This document shows positions 1-64,000 of a stretch of 64,000 nt of DNA, piece after piece. The position numbers and the translations under genes are program-made. The DNA is from Chlorogloeopsis fritschii PCC 6912 (GTDB lineage: Bacteria > Cyanobacteriota > Cyanobacteriia > Cyanobacteriales > Nostocaceae), in assembly GCF_000317285.1 (NCBI RefSeq), contig NZ_AJLN01000123.1:1-64000 (forward strand), read 5' to 3'. The number at the start of each line of letters is the position of its first letter. Positions within the stretch are counted from its first letter, which is position 1. The notes beneath the pieces were generated by a model, which saw nothing but the letters and a program-made list of their open reading frames with translations, was not told the origin of the DNA and did no database searches.

Positions 1-60
1 TGCTCCTGAAACTCCTGAAGCTCCTCTGCTTCCACTCTCCCCCCTCTCCCCCCTCTCCCC

Positions 61-150
61 CCTCCTCTTTGTTCCTAGTCCCTAGTCCCTAGCCCCTAGC
101 CCCTAGCCCCTAGCCCCTAATCCCTAGCCCCTAATCCCTAGTCCCTTTTA
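61..150. repeat. STRR heptamer array
   Basis: Degenerate tandem heptamers of the type CCCTAGT/CCCTAGC/CCCTAAT run through this stretch. Short tandemly repeated repetitive (STRR) heptamers are known from filamentous cyanobacteria. The array runs into the end of the neighbouring minus-strand gene: its last codons and its TAG stop lie within repeat units. Confidence 0.8.
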
Positions 151-1861
151 CTAATTGTGGTTGTCCCCAAAGAATTCGTTCCTGTTTGTAGATGGCAATT
201 CCCGGTTTAGCTCCTTTGGGTTTGTAAACGTGCTTGGGTTGGGTGTAAATTATTGGTACTTGGTCACTTTGACGAGCGCGACTGTAGTAGGCAGCAAGAT
301 TAGCGGTAAATTGCAAATCAATTTCTTCTGGAACAGCACCAGGTTGTAGCCGCAGCAGCACATGACTACCTGGAATTTCTTGAGCGTGAAACCACAAATC
401 GTAATCACCTGCAACCCGAAATGTTAATTGATCGTTCTGGCGATTATTACGACCAATTAATACCTCAAAACCGCCAGGAGTGCGATAACGATAAAAATTG
501 TTACTGGTTTCGCTACCGTTGCGGCTGCGATATTCTGGATCTTCTAAATACCGTTGCTGAATTAGCTCCTCGCGGATTTCTTCTAAGGTTTGTAAATCTT
601 CTGTTGTTTGGTAGTTTTCTATTTGAGCGATCGCAGCTTCTACTTGTTCTAAATACTCGATTTCGGCATTCACTTCTTTAAGTAAGGGTTCTACAGCTAA
701 ACGAGCGCGTTTGAGTTTTTGGTGCTGCTTGTAAAGATTTTGAGCATTTTGCACGGCATTTTTATCTGGTTCGAGGGCAATTTTTACACTCTTGCCAGTC
801 TCAAAATCAGGGAGGCTAATTTCTTTCATCCCCACCTGCCAGTCTTGTAAATGCGCCATCAATAAATCTGCTTTGGTGCGATACTCGTCAGCGCGATCAG
901 ATTCCTGCAAGCGTTGCTCAAAAGTTTGCGCTTTCAATCGTAATTTCTCTAAAACATTACTCAGTCTCTGACTCAACTGATGCCGCAGTTGAGAAAAAGT
1001 TTGTTGATTGAGCCAATCTGTGTAGTAGCGATTGAGTAATTCTTGAATATCTGTTGCAGGCTCAATTACATCCCAACCAAGTACTGTGTATCCAAAACTT
1101 GTCCAAGCGGGTTGAAACTTTTCGTTAACTAGGGCTTGCAGCCATTCTTGCCAACGTGCAAATAGTCTTTGCCAGTCATCAGGTTTAAGGGCATCGGTGT
1201 TAGTTTCTGGATCTATATCAGCTACCAACAGCATTGACTCTACCAGTGCAGGAGAAACACCGCGATAATTTTTCAGCAACTGTCGTTTAATAGTTCCTGG
1301 TATGAGGCTTACTCTTTCTTGCCAGCGTTGTTGGGATTCGCTCAAACCAGGTATAGCACCAGTTAGACTAGGTGGTGTTTCATAAGGTTGTCCGGTAAGA
1401 ATAGGACGAACGCTGGATTTTTGTTGGTTAACTTGGCGGGCAGGGGTGATGATGGTATTACTGGCATCGGTGAGAATAACGTTACTGTATTTGCCCATGA
1501 TTTCCACGTAGAGGTGATACAGCGCGTTTTCTCCAGGGCGACGGGCAAACTGCAAATCAATAGCTCTCTCCCAAGGAGCGATCGCTTCCACTGTTACCAA
1601 TGCCAAACCATTCAATTGGTGAATTAGTTGTTGGCTGAAGGTGAAGGTATCTGGTATTCGCGGCGGTGGATCGCCGATATGCAGGCGGGCTGCTTGGGGG
1701 TGCCAGGAAATTTCTAGCCAACCCCGTCCTTTGAGGGTACGTAGCGCTATAGAAATCGTGTAGCGATCGCGCTGGTAAACCTGTTCCAAGCGCGAGGGTA
1801 ACCAATTCGCACGGATATCACTACAAACAGCTGTGAGCGTAGTAAAGTCAAATGTTTGCAC
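131..1861 (-). CDS. rqcH: NFACT-family protein, RqcH/Rqc2 homologue (FbpA-like)
   Basis: A 576-residue protein. The first ~200 residues match the NFACT-N domain (MQTFDFTTLTAV start, GRR-type nucleic-acid-binding region). The middle (~290-420) is a coiled-coil hairpin. The end (~440-560) is an NFACT-R domain with the conserved pattern GRNNRQND...TF...D.WFHA...GSHV. Known role of the family: binding 60S/50S-peptidyl-tRNA complexes and adding C-terminal alanine tails in ribosome quality control; older annotations call it fibronectin-binding protein. Length is typical. The final residues KGTRD and the TAG stop are encoded by STRR heptamers, so the natural C-terminus seems to have been overwritten by the repeat; the conserved domain itself is complete. 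Start ATG at 1861 begins the conserved family N-terminus. Confidence 0.88.
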   Translation of the reverse strand: MQTFDFTTLTAVCSDIRANWLPSRLEQVYQRDRYTISIALRTLKGRGWLEISWHPQAARLHIGDPPPRIPDTFTFSQQLIHQLNGLALVTVEAIAPWERAIDLQFARRPGENALYHLYVEIMGKYSNVILTDASNTIITPARQVNQQKSSVRPILTGQPYETPPSLTGAIPGLSESQQRWQERVSLIPGTIKRQLLKNYRGVSPALVESMLLVADIDPETNTDALKPDDWQRLFARWQEWLQALVNEKFQPAWTSFGYTVLGWDVIEPATDIQELLNRYYTDWLNQQTFSQLRHQLSQRLSNVLEKLRLKAQTFEQRLQESDRADEYRTKADLLMAHLQDWQVGMKEISLPDFETGKSVKIALEPDKNAVQNAQNLYKQHQKLKRARLAVEPLLKEVNAEIEYLEQVEAAIAQIENYQTTEDLQTLEEIREELIQQRYLEDPEYRSRNGSETSNNFYRYRTPGGFEVLIGRNNRQNDQLTFRVAGDYDLWFHAQEIPGSHVLLRLQPGAVPEEIDLQFTANLAAYYSRARQSDQVPIIYTQPKHVYKPKGAKPGIAIYKQERILWGQPQLVKGTRD

Positions 1862-1954
1862 AACGATTGCCGTTGATGTAAAAACGTTCGATGGTCAACA
1901 GATGCCCATCCTATCTAATCGTAAAGGGGATTGGGGACTAATGACTAGGGATTA

Positions 1955-2060
1955 GGGGAGCCAGCGCGTTGGGCGGCTACCCTCCGGGAAGCCGCTTCGC
2001 GTCTAGTGCCGACTTGAAGCGACTGGCGTGCTAGGGGCTAGGGACTAGGGGCTAGAGACA
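1955..2060. repeat. GC-rich interspersed repeat plus STRR units
   Basis: A block beginning GGAGCCAGCGCGTTGGGCGG and containing paired segments (CTACCCTCCGGGAAGCCGCTT, GCGACTGGCG), followed by CTAGGGG/ACTAGGG heptamers. Related blocks recur near 12205, 25880, 48904, 49430 and 52630. It is non-coding and probably a dispersed hairpin-forming element. Confidence 0.6.
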
Positions 2061-2130
2061 AGACACTATTCTCTTTTTCCAGGTGTCTCCTTGTCTTTGC
2101 GTCTTTGCGTCTTCTCTTCAGAGACTTATG

Positions 2131-2179
2131 CAAAAAACTAACTCTCAATTTGATACAGGAAGCATCAGGTGAGAGTTAG
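2131..2179 (-). terminator. Rho-independent terminator of the glycosyltransferase gene
   Basis: Arms CTAACTCTCA (2138-2147) and TGAGAGTTAG (2170-2179) form a perfect 10-bp stem. Read on the minus strand, the stem is followed by TTTTTTG. It lies about 90 bases beyond the stop of the minus-strand glycosyltransferase. Confidence 0.65.
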
Positions 2180-2268
2180 TCTTACATAATAGGTAATTGG
2201 CATTGACATCATTTATATATTTACCTGTTAGCCATCACCAATTCCCTATTACCTCTAATTAACGAGGT

Positions 2269-3543
2269 TTATGAACTCAGTAATACCGCTTCTTTTTCTT
2301 CCACTTTTGTCTGTAAAATCTCAGTGTATAGTTCACCGAGTTGACTTGCTACACCATCCCAACTAAACTTGCTTTCTACTCGTTGTCTACCACCTTTGCC
2401 TAATTTCTCCCGCCACTCTGGATTGCCGAGAATTCTATCAATCGCAGTAGCAAAGGCATCTACATCTTGTGGTGGTGCAAGTAAACCAGTTGCTTCGGGA
2501 ACAACAGTGAACTGAAGTCCACCGACATCACTTGCTACTACTGGTGTATAGCTTGCCATCGCTTCAATTGCCACCAGTCCAAAGGGTTCGTAGTGACTGG
2601 GAACAACACAAACATCAGCAGCAGCGTAATAACTTGGCAGAATTTCCTGACTAAGTCGCCCAGGCAGGGTGGTAAAGTCTTGCATTCCTAATTCGGCAAT
2701 TATTTCCTCAATTCGTTCGCGTTCCATGCCATCGCTTTGACCTGGTACGCTACCACCACCAATAATTAGCTTGAGGTTTCTATTGTCACGAAATTCTGAC
2801 TGTCCTACCGCACGCACCAAGGTTTCTATACCTTTGCGCGGATCAAAACGTCCCACGTACAATACAATTTTGTCTTCGCTGTCAAATCCTAACTCTGCTC
2901 TTGCAGCTTGACGATCAATCCAACCAAATCGACGAATGTCAGTACCGCAGGGGATGATATCAATATTACCTTTTGTGGAGACAAGCGATCGCATATGCTC
3001 TTTTTCCTGCGGACTTGTAGCCACAATTCGTTCTGCTGTTTCCAGAACTTCTTTTTCTACTGCTAACCTTGTACTGGCAATGAGAGGAACTGTCTTGATG
3101 GTATTGTATTTAACCGCTCCTAAAGAGTGATATGTATGAACCTGCTTGCTGCCTTGGATTTTCTTTAACTGCATTCCTACCCAGCTAGAAAGCCAGTAGT
3201 TTGTGTGAATTAATGGATATGTAAAACCATTTTCCTTTTGGAATGCCAAAAAATTTTTCACAAATTCTGGCAAATATCCAAACAGATTGTCTCTGGGAAC
3301 AAATTCCACAGAACCCGCTTGCAAACGTATAGTCCGACAATTGGCACTATGTTGAACTATTGTTTGTTGTTCTTCGCTGATTTTACGGGTAAACATATCG
3401 ACTTGCCATCCCAGTTGGGCTAGCGCTTCGCCTACGTGCCGAACATAAACGTTTTGACCTCCAGCTTCCTCTTTACCAATCTCAATTGCTGGATCGCCAT
3501 GGACTGAAATCAAGGCGATACGTTGTTCAGTTCTAGAGTTCAT
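2269..3543 (-). CDS. Family 4 glycosyltransferase, sucrose-phosphate-synthase-like
   Basis: A 424-residue GT-B glycosyltransferase. The N-terminal domain starts with a Rossmann strand (IALISVHGDP) and the loop EEAGGQNVYVRHVGEAL, seen in sucrose-phosphate and sucrose synthases. The C-terminal domain has the nucleotide-sugar signatures GRFDPRKGIETL and HYEPFGLVAIEAM (the EX7E motif). The length fits the minimal SPS-A/B type of heterocystous cyanobacteria, which lacks the C-terminal phosphatase domain, but other GT4 enzymes share these motifs, so the acceptor is inferred. The gene stands alone on its strand, with an AT-rich upstream region and a terminator downstream. ATG at 3543 is taken as start, because homologous sequence begins within 10 residues. 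Confidence 0.75.
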   Translation of the reverse strand: MNSRTEQRIALISVHGDPAIEIGKEEAGGQNVYVRHVGEALAQLGWQVDMFTRKISEEQQTIVQHSANCRTIRLQAGSVEFVPRDNLFGYLPEFVKNFLAFQKENGFTYPLIHTNYWLSSWVGMQLKKIQGSKQVHTYHSLGAVKYNTIKTVPLIASTRLAVEKEVLETAERIVATSPQEKEHMRSLVSTKGNIDIIPCGTDIRRFGWIDRQAARAELGFDSEDKIVLYVGRFDPRKGIETLVRAVGQSEFRDNRNLKLIIGGGSVPGQSDGMERERIEEIIAELGMQDFTTLPGRLSQEILPSYYAAADVCVVPSHYEPFGLVAIEAMASYTPVVASDVGGLQFTVVPEATGLLAPPQDVDAFATAIDRILGNPEWREKLGKGGRQRVESKFSWDGVASQLGELYTEILQTKVEEKEAVLLSS

Positions 3544-4419
3544 AGTTTGTTGGTTTGTATATTGAACGAGGTTTTAGGTAGATTGCGGTTTTACCTAGCC
3601 TTACCTAACCTCAATCTTGTGGAAAGTTTAAGCAATATTTATTTTAATTTAATACGTCAAACATTTTTATACATCTACTACCAGAAGTACTCTGTTTTTA
3701 TAAGTAATTGTATTGATTATTTTTATATCTACTTGTATTTTTTATATCTAGTTAATATAGTCAATAACCTATTTTTTGTATTTTAAGTTACTTAATTAAA
3801 TAAAATTAATATTTATTATTAGTATATCTTATAACAAAATTTTGATTATAATCTCAGTTATAAGTATTATCTAATACTAAGTAAATTCTACTTTCTTTCT
3901 GCCATTTCTTTAAACAATAGGAAAGCTATCTCATGATTTTATGAGTTATAGTTTACTATTATTTTCATACACTTAAGTAATAAGTATTGAGTATAATAAT
4001 ATGTATATATAACAACGCTATTTATATGTAAATATGACTAACTATAAAATTTATATCGTATTTTTTGATACGACTATTAATGTTGTATCAATTTTATCAA
4101 TTATTAAACTTTAATTAGAATGGCATATAGTTATGATAATTCCATAACCTTATTCCTATTTTGTATCTATAGACATAGAAAATAGTAATGAAAACATACT
4201 AAGGACACATAGTAAATAATAACTAGGTAAGATCATTGCTACAGGAAGAATCCTAAATTTATCTGTGGAGTCAATCCAAAATCTAAAATTAAAATGACTG
4301 TGTTTGCCAAACCAGAATTGACAAGCTGGTATGCTGGGAAAGATACAAAATAACTAGCAAATGCTTTGGAAGTAAATTTACTGCCTCCTAGTCTGTGTTA
4401 TTATCTGGCAGTAACAGCT
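3544..4419. other. AT-rich intergenic region, no gene seen
   Basis: About 870 bases between the divergent glycosyltransferase and the small downstream gene. From ~3620 to ~4200 the sequence is extremely AT-rich, far more than its surroundings, and the open frames in it are low-complexity (I/Y/F/L-rich), so not convincing proteins. It must hold the two divergent promoters, but no operator could be recognised. Confidence 0.6.
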
Positions 4420-4815
4420 ATGCCTATGGAACTACACTTTATTCCTGTTGAAGAGTTTTATTTTGCTCTTACCTTAGCCGTTCGGACACTAGAAGAATTA
4501 GATAAACCTGGTTTGGTAGAACAGGTGCGATCGCGACTGTTAGCTGAATGCGGTAAACCTTCAACAGTCGCTCCTGGCAAACAGAACACCTTTAACTATG
4601 TATTTAAGGTACAAGGTATAGACTGCAGCCCAGCACCTGAGCTAATCGTTTCCATCTCAGACTGGCAAAATAAGCTGCGTTTAAGTAGCGACTATGGCTG
4701 GATGTTAGATGAACAACGCAAGCCTATTCATACAGAAAAATTTGACCAGCGTCCACACTTCACCAAACAGTTGCGATCGCATTTACAACAATGGCTAGAA
4801 ATACCCTTTAGCTAA
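4420..4815 (+). CDS. Conserved cyanobacterial hypothetical protein
   Basis: A 131-residue soluble protein with no recognised domain; it starts MPMELHFIPVEEFYFAL. An in-frame TTG exists at 4366, but ATG 4420 (or 4426) is preferred because the upstream residues look non-conserved. The composition is ordinary for coding sequence and two HIP1-like GCGATCGC sites fall in frame. It stands alone and is convergent with the RRM gene downstream. There is no signal peptide or membrane segment. Function unknown. Confidence 0.65.
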   Translation: MPMELHFIPVEEFYFALTLAVRTLEELDKPGLVEQVRSRLLAECGKPSTVAPGKQNTFNYVFKVQGIDCSPAPELIVSISDWQNKLRLSSDYGWMLDEQRKPIHTEKFDQRPHFTKQLRSHLQQWLEIPFS

Positions 4816-4842
4816 GTCGCTAGAGGATAATGGATGTTTAAG

Positions 4843-4895
4843 GGCACTTAAAAGTGCCTAAACCATGTTTCTTCCTTGCGGCTCAAGCCACAAGG
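4843..4895. terminator. Possible bidirectional terminator hairpins
   Basis: Two stem-loops lie between convergent genes: GGCACTT/AAGTGCC (4843-4858), and CCTTGCGGCT with AGCCACAAGG (4874-4895, one mismatch). Neither has a strong U-run, so the role is tentative. Confidence 0.4.
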
Positions 4896-4924
4896 TTTCC
4901 ACATTTCCCACAAGGTTATGTAAA

Positions 4925-5404
4925 TTAACTGGTAGTTTGAGCAGCGAGCATTTGCTTGAGCTTTTCTAACTCAGAAGCCCAACGAGGATCTGGACGAATA
5001 GCTTCTGTGTCAGCAGAGGAGCTTTCTTTGCTACCACCACCACGCCGAGACTTCTTAGATTTCTTGTTTTCTTTCGTGGGGCTAGAACCAGCATTTCCAC
5101 CAGTATTGACTACTGGTTTGGGAGTTGGATTTTCTTCATTCTCCTCTCCCTTGGTACGTGGTAATGCTTTTTCTATCTTAATAGCAGAGTCTTTGAACAA
5201 ATGACCATTGTACTTTTCAATAATATGGTCTGCTTGTTCGTCATTATTTACAGTCAGAAAACCGAAGCCACGGCATTTGCCCGTTTTACGGTCTTTAATT
5301 AGCTTCGTGGTGACATTATCACCTTCTTCTGCAAACACTGCTTGCAATTCTTGACGTTCTATTTCTTCTTTAGGCAAATTGCCTATATACAGGCGAACAG
5401 ACAT
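4925..5404 (-). CDS. RRM-domain RNA-binding protein
   Basis: A 159-residue protein with one N-terminal RNA-recognition motif (~residues 2-80): RNP2 RLYIGNL at 4-10 and RNP1 KCRGFGFLTV at 43-52. The tail (~85-140) is low-complexity, rich in Lys, Ser and Gly (KENKKSKKSRRGGG), followed by a short helix (WASELEKLKQMLAA). Cyanobacterial Rbp proteins are usually ~100 residues and often cold-inducible; this is the longer type. A strong ribosome-binding site (GGAGGT) lies 6-8 bases before ATG 5404. An AT-rich upstream stretch of several hundred bases could include a long regulated leader, which is inference. Binding targets unknown. Confidence 0.88.
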   Translation of the reverse strand: MSVRLYIGNLPKEEIERQELQAVFAEEGDNVTTKLIKDRKTGKCRGFGFLTVNNDEQADHIIEKYNGHLFKDSAIKIEKALPRTKGEENEENPTPKPVVNTGGNAGSSPTKENKKSKKSRRGGGSKESSSADTEAIRPDPRWASELEKLKQMLAAQTTS

Positions 5405-5810
5405 GGACTATACCTCCAGAGTGGATTTAATAACGATTAGGCAAAAAACAGCAACGCGGCTTTAGCTTTTGATTGATGCTATTGCACGGCACTATCGCAA
5501 GCCAGTTTTTCAACTTAAAACTTTTAACCTATACAATACAGTTTTTTACCAAAATCAAGCTTGTTTAATACAAAAGCGTACACTGCGCTAATAACACCTT
5601 TATTCTAAGAAATTATGAATCTTATAGCTTAATGCTGACCACAGGAAATGCCTTTAATACTTTTCAAATAATTAAACACCATTTCTTACATTATCACGGT
5701 ATTTTCTACGTAGCTAGTTCAGGACACACATTTCCGACTTTTATATGAATGCATCGTAACATAAAATACTTTTTTTCTGAAAATCATTTTTTCTAAAATT
5801 CAAAATTTTT
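5405..5810. other. Intergenic region upstream of the RRM gene
   Basis: AT-rich with no open frame worth calling. It must contain the promoter of the RRM gene. No recognised operator or small RNA was found. Confidence 0.5.
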
Positions 5811-5838
5811 AGAAACAAAAACCAGCCTATGGCTGGTT
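5811..5838 (-). terminator. Rho-independent terminator downstream of the M48-like gene
   Basis: A perfect 8-bp stem AACCAGCC/GGCTGGTT (5820-5827 and 5831-5838) with a 3-base loop. On the minus strand it is followed by TTTTGTTTCT. It lies ~240 bases past the stop of the M48-like gene, in the correct orientation to end its transcript. Confidence 0.7.
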
Positions 5839-6080
5839 ATCTTGCTGCTGTGTTGGGAGGAGAAAAGGGGATTTATAAGCGCAAGCAGCCAAGAGTGATA
5901 ACTAAGCTGGGTGGCTGAGTTATGTTGGTTGCTAGATTTTATGTAAATAAATGTAACAGTTTTTGAAAGTAACTGCAACTTTTGTTTAAAAACTGCTGTA
6001 ACTCAGGTTCAACAGGCCAATACAAGGGGATAGGGGATAGGGAAAATAATGTGTGTAATTGGTTTTGTCTGAATACTTAA

Positions 6081-8420
6081 CTAACCAGTCAGAAGGATGT
6101 ACGCTCCCCAAACCTCTAATGCAACAGCTAAGGCAACAGAGCAAATCGGATGAAAGCTAGGAGCCGTTTTTCCACTTTGAGTTTGCAAGGTTTGGATATC
6201 AATCCAAGGTGTTGCTCCTCGCCGCAACCAACCAGTGACTGTTACTTGCCTACCAATTAAATCTTGAGCTTTAAGAGATTTTCCAAACCAAGAAGCTTGG
6301 TGTAATTTTATTAATCCCGTAGGAGATTGCAGGATTAAATCTTGCCCAAAGTAGTTGCTAATACCTTGACGACCTAGTAATTTACCAACTAAACGTACAC
6401 CAACGCTATCAATAGGGAGGGCGGTTGGGTTGGTTAATAGCTCAGGCAGGTGTTCATCAGTTTGTACGGTAGTAGGTTTAATATCTGGAAAGAAGGAATT
6501 CATCCGTAGCAAGATGCCAATGCTAAACCCAATCACCATGCAACCTATAACATAGCGCCAATCATCGTAGATCCACTTCAGGTTTAACAGTTTGAGTGCA
6601 AAGGCTGTTTGCCAAACTACCCAAATCAGAACTGCACACACAATACCCAAGGGAATTCCCAAAAAAGGAGCTATTTGTAATAGAAAAGATTGACGCTTAA
6701 TACTAAAGGGCTGTTGGCTTTCTAGATACAGTTCAGGGGCTATGTGCCAATGACGAGCAATTCGACATAGGCGTTTGAGGCGATCGCCCATTAAAGGATG
6801 AGTATTATTAATTACAAACCACCAACGGTAAGGATTAAAGCAATCCCACATCAAGAAAGATTCAAAGGTGGTATAAGGGGCAATAGTACCCAAACAAAGG
6901 CTCTGCTTGTAGCCTACTGGCATAACTATATTTAAGCTTTCTAACTGCCAGCTAGTGTGTTCTTGTTGTTGCACATCATCAGTAATGCCAATCGCAATTT
7001 TGAGTAGAGCGCGAACAAGTCCATTTGGATTACCTGTAACTTCTGCACCAACGCGATCGCTATAGTAAAGCCGCACTTGAGACAACCACAAAGCAGTTCC
7101 TACGAACAAACACCAAAAACCATAGATAATACTTGCCAGTACCCCAAAAACAGTACGCCATACCTGCGAAGCTTCATCGCTCCACTTCGCAATCTGTTGA
7201 TAGAGCAAGTAAACCGGAATTGTCACCAGCAACACCAGCGACATAATCGTACAATCTTTATGAGCAATATGCCCCAATTGACTGGCGTAGATTGTGGCGA
7301 TTTCATCTTCAGCTAGTTGCTCTAACAATCCTTGGCTTACCACAATCCGGGCTTTGCGGGACAAATGTCCATATGTAAAGGCAATTGGTGCTGCAATTGG
7401 CAAAACACGCAGTTTTGGTATCTGCCAACCCCTTTGCTGGCAATAACGTTGTAATACCCGCACTGCTTCTTTACTATAGCGATTTAAAGTATCCTTCTCT
7501 AGTGGTTTTTGACCGTAAAATTCAATCAGCAGCCAATCCAATAACCACGGTGAGACGCACATTAAGAGTAAAAGTAAAATCAGCAATAAGGAAGTCGGAT
7601 TGCGATATAAAAGCTGTATTGGCTCAACAAAGGGCAGTTTGACTAAAATATCATTGATAAATTTCATTGCCCACATCACCAGTGCCCGAAGCACCCAAAA
7701 TAAGGCAATAAATGTTCCTACCTCCAGCAGGCGTAATAGCTTTAAACCGCGCTTGGGCAGAGGTTGCCATACTTTAGCACGTCCTGCGTGCCGCCAATAA
7801 AGAATAGGTGGCTTGGGTTTTTCTAGCTTAACAATCGCAGACGAACTACTAGAAGCAGCTGGAGTGGAGGTGGTGGGGAGTGGGGAAGTGGGGGAGTGGG
7901 GGAGAATGATTCTCTCGTTGTTCCCTGTTCCCTGTTCCCTGTTCCCTGTTCCCTGTTCCCTGTTCCCTGTTCCCTGTTCCCTTTTCCCTGTTCCCTTTTC
8001 CCTGTTCCCTGTTCCCTGTTCCCTGTTCCCTGTTCCCTTTTCCCTGTTCCCTGTTCCCTGTTCCCTGTTCCCTGTGGTTGGATGAGATGATGAATTCTCA
8101 AAAGGAACAAATCCAGTGACATCTTTTGTTGAAGAATCAGATTTCTGATAACGTTTTCTTAATTGGGCTAAAGTGGTTTCTGCCCACTCTTTGACTTGGA
8201 GACGCTCGTTTTGAGATAAAGTCTCACACAAGGCGATCGCTTTTGGTTCTTCACCAGTATGAGAATAAAGAACGACTAAGCCAATTTGCGCTTGTACAAC
8301 CTCAGTGCGATCGCTCGCTGTCGTAGCAACTTCTTCTAATATTGCTTTTGCTTTTTGGTAGTCTTCTTGCTTGAGGGCGGTTAAACCAGCCTTCAAAGAT
8401 GGTTTTGGATGTGAAGGCAT
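6081..8420 (-). CDS. Membrane M48-like protein with degenerate zinc site and in-frame heptamer array
   Basis: A 779-residue protein. Residues ~5-95 form TPR-like helices. Residues ~116-167 are a repeat peptide (unit NREQGTG) encoded by STRR heptamers. Residues ~180-200 are a Ser/Pro linker. From ~225 follow several hydrophobic segments and an M48/HtpX-like core. Where active M48 peptidases have HELGH, this protein reads S380-Q-L-G-H384, keeping only the last His. The later (R)E(Y)xAD ligand motif reads R450-L-Y-Y-S-D455, so the Glu is also gone. The C-terminus (~620-779) has more membrane segments and a small OB-like part (IGRQVTVTGWLRR). Family knowledge says membrane zinc protease; the sequence says it probably cannot bind catalytic zinc. 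ATG 8420 is the likely start. Confidence 0.82.
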   Translation of the reverse strand: MPSHPKPSLKAGLTALKQEDYQKAKAILEEVATTASDRTEVVQAQIGLVVLYSHTGEEPKAIALCETLSQNERLQVKEWAETTLAQLRKRYQKSDSSTKDVTGFVPFENSSSHPTTGNREQGTGNREKGTGNREQGTGNREKGTGKREQGTGNREQGTGNREQGTGNNERIILPHSPTSPLPTTSTPAASSSSSAIVKLEKPKPPILYWRHAGRAKVWQPLPKRGLKLLRLLEVGTFIALFWVLRALVMWAMKFINDILVKLPFVEPIQLLYRNPTSLLLILLLLLMCVSPWLLDWLLIEFYGQKPLEKDTLNRYSKEAVRVLQRYCQQRGWQIPKLRVLPIAAPIAFTYGHLSRKARIVVSQGLLEQLAEDEIATIYASQLGHIAHKDCTIMSLVLLVTIPVYLLYQQIAKWSDEASQVWRTVFGVLASIIYGFWCLFVGTALWLSQVRLYYSDRVGAEVTGNPNGLVRALLKIAIGITDDVQQQEHTSWQLESLNIVMPVGYKQSLCLGTIAPYTTFESFLMWDCFNPYRWWFVINNTHPLMGDRLKRLCRIARHWHIAPELYLESQQPFSIKRQSFLLQIAPFLGIPLGIVCAVLIWVVWQTAFALKLLNLKWIYDDWRYVIGCMVIGFSIGILLRMNSFFPDIKPTTVQTDEHLPELLTNPTALPIDSVGVRLVGKLLGRQGISNYFGQDLILQSPTGLIKLHQASWFGKSLKAQDLIGRQVTVTGWLRRGATPWIDIQTLQTQSGKTAPSFHPICSVALAVALEVWGAYILLTG
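7921..8074. repeat. 22-unit heptamer (TTCCCTG) STRR array inside a gene
   Basis: Twenty-two consecutive 7-bp units: 19 are TTCCCTG and three are the variant TTCCCTT (7977, 7991, 8033). The array is 154 bases long and lies in the coding region of the M48-like protein. No stop codon appears in any frame of the repeat on either strand. Since 7 is not a multiple of 3, gain or loss of one or two units would shift the frame of everything downstream. Confidence 0.95.
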
Positions 8421-8662
8421 AGTCTTACTTAGTTTATTGCAATTAAATAACTTTTATATTTATTGTGTTTGGTAAGTAGGTGGACATAATTAAACGTAAA
8501 ATATCTTCCCTTCTGCCTACTTTCGCTTATCCGCTACGCGTCTACTGCCTCCTGCCTTCTTTTGAGGCTGTAAGGGTGTAAAGGAAAGTGAGGGAATGGA
8601 AAGTAGAAGAGTAATAAAATAATATCTACCAACTACTAACCACTATCTACTCACCATTCACT

Positions 8663-10291
8663 TTAACCTTCGACTGGCTGTTGCGTAGAAATTACCGGGG
8701 CGATCGCACTTAATTTTAACTCTGGATGATCTTCCTGCAATTGATGGCAGTTCCATTCGTTGCGGAACAGTAGAACTGGACGTCCCATACTGTCTTTCAC
8801 TATGGTTGTATTGAATAAGCGCTCTACTTTATCGAGAGCTTCCCAGCCGCCCTCAACCCAACGAGCAACACTGTAAGGCAATGATTCTAGCAGAGTTTCC
8901 ACTCCATATTCATTTTGTAAGCGGAATTGCACCACTTCAAATTGCAACTGTCCTACTGCTGCCAAAATCGGATCGCGCTTGGATTCATCTACTGAGTACA
9001 TAATTTGTACTGCTCCCTCTTCGCGCAATTCGGAAACACCTTTTTGGAATTGCTTAAACTTAGAAGGGTTGGGGTTGCGCAGAATCGCAAATAACTCTGG
9101 GGAAAAATAAGGAATACCTTCATACTCCAGCTTTTGCCCTGTATAAATAGTATCACCGATGGCAAAAACTCCAGGGTTATTTAAACCGATCACATCGCCT
9201 GCGTAAGCGACATCTATTGATTCTCGTTCTTGGGCAAAGAGTTTTTGCGGACGAGACAGGCGGACAGTTTTGCCTGTGCGGGCGTGACTTACCGTCATGT
9301 CTTTTTCAAATCTACCCGTACAGACGCGGATAAATGCCACGCGATCGCGATGCTTTGGATCCATGTTGGCTTGAAGCTTGAAAACAAAGCCAGAAAAAGC
9401 AGGGTAAGTTGGGGCTACTTCACCGACGCTGCTTGAGTGAGAGCCAGGTTTGAGGGCATATTGAAGGAAGTAGTGAAGGAATAGCTCTACCCCAAAGTTA
9501 GTCATGGCACTACCAAAGAAAACTGGTGTCATTTTGCCTTGATGTACCAACTCTAAATCAAGTTCTGGCCCCACTCCTTCTAATAGTTCCAGATCGTTTT
9601 TCAACTGGTAGTACAAGTCTTGTTCTAGGAGTTGCTCAATTCTAGAATCACCCAAATCAATTACTGTATTTCGTGCTTCCTTGCTACCGTGAGCGCTTCT
9701 TTCAAATAAATGAATTTGCTGTTGCGTGCGGTCAAAGATTCCCTTAAAGCGATCGCCCATGCCAATCGGCCAATTAACTGCATAGGTTTGCAATCCTAAT
9801 TCTTGCTCAATCTCGTCCAAAAGTTCTAAAGGTTCTCTTCCGGGGCGATCGAGCTTGTTAACAAATGTAAAAATCGGAATTCCCCGCATTTTACATACCT
9901 CAAACAACTTCCGTGTTTGGGGTTCCAAACCTTTGGCAGCATCAATTAGCATGACTGCATTGTCGGCAGCCGCTAAAGTACGATAAGTATCTTCACTGAA
10001 ATCTTGGTGTCCGGGTGTATCTAATAAATTAATCTGGCAGCCTTGATATTCAAATTGCAACACCGTGGAGGTAATCGAAATACCCCGTTGTTGTTCCATT
10101 GCCATCCAGTCGGAGGTAGCTTTGCGCTGTGCTCGTCTTGCTTTCACTGCTCCAGCCTCGTGAATAGCACCTCCGTATAGCAGTAATTTTTCTGTCAGCG
10201 TCGTTTTACCAGCATCTGGGTGAGAGATAATTGCAAAATTGCGCCGACGCTCAACTGCTTTTTGCAGTTCCGATTGAAGCTCAGTTGTCAT
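8663..10291 (-). CDS. prfC: Peptide chain release factor 3
   Basis: A 542-residue translational GTPase that recycles RF1/RF2 from the ribosome after peptide release. G1 is SHPDAGKT (residues 23-30), followed by the RF3-type switch sequence ([21 protein letters not shown]), G3 DTPGHQDF and G4 NKLDRPGR. The beta-barrel domain II and the RF3 C-terminal domain ([17 protein letters not shown]) follow. Length and order match bacterial RF3. It is monocistronic on the minus strand; the upstream gap carries a short TTAAC tandem. ATG 10291 is the natural start. Confidence 0.95.
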
Positions 10292-10420
10292 AACTATGTC
10301 GAATTGTAACTTAACTTAACTTAACTTTTTTCAACTTTAGCGAGTGTTTTAATCTTAAGACAATGATGCTCATGATAGGGTCTTAATATAACTACAACCT
10401 GAATTCACGAGGTAAAAACA

Positions 10421-10762
10421 ATGTACGACGCAGAAAAGCGAAAGCTGTTATCGGCATTGTCTCATGGAGCAATTTTTTTGAGCACAACGTTCATATCTAT
10501 TGGTTTACCCATTTTTGTACTATTTGTATCAAACGATCCTGTTGTCAAAGAGAATGCCAAAGAAGCAATTAATTTTCACTTTAATGTCTGGTTTTATGGA
10601 GCAATTATTGGCGTGCTAGTTTGGCTATCTTTTGGTTTACTTGTTCCTTTGGCATTTCTTGGGTTTTTACTCCATTGGGGACTGACGATTTGGGCACTTT
10701 TTCACGTTCTCACTGATGCAGAAAAACCATTTCGCTATCCATTCATTTTCCGTCTGATTTAG
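10421..10762 (+). CDS. DUF4870 small membrane protein
   Basis: A 113-residue protein with the DUF4870 pattern: SALSHGAIF near the start, KENAKEAINFHFN in the middle, and three hydrophobic segments (~18-36, ~55-75, ~77-97). Function unknown in the family. A good ribosome-binding site (GAGGT) precedes ATG 10421. It is divergent from prfC with ~130 bases between, so the two promoters share this gap. Confidence 0.85.
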   Translation: MYDAEKRKLLSALSHGAIFLSTTFISIGLPIFVLFVSNDPVVKENAKEAINFHFNVWFYGAIIGVLVWLSFGLLVPLAFLGFLLHWGLTIWALFHVLTDAEKPFRYPFIFRLI

Positions 10763-11161
10763 CACCAAGTTCATTTGGAACTAACGTCACAAGTTTCATA
10801 CACCGAAATTGAACTCAAAGGGCGATCGCCAAATCGCTGTTACTTGTAAATGTGAATGGGTAATAGATGATTTTTTGATTACCAATTACTATTTGACCTC
10901 ACACTAACCTCATAGTTTCATACTGATTTTTTGATGGAATCCATCTGCAATGTGATGGAATTTCTAGTATTATTCTTTATGCCCTTCAACAAGAGAGATG
11001 GCAAGCAAGCTGTAAAATACAAAATTGCCCCACAAAGCGATCGCCAGTAGGGCAGAGGACAGTTAAGCGCTATTTACAGCGTGTTCAACTTGAAGAAGAT
11101 TTAGTCCTAAATTTGTGACGCTTTGTCGTTTGTCCATTTGAGTTTTTGTTTATAAAAATTT
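10763..11161. other. Intergenic region upstream of hemB
   Basis: About 400 bases without a convincing gene. An open stretch at ~10930-11115 (+) lacks any in-frame ATG or GTG start; it reads plausibly (...GQRTVKRYLQRVQLEEDL) and could be a gene relic, but no family was recognised. It contains two HIP1-type sites. Confidence 0.4.
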
Positions 11162-12142
11162 ATGTTTCCCCAACATCGACCCCGCCGCCTACGAACCCAT
11201 CCCCAATTGCGCCGGATGGTACGTGAAACTGTATTAACTACTAGTGATTTAATTTACCCTCTGTTTGCCGTACCTGGTGAGGGAATTGCCAATGAAGTTA
11301 AATCCATGCCCGGTGTTTTCCAACTTTCGGTAGACAAAATTGTTGAAGAAGCCAAAGAAGTTTATGATTTGGGCATTCCTGCAATCATCCTTTTTGGCAT
11401 TCCCACAGATAAAGATGTTGATGCTACGGGTGCTTGGCACGATTGCGGTATTGTTCAAAAAGCTGCCACTGCCGTTAAGCAAGCAGTTCCCGATCTCATC
11501 GTTATAGCTGACACCTGCCTTTGCGAGTACACCAGCCATGGTCATTGTGGCTACCTGCAAGTTGGCGATTTGACAGGACGAGTTTTGAACGATCCTACCT
11601 TAGAGTTACTCAAAAAAACCGCCGTCTCTCAAGCTCAAGCTGGAGCAGATATCATCGCACCATCAGGAATGATGGATGGATTTGTTCAAGCAATTCGCAG
11701 TGGTTTGGATGAAGCGGGATTCCAAGATACGCCAATTTTATCCTATGCTGCTAAATATGCTTCGGCTTACTACGGCCCGTTTAGGGACGCTGCCGAATCA
11801 GCACCGCAATTTGGCGATCGCCGCACCTATCAAATGGATCCAGCAAATGCCCGCGAAGCCATCAAAGAAATTGAACTGGATATCGCTGAAGGCGCTGATA
11901 TGCTCATGGTGAAGCCTGCTTTGGCTTACATGGATATCATTTGGCGGGTGAAAGAAGCTTGCAATTTACCCGTTGCTGCCTACAATGTTTCCGGCGAGTA
12001 TTCTATGGTAAAAGCTGCTGCCCTCAATGGTTGGGTTGATGAAGAGCGCGTAGTTATGGAAACTTTAACCAGCTTTAAGCGTGCTGGCGCTGATTTGATT
12101 TTAACATATCACGCCAAAGATGCAGCATGGTGGTTGGGGTAA
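11162..12142 (+). CDS. hemB: Delta-aminolevulinic acid dehydratase (porphobilinogen synthase)
   Basis: A 326-residue cytosolic enzyme that joins two 5-aminolevulinate molecules into porphobilinogen, feeding haem, chlorophyll and phycobilins. The Schiff-base lysines are in [11 protein letters not shown] (K198) and [10 protein letters not shown] (K251). The metal loop [14 protein letters not shown] carries Cys119, Cys121 and Cys129, the zinc-type site of E. coli and not the aspartate-rich Mg-type of plants. Full family length. It stands alone; ATG at 11162 starts the conserved N-terminus. Confidence 0.97.
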
Positions 12143-12204
12143 ACAGTGGTTTTGTTTGTAGGGTAATAAATTTTGTCTGGGTAAGTTGTTTATAGATCTC
12201 ACGC

Positions 12205-12310
12205 AGAGGAGCCAGTGCGTTGCGGAGAGAAGCGCCGTGCGGGGGTTCCCCCCGTTGAGGCGACTTCGGAGGGTTCCCCCCGTTATAGCAACTGGCGTCG
12301 CGCACGAGAC
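12205..12310. repeat. GC-rich interspersed repeat
   Basis: Contains AGGAGCCAGTGCGTTGCGG, two copies of GGTTCCCCCCGTT and GCAACTGGCGTC. It is related to the blocks at 1955 and 52630. It sits just before a decayed vapC gene. Confidence 0.6.
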
Positions 12311-12380
12311 GCAGAGTATTTTATGTGTCTGGTGTCTGGGCGTGAGATTATTGTTTGCTTGGGATATTTGTGCTGTTTGA

Positions 12381-12643
12381 ATTCTTGGTAGAGACAGTAT
12401 TCGTGGATATACCTTATTGCTAGAAATCCTTCAAGGCTTTTCAATCGCTCCAGTTTTACCCTTCGACGCTGGAGCGATCGCTGTTTTTGATGGACTACGC
12501 ATACAACGGGTTCGTGTATCAATGATGGATTTACGAATTGCAGCGCAGCGATCGCTCTCTCGCGCAACTTGGTGTTGTTGACTAGGAATATTAACGACTT
12601 CAACAAAGTACCCGGACTAGTGATAGAGGATTGGACTGTGTAA
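12381..12643 (+). pseudogene. vapC (PIN-domain toxin) relic
   Basis: The plus strand reads, from ~12393, ...[26 protein letters not shown], then [13 protein letters not shown], as in the C-terminal half of VapC/PIN ribonucleases (LPFD, FDGLR, DLRIAA). The reading then breaks. After frame changes around 12545-12565, a second segment reads [24 protein letters not shown] and stops at TAA 12641-12643, which is the classic VapC end (TRN..DF..VPGL..EDW). The N-terminal half and the antitoxin are absent; the interspersed repeat just upstream may have replaced them. Non-functional as it stands. Confidence 0.7.
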
Positions 12644-13013
12644 TTGCAAGTAGGTTATTCGCGATCGCCCTACTCGGCATCAAAATCACCAAAGATTTGA
12701 TTCGGCAATCACAGAAATATTCTGCGAAACACCCAAAACACAATAAATTTACTAGTGTGGCGAATTAAACAGACGGTGGCTTGGGGTTATTTGCGATCGC
12801 TCTCTAACTACATGAGGTGAACTTTCAAACTAGACAATCATGTAATCAAATCACACAACCAGGGAATAAAAACTATCTTTCCTTCAGCATAGCTGCCTCC
12901 TGCCCTCTGCCTTATTTTTTAGCTGTTTGTAATCAAGTAGGGCGATCGCTTATAAAATAATATAGTTAATAATATGTTTTCGGTTTGCATTTTTACGTCA
13001 ATTGATTTAATAA
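12644..13013. other. Intergenic region, nothing recognised
   Basis: AT-rich and without a plausible gene; several HIP1 octamers occur. It must contain the promoter of the XRE regulator. Confidence 0.5.
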
Positions 13014-13049
13014 ATGTATTCAAATAAATTTGAAAGGGAGTATTGGGAT

Positions 13050-13358
13050 ATGGATATGCAAGTCCTGAGAGAACGTGCGGGACTTAGTCGTGCAGAGGTT
13101 GCCTTCAGGCTTGCAATCAGTGAAACTAGTGTTCGCAACTGGGAGGCGGGACGTACCGAACCCACAATGACACCAAAAAAGTTTTTAGAAGCGTTGCGAC
13201 TGTTTAAATGTACACCTGAAGAACTGGCAGCAGCTAGTGAAAAATCAATTAATCAGCGGCACAAACGCAAACCAGGAAGACCAAGAAGATTTCCCGCAAA
13301 TCAGGTAAATCCGGTTTCTGGTTTATCTGATGCTCCTGCGGCTGAGTTAAGACTGTAG
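13050..13358 (+). CDS. XRE-family HTH regulator with AT-hook-like tail
   Basis: A 102-residue protein. Residues ~3-60 are a helix-turn-helix of the Cro/C1 (XRE) type: LRERAGLSRAEVAFRLAIS, then ETSVRNWEAGRTEP. Residues ~70-85 are basic (RHKRKPGRPRR), matching the AT-hook core GRP flanked by Arg/Lys. ATG 13050 is preferred over 13014 because AAGGGAG lies 9 bases upstream. Targets unknown; it has no partner gene in an operon. A toxin-antitoxin role is unlikely because no toxin follows. Confidence 0.8.
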   Translation: MDMQVLRERAGLSRAEVAFRLAISETSVRNWEAGRTEPTMTPKKFLEALRLFKCTPEELAAASEKSINQRHKRKPGRPRRFPANQVNPVSGLSDAPAAELRL

Positions 13359-13771
13359 CTTGTCTAAGTTGAAGATGGCTATTGTGGATATAAAAGTTGT
13401 AATCTTTTCTACGGCGATCGGCAATAGTAAAAATTTTGAGCAGCAAAGCTACAATTAACTTGATATTAACATATTGCATCATACTGCTAATAGAAAACTT
13501 CCTGACAAAAAGGAATCGATCCCACTTTGTTATCAAGCACAGAAAAAATAATGCTTCTTTTCACGTGGTTGGTTTAAAGGCAGTGGTTTTTCGTAGGTTA
13601 AATATGATATGCAACAATTCGTCTGTTAGTGTCAATTTACAGGCAAACTTATAGATAGTAGAGCAGTTAAGACAGCTGTTCTTCATTTGACGAGCAACTC
13701 GTGCGATTGCTCACCGTATTCATAGCAGAAGCGCGATAAGATTCTAAAACAATCATCGCATTAGAGGTCTA
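13359..13771. other. Intergenic region upstream of pdhB
   Basis: About 410 bases; open frames are short and of non-coding composition. It must hold the pdhB promoter. No operator recognised. Confidence 0.5.
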
Positions 13772-14755
13772 ATGGCAGAAACATTATTATTCAACGCCCT
13801 ACAGCAAGCCATTGATGAAGAAATGGCGCGTGACTCAACAGTATTCGTACTTGGTGAAGACGTAGGACACTACGGTGGTTCCTACAAAGTAACCAAAGAC
13901 TTATATAAAAAATACGGCGAACTACGAGTTTTAGATACTCCTATTGCCGAAAATAGCTTTACTGGTTTAGCGGTGGGAGCAGCAATGACTGGGTTGCGGC
14001 CGATCATCGAAGGCATGAATATGGGCTTTTTGCTTCTTGCCTTTAACCAAATAGCTAACAATGCCGGGATGTTGCGCTATACTTCTGGTGGTAATTATAA
14101 GATACCAATGGTAATTCGCGGGCCCGGTGGTGTAGGGCGGCAATTAGGAGCAGAACACTCCCAACGCCTAGAAGCTTACTTCCAAGCGGTGCCTGGTTTG
14201 AAGATTGTTGCTTGCTCAACACCTTATAACGCCAAAGGACTACTCAAAGCAGCGATTCGCGATGATAACCCAGTGTTGTTCTTTGAACACGTCCTGCTTT
14301 ACAACTTAAAAGAAAATCTACCAGAAGAAGAATATTTACTACCCCTGGATAAAGCAGAAATCGTGCGTCGCGGTCAAGATGTGACAATTCTTACCTACTC
14401 TAGGATGCGTCATCATGTTATGCAAGCCGTAAAAACTTTGGAAAAACAAGGTTACGATCCGGAAGTAATTGATTTAATATCTCTCAAACCTCTGGATCTG
14501 GATACCATTGGGGCATCTGTGAGAAAAACCCATCGGGTGATCGTTGTGGAAGAATGTATGAGAACAGGAGGCGTTGCAGCAGAAATCATTGCCTCGATTA
14601 ATGATCGCTTTTTTGATGAATTGGACGCGCCAGTACTACGGCTTTCTTCTCAGGATATTCCCACACCTTACAATGGTACTTTGGAAAGACTGACAATTGT
14701 CCAACCAGAGCAAATTGTCGAAGCTGTAGAAAAAATGGTCGCTTTGCGAGTTTAG
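13772..14755 (+). CDS. pdhB: Pyruvate dehydrogenase E1 component, beta subunit
   Basis: A 327-residue transketolase-like subunit. With E1-alpha (not in the window) it forms the thiamine-diphosphate heterotetramer that decarboxylates pyruvate. Seen: [12 protein letters not shown] (ThDP-side motif), [23 protein letters not shown], the [13 protein letters not shown] loop and the C-terminal transketolase domain ([30 protein letters not shown]). Full length. ATG 13772 fits the family start. secD begins ~140 bases downstream, possibly co-transcribed, though a TTAATGGTTAAT-type repeat lies between. Confidence 0.95.
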
Positions 14756-14894
14756 TAACATGGTTAATGGTTAATTGCCAATTGTTAATTACGATTAACC
14801 ATTAACAACTAACAACCAACAGCAAAAAACTTAACTCTTCACTCATAACTCATTAAAGAGCGTTATTATAGCGTTTGTCGCAGTGAGTGATGGT

Positions 14895-16307
14895 ATGCAA
14901 AGACAGCGATCGCTATTAGCTTTAATTTTAGTTTTGGTAATTGCCGCTATTGGGGTAATTGCCACTATTCCCGTACCGCTAGGATTAGACTTACGGGGAG
15001 GCTCGCAGCTGACTATTGAGGTGAAAACGACACCAGAAATTCCCCGCATCGGCGAACGAGAATTGGAAGCTGTGAAAAAAGTAGTAGAAGGCCGTATTAA
15101 CAGTCTAGGTGTCTCCGAACCAGTAATTCAAACAGTTGGAGAAGACAAGATCCTAGTGCAGCTACCAGGAGTTAACGATCCACAGCAAGCAGAAAGAATT
15201 TTGGGGGGTACGGCGCAGTTGGAGTTTCGCCAACAAAAGCCAGGTACAGAAGCCCAATTATTTGCTTTAAATGCATCGCGAGCGGAACTGAGATTAAAGC
15301 AAAAAGAGTTAATCGGCTCCAATGACGCCGCAGCAATTCAAAAAAATCAAGAAGCACTGAAAAATAATATTGAAGCGATCGCCGAGTTATTTGAAAGTAC
15401 CAACCCTCTCCTCACTGGTAAATTTCTCCAAGATGCTTACGGCGAACCTACCCAGGGCAATAATTGGAATGTTGCGATTCGCTTCAATCAACAAGGTGGT
15501 GAACTGTTTGCCCAATTAACTAAAAATCTGGCGGGCACTGGTCGCAGCATTGGCATTTTCCTTGATAATGAACTAATCAGTTATCCTGTTGTTGGCCCGG
15601 AATTCGCCAATACAGGAATTACTGGTGGTGCAGCTGTGATTACTGGCAACTTTACACCACAAGAAGCAAACGAATTAGGTATCAAGCTCAAGGGAGGCTC
15701 TTTACCTGTACCAGTTGAGATTGGTGAAATTCGTACAGTTGGGGCAACCTTGGGTCAAGATAGCATTATCAGCAGCATCTGGGCAGGAGTTGGCGGTCTA
15801 GCTTTAGTATTAATATTTATGGTTGTGTATTACAGACTGCCGGGACTGATTGCGGATCTGGCGTTAGTAATCTACGCTCTCCTTTGTTGGGCTTGTTTTA
15901 TTTTGTTGGGTGTCACCTTAACATTACCAGGGATTGCAGGTTTTATTCTGAGCATTGGTATGGCAGTCGATGCTAATGTACTCATTTTTGAGCGGACAAG
16001 AGAAGAATTGCGAGCAGGTAAAAGTCTTTATCGTTCTGTAGAGTCCGGTTTTTACCGTGCTTTTTCCAGTATTTTAGATAGCAACGTTACGACTTGGATT
16101 GCTTGTGCGGCTTTGTTCTTTTTAGGGTCTGGTTTGGTGAAAGGCTTTGCTGTAACCTTAGCTTTAGGTGTGGCAGTAAGTATGTTTACAGCAATTACCT
16201 GTAGTCGGACATTGATGTTTTTAGCAATTTCATTACCATCCTTACGCAAGCCTGAGTTATATTGTCCTAATCTGCCAGCCTCTAATAAGGCAGAGGTGGC
16301 TCGATGA
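14895..16307 (+). CDS. secD: Protein translocase subunit SecD
   Basis: A 470-residue membrane protein of the RND-like SecDF complex, which uses proton flow to pull exported proteins from SecYEG in plasma and thylakoid membranes. TM1 at ~8-26 is followed by the conserved GLDLRGG (30-36), a periplasmic domain, and five TM segments from ~300, including [20 protein letters not shown], the SecD signature with its key Asp. A GTG at 14883 would add four residues; ATG 14895 is preferred as the usual family start. It overlaps secF by 4 bases (ATGA), implying translational coupling. Confidence 0.95.
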
Positions 16308-17290
16308 AACTAAGTATCAATAAATCGCGATCGCTGTGGTGGGCTGTTTCTGCCGCCATTATTCTCGCAGGAATCATCTCAATGGTGATTTCTTGGCAAA
16401 ATCCCGATATTCGCGCTCCCCTACGTCCTAGTCTGGATTTTGTAGGTGGTACGCGCTTGCAATTTGAACGAGATTGCAACAAACCAGGTAACTGCGATCA
16501 ACCCATTGACATTAATGTTGTTCGAGAAGTAGCAAAAGAACAAGGTTTGGGTGAGAGTAGTATCCAAATTATTGCAGACAAAGAAACTGGTAAAGACAAT
16601 GGTGTCTTAATTCGTACCAAGACATTAGATGTAGAACAGCGTACTAAGCTGCAAAACGCCTTGAGCGAAAAAATAGGCTTCTTTGACCCACAAAAAAGCC
16701 AAATTGATACTGTTGGCCCAACTGTAGGGCAGGAACTTTTTAGAAGTGGTGTCATTGCTTTGATTGTTTCCTTCATTGGCATCATTATCTACTTAACTTT
16801 CCGTTTCCAACTTGACTACGCCGTCTTCGCTATCATTGCCTTGCTCCATGATGTGTTGGTTACGGCAGGAGTATTCTCAATTTTGGGTTTAGTGCTAGGT
16901 ATAGAAGTAGACAGCCTATTCGTCGTTGCCTTACTTACAATTACAGGTTTCTCAGTGAATGATACTGTGGTGATTTACGATCGCATCCGGGAAACGCTAA
17001 AATTAACTCCCAATCGCCCGATTGCCGATATTGTAGATGATGCCGTCAATCAAACCTTAACAAGGTCAATCAACACGACATTTACAACTTTGCTGACGTT
17101 GTTTGCTATCTTTCTATTTGGTGGAGAAACCCTGAAAAATTTCGCTTTAGCATTGATTGTTGGCTTTGTAGCAGGAGCATATTCTAGTATTTTCGTCGCC
17201 AGCACTCTCCTGACTTGGTGGCGAGAACACAAAGGTGAATCCGTCGAAGTTACAACAGCCGAGTCTATAGATGCGTCTGCCGATCAATAG
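16304..17290 (+). CDS. secF: Protein translocase subunit SecF
   Basis: A 328-residue partner of SecD. TM1 at ~10-30, then LDFVGGT (44-50), a periplasmic domain, and five TMs with [16 protein letters not shown], the SecF signature. The start ATG overlaps the secD stop (ATGA), so the pair is one operon. C-terminal tail is short and acidic. Length is normal. Confidence 0.96.
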
Positions 17291-17345
17291 CTAATAGTTA
17301 GTTGTTTTAAAGTACGACTAACCACTGATCGCTACTTGAGTGCAT

Positions 17346-17747
17346 ATGGAGCAACCGGAAAACATCTCCAACCCAGAAAACTCTAATTTATCTTTCACCG
17401 AACAAGTGCAAAGGCTGCACAGGCTTACTGTCTACGGCAGGTGGTTGTTTGTCGGCTTTCTTTGGCTGACTATTGCCCCTGTGTCATTATGGCACTTGCG
17501 GGAAGAAATAGCGTTGTGGCGTCAATACTTTACCTGGGTAGCACTCAGATACGGGCTTGCCTACCATCCCATTGCTACCATTGGTCTAGCTTTTTGTATT
17601 GGTATGACTGTTGCTATTTTAATTTGGCAAAGCCGGAATATTTTATTGGGGTTACCACAACAAGAAAAGCAACGCCTTGAACAACAAGTATATCGAATAC
17701 GCCAGCAAGGGCCGAGTCATCCTCTGTGGAAGTGGATTTGTCATTAA
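17346..17747 (+). CDS. Conserved hypothetical membrane protein downstream of secF
   Basis: A 133-residue protein. The N-terminal ~30 residues are polar, and two hydrophobic segments follow (~35-52 LFVGFLWLTIAPVSLW; ~78-98 IATIGLAFCIGMTVAILIW). The end is a basic/Gln-rich helix (QQEKQRLEQQVYRIRQ). No family recognised with certainty. It follows secF by ~55 bases on the same strand and is probably co-transcribed. ATG 17346 is chosen over GTG 17340; the choice changes two residues. Confidence 0.75.
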   Translation: MEQPENISNPENSNLSFTEQVQRLHRLTVYGRWLFVGFLWLTIAPVSLWHLREEIALWRQYFTWVALRYGLAYHPIATIGLAFCIGMTVAILIWQSRNILLGLPQQEKQRLEQQVYRIRQQGPSHPLWKWICH

Positions 17748-17849
17748 ATCTTGAATAATTTTCTGGAAAACTAGTTGCTATGTAAGCGTAAAGGCTGTAT
17801 CTTGCAAAGCGGAAGTCATCTAAGATACTGCATAAATGTGGTGCGATTT

Positions 17850-18329
17850 ATGAATTCTGCTCAGATTCAATTTAGCGATCGCAAATCAAAAATAGATTTG
17901 TATCAACTCCAAGAACTGTTGAACATTGCAGCTTTTTGGGCACAAGGGCGCAGTATCGAAGATTTGCGCACAGCCATTGCCAATAGCGATCCCGTCATAA
18001 CTCTATGGGATAGAGAAAAACTAATTGGCTTTGCTAGAGCAACTTCTGATGGTATTTATCGTGCCACAATTTGGGATGTTGTCATTCATCCTGATTACCG
18101 TGGTAATAAGCTTGGAAGTAAGCTTGTAGAAACTGTTTTAAGCCATCCTCGCATCAGCCGGGTAGAACGTGTCTATTTAATGACTACTCATCAACAGCAG
18201 TTTTATGAAAAAATAGGCTTTCAACAAAATACTACAACTACGATGGTGTTGCAAAATCAATCTCACCTCGGTTCCCTTACACCTGGAGAAATACAGCTGC
18301 AAGAAACATCAAATTATTATTCTGCTTAG
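17850..18329 (+). CDS. GNAT-family N-acetyltransferase
   Basis: A 159-residue acetyltransferase. Motif A is IWDVVIHPDYRGNKLGSKLVE (the R/Q-x-x-G-x-G/A acetyl-CoA loop), followed by YEKIGF of motif B. The SDRKSKIDLYQLQELLN start and [20 protein letters not shown] are also found in the second GNAT at 23243-23794, so the two are paralogues of a cyanobacterial/plastid type. ATG 17850 is chosen; an upstream TTG gives a non-conserved extension. Acceptor unknown. Confidence 0.85.
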   Translation: MNSAQIQFSDRKSKIDLYQLQELLNIAAFWAQGRSIEDLRTAIANSDPVITLWDREKLIGFARATSDGIYRATIWDVVIHPDYRGNKLGSKLVETVLSHPRISRVERVYLMTTHQQQFYEKIGFQQNTTTTMVLQNQSHLGSLTPGEIQLQETSNYYSA

Positions 18330-18330
18330 T

Positions 18331-18402
18331 TAGGACTTACGCACGAGTTCTGGAATAATAACGGAGAAAAGAGGATTTGAGAGGGATTTTGCGTAAGTCC
18401 TA
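18331..18402. mobile_element. MITE-like element with 13-bp terminal inverted repeats
   Basis: TAGGACTTACGCA at 18331-18343 and its exact inverse TGCGTAAGTCCTA at 18390-18402 enclose 46 bases. The 72-base unit starts next to the GNAT stop codon. A related end (AGACTTACGCA) appears at ~42131. It could equally act as a transcription-ending hairpin. Confidence 0.6.
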
Positions 18403-18479
18403 GTAATTTTTATTTACGCAAGGAGATAAAAGCGTAAGGGAAGAGAGTATTTTTTTGAAAGCTAATCAGGAAGAGAAAA

Positions 18480-19403
18480 TTAGTGATTATGCGCCTCTGT
18501 GCCCTTAGTAACTAGGGGAATAGAAATTTGCAGCCTAATCACATCTTCGGTTTGTGCTTGAGCATCAAGACAGGGAACGATTTCCAACTTGCTCCCCATT
18601 ACTTCTAATAAGACTTGAGCAAGTAAGAGATTCGTTCCTGCTAAAAATCTCGGATTTTCTTCACCCAGTTCACACACTAGATGTTCTGATTTAATTAAAT
18701 CTATTGACTCACTTTGAGAGACAGCTTCAGAAGGCACATCTAACCAAATGTGAACCAACTTACTTGTAGATACAACTTGGGAAGAGATATAAATACTGCC
18801 TTCCTCCATTTGAGCAATGACAGCTTCGATTAAATATAGTAATACTTGTCTGCACCAGCGAAAATCTATAAAAATTTGAATTTCTGGATCGGGTAGCAAT
18901 ACCTTGAAGGGAAAATTGCGATTTTCCGCGAGCATATAAGTTAACTCATAAACCTCCTGTAGGAGATCGGCTAGCGATCGCGATTGCAGATCTAATTTAC
19001 TGGTGCCATGTTCTAACCTGGCAACATTCAAAATTTCATCGATTAATTTTAATAGCTTTAGTGCCCGTTCCTGAGCTTGGTTGATAAATTCTCGTTCTTC
19101 TTCTGGGTTTTCACACAAATTCGATAAGATTAACTGATGCAAACCAATTAAACCATTAATAGGCGATCGCAAGACGTGCGTAGTTCGCGCTAAAAATCCT
19201 GCTTTAAACTGACTCATTTCTCGTGCCATGTGATAAGCCAGTTGGGTTTGCTTGAGTTCTTCCTGGAGTTCTGCTATTCTCTGCTGTTTGACTGGCGTTA
19301 CTACAAATGAACTAGATGGCTTTTTTGTCCGCAGCAGTAACCCATTCACACCCAATCCTAATAATAATCCTGCTCCTAAATAGACCCAATTACTCCAGTC
19401 CAT
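18480..19403 (-). CDS. Degenerate histidine-kinase-like protein
   Basis: A 307-residue protein. An N-terminal membrane anchor (~7-25) is followed by a coiled-coil linker (~38-65) and a HisKA-like dimerisation domain with H-box FLARTTHVLRSPINGLIGL (His76). The ATPase half is poorly conserved: the N-box position reads RQVLLYLIEAVIAQM with no expected Asn, and no DxGxG G1 box is visible. The phospho-acceptor His is present but ATP binding is doubtful. It may be a scaffold, a phosphotransfer partner or a diverged kinase. No response regulator is adjacent. ATG 19403 gives the membrane anchor. Confidence 0.7.
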   Translation of the reverse strand: MDWSNWVYLGAGLLLGLGVNGLLLRTKKPSSSFVVTPVKQQRIAELQEELKQTQLAYHMAREMSQFKAGFLARTTHVLRSPINGLIGLHQLILSNLCENPEEEREFINQAQERALKLLKLIDEILNVARLEHGTSKLDLQSRSLADLLQEVYELTYMLAENRNFPFKVLLPDPEIQIFIDFRWCRQVLLYLIEAVIAQMEEGSIYISSQVVSTSKLVHIWLDVPSEAVSQSESIDLIKSEHLVCELGEENPRFLAGTNLLLAQVLLEVMGSKLEIVPCLDAQAQTEDVIRLQISIPLVTKGTEAHNH

Positions 19404-19597
19404 AATTTATTTAGCAAAAATATTAACTTTTTAATTGACCACTAAGGCGTAGAGTAAAGTTCCGGAGTAGCCCTATAGAACAGGTGTCTTGTTGATTTAA
19501 CAAACCAGACAATCATATGAGAAATCACACTTTAAGGGAATGAAAACTGTCTTTCCTCTAGCTCCTAGCCTCAGCGCCCCTATTTTCAGGTGAGATT

Positions 19598-20185
19598 TCA
19601 AACTAACTTAATTCCACCTTGCCGTAAAATTTGCCAATTTTCTCCAGTCCATTTGGCAACGGTAGAAGGTACTCCAATTCCCGGTATTTCATTGTCGCAT
19701 TCGACTGCAGACAATGTCAGGGCTTGAGGAAACTGAGCTTCGATTTCTGCCATTGTTTGTAAAGCTGGTTGACCTGATAAATTAGCGCTAGTGGTGGCAA
19801 GTGGCCCTGTTTGTGCCAAAATTTTTTGAGCGATCGCACAATTAGGTACACGGATGCCAATTGTAGTTGGATCGATAGGATTCATCGCTTTTGGCACCAG
19901 GGCTGAGGCAGGTAAAACTAAAGTCAGCGCACCCGGCCAATATTTCTTGGCTATTTGTTGCCAAATTTGATACTCGCTATTACTACCACGGACAAAAGGC
20001 CAAAGTTCTTCTGCTCTAGCTGCCATTAAGATTAAAGGTTTATCTTGACTCCGCTGCTTGGCGGTAAAAATTAATGCTCCTTGCTCTGGGATAACTGCCA
20101 GTGCAGGAACGGTATCTGTAGGAAAGCTTACTAATTTACCTGCTCGTGCTTCAGCTACAAGTACATCTAGAGAAACTTGCGTCAT
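19598..20185 (-). CDS. tsaC: L-threonylcarbamoyladenylate synthase
   Basis: A 195-residue YrdC/Sua5-type enzyme that makes threonylcarbamoyl-AMP from threonine, bicarbonate and ATP, the first step of tRNA t6A37 synthesis. Seen: SFPTDTVPALAV near the start, KQRSQDKPLILM, WPGALTLVLPAS, and TTSANLSGQPALQT. It works upstream of TsaD (encoded at 26019-27059). prmC lies upstream on the same strand, a common bacterial neighbour, separated by ~360 bases with repeats. Start ATG 20185. Confidence 0.92.
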   Translation of the reverse strand: MTQVSLDVLVAEARAGKLVSFPTDTVPALAVIPEQGALIFTAKQRSQDKPLILMAARAEELWPFVRGSNSEYQIWQQIAKKYWPGALTLVLPASALVPKAMNPIDPTTIGIRVPNCAIAQKILAQTGPLATTSANLSGQPALQTMAEIEAQFPQALTLSAVECDNEIPGIGVPSTVAKWTGENWQILRQGGIKLV

Positions 20186-20544
20186 TTGAAAATGATGAAT
20201 AATAAAATCTGAATTATGAAACTTATTTATACTTTATAATTCAGATCTGATTATTTTAGAAATCGACCACAGATATACTGGGTACTGGTGATTGGGTACT
20301 GGGTATTGGCGATTCGGTACTAGGAAGAGGACAAGGAGACAAGGAGAAGAATTTTCCCCCTCTGCTCCCCTGCACCTGGTGCTTCTTTCCTAGTCCCTAG
20401 TTCCTAGTCCCTAGTCCCTACTCCCGTGTGCATCTGTATTTATCTGTGGTTGTTATCACCTAAAAATCGGATTTTGCAATCAATCTATTCTTTGGTGTGG
20501 CTCAAGGTGAGTTCGGCTAATTGACATTAGACGTAATTCATCAT
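20186..20544. other. Intergenic region with STRR-like repeats
   Basis: Between tsaC and prmC. It holds tandem-like GGGTACTGGTGATT/GGGTACTGGGTATT units (~20280-20330) and CTAGTCC heptamers (~20390-20422). No gene seen. Confidence 0.6.
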
Positions 20545-21459
20545 TCATAATTTCTTGGCAAGAGCGAAGCGTTCGATACCAGCTAAATCGGTGTGAATTT
20601 CAATATTGTCATAGCTACCTTGGGCTTGCAACATTTCTCGCACTGCATCTGCCTGCCCTGCCATCATCTCTATTAACCACACCCCACCTGGACATAAGTA
20701 GGCAGAAGAAGTTTCTATTAAATGACGAATACAAGCCAAGCCATCAGCGCCTCCATCTAATGCCAGTTGTGGCTCATGATTCATCACTTCTGGTTGCAAC
20801 TCAGATACGATTTTGGTGGGAATATAAGGTGGGTTTGACACCATACCACTGAACTGTCCTTTGAATGATTCGAGTGGTTCCCACCACGAACCGCGATAAA
20901 AATGTATGCGATCGCCAAAACCGTAATTTTGAGCGTTTTGTTGAGCAATCAAAAGTGCTGCTTCAGAGCAGTCAACAGCGTGGATTGTTGCTTCCCTAAA
21001 GGCATCTGCAAGCCCAAGGGCGATCGCTCCACTGCCGGTTCCTAAATCTGCCCAATGTCCTTGTTCTAAGCGTAAATTTTTCTGGCTTTTGCCAACGGCG
21101 GCAACTGCTAAATCAATTAAACACTCAGTTTCTGGTCTGGGAATCAAAACCGCAGGAGACACTACAACTTTGAACTGTCGCCAAGGTGTAACTCTGGTAA
21201 TGTATTGTACTGGTAGACGCTGATCTAGGCGTTTTTGCCACAGCGCTTCTAATTCTTCTAAAGATAGCTGCAGCTGAATTTGCGGCCAGTCTTTAAATAA
21301 CTCTAAACGAAGTGCCAAACGGTCTAAACCAGCAACCTCTTGTAACAGCCAATCTACCTCAGCAGGTGGCACATCAGCAGCGATCGAGGCAGCGATCGCT
21401 TTTGTGCGCCACTGCCAAAGCTGCAAACCAGAAGTATCCTTTGGCTGTTTTTGTGTCAT
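20545..21459 (-). CDS. prmC: Release factor N5-glutamine methyltransferase
   Basis: A 304-residue SAM-dependent enzyme that methylates the Gln of the GGQ motif in RF1/RF2. The N-terminal helical domain (~1-100) includes LIPRPETECLI. SAM motif I is DLGTGSGAIALGLA and the catalytic NPPY is in MVSNPPYIPT. Full length. The start ATG 21459 is followed upstream by a CAGTTATCAGTT repeat. It cooperates with prfC/RF1/RF2 in termination. Confidence 0.94.
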   Translation of the reverse strand: MTQKQPKDTSGLQLWQWRTKAIAASIAADVPPAEVDWLLQEVAGLDRLALRLELFKDWPQIQLQLSLEELEALWQKRLDQRLPVQYITRVTPWRQFKVVVSPAVLIPRPETECLIDLAVAAVGKSQKNLRLEQGHWADLGTGSGAIALGLADAFREATIHAVDCSEAALLIAQQNAQNYGFGDRIHFYRGSWWEPLESFKGQFSGMVSNPPYIPTKIVSELQPEVMNHEPQLALDGGADGLACIRHLIETSSAYLCPGGVWLIEMMAGQADAVREMLQAQGSYDNIEIHTDLAGIERFALAKKL

Positions 21460-21462
21460 ACG

Positions 21463-21506
21463 TTAACAGTTATCAGTTGTCAGTTATCAGTTATCAGTTA
21501 TCAGTT
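21463..21506. repeat. Short tandem repeat upstream of prmC
   Basis: Tandem CAGTTAT(C)/CAGTTGT units directly upstream of the prmC start. The unit type resembles other STRRs in the window. Confidence 0.7.
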
Positions 21507-21619
21507 CATCTCCCCTAACTAAAGTTTAGGGAATTTAAACCATGAAAATGAATTCGCTTTCTTCTATCCATAATTCTGATTTTGATAACTGTTTACTGTT
21601 TACTGATAACTGAGTTTAG

Positions 21620-22420
21620 TTATTTTTTCCTTTGAGCCGGTGGTGCTTGATTAGAAGCACTATTTTTGGGAAGTGATTGAATATACTGCCTAGCCTCTGG
21701 AGATGGGAAAAAGATTACCTGTTCCAGCCACTTATCGTTTTTCTCCTGCAAGGTTTTAATGATTCCATCTACATCCACTACCTGGATATCAGCTTTGGGG
21801 AACTTGGGCTTCACCTGCTTCAATAGATTATCTGCGTCTTGCTTGCTTGTAAACAGAGGAATGTATTCCTTCTTATCAGCACCCAATTCAATCGGGACAT
21901 ACCCCTTATCTGGTGCAAATCTGACAAGAAAAATAGGTACGCTTCTAAACTGTTTGATGTCTTGACCGCTTTGCCGCAATAATTCCATTGCTCCCTGAAT
22001 CTCCCGATCTACGGGTTTGAAAGCAAAGAGTAGGCGATTTGGCTGATTTTTAGTTTTTTGCAATTGCTGATAAATTACTCCCAGCGGCACTGCGGTTACT
22101 TGTAGACTTTTAAGCATTTCTGCTTTCTTTGGGTCTTTTTCTTGAGCATTCCGCAGCTGGTTGACAAAAGCTTGAGCTTCCTGCTGGCTCATATACACAC
22201 CTGTCACCGAACTACCCTTCTGGGTATTTTGTTCTTCTAGGGGACGACTGAGTGGCAAGCCTTGAGGATTAGTGATTAAAAATACTGGTACTTGATCCAG
22301 TATTTGCTTTATTTTTTGCTCTGATAATGCTAGTACTGGAGCACTTGCGCTCAAAAAAGTTGACAGCAGAGTACTCCCCACTAAACCTAATGTTGTACCC
22401 CAGCGTACCAATGAATTCAT
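21620..22420 (-). CDS. Tic22-family protein
   Basis: A 266-residue protein. ATG 22420 has an excellent ribosome-binding site (AGGAGA, 5-6 bases upstream), so the in-frame upstream extension is rejected. A signal peptide (RWGTTLGLVGSTLLSTFLSA, cleavage after LA) is followed by two repeated beta-alpha halves typical of Tic22 (VPVFLITNPQGLPL, VTGVYMSQQEAQAFV; then VPIFLVRFAPDKGYVPIELG, FTSKQDADNLL). Cyanobacterial Tic22 is periplasmic/thylakoid-associated and needed for outer-membrane biogenesis; the plant homologue works in chloroplast protein import. The C-terminus is Pro/Gln-rich. Confidence 0.85.
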   Translation of the reverse strand: MNSLVRWGTTLGLVGSTLLSTFLSASAPVLALSEQKIKQILDQVPVFLITNPQGLPLSRPLEEQNTQKGSSVTGVYMSQQEAQAFVNQLRNAQEKDPKKAEMLKSLQVTAVPLGVIYQQLQKTKNQPNRLLFAFKPVDREIQGAMELLRQSGQDIKQFRSVPIFLVRFAPDKGYVPIELGADKKEYIPLFTSKQDADNLLKQVKPKFPKADIQVVDVDGIIKTLQEKNDKWLEQVIFFPSPEARQYIQSLPKNSASNQAPPAQRKK

Positions 22421-22910
22421 GACTTCTCCTAGCATCAATACTTCAATCAAGTCACACGAACAATAAAATTGGCACAGAACCAACTAGTTTCAGTTATGAT
22501 ATCCCGATCGCTAGCCGATCGTGCTTTAGTTTGTCAATTCACCTTGAGATTGACTCCAAGATACTGTAGATAGATGCTTGCTATATTTTGCTCCCAGGCT
22601 AAGAAAAATTTCCCGCTCTTGGAGACGACAAATGCCATTTTATTGCTTTTACTTAGCATCGTTGACTCTACAGCATAGTCAATAGTTCCACCCATCGCAA
22701 TCAAGGCAAGTGTTAAATCTGACGTTAGATTATCAAAGCCACAGAAATTTAATTTGTATTTTTATTAATCTAGTTGGATTTTTTCAAAAAAGCTAAATTT
22801 CTTTAAGTAAAAATATTTATAATTTTAAGTATTATCAAATACTTATATTTTTATCTGCTCATAGATTAAAATATAGTCAAGTTTTATTTATTTTTTGCTT
22901 AAATAATGAA
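22421..22910. other. Intergenic region between tic22 and tRNA-Pro
   Basis: No gene found. The second half (~22740-22900) is strongly AT-rich. The tic22 promoter must lie in the first part. Confidence 0.5.
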
Positions 22911-22943
22911 AAACTCTAGGGATAATTGTTAGCTCTAGAGTTT
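22911..22943 (-). terminator. Terminator downstream of tRNA-Pro
   Basis: Perfect 9-bp arms AAACTCTAG (22911-22919) and CTAGAGTTT (22935-22943). On the minus strand the second arm is followed by TTTTTCATT. It lies ~20 bases beyond the tRNA 3' end. Confidence 0.65.
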
Positions 22944-22963
22944 AAAAAAAATTTTTGTTTAAG

Positions 22964-23037
22964 TCGGGATGACAGGATTTGAACCTGCGGCATCCTGCTC
23001 CCAAAGCAGGCGCGCTACCAAGCTGCGCTACATCCCG
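22964..23037 (-). tRNA. tRNA-Pro (anticodon UGG)
   Basis: A 74-base cloverleaf on the minus strand. Acceptor arms are CGGGATG/CATCCCG with discriminator A. The D-arm is GCGCAGCTTGGTAGCGC. The anticodon stem-loop is CCTGC-TTTGGGA-GCAGG with anticodon TGG, and the T-arm contains GGTTCAAATCC. CCA is not encoded. Confidence 0.97.
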
Positions 23038-23242
23038 GTTTCACTATTCTACTACAGATTTGGCATTTGCAGCCAAGTACCTCAAAAAGCGCACAGCACG
23101 TTTATGCACTCTTTAAAAGAGTATAAGTAAGTTGGTTGTCTGTCAACTACTATGTAAAGCCTGTGCTAAAAAAATCGCACTTCAAAATCTCTGCCAGCAT
23201 AATTGAACATGATGACACCAGTGGCTGCAGTTTTGTAGGAAG

Positions 23243-23830
<588 letters not shown>

Positions 23831-24029
23831 CTAATGAGAGAGTGTTAATTAACGTTTTACTGAACTACCCATTTTTGCTCCATAACACTTCTATCTTTTA
23901 GGTGCTGTTGGAACTTGCAATGGTATCCGTTTCAGAAAGCGCTGATTTCACACCAATCATTTTCAACTTTAGCATTTTGTAGTAAATGCTAGGAGAAATT
24001 AACCAAAGGGACAACAATCCAACACGAAA

Positions 24030-24052
24030 TTGTACATTACAAAGTTGTACAT
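24030..24052 (+). promoter_or_regulatory. Direct repeat TTGTACAT upstream of the ACT-domain gene
   Basis: TTGTACAT occurs at 24030-24037 and 24045-24052, 15 bases apart and ~55 bases before the ACT-domain gene start. A similar doubled TTGTACAA lies upstream of psaF. Possible operator; the regulator is unknown. Confidence 0.35.
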
Positions 24053-24106
24053 AACACCTATGAACGCTTTAGATTTGATGACAGCGAGCAAGGCTTACAC
24101 CCAACA

Positions 24107-24826
24107 ATGGCTTCTGGTTTAAAATCTTCGACACTAGAACTCCTAAAGCGCTTTAACCGCGCTTTTCCTCAGTTTTACGAACAATTTGTCAGCAGTGAGA
24201 TTCAACTGCAAAATTTGCGGTTAGCCTACCGCCTCTATAAAACCAGACGTGCCGTGATTGAGTTGAAACAAGAAGGTAGTAAAAGTGCCTTACATTTTGC
24301 TTACCGCAATCAGTCGTTTCTCCTCAGCGATATTTTTGGTGTGCTGGCGGCTTACGGGCTAACAATTCATAGTTTGAGTTTATACGGTCAGATCAGACCG
24401 CCAATGCTAGTATTTATCAAACTGCTGGTATCTCGTGGCAGCAAAGTTCTAAGCGATAAAACCTCAGAAAACGTCTGCCGTGCGATTCGAGAAGCATTGG
24501 CAGGGCGGTTTGAAGTAGAAGAGATGCTAGCGGTAGAATTCAATCTTGATACTGGTCTAGAGCAAGTACAAACTGAATTCTACGTCGATCCGGTTTTTCA
24601 TCTTCCGGCTTTAGTCATTGAAGCTGACAACCAACCGGGACTATTCTACAAAGTGATGTATGCCATTTGGCAGGAAGACCTTTTGGTCGTAAATGCCAAT
24701 TTGCTAGTTTGGCGCGGTCGTACACGCTTGATACTTTATTTGTTAGGGCCAAATGAAAGTCTGATTCCAGAATATCTAGGTCACAAAATTGCTGAAGGGG
24801 TACGGCAAAGGTTGTTAGGCAAATGA
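24107..24826 (+). CDS. ACT-domain protein (GlnD C-terminal-like)
   Basis: A 239-residue cytosolic protein. Residues ~65-145 (LHFAYRNQSFLLSDIFGVLAAYGLTI) and ~165-235 (ALVIEADNQPGLFYKVMYAIWQEDLLVVNANL) look like two ACT repeats of the type at the C-terminus of GlnD/ACR proteins, which bind amino acids. No catalytic domain is present. Ligand and role unknown. ATG 24107; an alpha/beta hydrolase follows ~80 bases downstream on the same strand, possibly co-transcribed. Confidence 0.75.
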   Translation: MASGLKSSTLELLKRFNRAFPQFYEQFVSSEIQLQNLRLAYRLYKTRRAVIELKQEGSKSALHFAYRNQSFLLSDIFGVLAAYGLTIHSLSLYGQIRPPMLVFIKLLVSRGSKVLSDKTSENVCRAIREALAGRFEVEEMLAVEFNLDTGLEQVQTEFYVDPVFHLPALVIEADNQPGLFYKVMYAIWQEDLLVVNANLLVWRGRTRLILYLLGPNESLIPEYLGHKIAEGVRQRLLGK

Positions 24827-24907
24827 GTTAATAGTCACTGCTGTTTGGATTGATAACTACCACTGACTTTATTCAATCGCACCCGCCCTTAAAGGTACGA
24901 TAGAAGC

Positions 24908-25987
24908 ATGGCTACCATCGAAATCTTGGGCGTTCCCCACGCATACGAACTCACGGCTCCCACCTCCTGCCCTGATACTCTAGTATTTGTTCATGGTTGG
25001 CTCAACAGCCGTGGATACTGGCAACCCGTAATTTCTCGTCTATCGGCAACTTTTCAGTGTTTATCTTATGATTTAAGGGGTTTTGGCGAGTCTCAACCTA
25101 ACGGAAAAACAAACTTTCTTCATGAAGAAACTTCTTTTTATTTGAGTTCTAATGAAGGCAGTGATTTTGTTAATCCCTTTGATTCTCTTTATACCCCGGC
25201 TGCTTATGCACGAGATTTAACAATTTTATTAGAACAGTTAAATATTACTAGTGCTTGGCTCGTTGGTCACTCCTTGGGGGGGACGATCGCCCTTTGGGAA
25301 GCTGCTCAAAATCCGGATCGCGTCCGGGGGGTGATCTGTATCAACGCAGGTGGTGGTATTTATCTCAAAGAAGCTTTTGAACAATTTCGCTCAGTCGGTC
25401 AAAGATTCTTGCAGCTCCGTCCTCGCTGGCTCAAGCAAGTACCTTTGATTGATTTGCTATTTTGCAGGGCAAGCGTGGCGCGTCCTTTGGAACGTCATTG
25501 GGCACGCCAACGGGTAATCGATTTTGTCGTAGCCAACCCAGAAGCAGCTTTAGGAACACTGCTAGACTTCACAACCGAGGAAGAAATCAACCGTTTACCT
25601 CAGCTTGTATCCCAACTTAAGCAGCCAGTTTACTTTCTAGCCGGTACAGAAGACAAAGTGATGGAGCCAAAGTATGTTCGTCACTTAGCTAGTTTTCATC
25701 AGTTATTTCAATACTGCGGTGACAATGTCATTGAAATTCCTAATTGCGGACATTTAGCAATGTTAGAGCAACCGGATGTGGTAGCTGCTCACATTTCCTC
25801 CATAGTTACCCCGCACACTCAAACAGAGGAGGAGAGTGGAAGAGGAGGGGACAAGGGGACAAGGGGAGGACACTTTCGTAAGGAGGTTCCCTCCGTTGTA
25901 GATGCGAAGCGGCTTCCGGAGGAGGAAAGTGTCCCTCGACAAACAGAGGAGGAGAAAGTATTTATACCTAAAATGAACACAGAATGA
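24908..25987 (+). CDS. Alpha/beta hydrolase with repeat-derived C-terminal tail
   Basis: A 359-residue protein. Oxyanion region FVHGWLNSRGYW, nucleophile elbow LVGHSLGGTIAL (Ser ~123), acid in AGTEDKVMEPKY, and the catalytic His in IPNCGHLAMLEQP, so the triad is complete by ~residue 290. The last ~55 residues are unlike the family: they are Glu/Gly/Arg-rich and translated from an inserted repeat (see 25820-25955). Substrate unknown. It is convergent with tsaD, whose stop lies 32 bases away. Confidence 0.85.
   Translation: MATIEILGVPHAYELTAPTSCPDTLVFVHGWLNSRGYWQPVISRLSATFQCLSYDLRGFGESQPNGKTNFLHEETSFYLSSNEGSDFVNPFDSLYTPAAYARDLTILLEQLNITSAWLVGHSLGGTIALWEAAQNPDRVRGVICINAGGGIYLKEAFEQFRSVGQRFLQLRPRWLKQVPLIDLLFCRASVARPLERHWARQRVIDFVVANPEAALGTLLDFTTEEEINRLPQLVSQLKQPVYFLAGTEDKVMEPKYVRHLASFHQLFQYCGDNVIEIPNCGHLAMLEQPDVVAAHISSIVTPHTQTEEESGRGGDKGTRGGHFRKEVPSVVDAKRLPEEESVPRQTEEEKVFIPKMNTE
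25820..25955. repeat. In-frame 120-bp repeat insertion with 16-bp direct repeats
   Basis: CAAACAGAGGAGGAGA occurs at 25820-25835 and again at 25940-25955, exactly 120 bases (40 codons) apart. Between them are GACACTTTC and its inverse GAAAGTGTC and a piece of the GC-rich interspersed family (TTCCCTCCGTTGTAG...GCGAAGCGGCTTCCGGAGG). The reading frame of the hydrolase is preserved through it. Confidence 0.75.
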
Positions 25988-26018
25988 ATTGATATTCTGA
26001 CTACTGAGTTCTTAATTG

Positions 26019-27059
26019 TCAATGATACAACTGCATGACATCTGTCAGCCCCAGTCGGGATTGCACGCTGAGTGTTAGGGGGGATGTGTGTCCTCGATTG
26101 AGATGATCGGCTGCGGCACACCCAATCATCGCGGCGTTGTCAGTACAAAATTTTAAAGGGGGAAATAATACGCGCAAATTATGGGCTGCTGCTGCTGTTT
26201 GCAAGTGTTGTCTTAAACCACTGTTGGCTGCTACACCACCACCCACAGCAATAGTATCCAAACCGTGGTTGAGGGCACAGGCGATCGCTCGTTTGGTGAG
26301 CGATCGGGCTACCGTATCCTGAAAACTAGCTGCCACGTCTTTTACTGGTACAGGTTGCTGCTGTTTTTCCAACTGCTGTACTAACCGCAATACAGCTGTC
26401 TTTAAACCACTAAAACTTGCATCATAGGGATGATACCCACCACTTGGTAAGGAAACTTTCCCCTCCGGCAAGCTAAATGCCTGGGGATTTCCCTGTTGTG
26501 CTAAACGATCGATAATAGGCCCGCCTGGATACCCCAATTGCAACAGACGCGCTACTTTATCAAAGGCTTCACCAGCAGCGTCATCACGGGTTTCACCCAG
26601 AGTTTTGTAATCGCCACAATCATTAACGTAAATCAAGCTTGTGTGCCCACCGGAAACAAGCAAACTCAGAAAAGGAGGCTCTAGCGTCGGCTCGCTCAGA
26701 TAAGTCGCGTAAATATGCCCTTCTAAGTGATGGACGCCTAAAAATGGCTTATTATGTAACATTGCCAGAGTTTTAGCCGCAGTTAAGCCAACCAGCAATG
26801 CCCCTACCAGCCCAGGCGCACAGGTGGCAGCGATGCCATCAATTTCCCCCCAATCGAGTTGGGCTTGTTCCATAGCTTGAGCGATCGCTTCATTAATTGT
26901 TTCTAAATGCTGCCTCGAAGCCACTTCCGGTACTACCCCGCCATACCGACTATGGACAGGAATCTGGGAGGCAATAATACTGCTTCTCAGTAGACGATTG
27001 TTAACAATTGCTACAGCAGTTTCATCACAACTGGTTTCGATTGCTAAAACGGTTGCCAT
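26019..27059 (-). CDS. tsaD: tRNA threonylcarbamoyltransferase TsaD
   Basis: A 346-residue ASKHA-fold enzyme that transfers threonylcarbamoyl to A37 of ANN-decoding tRNAs, using the product of TsaC. Seen: [14 protein letters not shown] start, the metal ligands H111 and H115 in [38 protein letters not shown], and the C-terminal nucleotide loop [12 protein letters not shown]. Full length. Start ATG 27059; it is divergent from psaF across ~500 bases. Confidence 0.96.
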
Positions 27060-27490
27060 TACACAGTTACGCCTAATAAAGACTAGTTTGAGAAACTTTA
27101 ACTTTTATTTACTTCAACTTTACTCGGTTCACAGGCAAGAGTATGATTGCCTTAGACTCAAAACCCGTCAAAATAACAGGAAATACAGGCAAATTAGTCA
27201 GATTAACTCCTGTCAAAAGCCTAGTTGATCCTGTTTTAATTGTGGATTTCACTCCACAAACTCACAAAAAGACCAAATGGAAACTCTGCCTTTCTATTAG
27301 TCTTTAAAAGCAACAATGCTGCTTAAAAAGTGAGTTAGAAATGGATACAATTCTCTCTCACTGCAGTTTAAGAAGGGTTGTCATGGTTCAGCCATTGGGT
27401 ATAAATCCCATAAACATAAAATAAAGGTAATTTCAAAGTTTACCTTGATTTTATGAAACTATAATGACTTAATAGTTCTGCAAATCAAAA

Positions 27491-27517
27491 TTGTACAAGC
27501 CGCTTCGTTTTGTACAA
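27491..27517 (+). promoter_or_regulatory. Paired TTGTACAA palindromes upstream of psaF
   Basis: The 8-bp palindrome TTGTACAA occurs at 27491-27498 and 27510-27517, about 38 bases before the psaF start, with an AT-rich ATAATATAT next to it that could be a -10 region. Spacing (19 bases) is close to two helical turns, as expected for a dimeric repressor or activator. The factor is unknown; it is not the NtcA or HLR1 pattern. Confidence 0.4.
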
Positions 27518-27554
27518 ATAATATATTTGTTTCGTCATAAAAGGAAACAATTCC

Positions 27555-28052
27555 ATGCGACGCTTGTTTGCTTTGATTTTAGCGATTTTTCTTTGGTTCA
27601 ACTTTGCTCCATCTGCTAAAGCACTAGGAGCAGATCTCGTTCCTTGTAGTGAATCTCCTGCCTTTCAACAGCGGGCACAGGTTGCTCGCAATACTACAGC
27701 CGACCCACAATCTGGTCAAAAGCGATTTGAGCGTTATTCTCAGGCTCTATGCGGGCCTGAAGGTTTACCTCACTTGATTGTTGATGGCCGTCTAGATCGT
27801 GCTGGTGACTTTTTGATCCCCAGTATCCTCTTTTTGTATATTGCTGGTTGGATTGGTTGGGTAGGTCGTGCCTATCTACAAACAATCAAGAAACAAGGAG
27901 GCGATGTCGAGCAAAAAGAAATCCAAATCGAAGTTCCCTTGGCATTGCCAATCATGTTATCTGGTTTTGCTTGGCCAGCAGCAGCAATCAAAGAGTTGCT
28001 TTCTGGCGAATTAACAGCTAAGGATGAAGAAATTCCTGTTTCGCCACGTTAA
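27555..28052 (+). CDS. psaF: Photosystem I subunit III (PsaF)
   Basis: A 165-residue PSI subunit on the lumenal side, near the plastocyanin/cytochrome c6 docking area. The signal peptide [20 protein letters not shown] ends at AKA, and the mature protein starts LGADLVPC. Cys residues of the lumenal domain and the long membrane helix ([20 protein letters not shown]) are present. AAGGA precedes ATG 27555. psaJ follows 38 bases downstream; the two are almost certainly co-transcribed. Confidence 0.97.
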
Positions 28053-28090
28053 TTCAGCTGTACTTATTCACTTAGTTTGGAGATGAATTC

Positions 28091-28228
28091 ATGAATAACC
28101 AAAGCCCTTTCCTCAAGTTTTTGAGTACAGCACCAGTAATCACCACAATCTGGCTGTTCATCACAGCAGGAATTTTAATTGAATTTAACCGCTTTTTCCC
28201 CGATCTACTTTTCCACCCGTTACCATAA
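28091..28228 (+). CDS. psaJ: Photosystem I subunit IX (PsaJ)
   Basis: A 45-residue single-helix protein. It begins [17 protein letters not shown], has the membrane helix [20 protein letters not shown] and ends FHPLP. It contacts PsaF in PSI. It lies 38 bases after psaF. Identification is firm because the whole sequence matches the family pattern. Confidence 0.95.
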
Positions 28229-28263
28229 ATTGTTGACGGTTTTTAATAGCTGAGATGAATGAT

Positions 28264-28298
28264 GAGTGGTTAGTGGTTAGTGGTTAGTGGTTAGTGGT
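28264..28298. repeat. STRR heptamer GGTTAGT array
   Basis: About four consecutive (A)GTGGTT/TTAGTGG heptamers directly left of the inverted-core repeat copy at 28311. Confidence 0.75.
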
Positions 28299-28310
28299 AA
28301 ACAAACAACT

Positions 28311-28387
28311 ACTGTACGGGCGGGTTTAGAAGATAAGTTATCGGTTTAAACAGAAAGTTAATCAACAAAACCCGCCCCTACTAACTA
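28311..28387. repeat. Inverted-core repeat, copy A (core orientation 1)
   Basis: GGGCGGGTTT at 28318-28327 and AAACCCGCCC at 28368-28377 enclose a 40-base core starting AGAAGATAAG. The left flank is CAACTACTGTAC and the right flank is CTACTAAC. It lies in the psaJ-psaL gap. Confidence 0.85.
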
Positions 28388-28653
28388 CCAACTACTAACT
28401 ACTAACCATATGGTTATATAACAGTAATAGTTCAAGTTATTGAGTTAGTTTAGTATAGATTACTCCACTATAGGCAGTAAAAACATTTTTAGCTTTGTAA
28501 TGCTGGAAACAGCATAATCTTTTCACATCCTGAAAACTAACTATAAATAACTAAATTAATTTTTCTAAACTTAATGTTCAAATAACATCTCAAACTAAGA
28601 TGATTATTAATATAAAATATTGCCACCATATTATTTAGAGGCGAAAATCAAAT

Positions 28654-29172
28654 ATGGCGCAAGCAGTTGATGCATCAAAAAATTCTCCTAGCGATCCTAG
28701 AAACCGGGAAGTTGTTTTTCCTGCATACCGCGATCCACAAGTTGGCAACCTAGAAACACCAATTAACTCTTCTGCCTTGGTGAAGTGGTTTATTGGTAAC
28801 TTACCTGCCTATCGCCCTGGTATCACTACCTTTAGACGGGGTCTAGAAATAGGCATGGCTCATGGTTACTGGATTTTTGGGCCTTTTGCAAAATTAGGCC
28901 CCCTGCGGAACACAGTTAATGCTAACTTAGCTGGCTTACTTGCAACTTTGGGCTTAATTGTGATTTTGACTGGTGCATTATCTCTTTATGCTAATAGCAA
29001 TCCTCCCAAGCCAGTTAATAGTGTAACTATACCGAACCCTCCCGAAGCTTTCCAATCTAACGAAGGCTGGAATGGTTTTGCCAGTGCTTTCTTAATTGGT
29101 GGTATTGGTGGTGCTGTGACAGCCTACTTTTTAACTACCAATTTGGCACTTATTCAAGGTCTGTTTGGTTAA
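28654..29172 (+). CDS. psaL: Photosystem I subunit XI (PsaL)
   Basis: A 172-residue subunit that holds PSI monomers together. Seen: N-terminal VVFPAYRDPQVGNLETPIN, then FIGNLPAYRPGITTFRRGLEIGMAHGYW, and three membrane helices. Its placement after psaF-psaJ is the order reported for heterocystous cyanobacteria and linked there to tetrameric PSI. A 425-base gap with repeat copy A separates it from psaJ, so it probably has its own promoter. ATG 28654 follows GAGGCG. Confidence 0.97.
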   Translation: MAQAVDASKNSPSDPRNREVVFPAYRDPQVGNLETPINSSALVKWFIGNLPAYRPGITTFRRGLEIGMAHGYWIFGPFAKLGPLRNTVNANLAGLLATLGLIVILTGALSLYANSNPPKPVNSVTIPNPPEAFQSNEGWNGFASAFLIGGIGGAVTAYFLTTNLALIQGLFG

Positions 29173-29238
29173 TTTAATGATTTGTGATTTGTGATTTGTT
29201 AGTGGATAGTGGATAGTGGTTAGTGGTAAATAACCAAC

Positions 29239-29315
29239 TACTGTACGGGCGGGTTTTGTTGATTAACTTTCTGTTCAAACCGATAACTTATCTTCTAAAC
29301 CCACCTCTACTAACT
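29239..29315. repeat. Inverted-core repeat, copy B (core orientation 2)
   Basis: GGGCGGGTTT at 29247-29256 and AAACCCACCT at 29297-29306 enclose a 40-base core that is the reverse complement of copy A's core at 39 of 40 positions. The outer flanks (CAACTACTGTAC left, CTACTAAC right) are in the same orientation as in copy A. Copies A and B bracket psaL. Confidence 0.85.
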
Positions 29316-29342
29316 ACTACCTACTAACTACTAACAAAAACC

Positions 29343-29387
29343 AAAGGACACAGAGATCAGGCATTGCTTTTTCTTTGTGTCCTTTTT
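29343..29387 (+). terminator. psaL terminator
   Basis: Arms AAAGGACACAGAG (29343-29355) and CTTTGTGTCCTTT (29373-29385) form a 13-bp stem with one mismatch, followed by a T-rich run. It ends psaL transcription ahead of the convergent gmk. Confidence 0.65.
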
Positions 29388-29431
29388 GATTTTTTAATAA
29401 CAAGAATCAGGTGATTCTTTAGAAGTAAACA

Positions 29432-30031
29432 CTAACCAAACAAAACTGCTTCTATAGAATTGAGAGCGGTTTCAAAATCGTCATTAACGATTTGAATATC
29501 AAATTCATTGGCAGCATTAATTTCTTCTTGAGCACGTTGTAAACGACGGGCGATCGCTTCTTGTGAATCCTGTCCCCGACTGCGTATCCGTTTCTCCAAT
29601 TCATTGAAGGACGGCGGCAGAATAAATATACTAAGAGCGCTAGGAAAGGAACGGCGAATTTGTCGCGCACCCTCTAGCTCAATTTCCAAAACAACCAATT
29701 TGCCAGAACAAATTTGGTCGATAACTGGTTCGCTGGGAGTACCGTAATAGTTACCAGCAAATTCTGCCCATTCCAAAAATTTACCAGCCGCTACTAATTG
29801 TTCAAATTTGCTGCGGCTAATAAAGTAATAATCCTTGCCGTCTACTTCTCCCGGTCGGGGAGAACGGGTGGTAGCGGATACAGAATAATACAGTTCTGGA
29901 TGACGCTGCAGAAGCGATCGCAATAAAGTTCCTTTGCCGACACCACTTGGCCCTGTCAAGACAATTAACTTGCCAGGAGAAGGGCATTCTTTGGTATTAG
30001 CACCACTCTTAGAGGATAAAACTTGCATCAT
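29432..30031 (-). CDS. gmk: Guanylate kinase
   Basis: A 199-residue enzyme (GMP + ATP to GDP + ADP). P-loop [11 protein letters not shown], then the GMP-binding [19 protein letters not shown] and lid [13 protein letters not shown] 30031 (or 30028) is preferred, with AGG ~10 bases upstream; a TTG at 30055 would add eight residues. remA lies ~150 bases upstream on the same strand, a pairing widely conserved in bacteria. Confidence 0.93.
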
Positions 30032-30202
30032 CCGCTTAACCTGTGAATTAATCAATAAAACTATTCATTGGTCATTAGCCTATTGGAGTTGGCAAGAGAC
30101 TGTTGACTAATGGTTTTTGTAGCATGAGTGACAAAAACTTGTCTAATTCACATGTTACTGCTGATACCGTACCAATAGAGGTAAGTTTTTAACCCACCTT
30201 AT

Positions 30203-30469
30203 TTAATTATCTACCACGTGATGATCGCGGGAAATTACAAAGCGATTCGCTACTGTTTCCGGCTGAATCGCCGAAAGAATCACATGGCTGGAATCAGTAA
30301 TAATTACAGCCCTGGTACGGCGACCGTAAGTTGCGTCAATAAGTTGGCCTCGATCTCGTGCATCCGTAATAATCCGCTTAATCGGGGCAGACTCTGGACT
30401 GACAATGGCAACTACTCGGTTAGCAGAAACAATGTTGCCGAAACCGATGTTGATTAACTGAATGTCCAT
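30203..30469 (-). CDS. remA: RemA/DUF370-family regulatory protein
   Basis: An 88-residue protein starting [22 protein letters not shown] with the conserved [10 protein letters not shown]...[11 protein letters not shown]...[13 protein letters not shown] of the RemA/YlzA family. In Bacillus, RemA is a ring-forming DNA-binding activator of matrix and osmoprotection genes; in cyanobacteria the role is not known. Its position just upstream of gmk is the widespread remA-gmk order. ATG 30469. Confidence 0.9.
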
Positions 30470-31013
30470 AAAAAACTGACACCAAATGCGGTGTGAGAAG
30501 CTTATAAATAACTAATTTCCATGTTATCCTCAAAAAATTGCACTTACAACGTCTAATTTCACCTTAGCTTTTGTTTTTAAATAAGAAATGCTTTTTTTAG
30601 CTGTTTCTCACATAAGTCAACTAAAAATCTTACTCAAGATACAGGTAAATTAAGACCATTCCAGCTAACCAAAAAACTTTCCTGATTCAATCCTTTAACT
30701 GAAACTTTTCAATTAATTTCCTAATAAGTTCAATACAAATAAATTAATAATAGACATTTGGAACATCTATAATCACTTCACAAAAATGCTTAGGCTGTGG
30801 TCATATTAAAAGAGAAAATAATGTCTTGAACTTGAAGAAGAACTCAGAATACAGCACTCAGAATACAATTAGTGGAGAATTCACAAGCACCACTAATTGT
30901 CAACCGTTGAAATCATAGATTGAGCGTGGGGTACTAAATCCATTACTCCAAAGAAGCGTTCACAGTCATGCTAAGTTCTGACAATATGAGTTCTGAGTTC
31001 TTTGTTGATAAAT
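30470..31013. other. Intergenic region upstream of remA
   Basis: About 540 AT-rich bases between the remA start and the end of the transglutaminase-like gene. No gene or clear hairpin recognised; it should contain the remA-gmk promoter. Confidence 0.5.
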
Positions 31014-33380
31014 TTAATCTCGATTAGACTTAAGCCTGATTTGCTTTTCGGTGCGAGAGCTGATTTGTTGCCATTGTTGGCGCAGCCTATGTAAATCAGG
31101 GGTGTAACCACCATAACGCCAGCTAACGTAGGCTTGGCATATTTCATCTATTACCTCAGCCGTTGCAACCGAATGATGTTGATATGAAACTTTGGCATAC
31201 TCTAAGGGTGTTTGTGCAGGATGCTTGCTCAAACCTTTTTTATCTGCCCATAACAGCATTTGTTGATAAAGGCTTTCCATTGGCGGTAATTTCCTCAAGC
31301 TAAGGTGGCGGAACCATTCTCGCCATTGACTCCAAGCTAGCCAACCTAAAAAAGATATGATTGTCGCCAAGATTAAACCAGTGAAAATTCCTAGCCAACC
31401 TTTGAAGAACAGCGATACAAACCAAGAACAAACTTTGCTTATCCAAGTGAAAAGTGTCCCAAATACATTGTTAAGTAATCCTGTCACGGGAGAAGGTAAC
31501 CACCCAGCAACCCAATTCCAAAATTGGCGCAAGACACTAAAAGTCTGAATTTCTTCTATAGACGGAGGAATCAAAGGATGATTGGGAATAGGATCGAAAG
31601 CAAACCAACCGTATTTAGGAAAATACACTTCTGTCATTGCATAGGCATCGGTGTTGCGAACGACGTACATTCCGGTAAACGGGTTAAACTCTCCAGATGC
31701 AAACCCGGCTACCAACCTGGCGGGAATACCAATAGAACGTAGCATCACCGTCAGCACTGTAGAAAAATGATCTGGATAACCACCTTTGTGCTTAAATAAA
31801 AAAGCTTCTACTAAGTCTTCGTTTTCTGCCAAATAAGCTAAGTCTAAGGGATTGTCTGGTATTTGATAGTTTTGCTTCAAGTACTGAGCCAAATAAAGAA
31901 CTTTTTCATAGGTAGAATCAAGTGATTTATTTGACTGACTTACCTTTTGTTGATTGTAGTTGGCTAATATTTCTTCTGTACGTTTGCGTACTTTGTCGGC
32001 GATTTCGGAGGGTATTTGTAAATAGTAATCTTTAAAACTTTGTGGGTATTTAGTCGAAGCTTTTCCTAACAAAGTCCGATCGCGGTACGGCACTTGTGAA
32101 ATCACAGTGTAAGTCATGCCTTCTGATAATCCTACGGGCGCTCGCAACCCGTCTTCTGGATCTACTGCAATCATCGGTGTTGGAAAGTAAATTTCCTTGG
32201 GAGATGCCATTGCTGGAATCAAGTTAGGCAAATCTGACACCACCGTATAAGTTTGCACTATTTCTTTTGTTTTACCAGCACCGATTAATAGGTTGAGAAA
32301 AATTTGATAAGTCCAAGGCGATCGCTTGATGCGTCTGACTTGCTCGTTGCGCGAAATTTCCCATCCCTTGCCTGTGTAACGATCGAATGCCAGTACTCGC
32401 CAAAAACCTTCTGTTTGCGATCGCACCCGCATGACTACCTTGGGTTTCATCTCACCCCGCAGGTTTTGATTCATCTGGCTATTAAAACCGTAATAAAAAC
32501 TATCATCTACTTGTCCCGGTTTGCCACCGCCATTGCCCTGTTCTGTTCCACTACCACCAGAGCCTTGATTCTGTTTACCTTGGCGCACATAACCAGGATT
32601 GATAATGCTACGTCCTGTAAAATTACCTTTGACGTTAATAGAAGAACTGACTGGAAACATCCGCAACTGATAACCAGGAAAGCGGGGTAAAACGGCAAAT
32701 ATTGCTAAACCTAGTCCAACAACAATCAAAAAATTCAAAATTAAAAATCTCAAATTAAAAGAGGAATTCCCAAATATGGAGGAATTCCTCTGTGGGAACT
32801 GTTCGCGCTCAATCTTGAAATTCTCTATACCGAGCCGGGAACGATAATCTAGCACTAAAGTAGGTAGGGCGATCGCTAAAAATATTAGCAGTATAGGAGC
32901 AAACGCTAATGTTTGACTGAGCGTAGCTGCCACCCCTAGTAAAATTAACCCAATTACAATTGAATAACCCAAGTCTTTGCGACGGGGCATATCAAAGCAG
33001 TGCAGCACTTGCAATTGAATTAATAGTTCTGCCAAAGCCACTCGCGTATCATTTGATTCTCCCACCAATCGCCCCAAAAAAGCACCTAGTGCCAGTAACA
33101 TACCAATGGCAATGCAGAATTTAACTGAAATATTGCGATCGCGGCGACGGTAATAGCTCCAAATTCCACCGACTAAACTCAAGGGTAATGCCCACAAACT
33201 AAATTTAGTCTCGGCGGCAATATCCGTCGCCACAACACCCACAATTACTAACGCTAGCACCAGCACCCTGAAGGTGATGGAATCTTCAACTTCTGCTAAA
33301 GACGACTGCAGCATTGTTTGCCGCCATTTATTACCCAAAGGTAGACGCCAAAGCGAACTCATCCTGGAAAAGTTAAACAT
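31014..33380 (-). CDS. TgpA-type transglutaminase-like membrane protein lacking catalytic Cys and His
   Basis: A 788-residue protein with the TgpA layout: six or more N-terminal membrane segments (~35-235, DUF3488), a periplasmic linker, a transglutaminase-like fold (~430-610), a further membrane helix (~665-690) and a DUF4129-like C-terminal tail. At the catalytic Cys position of transglutaminases (RGYCEHFA) it reads GGYPDHFST with Pro536. The catalytic His position (DAHAW) reads DAYAM with Tyr580. The Asp in WFAFDP (D596) remains. It is therefore probably a pseudoenzyme. ATG 33380 is chosen over the upstream GTG 33416; ATG 33362 is also possible. Confidence 0.82.
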   Translation of the reverse strand: MFNFSRMSSLWRLPLGNKWRQTMLQSSLAEVEDSITFRVLVLALVIVGVVATDIAAETKFSLWALPLSLVGGIWSYYRRRDRNISVKFCIAIGMLLALGAFLGRLVGESNDTRVALAELLIQLQVLHCFDMPRRKDLGYSIVIGLILLGVAATLSQTLAFAPILLIFLAIALPTLVLDYRSRLGIENFKIEREQFPQRNSSIFGNSSFNLRFLILNFLIVVGLGLAIFAVLPRFPGYQLRMFPVSSSINVKGNFTGRSIINPGYVRQGKQNQGSGGSGTEQGNGGGKPGQVDDSFYYGFNSQMNQNLRGEMKPKVVMRVRSQTEGFWRVLAFDRYTGKGWEISRNEQVRRIKRSPWTYQIFLNLLIGAGKTKEIVQTYTVVSDLPNLIPAMASPKEIYFPTPMIAVDPEDGLRAPVGLSEGMTYTVISQVPYRDRTLLGKASTKYPQSFKDYYLQIPSEIADKVRKRTEEILANYNQQKVSQSNKSLDSTYEKVLYLAQYLKQNYQIPDNPLDLAYLAENEDLVEAFLFKHKGGYPDHFSTVLTVMLRSIGIPARLVAGFASGEFNPFTGMYVVRNTDAYAMTEVYFPKYGWFAFDPIPNHPLIPPSIEEIQTFSVLRQFWNWVAGWLPSPVTGLLNNVFGTLFTWISKVCSWFVSLFFKGWLGIFTGLILATIISFLGWLAWSQWREWFRHLSLRKLPPMESLYQQMLLWADKKGLSKHPAQTPLEYAKVSYQHHSVATAEVIDEICQAYVSWRYGGYTPDLHRLRQQWQQISSRTEKQIRLKSNRD

Positions 33381-33601
33381 TGTGATTAAAAAGCAACTGA
33401 TGGTGATATTGAGCACAACTAAGGTGTCAACACTACTGATACAGTACTAGCACAATGCGAGTGAGATACACCGTACTCCCTCGCATCAAAAGTTGCTTTT
33501 TCATTGCAGCTGTCTGTAGACGCCCTAATAACTATTTTTTTAAAATTGACTCGGTTTCAGAACCAGGATGTCATTTTAGTGCTAGCGATCGCACTTTTAG
33601 G

Positions 33602-34573
33602 CTATGAGGTGGGAATAATCGCAAACGACAATGGCTGTTGATCTATTTCTTTCAACTCTATTGTCAGAGTGTACGTCTGGTTGAGCTGCACGCCACCTAG
33701 TTCGACACTCAAGCAACCCGGAGTTGAACTCTCTGCTTTGATTTGCGAGCCATTTCCCTGAATTTTTATTGAACCTTTGGAGGGTAAATCACCTTGAATC
33801 CATAGTTTACCTACTTGCCCTTGAAGCTGGTATTCTACCCTCAAGTTCAAAACACCTAAACTAGTTAGCCATTGTCTTGTTAAAGGTTCAGTGCTGGAAA
33901 CATAGAGAGTTAGACTCTCAAGCAGTTGTTTTGCTGCCAACAAAGACAACAACATCTGTTGGCGTAGCTGCAAGTCTGCATAGTCACCTTCCAAAGGCGG
34001 TAACTTTAGTTTTTTGCTACGAGTGGCACCTGTTAACACCACTCCAGCTAGATTGTTCAACGTTTGGAATTCGTTAGGGAAAAAGTTTTCTACAGCCTGA
34101 ATTAATTTTGGCCCTAACAGCGACGAAGATGTTATCAATGCTTGACATTTATCAAGCAATTGCCGGAAAATACTATCGGGTAAAAGTATTGGCAGATCGA
34201 GATTAGACTGTTGTACTGCCCACCCCCAAGTAGGAACTAATACAACAGCTGGCTCGTCTAAATACTCCGGATAGTCCGTTATTTGTGTTTCCCAAGGAAA
34301 TAAAGGTGGTTGGCTCTCAGTTTGGCATTGGAGCCGACGTTTGAGAACAGCTTGAAAACGTTCTTGCACAGTAGGAATTTCTCCCAATTGAAAGGTCTGG
34401 AGCTTCGTTTCCGCCTCTCGATAACTGCTTGCAAGTGCAGTAGTTACTTGGAGAAGGTTTTCTGCTCCGTGGGTGTCCTTACGTTCTATTCTTTTAAAAT
34501 CTCTTGGGTTGCCAGAATCTGTCAATAACCAAGACAAAAAATAGTGTTGTAAGGATTCTGAGTCACTATTCAT
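33602..34573 (-). CDS. patU: PatU-like heterocyst pattern protein
   Basis: A 323-residue soluble protein without a domain I can name. It follows hetZ and starts at ATG 34573, overlapping the hetZ stop by 8 bases (ATGAATAG), so the two are translationally coupled. The order hetZ-patU is that of heterocystous cyanobacteria; in Nostoc PCC 7120 patU is split into patU5 and patU3, while here it is a single frame. Seen: a helical N-terminal region, a Pro/Trp-rich stretch (VVLVPTWGWAV) and a beta-rich C-terminal part. The name rests mainly on position and neighbours; a cyanobacterial DUF1822-type protein is the alternative. Confidence 0.65.
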   Translation of the reverse strand: MNSDSESLQHYFLSWLLTDSGNPRDFKRIERKDTHGAENLLQVTTALASSYREAETKLQTFQLGEIPTVQERFQAVLKRRLQCQTESQPPLFPWETQITDYPEYLDEPAVVLVPTWGWAVQQSNLDLPILLPDSIFRQLLDKCQALITSSSLLGPKLIQAVENFFPNEFQTLNNLAGVVLTGATRSKKLKLPPLEGDYADLQLRQQMLLSLLAAKQLLESLTLYVSSTEPLTRQWLTSLGVLNLRVEYQLQGQVGKLWIQGDLPSKGSIKIQGNGSQIKAESSTPGCLSVELGGVQLNQTYTLTIELKEIDQQPLSFAIIPTS

Positions 34574-35759
34574 GAGTAGAAGCACCCGATCCGGATACTA
34601 GGGAGTTACGAATTTCCCAAGCTTGTTCAAGAATTTTAAACCAGCGTTTCTGAAGTTGTGCCATTGACAATCCTAAAGTTTTGGCGATTCTTTCGTCAGG
34701 TTGTCCCTGTTGCTTCAGTTCTAATAAACACCGCTGCTTTTCGTCAAGTTGTTCAGTGTATACCTGCCATTGTTGAGGAGTTAAACCCAAGTTGGTGTGC
34801 AAATCTGCTTCCAACCACTCATGAACCAACTCCCAACGATGCAATAAGGCAAATCGAATTAAATGATATTTAAAGCGCTGTTGTAAATAGTCTCTTTGAC
34901 GGGGAGTTAAACCCAAGATAGTCTCAATTTCCTGGGCTGATAAATCTTGGAGTCGAAGAGCAAAATAATCAGCGCAATCATTCTGCTGCCGTTCCTCCAG
35001 ATAATTCATTAACTCTGTAATTACAACCGATCGCAATGTTTCTTCTTGAGCTTCTGGTTCGGGTTGTGTTGCCATTGCAGTTCGTAATTGCTGCACTGCC
35101 GGATCTTCCCAAGAACCATCGGCTTCACTACCACTACCTTCTGCGGCTTGCTCTATGTCTACACAAGTTTCTGGGGGTTGCTGTTGTGAGAACGTTTGCG
35201 CTCGGAGGATAATTAATTGCTGCTGACGCCCTGGCAGGGGAATCCGTCGCTTGCCATAGCGCTCGGTAAATGCCATGTACTCTGCTAGTTCCAGCAGCGT
35301 CTGAGGACGATAGCTCGCCTCTAGTTGATTCTCTCGCCGAAAAGCGTTTAATGCCTCTAGATAAAAACTTTGTAGAAAATCTTCAATAACTGTCAGTCGC
35401 CCCTGATAGCTCAATTGTCTTTGTGGTGGATTGATGTAGCGATAAATAATTGCACTTAAAGTACTGTGTAGTTCTACCCTGCCACGATTTGAACCCAGCT
35501 GATAGTACCTCAAACACTGTTGCAGGCGGTGTTTCGCTAGAGCCATTGCCGAGTTCTCTACAGAGCCGGAAGCTTGAATGCGTTTACTTTCATGACAAAT
35601 TCGGTAAACTTCGGCAGCAATCCGCATCGCTACTGCGCGACAGTTCTGTTGAGAAGCTTTGGTTGACTGCTGAAGTTCTTGAAATAGGAATGGAAATATC
35701 GCCTCCACGCCAATAGAAAATTCTCCCTGAATAGTTGTGGTTGCGGCTGATTTCATCAT
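34566..35759 (-). CDS. hetZ: HetZ-like heterocyst differentiation regulator
   Basis: A 397-residue protein. The N-terminal domain (GVEAIFPFLFQELQQS) is followed by a helical middle, an acidic linker (~205-235), a sigma-factor-like region (LQDLSAQEIETILGLTPRQRDYLQQRFKYHLIRFALLHRWELV) and a C-terminal HTH (DERIAKTLGLSMAQLQKRW). HetZ (~400 residues) works with HetR early in heterocyst differentiation. The identification rests on length, HTH end, the coupled patU, and nearby psaFJL, sds, murI and amiC in an order like that of Nostoc PCC 7120. ATG 35759 is used; 35756 is equally possible. The ~200 bases upstream are shared with a divergent gene. Confidence 0.75.
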   Translation of the reverse strand: MMKSAATTTIQGEFSIGVEAIFPFLFQELQQSTKASQQNCRAVAMRIAAEVYRICHESKRIQASGSVENSAMALAKHRLQQCLRYYQLGSNRGRVELHSTLSAIIYRYINPPQRQLSYQGRLTVIEDFLQSFYLEALNAFRRENQLEASYRPQTLLELAEYMAFTERYGKRRIPLPGRQQQLIILRAQTFSQQQPPETCVDIEQAAEGSGSEADGSWEDPAVQQLRTAMATQPEPEAQEETLRSVVITELMNYLEERQQNDCADYFALRLQDLSAQEIETILGLTPRQRDYLQQRFKYHLIRFALLHRWELVHEWLEADLHTNLGLTPQQWQVYTEQLDEKQRCLLELKQQGQPDERIAKTLGLSMAQLQKRWFKILEQAWEIRNSLVSGSGASTHE

Positions 35760-35958
35760 TTCGTGTTTAAAGTGTCCCTAACATAAGCATTTACAACCTG
35801 TATGGCTAGGGGTACGGAGTTAGGAGCTTTGCGTGTAAGCTAAACGCAAGTAATCCTAACCTAAGGATGTGGCTGAATTTATTATTCTCAATTATTGTTT
35901 GATTGTTTGTACAGCCATTGAAGTTATAGCCAATACCGAAAAGCCGTTACAGGTAATT

Positions 35959-36456
35959 ATGGATTTAGAAGCACAAATTCAACTGTTGATTGAAAATGCA
36001 CCAAAAGATGGTAGAACACCAAAACTGGTTGCGGCCATTGCCCCCGCTCTCAGTGCGTTTGCTCAAAAGCTAGGCCACTCTAACTACTATATTCTCCAAA
36101 ACCTGGATCGAGAGTGGGTTGTAACTACCCTGAGCAACCGTGGAAATCCACAACAACAAAAGCGGGTCGTTTATGCTTTTTCTACCTTACAGGATATTCC
36201 CGCTTCTTATGGTGCTGGGCTTGACCCTCAGGTAATGGCTACCCCTATGCCTGTCACCCATATTTTGTTTCAATTACTTGCGTTAGAACCCGTAGATAGT
36301 ATAGTGTTTTTAAATACTGACGTTAACCGTAGTAGTAGCACATCTGACAACAACACAAACGAAATAGAAATCAGGCGCGCTGACTTGCAAAATCTATTAA
36401 AACAAGTACTGAACCAAAACCGCAGCCGGACTCAAGTTCCTCCCGATATCGCTTGA
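35959..36456 (+). CDS. Conserved cyanobacterial hypothetical protein divergent from hetZ
   Basis: A 165-residue soluble protein with no recognised domain: an N-terminal helix (MDLEAQIQLLIENAPKDG), then TPKLVAAIAPALSAFAQKLGHSNYYI, a short beta region (EWVVTTLSNR) and a C-terminal helix. ATG 35959 is chosen; the GTG at 35869 gives a hydrophobic extension of 30 residues that looks non-coding. Divergent from hetZ, so the two may share regulation. Confidence 0.7.
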   Translation: MDLEAQIQLLIENAPKDGRTPKLVAAIAPALSAFAQKLGHSNYYILQNLDREWVVTTLSNRGNPQQQKRVVYAFSTLQDIPASYGAGLDPQVMATPMPVTHILFQLLALEPVDSIVFLNTDVNRSSSTSDNNTNEIEIRRADLQNLLKQVLNQNRSRTQVPPDIA

Positions 36457-36465
36457 TTAAATAGA

Positions 36466-36526
36466 GTTTAGGGACTAATTACTAATTAATAGTATAAATT
36501 TTATCCCTAGTCTCTAATCCCTAAAC
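36466..36526. terminator. Possible bidirectional terminator
   Basis: GTTTAGGGA (36466-36474) and TCCCTAAAC (36518-36526) are perfect inverse arms between convergent genes, with AT-rich loop sequence. They also resemble STRR-like units, so the terminator role is tentative. Confidence 0.4.
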
Positions 36527-36527
36527 C

Positions 36528-37499
36528 CTAATAAAGCCGACTCAGCACATAGTCAGCCATGTTAATCAATGCTTGACGTGATTCTGAAGGTGGGAGTACC
36601 GTAATATGCTCGACTGCCAACTTAGCATGATGAGCGGCTAAATCTCGTGCCCGTTGGATACCCTGGCTATCATGAATCAACGCCATGGCTTGTTCTAAAT
36701 CGCCTTGTTGATTAAATTCTCGCTCAATCAGTACTTCTAGGTAAGGCTTTTCTTCTAGCGCAAATAATACTGGCGCTGTCAAATTCCCGCTTTTGAGATC
36801 GGAACCTGCTGGTTTACCCAAAGTATCTGTCGAACTAGTGAAATCTAAGATGTCATCAACAATCTGAAACGCTAAACCAAGATGGCGTCCATAATTGTAC
36901 AAATGTTCGGCTATTTCTGGTGAAACTTCGCTGAGAACACCAGTAGCTTTGGAACTGTTAGCAATAATCGAAGCGCTCTTGTAGTAACTCTTCTTGAGGT
37001 AAGTCTCGATTGAAATACTTGTATGAAAGTGATTGAGTGCCTGCTGTGTTTCACCAACAGCATAATCCATAATCACTTCTGACAGTAACTTTACGACTTC
37101 CAAATTATCCAAATTGGCTAAGTACCAAGAAGCTTGAGCAAAGAAAAAATCACCTGCTAGTACAGCAACTTTGTTATTAAATAAACTATTAACTGTGGCT
37201 ACCCCACGCCGCATTGCCGATTCGTCAATGACATCGTCGTGTACTAAGCTTGCGGTGTGAATCAATTCCGTAATTTCGGCTAAACGGCGATGACGGGGTG
37301 TAATGTCTTTATCCAGCATGGTTGCCCTTGAAATTAAAAGGACAATTGCTGGCCTAATGCGTTTTCCCCCAGCTCCGAATAGGTGTTCGGCTGCTGCATA
37401 GAGGATGGGGTGACGATTCCCAACTAGCTGTTTTAGGTTATCTGCTAGTATTTGCAGGTCTGCTTCCACTGGGTAAAAGAGGGAGGTAGCTGGGGTCAT
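36528..37499 (-). CDS. sds: Long-chain polyprenyl (solanesyl-type) diphosphate synthase
   Basis: A 323-residue trans-prenyl chain elongase. First Asp-rich motif LVHDDVIDES (DDVID at 88-92) and second QIVDDILDF (DDILD at 215-219), with GGKRIRP for IPP binding. It probably makes the side chain of plastoquinone or related quinones from IPP and shorter allylic diphosphates; chain length is inferred. ATG 37499. Located between the hetZ-side gene and murI. Confidence 0.92.
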   Translation of the reverse strand: MTPATSLFYPVEADLQILADNLKQLVGNRHPILYAAAEHLFGAGGKRIRPAIVLLISRATMLDKDITPRHRRLAEITELIHTASLVHDDVIDESAMRRGVATVNSLFNNKVAVLAGDFFFAQASWYLANLDNLEVVKLLSEVIMDYAVGETQQALNHFHTSISIETYLKKSYYKSASIIANSSKATGVLSEVSPEIAEHLYNYGRHLGLAFQIVDDILDFTSSTDTLGKPAGSDLKSGNLTAPVLFALEEKPYLEVLIEREFNQQGDLEQAMALIHDSQGIQRARDLAAHHAKLAVEHITVLPPSESRQALINMADYVLSRLY

Positions 37500-38581
37500 G
37501 GATGGGCGGACTATGGCTTAAGTTACGAAAGTTTACATATCCTATAATTATTCTAAGATAACCCTGTGCCAGTGCAAAATTTTCGTCAAGCAATACTTCT
37601 GTTTTAACCGTAGCGATCGCCATCAGGCAAAACACAATCACCGCATTCTATATCTAAAGTTAGATTTACTAAGGCAGTAAAAACAGTAGTGAACTTGCCT
37701 TAGCAGTCGGTATTAATCAAAAAACTAGATCCTAAGGTGTTAAGCTTGGGAGAATTCAAAGAACTTTCATCAAAATTTGAGAATATATCTCAACACTGGT
37801 CGCAATTTTCTCATTTTTTATACTAGTATAATTACGTAGGTACTGTTTTTGTGGCTGATAGTAGCACTCTTTTAACAAAAAATTAATTATTTAGAAAACT
37901 CATAAGTAAAACTACCAACAACTCCACAAATACCCATCATTCTTTACCTGTCATTGATTACACATAAAATTTTTGTCAGTAAATTAAAATTTGGAGAATC
38001 TGTACGTATTTCTTCAGAAGTTTTTTAATTTCCTAGAAAAGTCACCTGAAAAATCAGGGTTGTTGTGTTACCCTAAAATTGAGGGATTTTAAATTTTTCG
38101 GTATTCACCTCTAGATAAATAAAAAAACGCTAAGTGTTTTTGCTTATCTGGTTTGTGATCCTAAATAAATAGTCGCAGGTCAAGCCAAGAAAATTGTTTT
38201 ATTGGTTGATTCTGCGGTTTGTAATCTTTGTGGTTAGGAGCTACGGGTTTCCCTTAGAGGAAGCAAGGTAATTACACATCTTCAGCGTTCAGAGCGCGTC
38301 AGTGTTGCTCCTGCCCAAAAAGTACGCCTTCATTCAAGCAGACTAAGTAGACTGCTAAAGCAGCAAGAAGATTTCTTTAACGTTATCTAACTGCTGTGGT
38401 AGACGTAGTCTGCAAAAAATCATAGTAAACATGATGTGTTGAGCGGAGAAAACTAAAATTCTACCGCTACCTTGGTATGTAAATTCAAAGCAACAAAGCC
38501 ACTACTTTTTTTGTGGCTTTGTTGCTAGTTCTTGCTAATTTTATTCAATTTATATTCTTTTGACAGAGGCACTGGACAAAA
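37500..38581. other. Long intergenic region, no protein gene
   Basis: About 1.08 kb between sds and a small membrane ORF. Open frames are short and unlike proteins. A strong hairpin ends it (38489-38526). A structured RNA is possible, but no tmRNA, RNase P or 6S signature was recognised. Confidence 0.5.
38489..38526. terminator. Strong hairpin upstream of small ORF
   Basis: AGCAACAAAGCCAC (38489-38502) pairs perfectly with GTGGCTTTGTTGCT (38513-38526) across a T-rich 10-base loop. It could end an unseen transcript from the preceding gap or mark a dispersed repeat. Confidence 0.5.
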
Positions 38582-38779
38582 ATGATTTGCGGGAAGATGC
38601 CTATGATGATCTTTATTTTGGCTTCTGGATACTTATTGACAATCTATCTATTGCTAGCATTAGCAAGGCGAACGGGACAAAAAAATGCTTCTGGCAGTGT
38701 TACTTTGCCTAGTACAGAAAGTTATACCCAGGAAGCTGCAGTACCACCAAAGGTAACTGAAGTCAGTAGTGTACGCTAG
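38582..38779 (+). CDS. Small single-pass membrane protein (hypothetical)
   Basis: A 65-residue open frame with one clear hydrophobic segment (MMIFILASGYLLTIYLLLALA, ~8-28), a basic stop-transfer RRTGQK and a Ser/Thr/Glu-rich tail. Support: good composition, GAGG ~15 bases before ATG 38582, and a strong hairpin 15 bases after its stop. Alternative starts at codons 6, 8 and 9 are possible. No family recognised. Confidence 0.45.
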   Translation: MICGKMPMMIFILASGYLLTIYLLLALARRTGQKNASGSVTLPSTESYTQEAAVPPKVTEVSSVR

Positions 38780-38793
38780 ATAATAGTCAATAG

Positions 38794-38829
38794 TCAAGAG
38801 TTCCTAGTTTGATAACTGGGAACTCTTGA
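38794..38829. terminator. Bidirectional terminator between small ORF and murI
   Basis: Perfect 11-bp arms TCAAGAGTTCC (38794-38804) and GGAACTCTTGA (38819-38829) lie between convergent genes. Confidence 0.6.
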
Positions 38830-38848
38830 CATAAACTTAGACTAGTGA

Positions 38849-39709
38849 CTAATTACTAGAAATTGCAGCATCAGAGAAACAGGCTACCTCAACCATAGGA
38901 GTACAGCCGAGCCACTGTGCTGAAGACTGAGCAAACTGTTGCGGACAGCCGCTAACAAAGAAGCGGGTGGGCAAAGGCGGGTGAGTATTTCTTAAGCCAA
39001 GTAAGTCTAATTCTTGGCTACACGCAACCACCACATGAACAGCTGGATCGACTAATGTGACAGAAGTGGGGAGAAGCGATCGCAACACTGGAGCTAGGTG
39101 GGGATAATGAGTGCAGCCATAGACTAAAGTGTCTATTTGTTGCTCTAGTAAAGGTTCTAGGTAGGAACGTGCTACCTCAGTAGTGTAAGGATCGTGAATG
39201 CGGTTTTGCTCAATTAACGGCACAAATTCCGGACAGCCGACTTGCCAAACTTGGACTTCAGAATCTATTTCGAGAATAGCACGCTTGTAGGCATTGCTTT
39301 TAGCTGTTGCTGGAGTAGCAATGACACCAATACGCTTTCCTTGCTCCACTGCTGCTCTTGCTCCTGGTAGGATCAATCCGAGAATTGGGATGTTAAATTC
39401 GTGGCGTATTGTTTCGAGGGCGAGAGCAGAACTAGTGTTGCACGCCATAATGACCATTTTTACCTGTTGCTGTTGCATCCAGCTTAGGATTTCACGAACA
39501 AACTGTGTAATTTCCGCTTGGGAACGAATTCCATAGGGAAGTCTGGCTGTATCTCCAAAGTAAATAATTGATTCATTTGGGAGTTGCCGATACATTTGTC
39601 GTAATACTGTCAACCCACCCACACCACTATCAAAAATGCCAATTGGGGCACGTTGAGGTTCTTGGGAAAAATCGTATAAATTGCCTTCAAATATAGAGGA
39701 TGGAATCAC
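38849..39709 (-). CDS. murI: Glutamate racemase
   Basis: A 286-residue cofactor-independent racemase giving D-glutamate for peptidoglycan. PIGIFDSGVGGLTVL near the start, catalytic Cys90 in MACNTSSA and Cys199 in YGCTHYPHL. Start is GTG 39709; the first ~18 residues are variable. It sits next to the amidases amiC, which act on the same polymer. Confidence 0.94.
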   Translation of the reverse strand: MIPSSIFEGNLYDFSQEPQRAPIGIFDSGVGGLTVLRQMYRQLPNESIIYFGDTARLPYGIRSQAEITQFVREILSWMQQQQVKMVIMACNTSSALALETIRHEFNIPILGLILPGARAAVEQGKRIGVIATPATAKSNAYKRAILEIDSEVQVWQVGCPEFVPLIEQNRIHDPYTTEVARSYLEPLLEQQIDTLVYGCTHYPHLAPVLRSLLPTSVTLVDPAVHVVVACSQELDLLGLRNTHPPLPTRFFVSGCPQQFAQSSAQWLGCTPMVEVACFSDAAISSN

Positions 39710-39800
39710 AGGTAGCTTTTAATTTGAGAGTTTTGATTTAAGATACAGGATTTTGTAGGGATATGGGTTAGTGGATAGTGATTATTGGTAAACAACCAAC

Positions 39801-39876
39801 TACTGTACGGGCGGGTTTTGTTAATTAACTTTCGGTTCAAACCGATAAATTATCTTCTAAACCCGCCCCTACCAAC
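39801..39876. repeat. Inverted-core repeat, copy C (core orientation 2)
   Basis: GGGCGGGTTT at 39809-39818 and AAACCCGCCC at 39859-39868 enclose a 40-base core in the same orientation as copy B (3 differences). Left flank AACAACCAACTACTGTAC is the same as in A and B. It lies in the gap between amiC and murI. Confidence 0.85.
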
Positions 39877-39916
39877 TACTCCCCGTCTCCTTCATTTAGT
39901 AATTTTTACTAAACTT

Positions 39917-41872
39917 TTACCTTTGTTGTAAGTATTTAATAATACCATGTGCTATTGCTTCTGCCATGCGATTTTGATATTCTGGGTTGCCTAGTCGAGG
40001 ATTATCCTCTCGACCAGTCATATAACCTGTTTCCACTAAGATTGAAGGCATAGAACTTTTCCTGAGGACGTAAAATCTGGCTTTTCGCGTTCCTCGGTCT
40101 TTGAGAGTAGGGATATTTTGGAGAATGGTAGTGCGAACTACTTCAGCTAGACGGTAGCCGCTGTCGTAATAATAAACTTCAAGTCCATTGACATCAGGGC
40201 GGTTATCGATGGCGTTTCCATGAATGCTGACAAACAAAGTTGCATTAGCACGCTCTGCTATATCTACTCGTCCTTGAAGTTCTACGAAAAAGTCAGAATT
40301 CCGCGTCAAGACAGTTTGAATGCCGTTTTGCTCTAAAACAGCTGCTATTCTTTTACTGATCGGCAAAACAACATCTTTTTCCAGCAAACCACCCAATCCA
40401 GGTGCGCCGGAGTCTTTGCCGCCATGCCCAGGATCGACTACTACTACTACTCGCCCTCTGGGTGCTGGGCGAGGCGGTTGTGGCTGGGCGACTGCATCAG
40501 GATTGTCTGGATTATTTCCTGAGAGTGGTTGGGGATTTGGTTGTGGTAGGGGTGGGAAAGCGGTAGGGGGTGTTACAGCCCGATTGCGTTGTAAATCAAG
40601 GGCGACAAAGCGATCGCCAACTTGGTTAACCTCCCCAATTTGTACTCCTGCTGCGGGTTGTACGTAGACATAAACAGTACGATCATCTTTTTGTTGCAAG
40701 CGTACTCGCAGAACAGGACTGTTAGCGTCCATAGTCGGGCCTTTCACTGGTGTAGCCAATTTAGCATTGGGAATGATGATGCGAAAAAGACCAGAGGTTC
40801 GATCCCAACCACCGTTAGCTGAGATATTGCGATCGCCTTTAATAATCAATTGTCTGCCAGTAGCACTCAATTCCACACCCTCAATTGTTGTCATCTCAGT
40901 GGTTGCTGTGGGAATTGGGTTACTATCTGAGGTGGGACGAGAGCTATTATCCCTAGACAATCTAACTGGATTAGTAGTCGGTGTGGTTCGAGAGCTATTC
41001 TCCCTGGACAATCTAAGCGGGTTAGTATTTGGTAAAACTATTAAACCGCCAATAGCGCTTGTACTTGCTCGCCAATCGGGACTATTTTTGTTCAGTTGCA
41101 TTGTCATGCGGACTGTTGGTGGTGTTGTTTCCAATTCCGTGAATTGAATATTGTTAACACCATAGCGATTGACACTTACATCCCGCTGAGTCAGACGTGG
41201 TGATAAAGTTGCACCGGGGATATCAATATTAATATTGCTATTGTCTGGGTTGCGATTTACTTGGACTTTAGGGATAACACCACTGGTGCGAACGAAAAAT
41301 CCATCTCCTGTGATCCGCAAGTTTTCTATTTGTGTTGCTCCAGTAATGGCACTAGCAACTATTCCTTTATTTACAGTGGTGTTTGAAGCGTCTGCGGTTA
41401 CCACACTGTAAATATTTCTGGTGGGTGCAGCAGCAACTGGCTCAAGTTCTGGCTTTGGTAATTGTACCTGCCCAACTGGCTCAAGTTCTGGCTTTGGTAA
41501 TTGTACTCGCCAACGATTGGCAGTTGTCCCCTCAAATTTTACTTGTTTGGGGTCAAGGGTGTAACCGGGAGTCAGTTCAATCACAACCCGCGTAATTTGA
41601 GGGTCAAATTGTCCGATCCGCACAGCGCGAATCGCACCACCAACACTCTGAACAAGCTGCGGACGTCCAAACTTGATGCCTGGCAAATCAATTACCAAGC
41701 GCGTCGGATTAAAAATCAGTTGTGCAGTCGGTTGAACAGCCCCATCAGTGTTAATTTCTAACTGATTTCGTTCGGCATCAAAACGCCAAGATTGTAGGTT
41801 CGCTGCATTAGCAGGCGACGATAACAGGGAGATACTTAAGACAGTACCAGGTATCAACCAGTGTAATTTCAC
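39917..41872 (-). CDS. amiC: N-acetylmuramoyl-L-alanine amidase, AmiC type (copy 1)
   Basis: A 651-residue periplasmic amidase that cuts the stem peptide from muramic acid. The signal peptide ends at ANA (~24). AMIN-type beta domains are at ~25-120, ~180-265 and ~325-420, followed by a Pro/Asn-rich linker and a C-terminal Amidase_3 domain (~470-650). Zinc ligands: His in DPGHGGKDSG, Glu in LLEKDVVL, His in FVSIHGNA; catalytic Glu in ILVETGYM. In heterocystous species AmiC enzymes drill septal nanopores for cell-cell exchange. A 36-bp duplication of the linker (QLPKPELEPV repeated) is visible near residue 125-145. Downstream member of a tandem pair. Confidence 0.93.
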   Translation of the reverse strand: MKLHWLIPGTVLSISLLSSPANAANLQSWRFDAERNQLEINTDGAVQPTAQLIFNPTRLVIDLPGIKFGRPQLVQSVGGAIRAVRIGQFDPQITRVVIELTPGYTLDPKQVKFEGTTANRWRVQLPKPELEPVGQVQLPKPELEPVAAAPTRNIYSVVTADASNTTVNKGIVASAITGATQIENLRITGDGFFVRTSGVIPKVQVNRNPDNSNINIDIPGATLSPRLTQRDVSVNRYGVNNIQFTELETTPPTVRMTMQLNKNSPDWRASTSAIGGLIVLPNTNPLRLSRENSSRTTPTTNPVRLSRDNSSRPTSDSNPIPTATTEMTTIEGVELSATGRQLIIKGDRNISANGGWDRTSGLFRIIIPNAKLATPVKGPTMDANSPVLRVRLQQKDDRTVYVYVQPAAGVQIGEVNQVGDRFVALDLQRNRAVTPPTAFPPLPQPNPQPLSGNNPDNPDAVAQPQPPRPAPRGRVVVVVDPGHGGKDSGAPGLGGLLEKDVVLPISKRIAAVLEQNGIQTVLTRNSDFFVELQGRVDIAERANATLFVSIHGNAIDNRPDVNGLEVYYYDSGYRLAEVVRTTILQNIPTLKDRGTRKARFYVLRKSSMPSILVETGYMTGREDNPRLGNPEYQNRMAEAIAHGIIKYLQQR

Positions 41873-42497
41873 AATGTTTTCTCCTGATTCACATTTATGA
41901 GAATCGTTAGTTGGTCAAAGCGTTGACAATTCCTCACACCGTTACCACTGAAACCTTAGCTTTGATGCCGTATACATCGATTTATGCTTTATTCAAGCTT
42001 GAAAGTAATAATTAATTAAAGTTACAGCTAATGGCGTCAAATTCTAGCATGACAATCTAATCTTTCGCTGCCGTGATGACAGAAAAAATTGATCCGCTAT
42101 GAGCAGCAATTTACACTCACAAAGTAATTAAGACTTACGCATTTTACATAAGTACTACACGCGGCTTGGGTATCTCAGCCTTTGTTTGCTATTTCCGGCA
42201 ACTAATACAACAAATATGCAAGTTGATCGGGGTTGTACGAAAGTGGCTGAAACAACCAAGCTTTATATGCACATTATGGTTAATTTGTACAGATTTTAAC
42301 TCCTGGAGATAACCAAAATTAACAACAACAGTCAATTCCGTCAACAATATTTAAGGTGGCAAGAAATGGTTTATGTTGCGTAATTTTTGGAAGTACGTGT
42401 ATCAACATCAAGGCAAGAAATGTAAATACCAATATTTAATTGCTAGAAAAGTAGCGTTGCTTCGGCATAAACACTGAAATTTATGGTACGTGATGAA
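41873..42497. other. Intergenic region between the two amiC genes
   Basis: About 625 bases. It holds AGGAGAAA just upstream of amiC copy 1 and a fragment AGACTTACGCA with TAAGTAC nearby (~42131-42155), related to the element at 18331. No gene seen. Confidence 0.5.
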
Positions 42498-44420
42498 TCA
42501 TCTTTGTTTGAGATATTGGAGAATGCCACGAGCGATCGCTTCTGCCATTTGATTTTGGTACCACCTAGCTCGCAGCTTGACAATATCCTCCCGACCAGTT
42601 AAGTAGCCGGTCTCCACAAGGATAGAAGGCATAGAACTTTTCCGGAGGACATAAAACCTGGCTTTGCGTACACCGCGGTCTCTGACATTAACACTTTTAA
42701 GAATGCTATTGTGGACAATGCGAGCTAGCCTATTACCTGTATCGTAATAATACGTCTCCAAGCCATTCACATCCGGACGACTTAAACCTACTGAATTGGC
42801 GTGAATACTGACAAAGACATCAGCATTGGCGCGCTCTGCCATCGCGACTCTTCCCGGTAAGGTGACGAAATAGTCAGAACTCCGTGTGAGTACAACTTGC
42901 ACGCCATTTTGTTGTAGGATTTGCGCCAGCTTTTTACTAATTGGTAGGATGACATCCTTTTCTCGCGTTCCTCCAATCCCGATCGCACCAGAGTCTTTAC
43001 CGCCATGTCCCGGATCGATCAGGACTACTACTCGCCCATTGACAGCGCGACGTGTGGGTGCAGCAGGGCGGGGTTTTTGTGTAATTTGACCTTCTGATAA
43101 CGGTCGTGGATTTGGTTGTGGTAGGGGAGGTAAAGCAACCGGAGGTGTAACCCGACTAGGTGTGCGTCCAATCGGAGGAAGAATTCGTCCCGATGAGCGT
43201 CGTAATTCTAAAGCCAAAAGTGGGCTGTTCAATCGGTTGAGTTGCCTGATTTGCACTCCTGCTGCAGGCTGAATAAAGATAGCGACAGTATTGGGGTTTT
43301 GCTGGCGCAGGCGGATTCGCAGCAGTGGACTACTGTCATTTAAGGAAGGGCCTTTGACTGAAGAAGCGAGGCGAGCATTATTAACAGTAATGCGGTACAT
43401 GAGCGAGGATCTATCCCAGCCACTACTAGCAGATAAAGAGCGATCGCCTTTAATTAGTAGTTGTGTACCGTTGCCAGTCAACTCCACAGATTCAATTGTA
43501 GCTAGCGAATCTGTTTCCAAAGAACGGGAAGGGGTTGGATTAGAGTTTGATTGTTCTTCTTGTGTTGGGACGCGGGAGGTGCGCTCAACACGCAACCTGC
43601 TAACTCCGCCACGAGGCAATACTACCAAGCCATTACTACCAGTGGATATTACCCGCCAGTCAGGACTATTCTTGTTCACCCGCATTGTCAGGCGAACAGT
43701 GGGCTTTGAAGTATCCAACTGCGTGAGTTGGACATCACTGACACCATACCGATTAATTGGCAGATCGCGGCGCGCTAGATTTGGGGACAAAGCCGCATCA
43801 GAGATATCCAGGTAAATATTGGTGCGATCATCGCTGCGTTTGACTTTAACTTCCGGTTTGCCACCACCACTAGTACGGATAAAAAACCCATCTCCCGTGG
43901 CTAGGAAGTTCTCAATTTGAGTTGCAGCTTCGAGTGTTTTGGCAGTCGTTTCCCTTCCGCCAGATGGGTTGGGAGATTCCGTAGTTACTACACTGTAAAG
44001 ATTTCTGGTTGGTGCAGCCGTAACTGGCTCACGTTCTGGCTTTGGTAATTGTACTCGCCAACGACTGGCGGTTATGCCCTCAAATTTTACTTGTTTGGGG
44101 TCAAGGGTGTAACCGGGAGTCAGTTCAATCACAACCCGCGTAATCTGAGGGTCAAACTGTCCAATCCGCACAGCGCGAATCGCGCCACCAACACTCTGAA
44201 CAAGCTGTGGACGTCCAAACTTGATGCCTGGCAAATCAATTACCAAGCGCGTCGGATTAAAAATCAGTTGTGCAGTCGGTTGAACAGCCCCATCAGTGTT
44301 AATTTCTAACTGATTTCGTTCGGCATCAAAACGCCAAGATTGTAGGTTCGCTGCATTAGCAGGCGACGATAACAGGGAGATACTTAAGACAGTACCAGGT
44401 ATCAACCAGTGTATTTTCAC
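42498..44420 (-). CDS. amiC: N-acetylmuramoyl-L-alanine amidase, AmiC type (copy 2)
   Basis: A 640-residue paralogue with the same layout as copy 1: signal peptide, AMIN repeats, linker, Amidase_3 (~455-640) with DPGHGGKDSG, REKDVILPI, FVSIHANS and ILVETGYL. The first ~115 residues are almost identical to copy 1, while the middle is well diverged, and the 5' DNA shares a 205-base identical tract. AGGAGAAA precedes the GTG/ATG start region. Tandem AmiC pairs (AmiC1/AmiC2) are known in Nostoc PCC 7120; which copy corresponds to which is not settled here. Confidence 0.93.
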   Translation of the reverse strand: MKIHWLIPGTVLSISLLSSPANAANLQSWRFDAERNQLEINTDGAVQPTAQLIFNPTRLVIDLPGIKFGRPQLVQSVGGAIRAVRIGQFDPQITRVVIELTPGYTLDPKQVKFEGITASRWRVQLPKPEREPVTAAPTRNLYSVVTTESPNPSGGRETTAKTLEAATQIENFLATGDGFFIRTSGGGKPEVKVKRSDDRTNIYLDISDAALSPNLARRDLPINRYGVSDVQLTQLDTSKPTVRLTMRVNKNSPDWRVISTGSNGLVVLPRGGVSRLRVERTSRVPTQEEQSNSNPTPSRSLETDSLATIESVELTGNGTQLLIKGDRSLSASSGWDRSSLMYRITVNNARLASSVKGPSLNDSSPLLRIRLRQQNPNTVAIFIQPAAGVQIRQLNRLNSPLLALELRRSSGRILPPIGRTPSRVTPPVALPPLPQPNPRPLSEGQITQKPRPAAPTRRAVNGRVVVLIDPGHGGKDSGAIGIGGTREKDVILPISKKLAQILQQNGVQVVLTRSSDYFVTLPGRVAMAERANADVFVSIHANSVGLSRPDVNGLETYYYDTGNRLARIVHNSILKSVNVRDRGVRKARFYVLRKSSMPSILVETGYLTGREDIVKLRARWYQNQMAEAIARGILQYLKQR

Positions 44421-45080
44421 AGTGCTTTCTCCTGAGTCGCATTCACGGGAGCAGTTAATCTATAACAAGTGTTGGTAAATCCTCAGGTAGTCACCATCCT
44501 ACTTTTCGCTTTAATGAGTAAGTTAGCTAGTTTTGTAGCAGACATTGTTGATAACTTCCGTTGTCGTATAGTTAATTTTGCAACCATATTAAAGTTAAAG
44601 CTAATGGCGTGCAATTTTAGCATTAATTCTACCGCTCACTTTGCCACAAATGTATGGAAATTTGGTTTGCAGTGAGCATTAGATTACACCAACAAAGAGA
44701 CAATCAAAATTAACAATAGCAGTCAAATCCATCAAAATAAACTGAATTTACCAAATCATTATTTGATTTGCTTGACTGTGATTTTGAGATTCAATAAGGG
44801 ATTAAATTGAGCATTTGTTAACTAATGAGGTAAGACTTGTAAACGCTAATTTTTAAGCGCTTGAAAAACCGCAAAAGAAGAGCTGAGGAAATAAATTAGA
44901 AATGGTAACAAATAACATTAGTAATATTTGGTAGTAATTAAGAAAATCTCCTCAAAAGCTACAATTACAGGCGACGGAGTACGAAGGATAGAAGTTTCCG
45001 AAGGCTATCGAAAGATTCTCAAGAGTTTCAGTAGTTTCAGCACAGACGCTGTTAGCTGCGTCTGTACTTAGGAATTTTAT
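44421..45080. other. Intergenic region upstream of amiC copy 2
   Basis: About 660 bases with no convincing gene. Near the end a hairpin ACAGACGC/GCGTCTGT (45042-45049 and 45058-45065) could terminate the antiporter transcript, although no U-run follows. Confidence 0.5.
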
Positions 45081-46580
45081 TTATTTGCCCTCCGAAGAAC
45101 TGGGGTTAGGTTCTGAAGTTTTACCATCATCTGATGTTGACATTTTCGCACCAGGTGATTCTATGGCCAAAGCAGATTGAGAGGAACTATTTAAGACTAG
45201 TTGGTCGGAGTCTGCAAGCGCAGTCGTTGGTTCAGGAAATACAAATCGCAACCAGGGAGGGGCTAAAAATGTCGTGAGGATAACCATCATGATAATGGCT
45301 GCCTCCAGTGGTTTAGAGAGAATGCCTATGTTTGATCCTATACCAAGAAACACCAATCCTACTTCACCCCGCGGAATCATTCCCACACCAATTGCCAAAC
45401 GATTAATTTCGGGTTGACCAAACACGCTGAAGCCTGTAACAACTTTACCAAGGATTGCGACTCCGATGAGGAAAGTAGCCATAATTAAACCTTCTCGGTT
45501 GCTGGGAATTGCTGGATTTAAAACACCCAAGTCAGTTTTGGCTCCAACAGTAACGAAGAAAATCGGCACTAGCATATCAGCAATGGGAATGATTTGCTTT
45601 TGTAGTTCTTTGCGCTTATCTGTTTCTTCCAGAACCAAACCTGCTGCAAAAGCTCCCAAAATCGCTTCTAGCTGAATGACTGAGGCAATATATGCCATCA
45701 TGAAGGCGAAAATGAATGCTGGTATTATCAGTTCGCCTCGTGTTTTCAATTGATTAACGATCGCGACAAAGCTTTTATTGAAAAGATTACCCAATGCGAT
45801 CGCACCCACAAGAAAGGCACTAGCGCTAACAATCAAATAAACAACTTTGCCTACATCTACTGCACCATCTTTAGCCAAGCTTGCTACTACTGCTAGGACG
45901 ATAATTCCCAATACATCGTCAATAACGGCAGCACCAAGAATAATCTGCCCTTCTTTAGAATTTAAACGCCCCAGTTCTGATAGCACCTTAGAAGTGATAC
46001 CAATACTTGTGGCAGTTAGCGCCGCTCCAGCAAAAATTGCCGGCACTGCTGGGATACCAAACAAAATCATTAATCCTGCTGTGCCAGCAGTAAAGGGTAC
46101 AACCACCCCTACTACTGCCACAATGGTGGCTTGGATACCCACCGCCATCAAATCTTTTAAGTTCGACTCTAAACCAATTTCAAACAGCAGAATGATTACA
46201 CCCAGTTCTGCCAAAACGGAAATTACCTCCGACTGGGCTGCAAAAACGGCATCGGCAGCGTCAGGGCTTAAACCGGCAGTGGTTTCCAAAAAAGAAATAA
46301 TTACAGAACCAGAACTATCTGCCCCTGCTTCGGGAAACACTAACAAATGTAAGAAAGATACACCAACAACTACACCACCCACCAGTTCACCTAATACAGG
46401 TGGCAAACCAAAGCGGTTTGATAGCTCTCCTCCAAGTTTGCTAGCTAAATAAATTACTACTAAACTCAGTAGTACCGCTGCCACTACCAGCGAACTATCA
46501 GCTGTTTCGGCTGTCGTTGCCAAAAGAGGTAAAGAAAAGTTAGTTGCACCTAAAAACTGCATTGATTCTATAGAAATCAT
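45081..46580 (-). CDS. CPA2-family cation:proton antiporter (NhaS3/NapA-like), copy 1
   Basis: A 499-residue membrane protein with ~12 hydrophobic segments. Seen: FGLPPVLGELVGGVVVG, LAELGVIILLFEIGLES, ALTATSIGITSKVLSELG and the ion-binding VIDDVLGIIVLAV (two Asp). A polar C-terminal tail of ~60 residues follows. Probable Na+ or K+/H+ exchange. Closely related in sequence to the antiporter at 61972-63390. Near 46562 an in-frame second Met is an alternative start. Confidence 0.9.
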   Translation of the reverse strand: MISIESMQFLGATNFSLPLLATTAETADSSLVVAAVLLSLVVIYLASKLGGELSNRFGLPPVLGELVGGVVVGVSFLHLLVFPEAGADSSGSVIISFLETTAGLSPDAADAVFAAQSEVISVLAELGVIILLFEIGLESNLKDLMAVGIQATIVAVVGVVVPFTAGTAGLMILFGIPAVPAIFAGAALTATSIGITSKVLSELGRLNSKEGQIILGAAVIDDVLGIIVLAVVASLAKDGAVDVGKVVYLIVSASAFLVGAIALGNLFNKSFVAIVNQLKTRGELIIPAFIFAFMMAYIASVIQLEAILGAFAAGLVLEETDKRKELQKQIIPIADMLVPIFFVTVGAKTDLGVLNPAIPSNREGLIMATFLIGVAILGKVVTGFSVFGQPEINRLAIGVGMIPRGEVGLVFLGIGSNIGILSKPLEAAIIMMVILTTFLAPPWLRFVFPEPTTALADSDQLVLNSSSQSALAIESPGAKMSTSDDGKTSEPNPSSSEGK

Positions 46581-46665
46581 TCCTTCTAATTTACAAGCTG
46601 TTGAGCTTCGGCTTTTTGTCCTTTGTCATTTATCCAGCAGTTATCTATCTTTTGTCATATGTCTA

Positions 46666-47073
46666 CTAGTTACCAGACAATTGTAGAAGGCGTTGCCAGT
46701 GAAACTCTGACACTGGGACTACAGATAGTCTAGGCAGACGTAGCAAGTCAAAGTTTTCAAAGCTCTTATCTTGCTTAATTTGAGCCAGGGTAACAGGTTG
46801 AGGTACTTTTCGCACTGCTCGCAAATCTATAACAACTCGTTTGGCATCATTCAATGCTGGATCGGGATAAGGTTGACTAATTACCTCTGCTATCCCCATA
46901 ACTTGTCGCTCATTGCCTGTGTGATAAATTAGCACCAGATCGCCAATAGTCATTATACGCAGATGCTTGAGGGCTAGGTTGTTGTTCACTCCATTCCAAA
47001 CTGTACTACCATCACGCTCTAAGTCTGAATAGGAATACTCGTGTGGTTCAGTTTTCAACAACCAATATGCCAT
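46666..47073 (-). CDS. EVE-domain protein
   Basis: A 135-residue PUA-like protein. Seen: MAYWLLKTEPHEYSYSDL, WNGVNNNLALKHLR, IGDLVLIYHTGNERQVMGIAEV, and LPRLSVVPVSEFHWQRLL. EVE domains bind modified bases in nucleic acids; the target here is unknown. Starts at ATG 47073 and lies ~90 bases upstream of the antiporter on the same strand. Confidence 0.9.
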   Translation of the reverse strand: MAYWLLKTEPHEYSYSDLERDGSTVWNGVNNNLALKHLRIMTIGDLVLIYHTGNERQVMGIAEVISQPYPDPALNDAKRVVIDLRAVRKVPQPVTLAQIKQDKSFENFDLLRLPRLSVVPVSEFHWQRLLQLSGN

Positions 47074-47253
47074 GCTATCCGCTCCAAAAGTTTGGGTGTA
47101 AATTTCTAGGTTTCTAAAAATGTAACCGTTCTAGCTACTTGATTTTTAGGTGCCAAATTAGAAACACATTACAGTGTAGGCGCAGATGTAAATATTTCGG
47201 CAATCACAGAGATTGTGGAGAAAATCCGCTTGGGCATTGGTTAGTGGTTAATG

Positions 47254-47290
47254 GTTAATAGCTAATAACAACGAACAATTAGCTATTAAC
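47254..47290. repeat. Perfect inverted repeat upstream of SIMPL gene
   Basis: GTTAATAGCTAAT (47254-47266) and ATTAGCTATTAAC (47278-47290) are exact inverses. It lies ~38 bases before the SIMPL start, so it could be an operator or a hairpin in the leader. Confidence 0.5.
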
Positions 47291-47327
47291 AACCAAATAA
47301 TTATTTTTTCGAGGAGTGAGATCTCAA

Positions 47328-48077
47328 ATGAATAAAGCTACTCTATCGGGTTCTCGGTTATTGACTAAGAACCTCTGGAAAACTATACCTTTAGCTTTGC
47401 TCGTATATGTTACTTTTGCCCAACCTATCTGGGCACAAGAGAAAGAGAAAATGTTTAGAACTTTAACAGTCACTGGGCGTGGAGTAGAATCAATACCTGC
47501 AACACTGGCTCAAGTTGTTTTGGGTGTGGAGGTTCAAGCTAAAACAGCGCAAGAGGCACAGCAGGAAGCTGCGCGCAGATCAAAAGCCGTGGTAGCACTA
47601 CTTAAAAGCCGTAACGTGCAGAAATTACAAACCACAGGCATCACTCTCAATCCAGTTTATAGCTACAAAGATAATGTACAGCGCCTGACTGGTTACGTTG
47701 CTACCAATACTGTGAGTTTTCGTATTGCCACTGAGCAAGCTGGCACTTTATTAGACGAAGCCGTCAAAGCAGGTGCCACGCAAATTAGCAGCATTAGTTT
47801 TGTCGCCACTGACGAAGCGATCGCTCAAGCTCAAAAACAAGCACTCAAAGAAGCTACCCAAGAAGCACAACAGCAAGCTGATGCGGTTTTTAGCACCCTG
47901 GGTTTTCAACGCAAAGAAGTAGTCAGCATTCAAATTAACGGAGCAAGCGCTACACCACCACCGCCACGTCCATTGTTGCGTGCTGAGGCTGGCAAGTTAG
48001 CACAAGATGCTTCTACTCCTGTAGAAGGCGGCGAACAAGAAGTAGAAGCATCAGTGACGTTGCAAATCAGTTATTAG
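47328..48077 (+). CDS. SIMPL-domain (DUF541) secreted protein
   Basis: A 249-residue protein with a signal peptide (TIPLALLVYVTFAQPIWA, cleavage ~35). The SIMPL domain follows: FRTLTVTGRGVESIPATLAQVVLGVEVQAKTA, TGITLNPVYSY, and repeated VQ-type strands. Family members are periplasmic/outer membrane proteins of unclear function (E. coli YggE is linked to oxidative stress). ATG 47328 is preferred over GTG 47316 because GAGGAG lies 10 bases upstream. Confidence 0.88.
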   Translation: MNKATLSGSRLLTKNLWKTIPLALLVYVTFAQPIWAQEKEKMFRTLTVTGRGVESIPATLAQVVLGVEVQAKTAQEAQQEAARRSKAVVALLKSRNVQKLQTTGITLNPVYSYKDNVQRLTGYVATNTVSFRIATEQAGTLLDEAVKAGATQISSISFVATDEAIAQAQKQALKEATQEAQQQADAVFSTLGFQRKEVVSIQINGASATPPPPRPLLRAEAGKLAQDASTPVEGGEQEVEASVTLQISY

Positions 48078-48090
48078 TTAGTAGTTAGTA

Positions 48091-48118
48091 GTAGAGACGC
48101 GATTAATCGCGTCTCTAC
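48091..48118. repeat. Perfect 28-bp palindrome
   Basis: GTAGAGACGCGATT followed by its exact inverse AATCGCGTCTCTAC, 14 bases after the SIMPL stop. Such palindromes are dispersed in cyanobacterial genomes; here it can also act as a transcription-ending hairpin. Confidence 0.85.
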
Positions 48119-48121
48119 AGT

Positions 48122-48158
48122 AGTTAGTAGGGGTGGGTTTTGTTGATGATCTTTCAGG
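48122..48158. repeat. Inverted-core repeat, truncated copy D
   Basis: AGTTAGTAGGGGTGGGTTTT followed by GTTGATGATCTTTC matches the right end of the family read backwards. Only one terminal arm and part of the core remain. Confidence 0.6.
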
Positions 48159-48281
48159 TAGTGTGGCGAGGTTGGTTAAAATTACATGACCTTTGCCAAG
48201 GGTGGCAGCTTGCTAGAGAAACTTAACAGGAAAAGTATAGACTCGTACATATAAGTAGCAATCCAAGACAAGGAGGCTCTT

Positions 48282-48830
48282 ATGAATTCACAAACAACTC
48301 AAAATCGAGCCACCAATCCAGCTGACGAAGCCACCATCCGTGCTTTTCCTCATCAGATGATTGATGCTTGGAATAAGGGCAGCGGTGAAGACTTTGCCGC
48401 TCCGTTTGCTGAAAATGCTGATTTCGTCGCGTTCGAGGGAACCCATCTCAAGGGGCGTCAAGAGATCGCCTCGTTCCATCAGCAACTTTTCGACACATCT
48501 GTAAAAGGAACACGCCTTGAGGGCGAGGTGAAGTTCGTAAACTTCCTAGATCCACAACTAGCGATAATGCACGCAGTCGCTAGGGTAGCGTTGCCGGGAC
48601 GAGTGGAGCCTTCACCGTCGCGAAACTCAATGCAGCTATTCGTCGTTATGAAACGCGATGGAGATTGGCGCGTTGAAGGATTACTAAATGCCCGGATGTT
48701 GACAATAGAACGGCAATTCTTCTTGGACGACTTTGACTCGCTGCCCGCAGAGGCTCAAAGCCAGGTGACTAACCTCGTTGCATCTCTTAAGCAGCTTCAT
48801 CCAGTAGAGAAAAAACCAGCATCCACGTAG
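48282..48830 (+). CDS. SnoaL/NTF2-like protein (SgcJ/EcaC type)
   Basis: A 182-residue protein with a single NTF2-like cone fold: FPHQMIDAWNKGSGEDFAAPFAENADFVAFEGTHLKGRQEIASFHQQLF, then MHAVARVALPG and DWRVEGLLNARM. The family is annotated as a conserved-hypothetical/SgcJ-EcaC oxidoreductase, but no catalytic chemistry is established for this type. GGAGG lies ~8 bases before ATG 48282. Codon use looks slightly more GC-rich than in the neighbours, so recent acquisition is possible. Confidence 0.85.
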   Translation: MNSQTTQNRATNPADEATIRAFPHQMIDAWNKGSGEDFAAPFAENADFVAFEGTHLKGRQEIASFHQQLFDTSVKGTRLEGEVKFVNFLDPQLAIMHAVARVALPGRVEPSPSRNSMQLFVVMKRDGDWRVEGLLNARMLTIERQFFLDDFDSLPAEAQSQVTNLVASLKQLHPVEKKPAST

Positions 48831-48903
48831 AACACTGCTGGCGAATTTGGCTACCCGTGTATGCCATCGCGTAGGGTAGGGTGGACGGATCTCCCGGCAT
48901 AAA

Positions 48904-48923
48904 GGAGCCAGCGCACTGGCTCC
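48904..48923. repeat. Perfect 8-bp inverted repeat (GGAGCCAG)
   Basis: GGAGCCAG-CGCA-CTGGCTCC forms a hairpin between convergent genes; it is a short member of the GC-rich interspersed family and may terminate both. Confidence 0.6.
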
Positions 48924-48942
48924 CCTACTAACCACTAACTCA

Positions 48943-49305
48943 TTAAAAATGTTCCGGATTACTATCCATTGTCTCTGCTTCTGTATCCCGCTTAGAGCCG
49001 AGCAATTCCAGTTGATCTACCAGAATTACAGGTGTAGAGCGGAGCACACCTGTGTTGCGATCGTTCCAAGATTCAAACTTCAAAGAACCTTTGACGGCAA
49101 TTTGTTTGCCTTTACGCACATAATCGCCCGCCACCTGCGCAGTTTTTCCCCATAATTCTAAATTGAACCAATCAGTATGATCGCCATCCCTAGTACGGCG
49201 ATTTACTGCCAGTGTTAACTTACACTTCACACTTCCAGATTCAAAGTATTTGATATCGGGGTCGGTACCTACACGACCTATTAGGGTGACAATATTAATA
49301 CTCAT
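48943..49305 (-). CDS. ssb: Single-stranded DNA-binding protein
   Basis: A 120-residue OB-fold protein: MSINIVTLIGRVGTDPDIKYFESGSVKCKLTLAVNR, DWFNLELWGKTAQVAGDYVRKGKQIAVKGSLKFESW. It ends after the OB fold without the acidic DDDIPF-type tip of E. coli SSB, as in short cyanobacterial Ssb forms. AAGGAAA precedes ATG 49305. Upstream gap carries GC-rich repeats. Confidence 0.93.
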   Translation of the reverse strand: MSINIVTLIGRVGTDPDIKYFESGSVKCKLTLAVNRRTRDGDHTDWFNLELWGKTAQVAGDYVRKGKQIAVKGSLKFESWNDRNTGVLRSTPVILVDQLELLGSKRDTEAETMDSNPEHF

Positions 49306-49427
49306 GTGCGTTTCCTTTCAGTACAGACGTACTTATTTATTCTGAATTTCATCATAGCGAATTCTCAAGCTAGACGCTCATGTGATAAATCACACAATGA
49401 GAATATGAAAATCTCTTTTCTCTAGCC

Positions 49428-49562
49428 CCTAGCACGCCAGTCGCTACCTTCGGAAGTCGCTTCGCGCCTACAAGTCGGCACTAGACGCGTTCGCCGTCAG
49501 GCGTTGCGTTAGCTAGCGGCTTCCCGGAGGGTAGCCGCAAGGGCGCGCTGGCTCCCCTAGTC
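49428..49562. repeat. GC-rich interspersed repeat
   Basis: Contains CACGCCAGTCGCTACCTTCGG, AAGTCGCTTCGCGCCTAC, CGGCTTCCCGGAGGGTAGCC and GCGCGCTGGCTCCCC, with several self-complementary stretches. The remaining gap to mreB (to 49842) is AT-rich and holds no gene. Confidence 0.65.
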
Positions 49563-49827
49563 CCTATTTTCAACTTAGAGACTGACTGTTAAATAATAAA
49601 CAATTATAATTACGTATGGGAATGGTAAAATTTACTCTTTCACAAATACAAAACCATACGGATATACTCCAGTAGTTAAAGAATATAAAAAGGTATAAGC
49701 CTGAGATGGGATAAAGATTCTCAAATTAATTTAGTAAAATCACCTACTTTGCTAAACTCAGGTTAAAAAAAGTAGTAGAATCCTGCACGATTCTTTCTCA
49801 CGGTAGTAGTCAAAAGTATCGAAATAG

Positions 49828-50887
<1,060 letters not shown>

Positions 50888-50964
50888 TCATCATAAGTAT
50901 TTTTGGATATTGGATTCTATAAAGAATCCAATATTTTTAAGTAAACTAAACATAAAAGGTATAT

Positions 50965-51777
50965 ATGTTTACAGTACGTGGTCGGTGGTGGGAGCACAAA
51001 GGGTTACAAGTTGGACTAATAGCTCTATTAATCGGTGGTGCTTGGTTAGTTCGACAAACTCAGGGAGCATTGTTATTAGAAATTTACCAAGGCATTAGCC
51101 GTCAGTTTCAAATTGTGCAGCCTGGGCAGCCTCCACAAGAACGGATAAAGAATGCCAGAGTTGTGGAACTAGAAACCCGGATAATAGAGTTAGAAAACCA
51201 AAATAAAAAGCTCAAAGAGTTATTGAAATATGTCGAGAAAGAGCCTTTGTCATCACGCCCTGTACCGGCGCGGGTGGTAGGGCGTAGTGCTGACAACTGG
51301 TGGCAGCAAGCGATCCTCAATCGTGGTAGTCAAGCAGGAATTCAAGAAGGATTCATAGTGAAGGCTGAAGGTGGGTTGGTAGGTTTGGTAGAAAGTGTGA
51401 CTCCGCATACTAGCCGCGTGCTATTAATCAGCGATCTCAAGAGTAAAGTTGGTGTAAATGTTAGCCGCACTGGAGCTAAGGGAGTTTTGCGGGGTGATTT
51501 GTCGGCAGATGCAGTACTGGAGTTTTATGAGAAAGTTCCAAATGCCAAACCTGGAGATGTAATTGTGACATCCACTTATAGTCAAAAGTTTCCATCTGGA
51601 TTGCCAGTAGGACGAATTAAGTCCTTGGATGTAAAGAAACTTCCGGCATCTGTGGCGAAAGTGGAACTGTTTCCATCGATACGTTCTTTAGATTGGGTAA
51701 GTGTATATCCTAAGCCGGAAAGCGAACAACTGGACAGTTCTTCATCAGCAAATCAACAGTCACGAAAATTGAATTAG
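50965..51777 (+). CDS. mreC: Rod-shape-determining protein MreC
   Basis: A 270-residue bitopic protein. TM at ~12-30 (LQVGLIALLIGGAWLVR), then a coiled coil (~60-95, NARVVELETRIIELENQNKKLKELL), then the beta domain (VPARVVGRSADNWWQQAILNRGSQAGI, KSKVGVNVSRTGAKGVLRGD). It links MreB to periplasmic cell-wall synthases. It starts ~77 bases after mreB and ends 8 bases before mreD, an operon. Confidence 0.95.
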   Translation: MFTVRGRWWEHKGLQVGLIALLIGGAWLVRQTQGALLLEIYQGISRQFQIVQPGQPPQERIKNARVVELETRIIELENQNKKLKELLKYVEKEPLSSRPVPARVVGRSADNWWQQAILNRGSQAGIQEGFIVKAEGGLVGLVESVTPHTSRVLLISDLKSKVGVNVSRTGAKGVLRGDLSADAVLEFYEKVPNAKPGDVIVTSTYSQKFPSGLPVGRIKSLDVKKLPASVAKVELFPSIRSLDWVSVYPKPESEQLDSSSSANQQSRKLN

Positions 51778-51785
51778 TAAGAAAA

Positions 51786-52430
51786 ATGAAAATTCCTGCA
51801 TTTCGAGGTAGCAGGCAGAAAAAGCCAAAATTGCGATTCTCCAAAGGAGGCACTGGGCGATCGCAAAAATCAATAGTTTCCATCAAACCCCTGTCTCGTT
51901 GGCATCCCAACCTCCGACAGCTGGTAAATTGGACTGTAATTTTTGGCTCTGCACTCTTGTGTTTACTGATGCTACCCACCCGCTTTATCGGTATGGAATT
52001 ATTAGGAATAGGGCCGAACTGGCTATTAATTTGGGTAGTAGCTTGGAGTGTTAAGCGTACAATTTTTCAAGGGGCATTAGCAGGTATAGTTTTGGGGCTA
52101 CTTCAAGATGCCATGACATCACCCGATCCTACTCATGTTTTAAGTCTTGGGATTGTGGGATTTCTGACGGCAATGCTGAAAAAACAGCGTTTTATCCAAG
52201 AAGACTTTATTTCGATTGCTTTAATTGTCTTCGGGATGGCAGTATTAGCAGAAACTATCTTTGCCTGGCAATTAACTTTAATGGGCGATCGCAATTCAGT
52301 ACATATTTGGACTTATTATCAAAAGGTTGCTCTTGCTTCTGCTATTGTTAGTAGCCTCTGGGCACCTGTGGTTTACTTTCCCCTCAATCGTTGGTGGCAA
52401 CGACTGAAATTAGCACAGCAACAATCTTAA
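51786..52430 (+). CDS. mreD: Rod-shape-determining protein MreD
   Basis: A 214-residue membrane protein. It has a basic N-terminal tail of ~45 residues and five hydrophobic segments from ~55 (LVNWTVIFGSALLCLLMLP; ... PVVYFPLNRWW). MreD completes the mreBCD elongasome set. It starts 8 bases after mreC and ends with a clear terminator. Family length is normal apart from the longer tail. Confidence 0.92.
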   Translation: MKIPAFRGSRQKKPKLRFSKGGTGRSQKSIVSIKPLSRWHPNLRQLVNWTVIFGSALLCLLMLPTRFIGMELLGIGPNWLLIWVVAWSVKRTIFQGALAGIVLGLLQDAMTSPDPTHVLSLGIVGFLTAMLKKQRFIQEDFISIALIVFGMAVLAETIFAWQLTLMGDRNSVHIWTYYQKVALASAIVSSLWAPVVYFPLNRWWQRLKLAQQQS

Positions 52431-52495
52431 ACTTGTTGTTAATAGTCTAATAATGTGTGTATTTTTATACTTTAATTTTTAGCCTAGATGATAGA

Positions 52496-52526
52496 TAGTA
52501 CTGATTTTATTCAGTACTAATTTTTT
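52496..52526 (+). terminator. mreBCD operon terminator
   Basis: TAGTACTGA (52496-52504) and TCAGTACTA (52511-52519) are perfect arms with a 6-base loop, followed by ATTTTTT. A textbook rho-independent terminator ~65 bases after mreD. Confidence 0.85.
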
Positions 52527-52605
52527 CTGGAATTTTGGCAACCTTTGGCAAGATGGATTAAAGCTAGATTTAAAAGGCTGGGAGCTAAATGTTAATGGTT
52601 AGTGG

Positions 52606-52930
52606 TTAGTGGATAGTGGCTAGGAAAAGAAGCCAGCGCTCTTGGTAGGGGAGGCAGTCCGGTGGTGAGCCAGCACTGCGGGAGGGTTTCCCTCCGCAGG
52701 TGACTGGCGTAGACACGAAGTGGCTTCTGAAAGTAAGGGTTCCCCGGCATAAAGGAGCCAGCGCGTTGGGCGGCTTCCCCGCGTTGTAGCGACTGGCGTC
52801 AAGTGGCGTCAACTGGCGTCGGGTTAAGCGCGTTGTAGCGACTGGCGTCAACTGCCGTTTTCCCTCCGCTGTAGACGCAAAGCGGCTACCGCAGGTGCGA
52901 ACTGTCCGTCAACAAGGATTCTTCTTACAG
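52606..52930. repeat. GC-rich interspersed repeat cluster
   Basis: A dense composite: AGCCAGCGCTCTTGG, GAGCCAGCACTGCGGGAGG, AAGGAGCCAGCGCGTTGGGCGGC, then tandem GACTGGCGTCAA/GTGGCGTCAA units and GTAGCGACTGGCGTC repeated. It seems built by repeated nesting of one hairpin family. No gene. Confidence 0.75.
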
Positions 52931-52936
52931 TTCCCC

Positions 52937-53005
52937 TACTGTACGGGCGGGTTTAGAAGATAAATCATCGGTTTTAGCTGAAAGATAATCAACGAAACCC
53001 GCACG
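52937..53005. repeat. Inverted-core repeat, copy E (core orientation 1)
   Basis: GGGCGGGTTT at 52945-52954 and AAACCCGCAC at 52995-53004 enclose a 40-base core in the orientation of copy A. Left flank CTACTGTAC conserved; the right flank passes into the GC-rich family (CGCCAGGTGC). Confidence 0.8.
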
Positions 53006-53107
53006 CCAGGTGCTACAAGTCGGCGGAGCCGCCCATCGCACTGGCTCCCCTACTAACTACTAACTACCAACTATTCCCTAATCCTTAATCCTGTATCGCC
53101 AAAAATT

Positions 53108-54298
53108 ATGGATAATTCTCCAGTGGTTGCTCAAGCAGATGTATCCCTATCCAATTCGCTTTTAGTTAGTTTGACAGCAAAATCGGATTCACAACTACAA
53201 CAGAAGGTGGGAACCGACTTTGATCGAGCGATGATGCAGCGGTGTTTAGAACTTGCTCGTCGTGCTTTAGGACGTACTTCCCCAAATCCCCTGGTAGGGG
53301 CGGTGGTTGTCAAAGATGGAGAAATTGTTGGTGAAGGATTTCATCCTCGTGCAGGTGAACCGCACGCAGAAGTTTTTGCCCTCAAAGCAGCAGGTGCAAA
53401 TGCTCGTGGAGCGACTGTCTATGTAAATCTCGAACCTTGCAATCATTATGGACGTACTCCTCCGTGTTCGGAAGCTTTGATTGCTGCGGGAGTAGCAAAA
53501 GTAGTGGTGGGTATGGTTGATCCCAATCCACTGGTAGCTGGTGGAGGTATTGCCCGCTTACGTGCAGTTGGTATAGAAGTATTAGTTGGAGTCGAAGAAG
53601 CAGACTGTCGCAAGCTGAATGAAGGTTTTATCCATCGCATTCTCTACAAACGACCGTTGGGAATTTTGAAATATGCTATGACCTTAGATGGCAAAATTGC
53701 TACTACTAATGGCCATAGTGCTTGGGTTACTAATCAAGAAGCTCGTAGCGTTGTGCATCAAATGCGTGCTGCTTGCGATGCTGTCATTGTCGGTGGAAAT
53801 ACGGTTAGACTTGATAATCCGCGTTTAACAAGTCATCAGCAGGAAGCACATAACCCGTTGCGAGTGGTGATGAGCCGTAGCCTTAACTTGCCAGAAGAAG
53901 CTAACCTGTGGCAAACAAAAGAGGCTCCGACTTTAGTGTTAACAGAAGTGGGAGCAAATCCTATTTTTCGTGAACAATTGCTTAAACAAGGAGTAGAGGT
54001 AGTCGAATTATCGCCACTCACACCAGAGCGAGCAATGGCTTATTTATATGAGCGAGGTTTTTGTAGTGTGCTGTGGGAGTGTGGTGGTACCTTAGCAGCT
54101 AGTGCGATCGCTCAAGGAGCAGTGCAAAAAGTTTTAGCATTCATTGCTCCAAAAATTATTGGTGGCAGTAACGCTCCTACACCCGTAGGTGACTTGGGTT
54201 TTACTACTATGACTGAAGCTTTGTCTTTGGAAAGCGTACAGGTGCGTGTGGTGGGTGCAGATTGTTTAATCGAAGGTTATTTACCTTTAAGACAATAA
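53108..54298 (+). CDS. ribD: Bifunctional riboflavin biosynthesis deaminase/reductase
   Basis: A 396-residue enzyme for two steps of riboflavin synthesis: deamination of diaminohydroxyphosphoribosylaminopyrimidine and reduction of the ribosyl group. The deaminase zinc site is His86-Ala-Glu88 (HAEVFAL) and Cys111/Cys120 (EPCNHYGRTPPC). The reductase half (~185-396) has KYAMTLDGKIATTNGHSAWVT and the RibD_C fold. The first ~38 residues are a non-conserved extension; a start near 53225 (MMQRCLELA) is possible, since no ribosome-binding site is visible before ATG 53108. Confidence 0.92.
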   Translation: MDNSPVVAQADVSLSNSLLVSLTAKSDSQLQQKVGTDFDRAMMQRCLELARRALGRTSPNPLVGAVVVKDGEIVGEGFHPRAGEPHAEVFALKAAGANARGATVYVNLEPCNHYGRTPPCSEALIAAGVAKVVVGMVDPNPLVAGGGIARLRAVGIEVLVGVEEADCRKLNEGFIHRILYKRPLGILKYAMTLDGKIATTNGHSAWVTNQEARSVVHQMRAACDAVIVGGNTVRLDNPRLTSHQQEAHNPLRVVMSRSLNLPEEANLWQTKEAPTLVLTEVGANPIFREQLLKQGVEVVELSPLTPERAMAYLYERGFCSVLWECGGTLAASAIAQGAVQKVLAFIAPKIIGGSNAPTPVGDLGFTTMTEALSLESVQVRVVGADCLIEGYLPLRQ

Positions 54299-54310
54299 TT
54301 TATGGTCAAC

Positions 54311-54362
54311 GGTCAATAGTCAATAGTTTTGTTTTTGGACTGTAAACTATTGACTATGAACC
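54311..54362. terminator. Hairpin between ribD and a convergent small gene
   Basis: GGTCAATAGTCAATAGTTT (54311-54329) pairs with AAACTATTGACTATGAACC (54344-54362) with few mismatches; a T-rich segment lies in the loop. Probable bidirectional terminator, or a member of the TCAATAG repeat type seen near 38780. Confidence 0.5.
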
Positions 54363-54383
54363 AATCGCCTGTATTTTTTGTTG

Positions 54384-54602
54384 TCATAAGTACTGACGTT
54401 CGTGAGCAATATCACGGATGAGGGATAACCGAGATTGAATGTACATACAAAGAAAATCGGTTTCTTGACAATCCAGTAAAGCTTGTTTTGTAGTTTGTTT
54501 AACCAACCACTGTACCAAGCTAGCATCATCCAATTGCAACAGCGTCTTTGTTTGGGCAGTTTCAACTATAGACCAAAGCTGACGCATAATAGTGGGAGTC
54601 AT
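54384..54602 (-). CDS. Small conserved-looking hypothetical protein
   Basis: A 72-residue soluble, helix-rich protein starting MTPTIMRQLWSIVETAQ and containing LLQLDDASLVQWLVKQ. A strong ribosome-binding site (GGAGGT at 54605-54611 on the minus strand) lies just before ATG 54602, supporting a real gene. It has no recognised domain. It overlaps another open frame on the same strand, which lacks such support. Distance to the motor-gene pair upstream is ~400 bases. Confidence 0.6.
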   Translation of the reverse strand: MTPTIMRQLWSIVETAQTKTLLQLDDASLVQWLVKQTTKQALLDCQETDFLCMYIQSRLSLIRDIAHERQYL

Positions 54603-55005
54603 CAGACCTCCATATAATCATCTCCGTTGTTTTCAGGATACACAATTTAGTTTCAGGCTTCCGGCATTAACGTACAACCTGAAATAAGTGTTATTAAAAA
54701 CTTAATAAACGGATCTATAACTTGATGAAGATTAATAATAGTAATATTGCAGCGCTTCTGTAACAGAAATTAATCTAATTAGAAGGCAGATGGCAAAAGG
54801 CAGAGGGCAGAAGGGAAGAAAGTTTTTTCATTCGTTATCACTGTAAGCAGTTCATGAAAGCTACTTAATTTATAGCTAAATATATATTGAATTATTACGG
54901 TTTTTTTTGTATCTGTAAATTCCTAAAGGCGATCGCCTAATTCTGGTAACTAGCACACAGAAGAATAAAACCGCTCCAGTCACAAAGAACACGAAGAAAT
55001 AGAGC
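54603..55005. other. Intergenic region downstream of the motor-like pair
   Basis: About 400 bases. It holds a GGCAGA/GGCAAA-type short repeat (~54784-54815) and AT-rich sequence. No gene recognised; notably no zorC, zorD or zorE-like gene follows the pair. Confidence 0.5.
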
Positions 55006-55617
55006 TTAGAGAGGTGTACGAAACTGAAAGCGGAAAAGTACCTTGCGATCGCTAGGGTTATCAAAGCCCTGTTCTGCTTCTATTTCGCCACGTCCAGCTG
55101 CTAAAATTTTTTTGCTTAAATGGGTTTTGGTGGGAAAATTCATTTCATCAAATATATATTTGGTAACTGATGCCGACCGTTGTAAGCTCAGTTCTAAATT
55201 TGTTTTATAATCTCCTTGTGAACTAGTATGTCCTTCTATAACAACGCGACTAACTTCTTTTTCAAATTCAGGTTTAGAGAAAATTACATCACTATAAATA
55301 GGAATGAAACGGCGCAGAAATTCCTTGCCCTCTGGCTTGATTTCGGCACTGCCTTGAGAAAAAAGAATTGATTCTCTAATGCTTACATCTCCAGTTTCTG
55401 AATTAACTTTGACATCAATATTGTTGCTTTTCATTTGCCCAATCACATTACCTATTACTACCCGTTTTGGTTCATCTCTTTGGATAATTACGGTAATAAA
55501 AAGCAACACAAAAAACATCAATAAGCCAGACATCAAATCACCAATAGATAGATAAGTGCTTGCATCGTCATCTTCGGTGGTTTCTGATTCAATTGTGCCT
55601 CTGGTGAAATCATTCAT
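55006..55617 (-). CDS. ZorB/MotB-like motor protein with OmpA domain
   Basis: A 203-residue protein starting at ATG 55617, which overlaps the upstream stop by 8 bases (ATGAATGA). One membrane helix (~23-46, YLSIGDLMSGLLMFFVLLFITVI) carries Asp27, the ion-binding position of MotB/ZorB/ExbD. After a linker, an OmpA-like peptidoglycan-binding domain follows (~75-200) with VVIEGHTSSQGDYKTNLELSLQR. Together with the upstream gene it should form a peptidoglycan-anchored, ion-driven motor. In-frame upstream ATGs give extra residues but are less likely. Whether it is defence or housekeeping is not shown. Confidence 0.78.
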   Translation of the reverse strand: MNDFTRGTIESETTEDDDASTYLSIGDLMSGLLMFFVLLFITVIIQRDEPKRVVIGNVIGQMKSNNIDVKVNSETGDVSIRESILFSQGSAEIKPEGKEFLRRFIPIYSDVIFSKPEFEKEVSRVVIEGHTSSQGDYKTNLELSLQRSASVTKYIFDEMNFPTKTHLSKKILAAGRGEIEAEQGFDNPSDRKVLFRFQFRTPL

Positions 55618-57130
55618 GATGCTTTTTCCCATTGCTGATCTCACTATTCGTTCTTGCTGCAACCAAAAATTCAGCATTTCCTAAAGTAGTAAGAAGATGT
55701 TCGCTAGCCTCGTTCATTAATCCAGAAGCTTGATTGCCTATAGTTTTGAGAATGTGAGTTTGATGTTCAAAGTCTGCATTTGCTTGATTAAGTATTTCAA
55801 TAATCCCAGTCTTAGTATCTTCAAGCATTTGTTGTTGTATTTCTGACTGTAGTTTCAGTGCTGTTTCAAGTTCTGCTCGAATTCCTTGAAAAATAGTTGC
55901 TGCTTGATTTGCACTTGCTTCAAAGGCTGCGCGCTGGGCTGTCATTCCTTGAATGCTTTGTTCAACTGCGTGATTAATATCCTGGGCTGTTAGTTGTAAC
56001 ACGCCCTTTGTTTCAGTTTGAAATTGTTGCAAAGTTTGCTTGAGACTGGCTGCAAAATCTTGCAAGCTCATTAAAGTATCTTGTTGAAAGTTTTGAATTA
56101 TGCCAATGGAATTTGCCAAACTTTGGGAGATACCGCCTAATTCTTGGTGAAGAGTCTGCACAGCCTCGGAAGCTTGTTGTGTTAACTCTGCACTTTTGTC
56201 TAATTTATTGGCAATTGGTTCGAGTACCTCAACTCGTAAATCTCGGATAAGCTCTTCTAAAACCCTCTGTCTCTGATTTTCTTGGTGTTCTAGCAGTTTT
56301 TGTTGTTCTTGGAAGATAGTTTTTAGCTCTGGTAGGATAAGCGATCGCATCTGCTCATCTACAGATAAAAATTGGTTTAGCCCGCCAAATGTCTCTGCTA
56401 TGCTTTTACCTACAGCTTGACCAATTGCATCAGCACTGGGTAGATTTAAGTCGCTTAAGTTTTGTGCTAAACGCTTAAATTCTGCTGCTGCTTTACCAAT
56501 CTCGTTGTCGCCTGTCTTAAGAAAAGCGATCGCATTCAAACTTTTACGTAAACTATGACGCCGTTTCTGCCGTAGTGAATCGCACACGAATAACACTAAG
56601 GTAAACAAGCTACCACAGCCAAGCCCCATCAAAGAAGTGGAGAAAGCTGTTTTCATTCCCGCTAATAGCTGCTTAATGGCAGGCAATAGTTGCTCAAAGC
56701 TTGTTGTATCCAGATTTATTCCTTGCAGTCCTTCCTGAATACCGTAAAATGTTCCCAAAACACCAATTGCAGTACATAAGCTTGTGACAAAGCGTAGGGA
56801 ACTACGAGGTACTGGACGTGCTAAAACTTCTGGGTACTCTATAAGTACAAACTTGCTATTTTGTTGCCGAAGTCGGCTTGAATCATCGGTTCCTAAATGC
56901 TCCTTTAACCAGCAACTAATCTGATTTGGAGGTTGGGAAAGTGGGGCATTTTTATTTCTTTGCAATTTCCTCAAAAACTTAATTGCGGCTTCTGTTGTGC
57001 CGCACTCTGAATACCAATAGTTCAATAGCGTGTAAACTTCTACTATGACTGCAAAAATCAATACTGCGGCAGTTGCCCAATGAAATGGCTCATTCTGCCA
57101 AATGATATTCCAAATTTGTGCTAATCCCAC
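55610..57130 (-). CDS. ZorA/MotA-like motor protein with long coiled-coil tail
   Basis: A 506-residue membrane protein. TM1 ~17-38, then a soluble loop, TM2 ~113-132 (FVTSLCTAIGVLGTFYGIQEGL, the MotA/TolQ/ExbB signature), TM3 ~158-184. From ~210 to 500 it forms a long Gln/Leu-rich coiled coil, as in ZorA, whose tail reaches into the cytoplasm in the Zorya anti-phage system. The start is GTG 57130. Its partner follows with an 8-base overlap. Other possibilities are an unassigned MotAB/TolQR-like energiser, which are common in cyanobacteria. Confidence 0.75.
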   Translation of the reverse strand: MGLAQIWNIIWQNEPFHWATAAVLIFAVIVEVYTLLNYWYSECGTTEAAIKFLRKLQRNKNAPLSQPPNQISCWLKEHLGTDDSSRLRQQNSKFVLIEYPEVLARPVPRSSLRFVTSLCTAIGVLGTFYGIQEGLQGINLDTTSFEQLLPAIKQLLAGMKTAFSTSLMGLGCGSLFTLVLFVCDSLRQKRRHSLRKSLNAIAFLKTGDNEIGKAAAEFKRLAQNLSDLNLPSADAIGQAVGKSIAETFGGLNQFLSVDEQMRSLILPELKTIFQEQQKLLEHQENQRQRVLEELIRDLRVEVLEPIANKLDKSAELTQQASEAVQTLHQELGGISQSLANSIGIIQNFQQDTLMSLQDFAASLKQTLQQFQTETKGVLQLTAQDINHAVEQSIQGMTAQRAAFEASANQAATIFQGIRAELETALKLQSEIQQQMLEDTKTGIIEILNQANADFEHQTHILKTIGNQASGLMNEASEHLLTTLGNAEFLVAARTNSEISNGKKHHE

Positions 57131-57145
57131 ACTGCACCCCTGATA

Positions 57146-57292
57146 TTAGCTAGCGATCGCATTTTTCAAATCTTTTAATATCTTTACTTCTCCAAATAGT
57201 TCACTAGCTGCCTTCCATGCCCGATTGACAGCTTTAATCTCACAAACGAGCTGCTCAATAGATGGGCACCACAGTTCCTTAATTTCACCCAT
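57146..57292 (-). CDS. Possible 48-residue ORF just upstream of the ZorA-like gene
   Basis: An open frame MGEIKELWCPSIEQLVCEIK... of 48 residues ending at TAA 57146, 15 bases before the ZorA-like GTG start and on the same strand. Composition is protein-like and helical, but no ribosome-binding site precedes ATG 57292. It may be an operon leader peptide, a small partner, or the tail of a decayed gene. No family recognised. Confidence 0.3.
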   Translation of the reverse strand: MGEIKELWCPSIEQLVCEIKAVNRAWKAASELFGEVKILKDLKNAIAS

Positions 57293-57444
57293 TTAATTTG
57301 TAATTTTTTTATATGATTGGCTATTTCATTTTTCCCAAAAATAGCCTCGTTCTAACTGATATTTGTAAAAAGGTAATGCGGTTTCAGTAAGATTTAGGTG
57401 TTGACGTTAGATAGAAATTAAATAGTAAATATAAGTTGCTGGTA

Positions 57445-57673
57445 TTATGTCCTAAACTTTGCTTCCATTGCTATATAAGTTAACAGTTGTGGTAAAGCTA
57501 AAAGTACTTCTGCCAAACTATTTTTTGTCTCAATCACTAAAATCCAAAAAGGTGGTGCGGTGATTGCTTCAGCACTGTTGACTGTCAGAATATCTACTTA
57601 TATCCTCATCGTCAATGGCAATGGCAACCACATCTTCCATTGTCAAACGGATTGGCACATCATCTAAATCCAG
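57445..57673 (-). pseudogene. Decayed PD-(D/E)xK nuclease (type I restriction HsdR-like) relic
   Basis: Minus strand. A first segment (57673 to 57569) reads LDLDDVPIRLTMEDVVAIAIDD then stops. A second, in another frame (57582 to 57445), reads VNSAEAITAPPFWILVIETKNS...LLALPQLLTY. The pattern FWILVIE(T/S)K with the nuclease ExK and the LPQLLTY helix matches a cyanobacterial family annotated as type I restriction endonuclease subunit R. Both ends of the gene are missing and the frame is broken, so it is inactive. Confidence 0.6.
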
Positions 57674-57933
57674 CTAATCGTATTAAGGGCGCAAGTGATA
57701 AAAATTTTACTAGCTTCTACGGTTAGTGGCATGAATATGGGTAGTTTAGTGCGTACCACTTACGATCTTGCAATATTTGAGCCGCTTTGATGGTATGAAC
57801 TGAAGAATCTGTACTCAGTAACCTTGCAATTGTTGCCCTTCTTAACGAAAAAGTAAAAACTAGAGTGAATCTAAACACTTTTGGTAAATCTGCGTACAGA
57901 ATAGTTTCCAGTAACAACACCATTAAAATGATT

Positions 57934-59904
57934 ATGTCTCAACCAACGATAGAATCAATCCTGCAAGAAAAACGCTTATTTTCCCCTAGTCCGGAATTTT
58001 CTCAAAACGCTCATATCAAAAGCCTGGAAGATTACCAACATCTTTACAACCAAGCTAAAGCCAACCCAGAACAATTCTGGGCGGAACTGGCAGAACAGGA
58101 GTTGCATTGGTTTCAAAAGTGGAACAAGGTGTTAGACTGGCAACCTCCCTTTGCAAAATGGTTTGTCGATGGCAAGATTAATATTTCTTACAATTGTCTT
58201 GACAGACACCTATCAACATGGCGCAAAAATAAAGCTGCCATTATTTGGGAAGGAGAACCAGGTGACTCCCGCACTCTCACCTATGCTCAACTGCATCGAG
58301 AAGTCTGTCAGTTCGCCAATGTACTTAAACAACTGGGAGTGAAAAAGGGCGATCGCATCGGTATTTATATGCCGATGATTCCGGAAGCCGCTATTGCCAT
58401 GCTTGCTTGTGCCAGAATTGGCGCTCCTCATAGCGTGGTTTTTGGTGGTTTCAGTGCCGAAGCTTTACGAGATCGACTCATTGATGCCCAAGCAAAATTG
58501 GTAATTACTGCTGATGGTGGTTGGCGCAAAGATGCGATCGTGCCTCTCAAAGAACAAGTAGACAAAGCTTTAGATGATGGTGCTGTACCAACCGTGCAAA
58601 ACGTCCTAGTAGTTCAGCGTACTGGACAAAAAACTCACATGGAACCAGGACGCGATCACTGGTGGCACGATCTACAAAAGGGAGTTTCTGCAGATTGCCC
58701 TGCCGAACCAATGGACAGCGAAGATATGCTGTTTATTCTCTACACTTCTGGTAGCACTGGTAAACCTAAAGGTGTTGTCCATACAACTGGTGGTTATAAC
58801 TTATATACTCACATGACTACCAAATGGATTTTCGACCTCCAAGATACAGATGTGTACTGGTGTACTGCCGACGTAGGTTGGATTACAGGACACAGCTATA
58901 TCGTGTATGGCCCCCTTTCCAACGGTGCAACAACGGTAATGTATGAAGGAGCACCCCGTACTTCCAATCCTGGTTGTTTTTGGGATGTGATTGAAAAGTA
59001 TGGCGTGACAATTTTTTATACTGCACCCACAGCAATTCGTGCTTTTATTAAAATGGGCGAACACCATCCCAAAGCACGAAATCTTTCTTCTTTACGCTTG
59101 CTAGGAACTGTAGGCGAACCGATTAACCCCGAAGCCTGGATGTGGTACTACAGGGTGATTGGTGGTGAACGCTGTCCAATTGTCGATACTTGGTGGCAAA
59201 CAGAAACCGGTGGTATCATGATTACTCCGCTACCGGGGGCAATTCCTACCAAACCCGGTTCCGCAACTCGTCCCTTCCCTGGCATCTTGGCTGATGTTGT
59301 GGACTTAGAAGGCAACCCTGTCGGCGACAATGAAGGTGGTTATCTAATAGTTCGCTATCCCTGGCCTGGTATGATGCGAACAATCTACGGAGATCCAGAA
59401 CGCTTCCGCCGTACCTACTGGGAACACATCCCCCCCAAAGATGGGCAGTATGTCTACTTTGCTGGTGATGGTGCCAGACGAGATGAAGATGGTTACTTCT
59501 GGGTCATGGGTCGTGTAGATGATGTAATTAATGTTGCTGGTCATCGCCTTGGTACGATGGAAGTTGAATCAGCCTTAGTCTCTCATCCTGCGGTAGCTGA
59601 AGCAGCTGTGGTAGGCAAACCGGATGAAGTAAAAGGAGAGGATATAGTAGCTTTTGTGACTTTAGAAGGTGGTCACAATCCCACTGAAGAATTGAGCAAA
59701 GAACTGAAACAACACGTTGCCAACGAAATAGGTGCGATCGCCCGTCCCGGTGAAATTCGTTTTACCGATGCTTTACCCAAAACGCGATCGGGCAAGATTA
59801 TGCGGCGGTTGCTGCGGAATTTAGCATCAGGACAAGAAGTGTCGGGTGATACTTCCACATTAGAAGATAGAAGTGTACTGGATAAGCTGCGGGGGGGTGC
59901 ATAG
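57934..59904 (+). CDS. acs: Acetyl-CoA synthetase
   Basis: A 656-residue AMP-forming enzyme (acetate + ATP + CoA to acetyl-CoA). Seen: [13 protein letters not shown], the AMP loop [19 protein letters not shown], and the C-terminal Lys in [13 protein letters not shown], the usual acetylation-controlled site. ATG 57934 is chosen; a GTG at 57865 would add 23 non-conserved residues. Length is typical. Confidence 0.96.
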
Positions 59905-60228
59905 CTACTCTTTAGTGAACGCAGAGAGTCATTGAGTTGAGTCTCCTGTAGTGGTGCGTTTACAACTTAGATGCATAGAAAAAATGGCGATCGCTAATCG
60001 CTATTGCTAATGCACTATTTTGGGAAAAAGGCACCACTACTAAATACTTAATCAAAAACTGTATTCATAGCAAAAACTTATATTGCCCTGTCTTCTACTT
60101 ACCAAGTCACATAGTAAGTAACATCACGATATCTTAGTGATACCAACTCACTCACCTCAAATCGCATAGAAAATTCTTATTCTCTGAGATTAGGATATTG
60201 GTTAATACCATCAATTGAGATAAACCTC
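59905..60228. other. Intergenic region between acs and the MFS gene
   Basis: About 320 bases with no gene recognised; contains the sequence ATGGCGATCGCTAATCGC (HIP1). The MFS promoter must lie here. Confidence 0.5.
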
Positions 60229-61860
60229 ATGATACAGGAGCGGCAATCATTTCTGCAGAAGTGGTCTCCTCCGATCGGTCTATGCTTGACCTTATTTTTA
60301 GTGGCATACAACGTGAGTGTTGTCCCTGCAATCATGCCGCGTATTGTGCGCGATCTAGATTCAAGTATGGGTAGTATACAAGGCGCATTAGTACTGCTGG
60401 CTCTGGTTACAGCCTCATTTGCTCCTACTTGTGAAAATCTGATCAAACAATTTGGTCGCAAAAAAATCTTGATGGCAGGATTAGGACTGTTCACACTCGG
60501 TGCGATCGCGACTTCCCTTAGTCCGACAATAGGCTTGTTTGTAGTTGCCTATTCTTTCATCACTGGATTAGGAGCTACACCCTTGGTAGCTTCACCACGA
60601 GATGTGGTCGGTAGAATTTATCAGCAAAAGCCAGAAAAATATGCGCTATTAGCATTCATTGTATTCTCAATTCTCGGTGGTTTGACAGGAGCGCTACTCG
60701 GAGGCTGGATTGCCTCCAGATATGGCTGGCGATGGTCTTTTTTTCCAGAATTTCTGCTCATTCCCCTGATTGCTTTTTTACTGCGAAGTGTTCCTAGAAT
60801 TCCCCCAACCCAGTCGTTGCCATTAGATTGGATTGGAGGATTACTATCATTTTTGGGATTTGGTTTGACTCTTGTTGGTGTCAGCTTGGCAGGTGAATAT
60901 GGCTGGTGGAAACCCAAACAACCATTTACAATATTTGGAATTGTGATTCCACCCTTTGCACTCTCAATAGTTCCGATTTTGATTGCAGTGGGTACGATTT
61001 GTTTAGGAATCTTTGCAGCATGGCAACGACGGCAGGCTCAACAAGGAAAAGCTTCACTGTTGCGAGCAGGATTACTTCGCCACAAGCCCTTTTTGCTGGG
61101 GCTATTTACAGCTACCCTGCATACCATGATTACAACCGGAATGCAGTTTAACCTTTATCAGTTTTTACCTGTCGTACTGCAATTGAATCCATTCCAAACT
61201 GCTCTTGCCGTTTTACCTTTCTCTTTAGCTACCTTAGTTGTGGTCGTCTACACTACATTCAAAGTCGTTGGCAGAGTTCCATCTCAGTTCCCAATCTATA
61301 CCGGACTGACTTTGTTCTGTTTTGGTGTTTGGCTACTACGCAATGCCATTAGCTTAAGTATGACTACCCTAGATTTACTGCCTGCGTTGGTAGTGATGGG
61401 AGCAGGTTCAGGTTTGTTTCTCGCACAAATTGGCACTATCACCTTTTCGACAGTCAACCGAGATAATATTGCTGAAGCTAGTGGCATTTATACCCCATTT
61501 CAAAATCTAGGTAATGCTCTGGGGCGGGGAATCTTGGGATCTGTTTTGATTGGAACCGCTTCGATTAGAATTGTCGATCAGGCGATCGCACAACTGGGAA
61601 AAACAGTAACCTTAACACAACGAAATGAAGCGATCGCTAAATTAGAACAGGTGATTCAAACCTACAGCCGCGACGAGCGACAAGAATTCTTCAGTAACTT
61701 ACCTGCTGCAATTCAACCCTCCCTCAACACTATTCTCAATGCATCTGCGATAGAAGCGATGCAAATCGCTATGTTGTTCATCCTCGTATTGAGTGTAGGC
61801 TGCTTGCTATTGTCGTTCTTTCTACCTAAATATCCGTCTTTGCAACCAAAAAAGGGTTAG
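60229..61860 (+). CDS. MFS transporter, 14-TM DHA2 type
   Basis: A 543-residue membrane protein with ~14 hydrophobic segments. The DHA2-like pattern includes VPAIMPRIVRDLDSSMGSIQ, LIKQFGRKKILMAG (loop motif A), ASPRDVVGRIY, and SRYGWRWSFFPEFLL (GWRW motif of drug exporters). Substrate not predictable. No regulator is adjacent. ATG 60229 begins MIQERQSFLQKW. Confidence 0.88.
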   Translation: MIQERQSFLQKWSPPIGLCLTLFLVAYNVSVVPAIMPRIVRDLDSSMGSIQGALVLLALVTASFAPTCENLIKQFGRKKILMAGLGLFTLGAIATSLSPTIGLFVVAYSFITGLGATPLVASPRDVVGRIYQQKPEKYALLAFIVFSILGGLTGALLGGWIASRYGWRWSFFPEFLLIPLIAFLLRSVPRIPPTQSLPLDWIGGLLSFLGFGLTLVGVSLAGEYGWWKPKQPFTIFGIVIPPFALSIVPILIAVGTICLGIFAAWQRRQAQQGKASLLRAGLLRHKPFLLGLFTATLHTMITTGMQFNLYQFLPVVLQLNPFQTALAVLPFSLATLVVVVYTTFKVVGRVPSQFPIYTGLTLFCFGVWLLRNAISLSMTTLDLLPALVVMGAGSGLFLAQIGTITFSTVNRDNIAEASGIYTPFQNLGNALGRGILGSVLIGTASIRIVDQAIAQLGKTVTLTQRNEAIAKLEQVIQTYSRDERQEFFSNLPAAIQPSLNTILNASAIEAMQIAMLFILVLSVGCLLLSFFLPKYPSLQPKKG

Positions 61861-61890
61861 AGATGGGATCGATCAATACACTAAAAACAC

Positions 61891-61924
61891 AGAACCCTGA
61901 CTTCTGGTGAGAAGTCGGGGTTCT
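61891..61924. terminator. Bidirectional terminator between MFS and antiporter genes
   Basis: AGAACCCTGACTTCT (61891-61905) and AGAAGTCGGGGTTCT (61910-61924) form a 15-bp stem (one G-U pair) with loop GGTG. It lies between convergent genes. Confidence 0.75.
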
Positions 61925-61971
61925 TACTAGGCATTTTTTACTTGAGTTTGGTTGTTCTACTTATCAGCTTA

Positions 61972-63390
61972 TTACCCAGTCACATCAGCCTGTTCAACTA
62001 TTTCTTGTGCTTCCACAGGTTGTTTGTTAAATGCAATTCTCAAAAAAGGCGGTGCTAAGAAAGTGGTGAGAATTACCATGATAATAATTGCTGCTTGCAA
62101 AGGTTTGTCGATTACACCGCTAGCGGCACCAATCCCCAGGAACACTAAACCTACTTCACCCCGTGGAATCATCCCGACACCAATTGCTAGACGATTGATT
62201 CCAGATTGACCGAATACTGACCAACCTGTGACTACTTTACCAATAATTGCTACCACCATTAAGAAGATAGCTATAATCAATCCTTGCTGATTTTCAGGCA
62301 CAGCTGGATTGAGAACACCTAAATCAACCCTAGCACCGACAGTGACAAAGAAAATTGGCACCAAGATATCGGCAATGGGAATGACTTGTTGATCTAGCTC
62401 TTTGCGCTTGTCTGTTTCGTCTAAGACTAATCCGGCAGCGAAGGCACCCAAAATTGCTTCTAAATGAATGGCGTTGCCAATAAAAGCCATGAAGAATGCA
62501 AAGATAAATGCAGGAATGACAAGTTTTCCGCGTGTTTGCAGTTTATCGGCAATAGTGACAAAGGTTTTATTGAAGAATTTACCGAGTAAAATTGAACCGA
62601 TCAGAAAAACAGTAGCGCTGGCAATTAAATAAATAACGTTAAAAACGTCTACTTCACCAGTTTTGGCAAGGCTTGCCACCACTGCTAAAACGATGATTCC
62701 CAAAACATCATCGATAACAGCAGCACCAACAATAATCTGTCCTTCTCTCGATTTAAGATGTCCAAGTTCTGACAAAACTTTGGAGGTAATGCCTATGCTT
62801 GTGGCTGTTAATGCCGCACCAGCAAAAATCGCCGGAATTGTTGGGGTATGAAATAAAAGCATTAAACCCGCAGTACCAGCCGCAAAAGGAACTGCCACAC
62901 CGACACATGCAACGATCGCTGCTTGATAACCGACTTTCTTGAGTTCCCGCAAGTCAGATTCTAGTCCAATTTCAAATAACAGGACGATTACGCCCAACTC
63001 AGCCAGAATAGAAATCGCCTCGCTTTGGCTTTGAAAGATTGACGTTACCGCTTCCGGGCTGAGGTTGTTGATTACTTGCAGGATATTCATGATTACAGAG
63101 TCGGAAGCGTTGGCACCACTTTCGGGAAATACCAACAGATGCAAAGCAGAAGCACCTACGACAACTCCACCAACCAACTCCCCCAACACTGGAGGAAAGT
63201 CCATCATCCTAGATAACTCACCACCGAGTTTACTAGCAAAATAAATTACAACTAAACTCAGCAGTACTCCCGTGAGAACAACAGGAGCATATTCTGATTC
63301 GGTTGTTGTTGCTAACAAAGGAGATTGCAACGAAGAGGTTAAAGAAGATACCCAGGTCAATGAATTTGGTATTTGTTCGGTTAAAAACAT
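61972..63390 (-). CDS. CPA2-family cation:proton antiporter (NhaS3/NapA-like), copy 2
   Basis: A 472-residue membrane protein very similar to the one at 45081: DFPPVLGELVGGVVVG, ILAELGVIVLLFEIGLES, AALTATSIGITSKVLSELGHL, AAVIDDVLGIIVLAVVAS and GMIPRGEVGLVFLGIG. It lies downstream of a SulP/BicA-like gene on the same strand, ~110 bases apart. Bicarbonate uptake by BicA needs Na+ to be pumped out again, so this antiporter may serve it (inference). Start ATG 63390. Confidence 0.92.
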   Translation of the reverse strand: MFLTEQIPNSLTWVSSLTSSLQSPLLATTTESEYAPVVLTGVLLSLVVIYFASKLGGELSRMMDFPPVLGELVGGVVVGASALHLLVFPESGANASDSVIMNILQVINNLSPEAVTSIFQSQSEAISILAELGVIVLLFEIGLESDLRELKKVGYQAAIVACVGVAVPFAAGTAGLMLLFHTPTIPAIFAGAALTATSIGITSKVLSELGHLKSREGQIIVGAAVIDDVLGIIVLAVVASLAKTGEVDVFNVIYLIASATVFLIGSILLGKFFNKTFVTIADKLQTRGKLVIPAFIFAFFMAFIGNAIHLEAILGAFAAGLVLDETDKRKELDQQVIPIADILVPIFFVTVGARVDLGVLNPAVPENQQGLIIAIFLMVVAIIGKVVTGWSVFGQSGINRLAIGVGMIPRGEVGLVFLGIGAASGVIDKPLQAAIIIMVILTTFLAPPFLRIAFNKQPVEAQEIVEQADVTG

Positions 63391-63497
63391 CTTTTATATC
63401 TTTGTAGCGATTACTTCTCCAGCTTGGTCAGATTTAAAGTTGAATTTTGTAGAGACATTAAATGAAATATAACGTCTCTACACCAACACAACGAGTA

Positions 63498-64000
63498 CTA
63501 CTGTGCTGTAGCAGCGTCATTAAAATCGCTGCGATACTTGCTGCTAGCAGAAACATCCCGATCCAAGTTGTTGGCAGTAACGTAAGCAACTGCTTCTTTA
63601 ATTGCTTCTGTACGATCCATTAATAGGTGATGTGGGGGTAAGAGTTGCAAAATTCCAAAGCGTTCCAAGCGCCGTTTAATCTTGCCAGCTGCCCCAACGA
63701 TAAATACTTGACGTCCTTTCTCAACAGCTTCTTTAATCGCGTTCTCAATTGCCAGTGAAGCAGTTACACCTAATAAAGGTACATCGCTCAAATCCAGAAC
63801 TACAACATCGCAATTTTGCAGGGCATTATGTTCGCGAGCGATTGCTTTGGAAACTCCAAAAATCATCGGGCCGCTCAGGTAGAATAGCAAAACGCGACCG
63901 TTGGCTCGATCTAGAAGTCGTTTCTCTTCATCGCTTAAGATAATTGCGTCATCTGTGTCGGTAATAGTCTTAACTTCTTCAGATTGCAAACTCGAAAGAC
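63498..64000 (-). CDS. C-terminal STAS part of a SulP/BicA-like anion transporter (partial, cut by window edge)
   Basis: The frame runs to the window end with no start codon of its own (a TTG at 63989 is internal), so this is the 3' end of a larger gene. It encodes a STAS domain: GRVLLFYLSGPMIFGVSKAIAREHNAL, DVVVLDLSDVPLLGVTASLAIENAIKEAVEKGRQVFIVG, KRRLERFG. This matches the C-terminus of cyanobacterial SulP transporters such as BicA (Na+-dependent bicarbonate). The membrane part is outside the window, so sulfate or other anions cannot be excluded. An Na+/H+ antiporter follows on the same strand. Confidence 0.75.
   Translation of the reverse strand, partial: LSSLQSEEVKTITDTDDAIILSDEEKRLLDRANGRVLLFYLSGPMIFGVSKAIAREHNALQNCDVVVLDLSDVPLLGVTASLAIENAIKEAVEKGRQVFIVGAAGKIKRRLERFGILQLLPPHHLLMDRTEAIKEAVAYVTANNLDRDVSASSKYRSDFNDAATAQ

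Follow-up and report, generated by a model that had tools for sequence, protein, structure and literature searches.

Opposite core orientations between fixed feet in a family of hairpin repeats of Chlorogloeopsis fritschii and related cyanobacteria

Introduction

In Chlorogloeopsis fritschii PCC 6912 the photosystem gene psaL lies between two copies of a short repeat whose outer sequences point in the same direction while the central 40 bp of one copy are the reverse complement of those of the other. This arrangement raises the questions of what kind of element this is, how a core can be turned around without its ends, and whether psaL itself might be turned around with it. Very small mobile repeats have been met before in related cyanobacteria: the small dispersed repeats of Nostoc, described by Elhai in 2008, are reportedly of this kind. 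We analysed a stretch of 64,000 nucleotides (contig NZ_AJLN01000123.1, positions 1 to 64,000), called the window below, and followed the repeat through its source genome (G000; 7.75 Mb, a draft in 160 contigs), the sister genome G002, also a draft, the third genome of the genus, G001, and the wider family.

Results

Anatomy of the copies in the window

The preliminary description of this DNA placed four copies of the repeat in the window, each with a core of exactly 40 bp, and arms and cores were indeed found at those places, the arms starting at positions 28318, 29247, 39809 and 52945. Copy A (28314-28381, + strand) occupies the gap between psaJ and psaL and consists of a GTAC foot (28314-28317), an arm (28318-28327), the core (28328-28367), a second arm (28368-28377) and a CTAC foot (28378-28381). 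Its core has AGAAGAT on the side of GTAC, which is the majority orientation in the family as a whole. To its left, at 28256-28313 (+ strand), is a heptad-like (TTAGTGG)n array with a TAAACAAACAACTACT stretch, and similar heptad-like stretches are found to the left of copies B and C. Copy B (29243-29310, + strand) lies between psaL and a convergent gmk-like gene and has the foot polarity of copy A, with its core (29257-29296) in the minority orientation. The B core had been described as the A core reversed between flanks of the same direction, with agreement at 39 of 40 positions, and we likewise find a single mismatch in 40 to the reverse complement. Copy C (39805-39872, + strand) has the minority orientation and copy D (52941-53053, + strand; core 52955-52994) the majority one, so that A groups with D and B with C, bearing out the statement that the copies near 39801 and 52937 repeat both orientations. 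After orienting, the C core differs from that of A at 4 positions and the D core at 7. The copies had been described as sharing the same outer flanks. Two corrections apply: the right arm of copy B carries two mismatches (AAACCCACCT), and in copy D a second palindromic element (about 53003-53047) intervenes between the right arm and CTACTAAC.

A search for repeats within the window returned both relations at once for A and B, a 151-bp direct repeat (80%) and a 68-bp inverted repeat (93%). Allowing one mismatch or none, the arm is matched 10 times in the window; 100 shuffles gave 2.8 such matches on average and never as many as 10. As DNA, copy A folds at -12.9 kcal/mol (z -4.3) and copy C has a z of -4.6, while the hairpin of copy B is weak (-4.8 kcal/mol, z -1.0). 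A scan of the window against Rfam at the gathering threshold returned nothing except one tRNA. The 68 bp of copy C are present, identical, at the orthologous site of the sister genome. Just before copy D, at 52580-52940, there is a dense cluster of other short palindromic repeats, which the sister genome lacks at the orthologous position.

The order of genes around psaL

It had been proposed that copies A and B could drive inversion of psaL. The gene (28654-29172, + strand; 172 aa) stands in the same relation to psaF and psaJ, both in position and in strand, as in 82 related loci (80 of 102 confirmed, plus those of G002 and G001; G001 and PCC 7702 are apparently one genome, which leaves 81 distinct loci). 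At 82 of 82, psaF and psaJ lie upstream of psaL on the same strand. The gmk-like gene is convergent with psaL in 80 of them and was not found in the other 2. None of the 82 related loci scanned has the exact frame of the repeat, as defined below, within 1.5 kb of psaL, and the psaJ-psaL gap of the sister genome contains no copy of either core type distinguished in the next section. Inversion of psaL by the repeats is not supported by this conserved gene order.

The repeat family in the source and sister genomes

The copies in the window are members of a family of hairpin repeats 60-70 bp long, each built of a GTAC foot, the arm GGGCGGGTTT, a core of about 40 bp, the arm AAACCCGCCC and a CTAC foot, which reads GTAG on the other strand. 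Exact arms separated by 20 to 50 bp occur 66 times in G000, and the same pattern read backwards, which served as a control, not once. Our collected set holds at least 144 distinct copies, 85 from G000 and 59 from G002; it omits loci of G001, which has 0 matches to the exact frame, and five loci of unassigned genome (L054, L057, L060, L063 and L066). Two types of core were distinguished in this set. Type I cores (n=124) are 38-44 bp long, with 97 of exactly 40 bp, and type II cores (n=20) are 36-40 bp long; copies with unrelated cores, such as L082 and L078, were classed as neither.

By the rule of our script, 25 of the 144 copies carry a nested second repeat. Among the other 119, an exact GTAG is present at one side in 104 and an exact GTAC at the other side in 100, and no copy of the 144 has equal feet. 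Taken over 92 distinct 60-mers, the pairing sum of the stem is 20.1 when each column is set against its true counterpart; sliding the counterpart by 1 to 4 columns gives no more than 13.9. Double-sided changes occupy 21 cells, with a mean of 20.9 in column shuffles. The hairpin stem is real, with no sign of compensatory change. A second palindromic element (GGGAGGCAG...CTGCC or GGGAGCCAG...CTGGC) like that of copy D at 53003-53047 sits at the foot/arm junction in L023, L102, L252, L247 and L274 as well, and at L004/L252, L008/L247 and L001/L274 the element is uninterrupted by it in the other genome.

Core orientation relative to the feet

When core orientation is tabulated against the feet across the collected set, 93 type I cores have the majority orientation and 31 of the 124 are inverted (54:18 in G000 and 39:13 in G002). 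The outer context casts doubt on two of these 31, L133 and L257, which were relabelled for the stem test and omitted from the clustering and tree described below. Counts by exact patterns are 25:8 and 9:3. Type II cores are oriented 20:0 in the collected set, and one inverted type II copy (G002:C7:35487) is present in the sister genome outside these counts. The inversion of the core between fixed outer sequences, first noticed in the window, is therefore real and family-wide, and the finding that might have overturned it, a fixed relation of core to flank in the copies elsewhere, was not made.

These proportions bear on the possibility that orientation is set at insertion, with the hairpin being taken from either strand and the feet rebuilt at the target. 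The arms are alike on both strands, as such a process would require, but the two orientations would then be expected at about 1:1, which is far from 93:31 or 20:0.

Single linkage at one edit places both orientations inside four clusters of cores, and two sets of cores that are identical in 40 of 40 bases also hold both. If the clusters represent separate lineages, orientation has changed at least four times. A tree of 122 cores, built on about 40 columns and poorly resolved, needs a minimum of 22 orientation changes, compared with 25.9 (sd 1.6) when the labels are shuffled, and 4 of 200 shuffles gave a number as low. Orientation thus appears to keep a weak link with core ancestry.

Orthologous sites in the two genomes

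The flanks were used to compare 71 of the 85 G000 rows (one element, L091, was entered twice), the remainder being window rows or rows already paired. In all, 67 of the 85 were bridged to G002, corresponding to 66 sites by the key of our script. At 39 of these 66 the scan detected no element on the G002 side, although some have degenerate remnants (e.g. L018/L261 and L038/L259); there is one clean empty G002 site among the bridged rows. For type I pairs with cores within 3 edits of one another the orientation is the same in 8 of 8, two of them in the minority orientation (L053 and L056), so that in-place inversion of a conserved orthologous core was seen in 0 of 8 pairs. Orientation is also the same in L103/L140, where the cores are 9 edits apart, and in L045/L119. 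Because orthologous copies keep their state, inversion looks both rare and inherited.

Two explanations lose ground at this point. G000 and G002 are both drafts, and an artefact of assembly at hairpins might be imagined; however, at L053/L058, L056/L152 and L103/L140 two separate assemblies both show the minority orientation, and inverted forms exist in other genera too, so that this idea is scarcely credible. The other is a phase-variable switch in which a site-specific recombinase flips the core and might also invert psaL. A 40-bp core flanked by inverted arms, and the mutual inversion of A and B around psaL, are what such a switch might leave, yet none of the eight conserved orthologous type I copies differs in orientation and psaL holds its place and strand in every one of the related loci. 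We regard it as very improbable. The preliminary description had named a recombinase or replication template switching as the agent that flips the core; the first, as an active switch, is unsupported by these comparisons and the second is the better fit, as discussed below.

At other sites the core has changed. L096/L244 and L032/L127 share their foot polarity, and their cores are inverted as well as diverged (11 and 12 edits once flipped); L080/L289 is a possible third such site, in which the G002 core is degenerate. At three sites the foot polarity is the same and the core type differs: L031/L240, L003/L296 and the site of copy B between psaL and gmk, which holds a type II element in G002 and is empty in G001. 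L040/L260 is perhaps a fourth, the G002 copy lying within a 517-bp segment that may be another site. Opposite frames were found in two further pairs, L015/L069 and L107/L283. In the first of these the frame is inverted together with its TTGGTTTTTAACC stretch, and the cores, 15 edits apart, read the same way along the chromosome.

Cores might be swapped and inverted at their sites if copies that pair by way of their arms recombine or undergo gene conversion, and the three or four sites with a different core type, as well as the two with an inverted and diverged core, are what this process would produce. They can also be explained by repeated insertion into the same heptad arrays: matches to the heptad CTACTAACYACTAAC, some of them overlapping, number 150 in G000, 93 in G002 and 5 in G001. 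Moreover, at 10-14 bp the arms are short for homologous recombination. On balance the sites with changed cores can be put down to repeated insertion or to core exchange, and we judge conversion in place quite unlikely as a general explanation for inverted cores. The opposite cores at the same site in two species (L096/L244 and L032/L127) are also compatible with orientation being set at insertion, a reading to which the feet of elements in other genera are relevant.

The element in other genera

The exact frame, GTACGGGCGGGTTT-N(30-46)-AAACCCGCCCCTAC, was found in 23 of 192 genomes of the family and in 11 of 56 genera, the source genus included. Because the feet were preset in this pattern, their conservation in the survey is by construction. 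The cores look different from genus to genus. Among 91 distinct cores that were typed (a set that excludes the core of G153 and small variants of G056, and in which the source genus is represented by six G002 cores), 51 pairs among the matches listed are more alike after one member has been reverse complemented, with a score of at least 12 and more than 4 above the forward score taken as the criterion. The best such pair, G105:C164 and G119:C154, scores 33 compared with -5 forward, and 60 shuffled cores reach at most 8. Outside the source genus, inverted cores between the same feet occur in the genera g47 and g48, and perhaps in g30, which has one weaker inverted pair.

Genome G056 has 31 copies of the frame and G085 has 8. 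In the 11 G056 loci that were examined the element is embedded in a different tandem repeat (ACTCCTGA-like) and the feet are unchanged, so that the feet seem to travel with the element and, on this evidence, to belong to it rather than to the target. This is hard to reconcile with feet that are rebuilt at each target, and we consider it unlikely that orientation is set at insertion. Nearly identical cores are seen in 20 listed copies of the 31 in G056, a population that has perhaps been active recently. A 5-bp target duplication, CTACT, suggested by the G000 copies, was dropped as a candidate; G056 does not show it.

Elements in and beside RAYT-type genes

TnpA_REP (RAYT) proteins of subclass 2.4, as they are described in PMC6006769, have the motifs NH[IFV]H, WQ and YIxNNP, are associated with canonical long or double-foot REPs, some of which lie within the gene, as a rule between HuH and Y, and leave its frame intact, and are abundant in cyanobacteria. 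We examined 28 Y1 transposase loci, 9 in G000 and 19 in G002, G056, G105 and G119. At 26 of the 28, flanks of up to 1.5 kb (shorter near contig ends) contain nothing that matches the arm with one mismatch or fewer; all 9 PF01797 loci of G000 are among these. L313 has one lone arm and no foot. The exception is L327, a RAYT-type gene of G002 that contains an element of the family in frame. The core of this element is similar to type I cores, with a score of 19 where 300 shuffles gave 15 at best. The L327 protein matches REP_Tyr_transpos (NF047646) with an E of 8e-10 and 38.8 bits, under the 80-bit cutoff, and Y1_Tnp with 24.2 bits (cutoff 23). It has the motifs NHLH, WQ and YIANNP, the first of which departs from the NH[IFV]H listed for subclass 2.4 in PMC6006769. 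Compared with the other Y1 loci, L327 shows no match as DNA and only weak matches as protein.

A protein search detected relatives of this gene in 7 of 9 genomes, with none detected in G056 and G085. In G048 an element with the arm GGGCAGGTTT is in frame inside a RAYT-type gene, and in G119 an element with the same arm lies inside the matched stretch, the frame of which has one stop; in G002 and G048 the frame stays open across the element. Both G048 and G119 also have elements with the arm GGGCGGGTTT and GTCG/GTAG feet just upstream of the gene. Paired arms are absent from the related genes of G000, G049, G078 and G105. The subclass-2.4-like gene of G000 (G000:C48:28883-29323, L353), which was absent from the PF01797 matches and was recovered by the protein search, instead carries in frame a different double-foot palindrome, GTAGAGACGCGAAATTTCGCGTCTCTAC (GTAGAGACGCG), another copy of which is located just before the likely start. 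Although a gene with elements of our family is present in G002, G048 and G119, a cognate RAYT gene was not found in the G000 draft of 160 contigs.

How well do the elements resemble REPs of subclass 2.4? The 5' GT[AG]G foot, adjoining a hairpin whose base is formed by G-C pairs, is present, as GTAG, in the 104 of 119 non-nested copies noted above, with an arm of GGGCGGG, and copies A and C fold, B poorly. A second foot of the form C[TC]AC, which makes a double-foot REP, is lacking in the dispersed copies, which have GTAC, and is present in the copies that lie within RAYT-type genes in G002, G048 and G119. In G002 and G048 the in-frame element lies between HuH and Y. The copies inside RAYT-type genes in three genomes, and those beside the gene in two, point to a family of REP-like elements of TnpA_REP subclass 2.4.

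A conventional MITE of a DDE-type insertion sequence, with no relation to RAYTs, might also have near-perfect 14-bp terminal inverted repeats and a length of 60-70 bp. However, the sites that were looked at have no consistent target duplication, and the location of such elements in and beside RAYT-type genes would be unexplained. We therefore hold this interpretation to be distinctly improbable.

Discussion

The family has characteristic feet, several lineages of cores and several genera show both orientations, and RAYT-type genes contain such elements. We infer that the elements are mobilised by a TnpA_REP enzyme. In the explanation that we favour, with a probability of roughly 0.55, the repeats are REP-like hairpins that would be moved as single strands by TnpA_REP of subclass 2.4, the core being inverted rarely by template switching in donor copies. 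The transposase would read the feet and arms and ignore the core, taking the polarity of the element from its unequal feet (GTAG at one end and GTAC at the other), with the core as a passive spacer. On rare occasions replication in a donor copy would switch template between the inverted arms, so that the core is copied backwards. Since the feet and arms would be unchanged by such a switch, the inverted copy would still be mobile and could found its own lineage, and as a result both orientations would coexist. We further infer that the likeliest cause of the inversion is a template switch between the arms. Spacer inversion by this route is reported, in the yeast work of PMC8604942, when arms exceed 9 bp. 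Template switching is the best fit to the data, although no event was caught in place in our comparisons.

Several observations count against this explanation. No cognate gene was found in G000, and G056 and G085 have copies without a detected relative of the gene. The second foot of the dispersed copies is GTAC, the L327 protein falls below the RAYT cutoff and double-sided changes in the stem do not exceed those in shuffles. The inverted spacers in the yeast cases of PMC8604942 are of a few bases, compared with about 40 here, in-place inversions number 0 of 8, and orientation retains some link with ancestry. The yeast cases, as described there, also differ in that they concern coding genes and not a mobile repeat. 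A tentative alternative, which we consider possible but rather unlikely, ties inversion to transposition itself. A hairpin intermediate would be closed and re-opened with foot polarity kept and the loop turned, the asymmetry of the feet would be the sole memory of the strand, and the arms would permit core exchange at one site.

If the explanation by TnpA_REP transposition and template switching is correct, it separates what the enzyme reads, the feet and arms that occur in exact form in 11 of the 56 genera sampled, from the core that it ignores. Core orientation would then be a countable trace of a rare process that inverts parts of bacterial hairpins in nature, genome comparison would make template switching in mobile hairpins measurable, and a possible explanation would be at hand for the unequal feet of such elements.

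The likeness to double-foot REPs of TnpA_REP subclass 2.4 (group 4), as presented in PMC6006769, extends to the GTAG foot, the hairpin with G-C base pairs at its base, the in-frame copies in a RAYT-type gene between HuH and Y and the copies beside the gene in g47. The dispersed copies differ from that description in ending in GTAC, rather than CTAC, on the GTAG strand, in their core of about 40 bp in both orientations and in that the cognate gene was not found in G000. By description they are also similar to REPINs (PMC3116915), which are dispersed hairpins with inverted conserved ends and a variable spacer and for which N. punctiforme was among the genomes studied; spacer inversion is not known to figure in the account of REPINs given there. 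The GTAG-tagged cyanobacterial REPs GTAG-12, -15 and -16 (PMC3733652) are alike, by their description, in the GTAG foot, in stems of 6-13 bp and in having filamentous cyanobacteria among their hosts, and unlike in their length of 20-40 bp and mostly short loops. The parts of the literature covered by our searches contained no report of inverted cores in REP-like elements.

Two minor observations concern individual copies. L257 of G002, one of the two copies with a doubtful outer context, has a hybrid core (at about 1667) in which both ends are alike (AGAAGATAA...TTATCTTCT), giving the impression that one arm was overwritten with a copy of the other. This single case looks like arm homogenisation, which is another mark of template switching. 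Finally, near-identical cores with the opposite relation to the feet lie only 0.9-2.2 kb apart in three pairs, G000:C107:39970/42166, C147:16935/18175 and, in the window, 28314/29243; close opposite pairs of this kind hint at local hopping.
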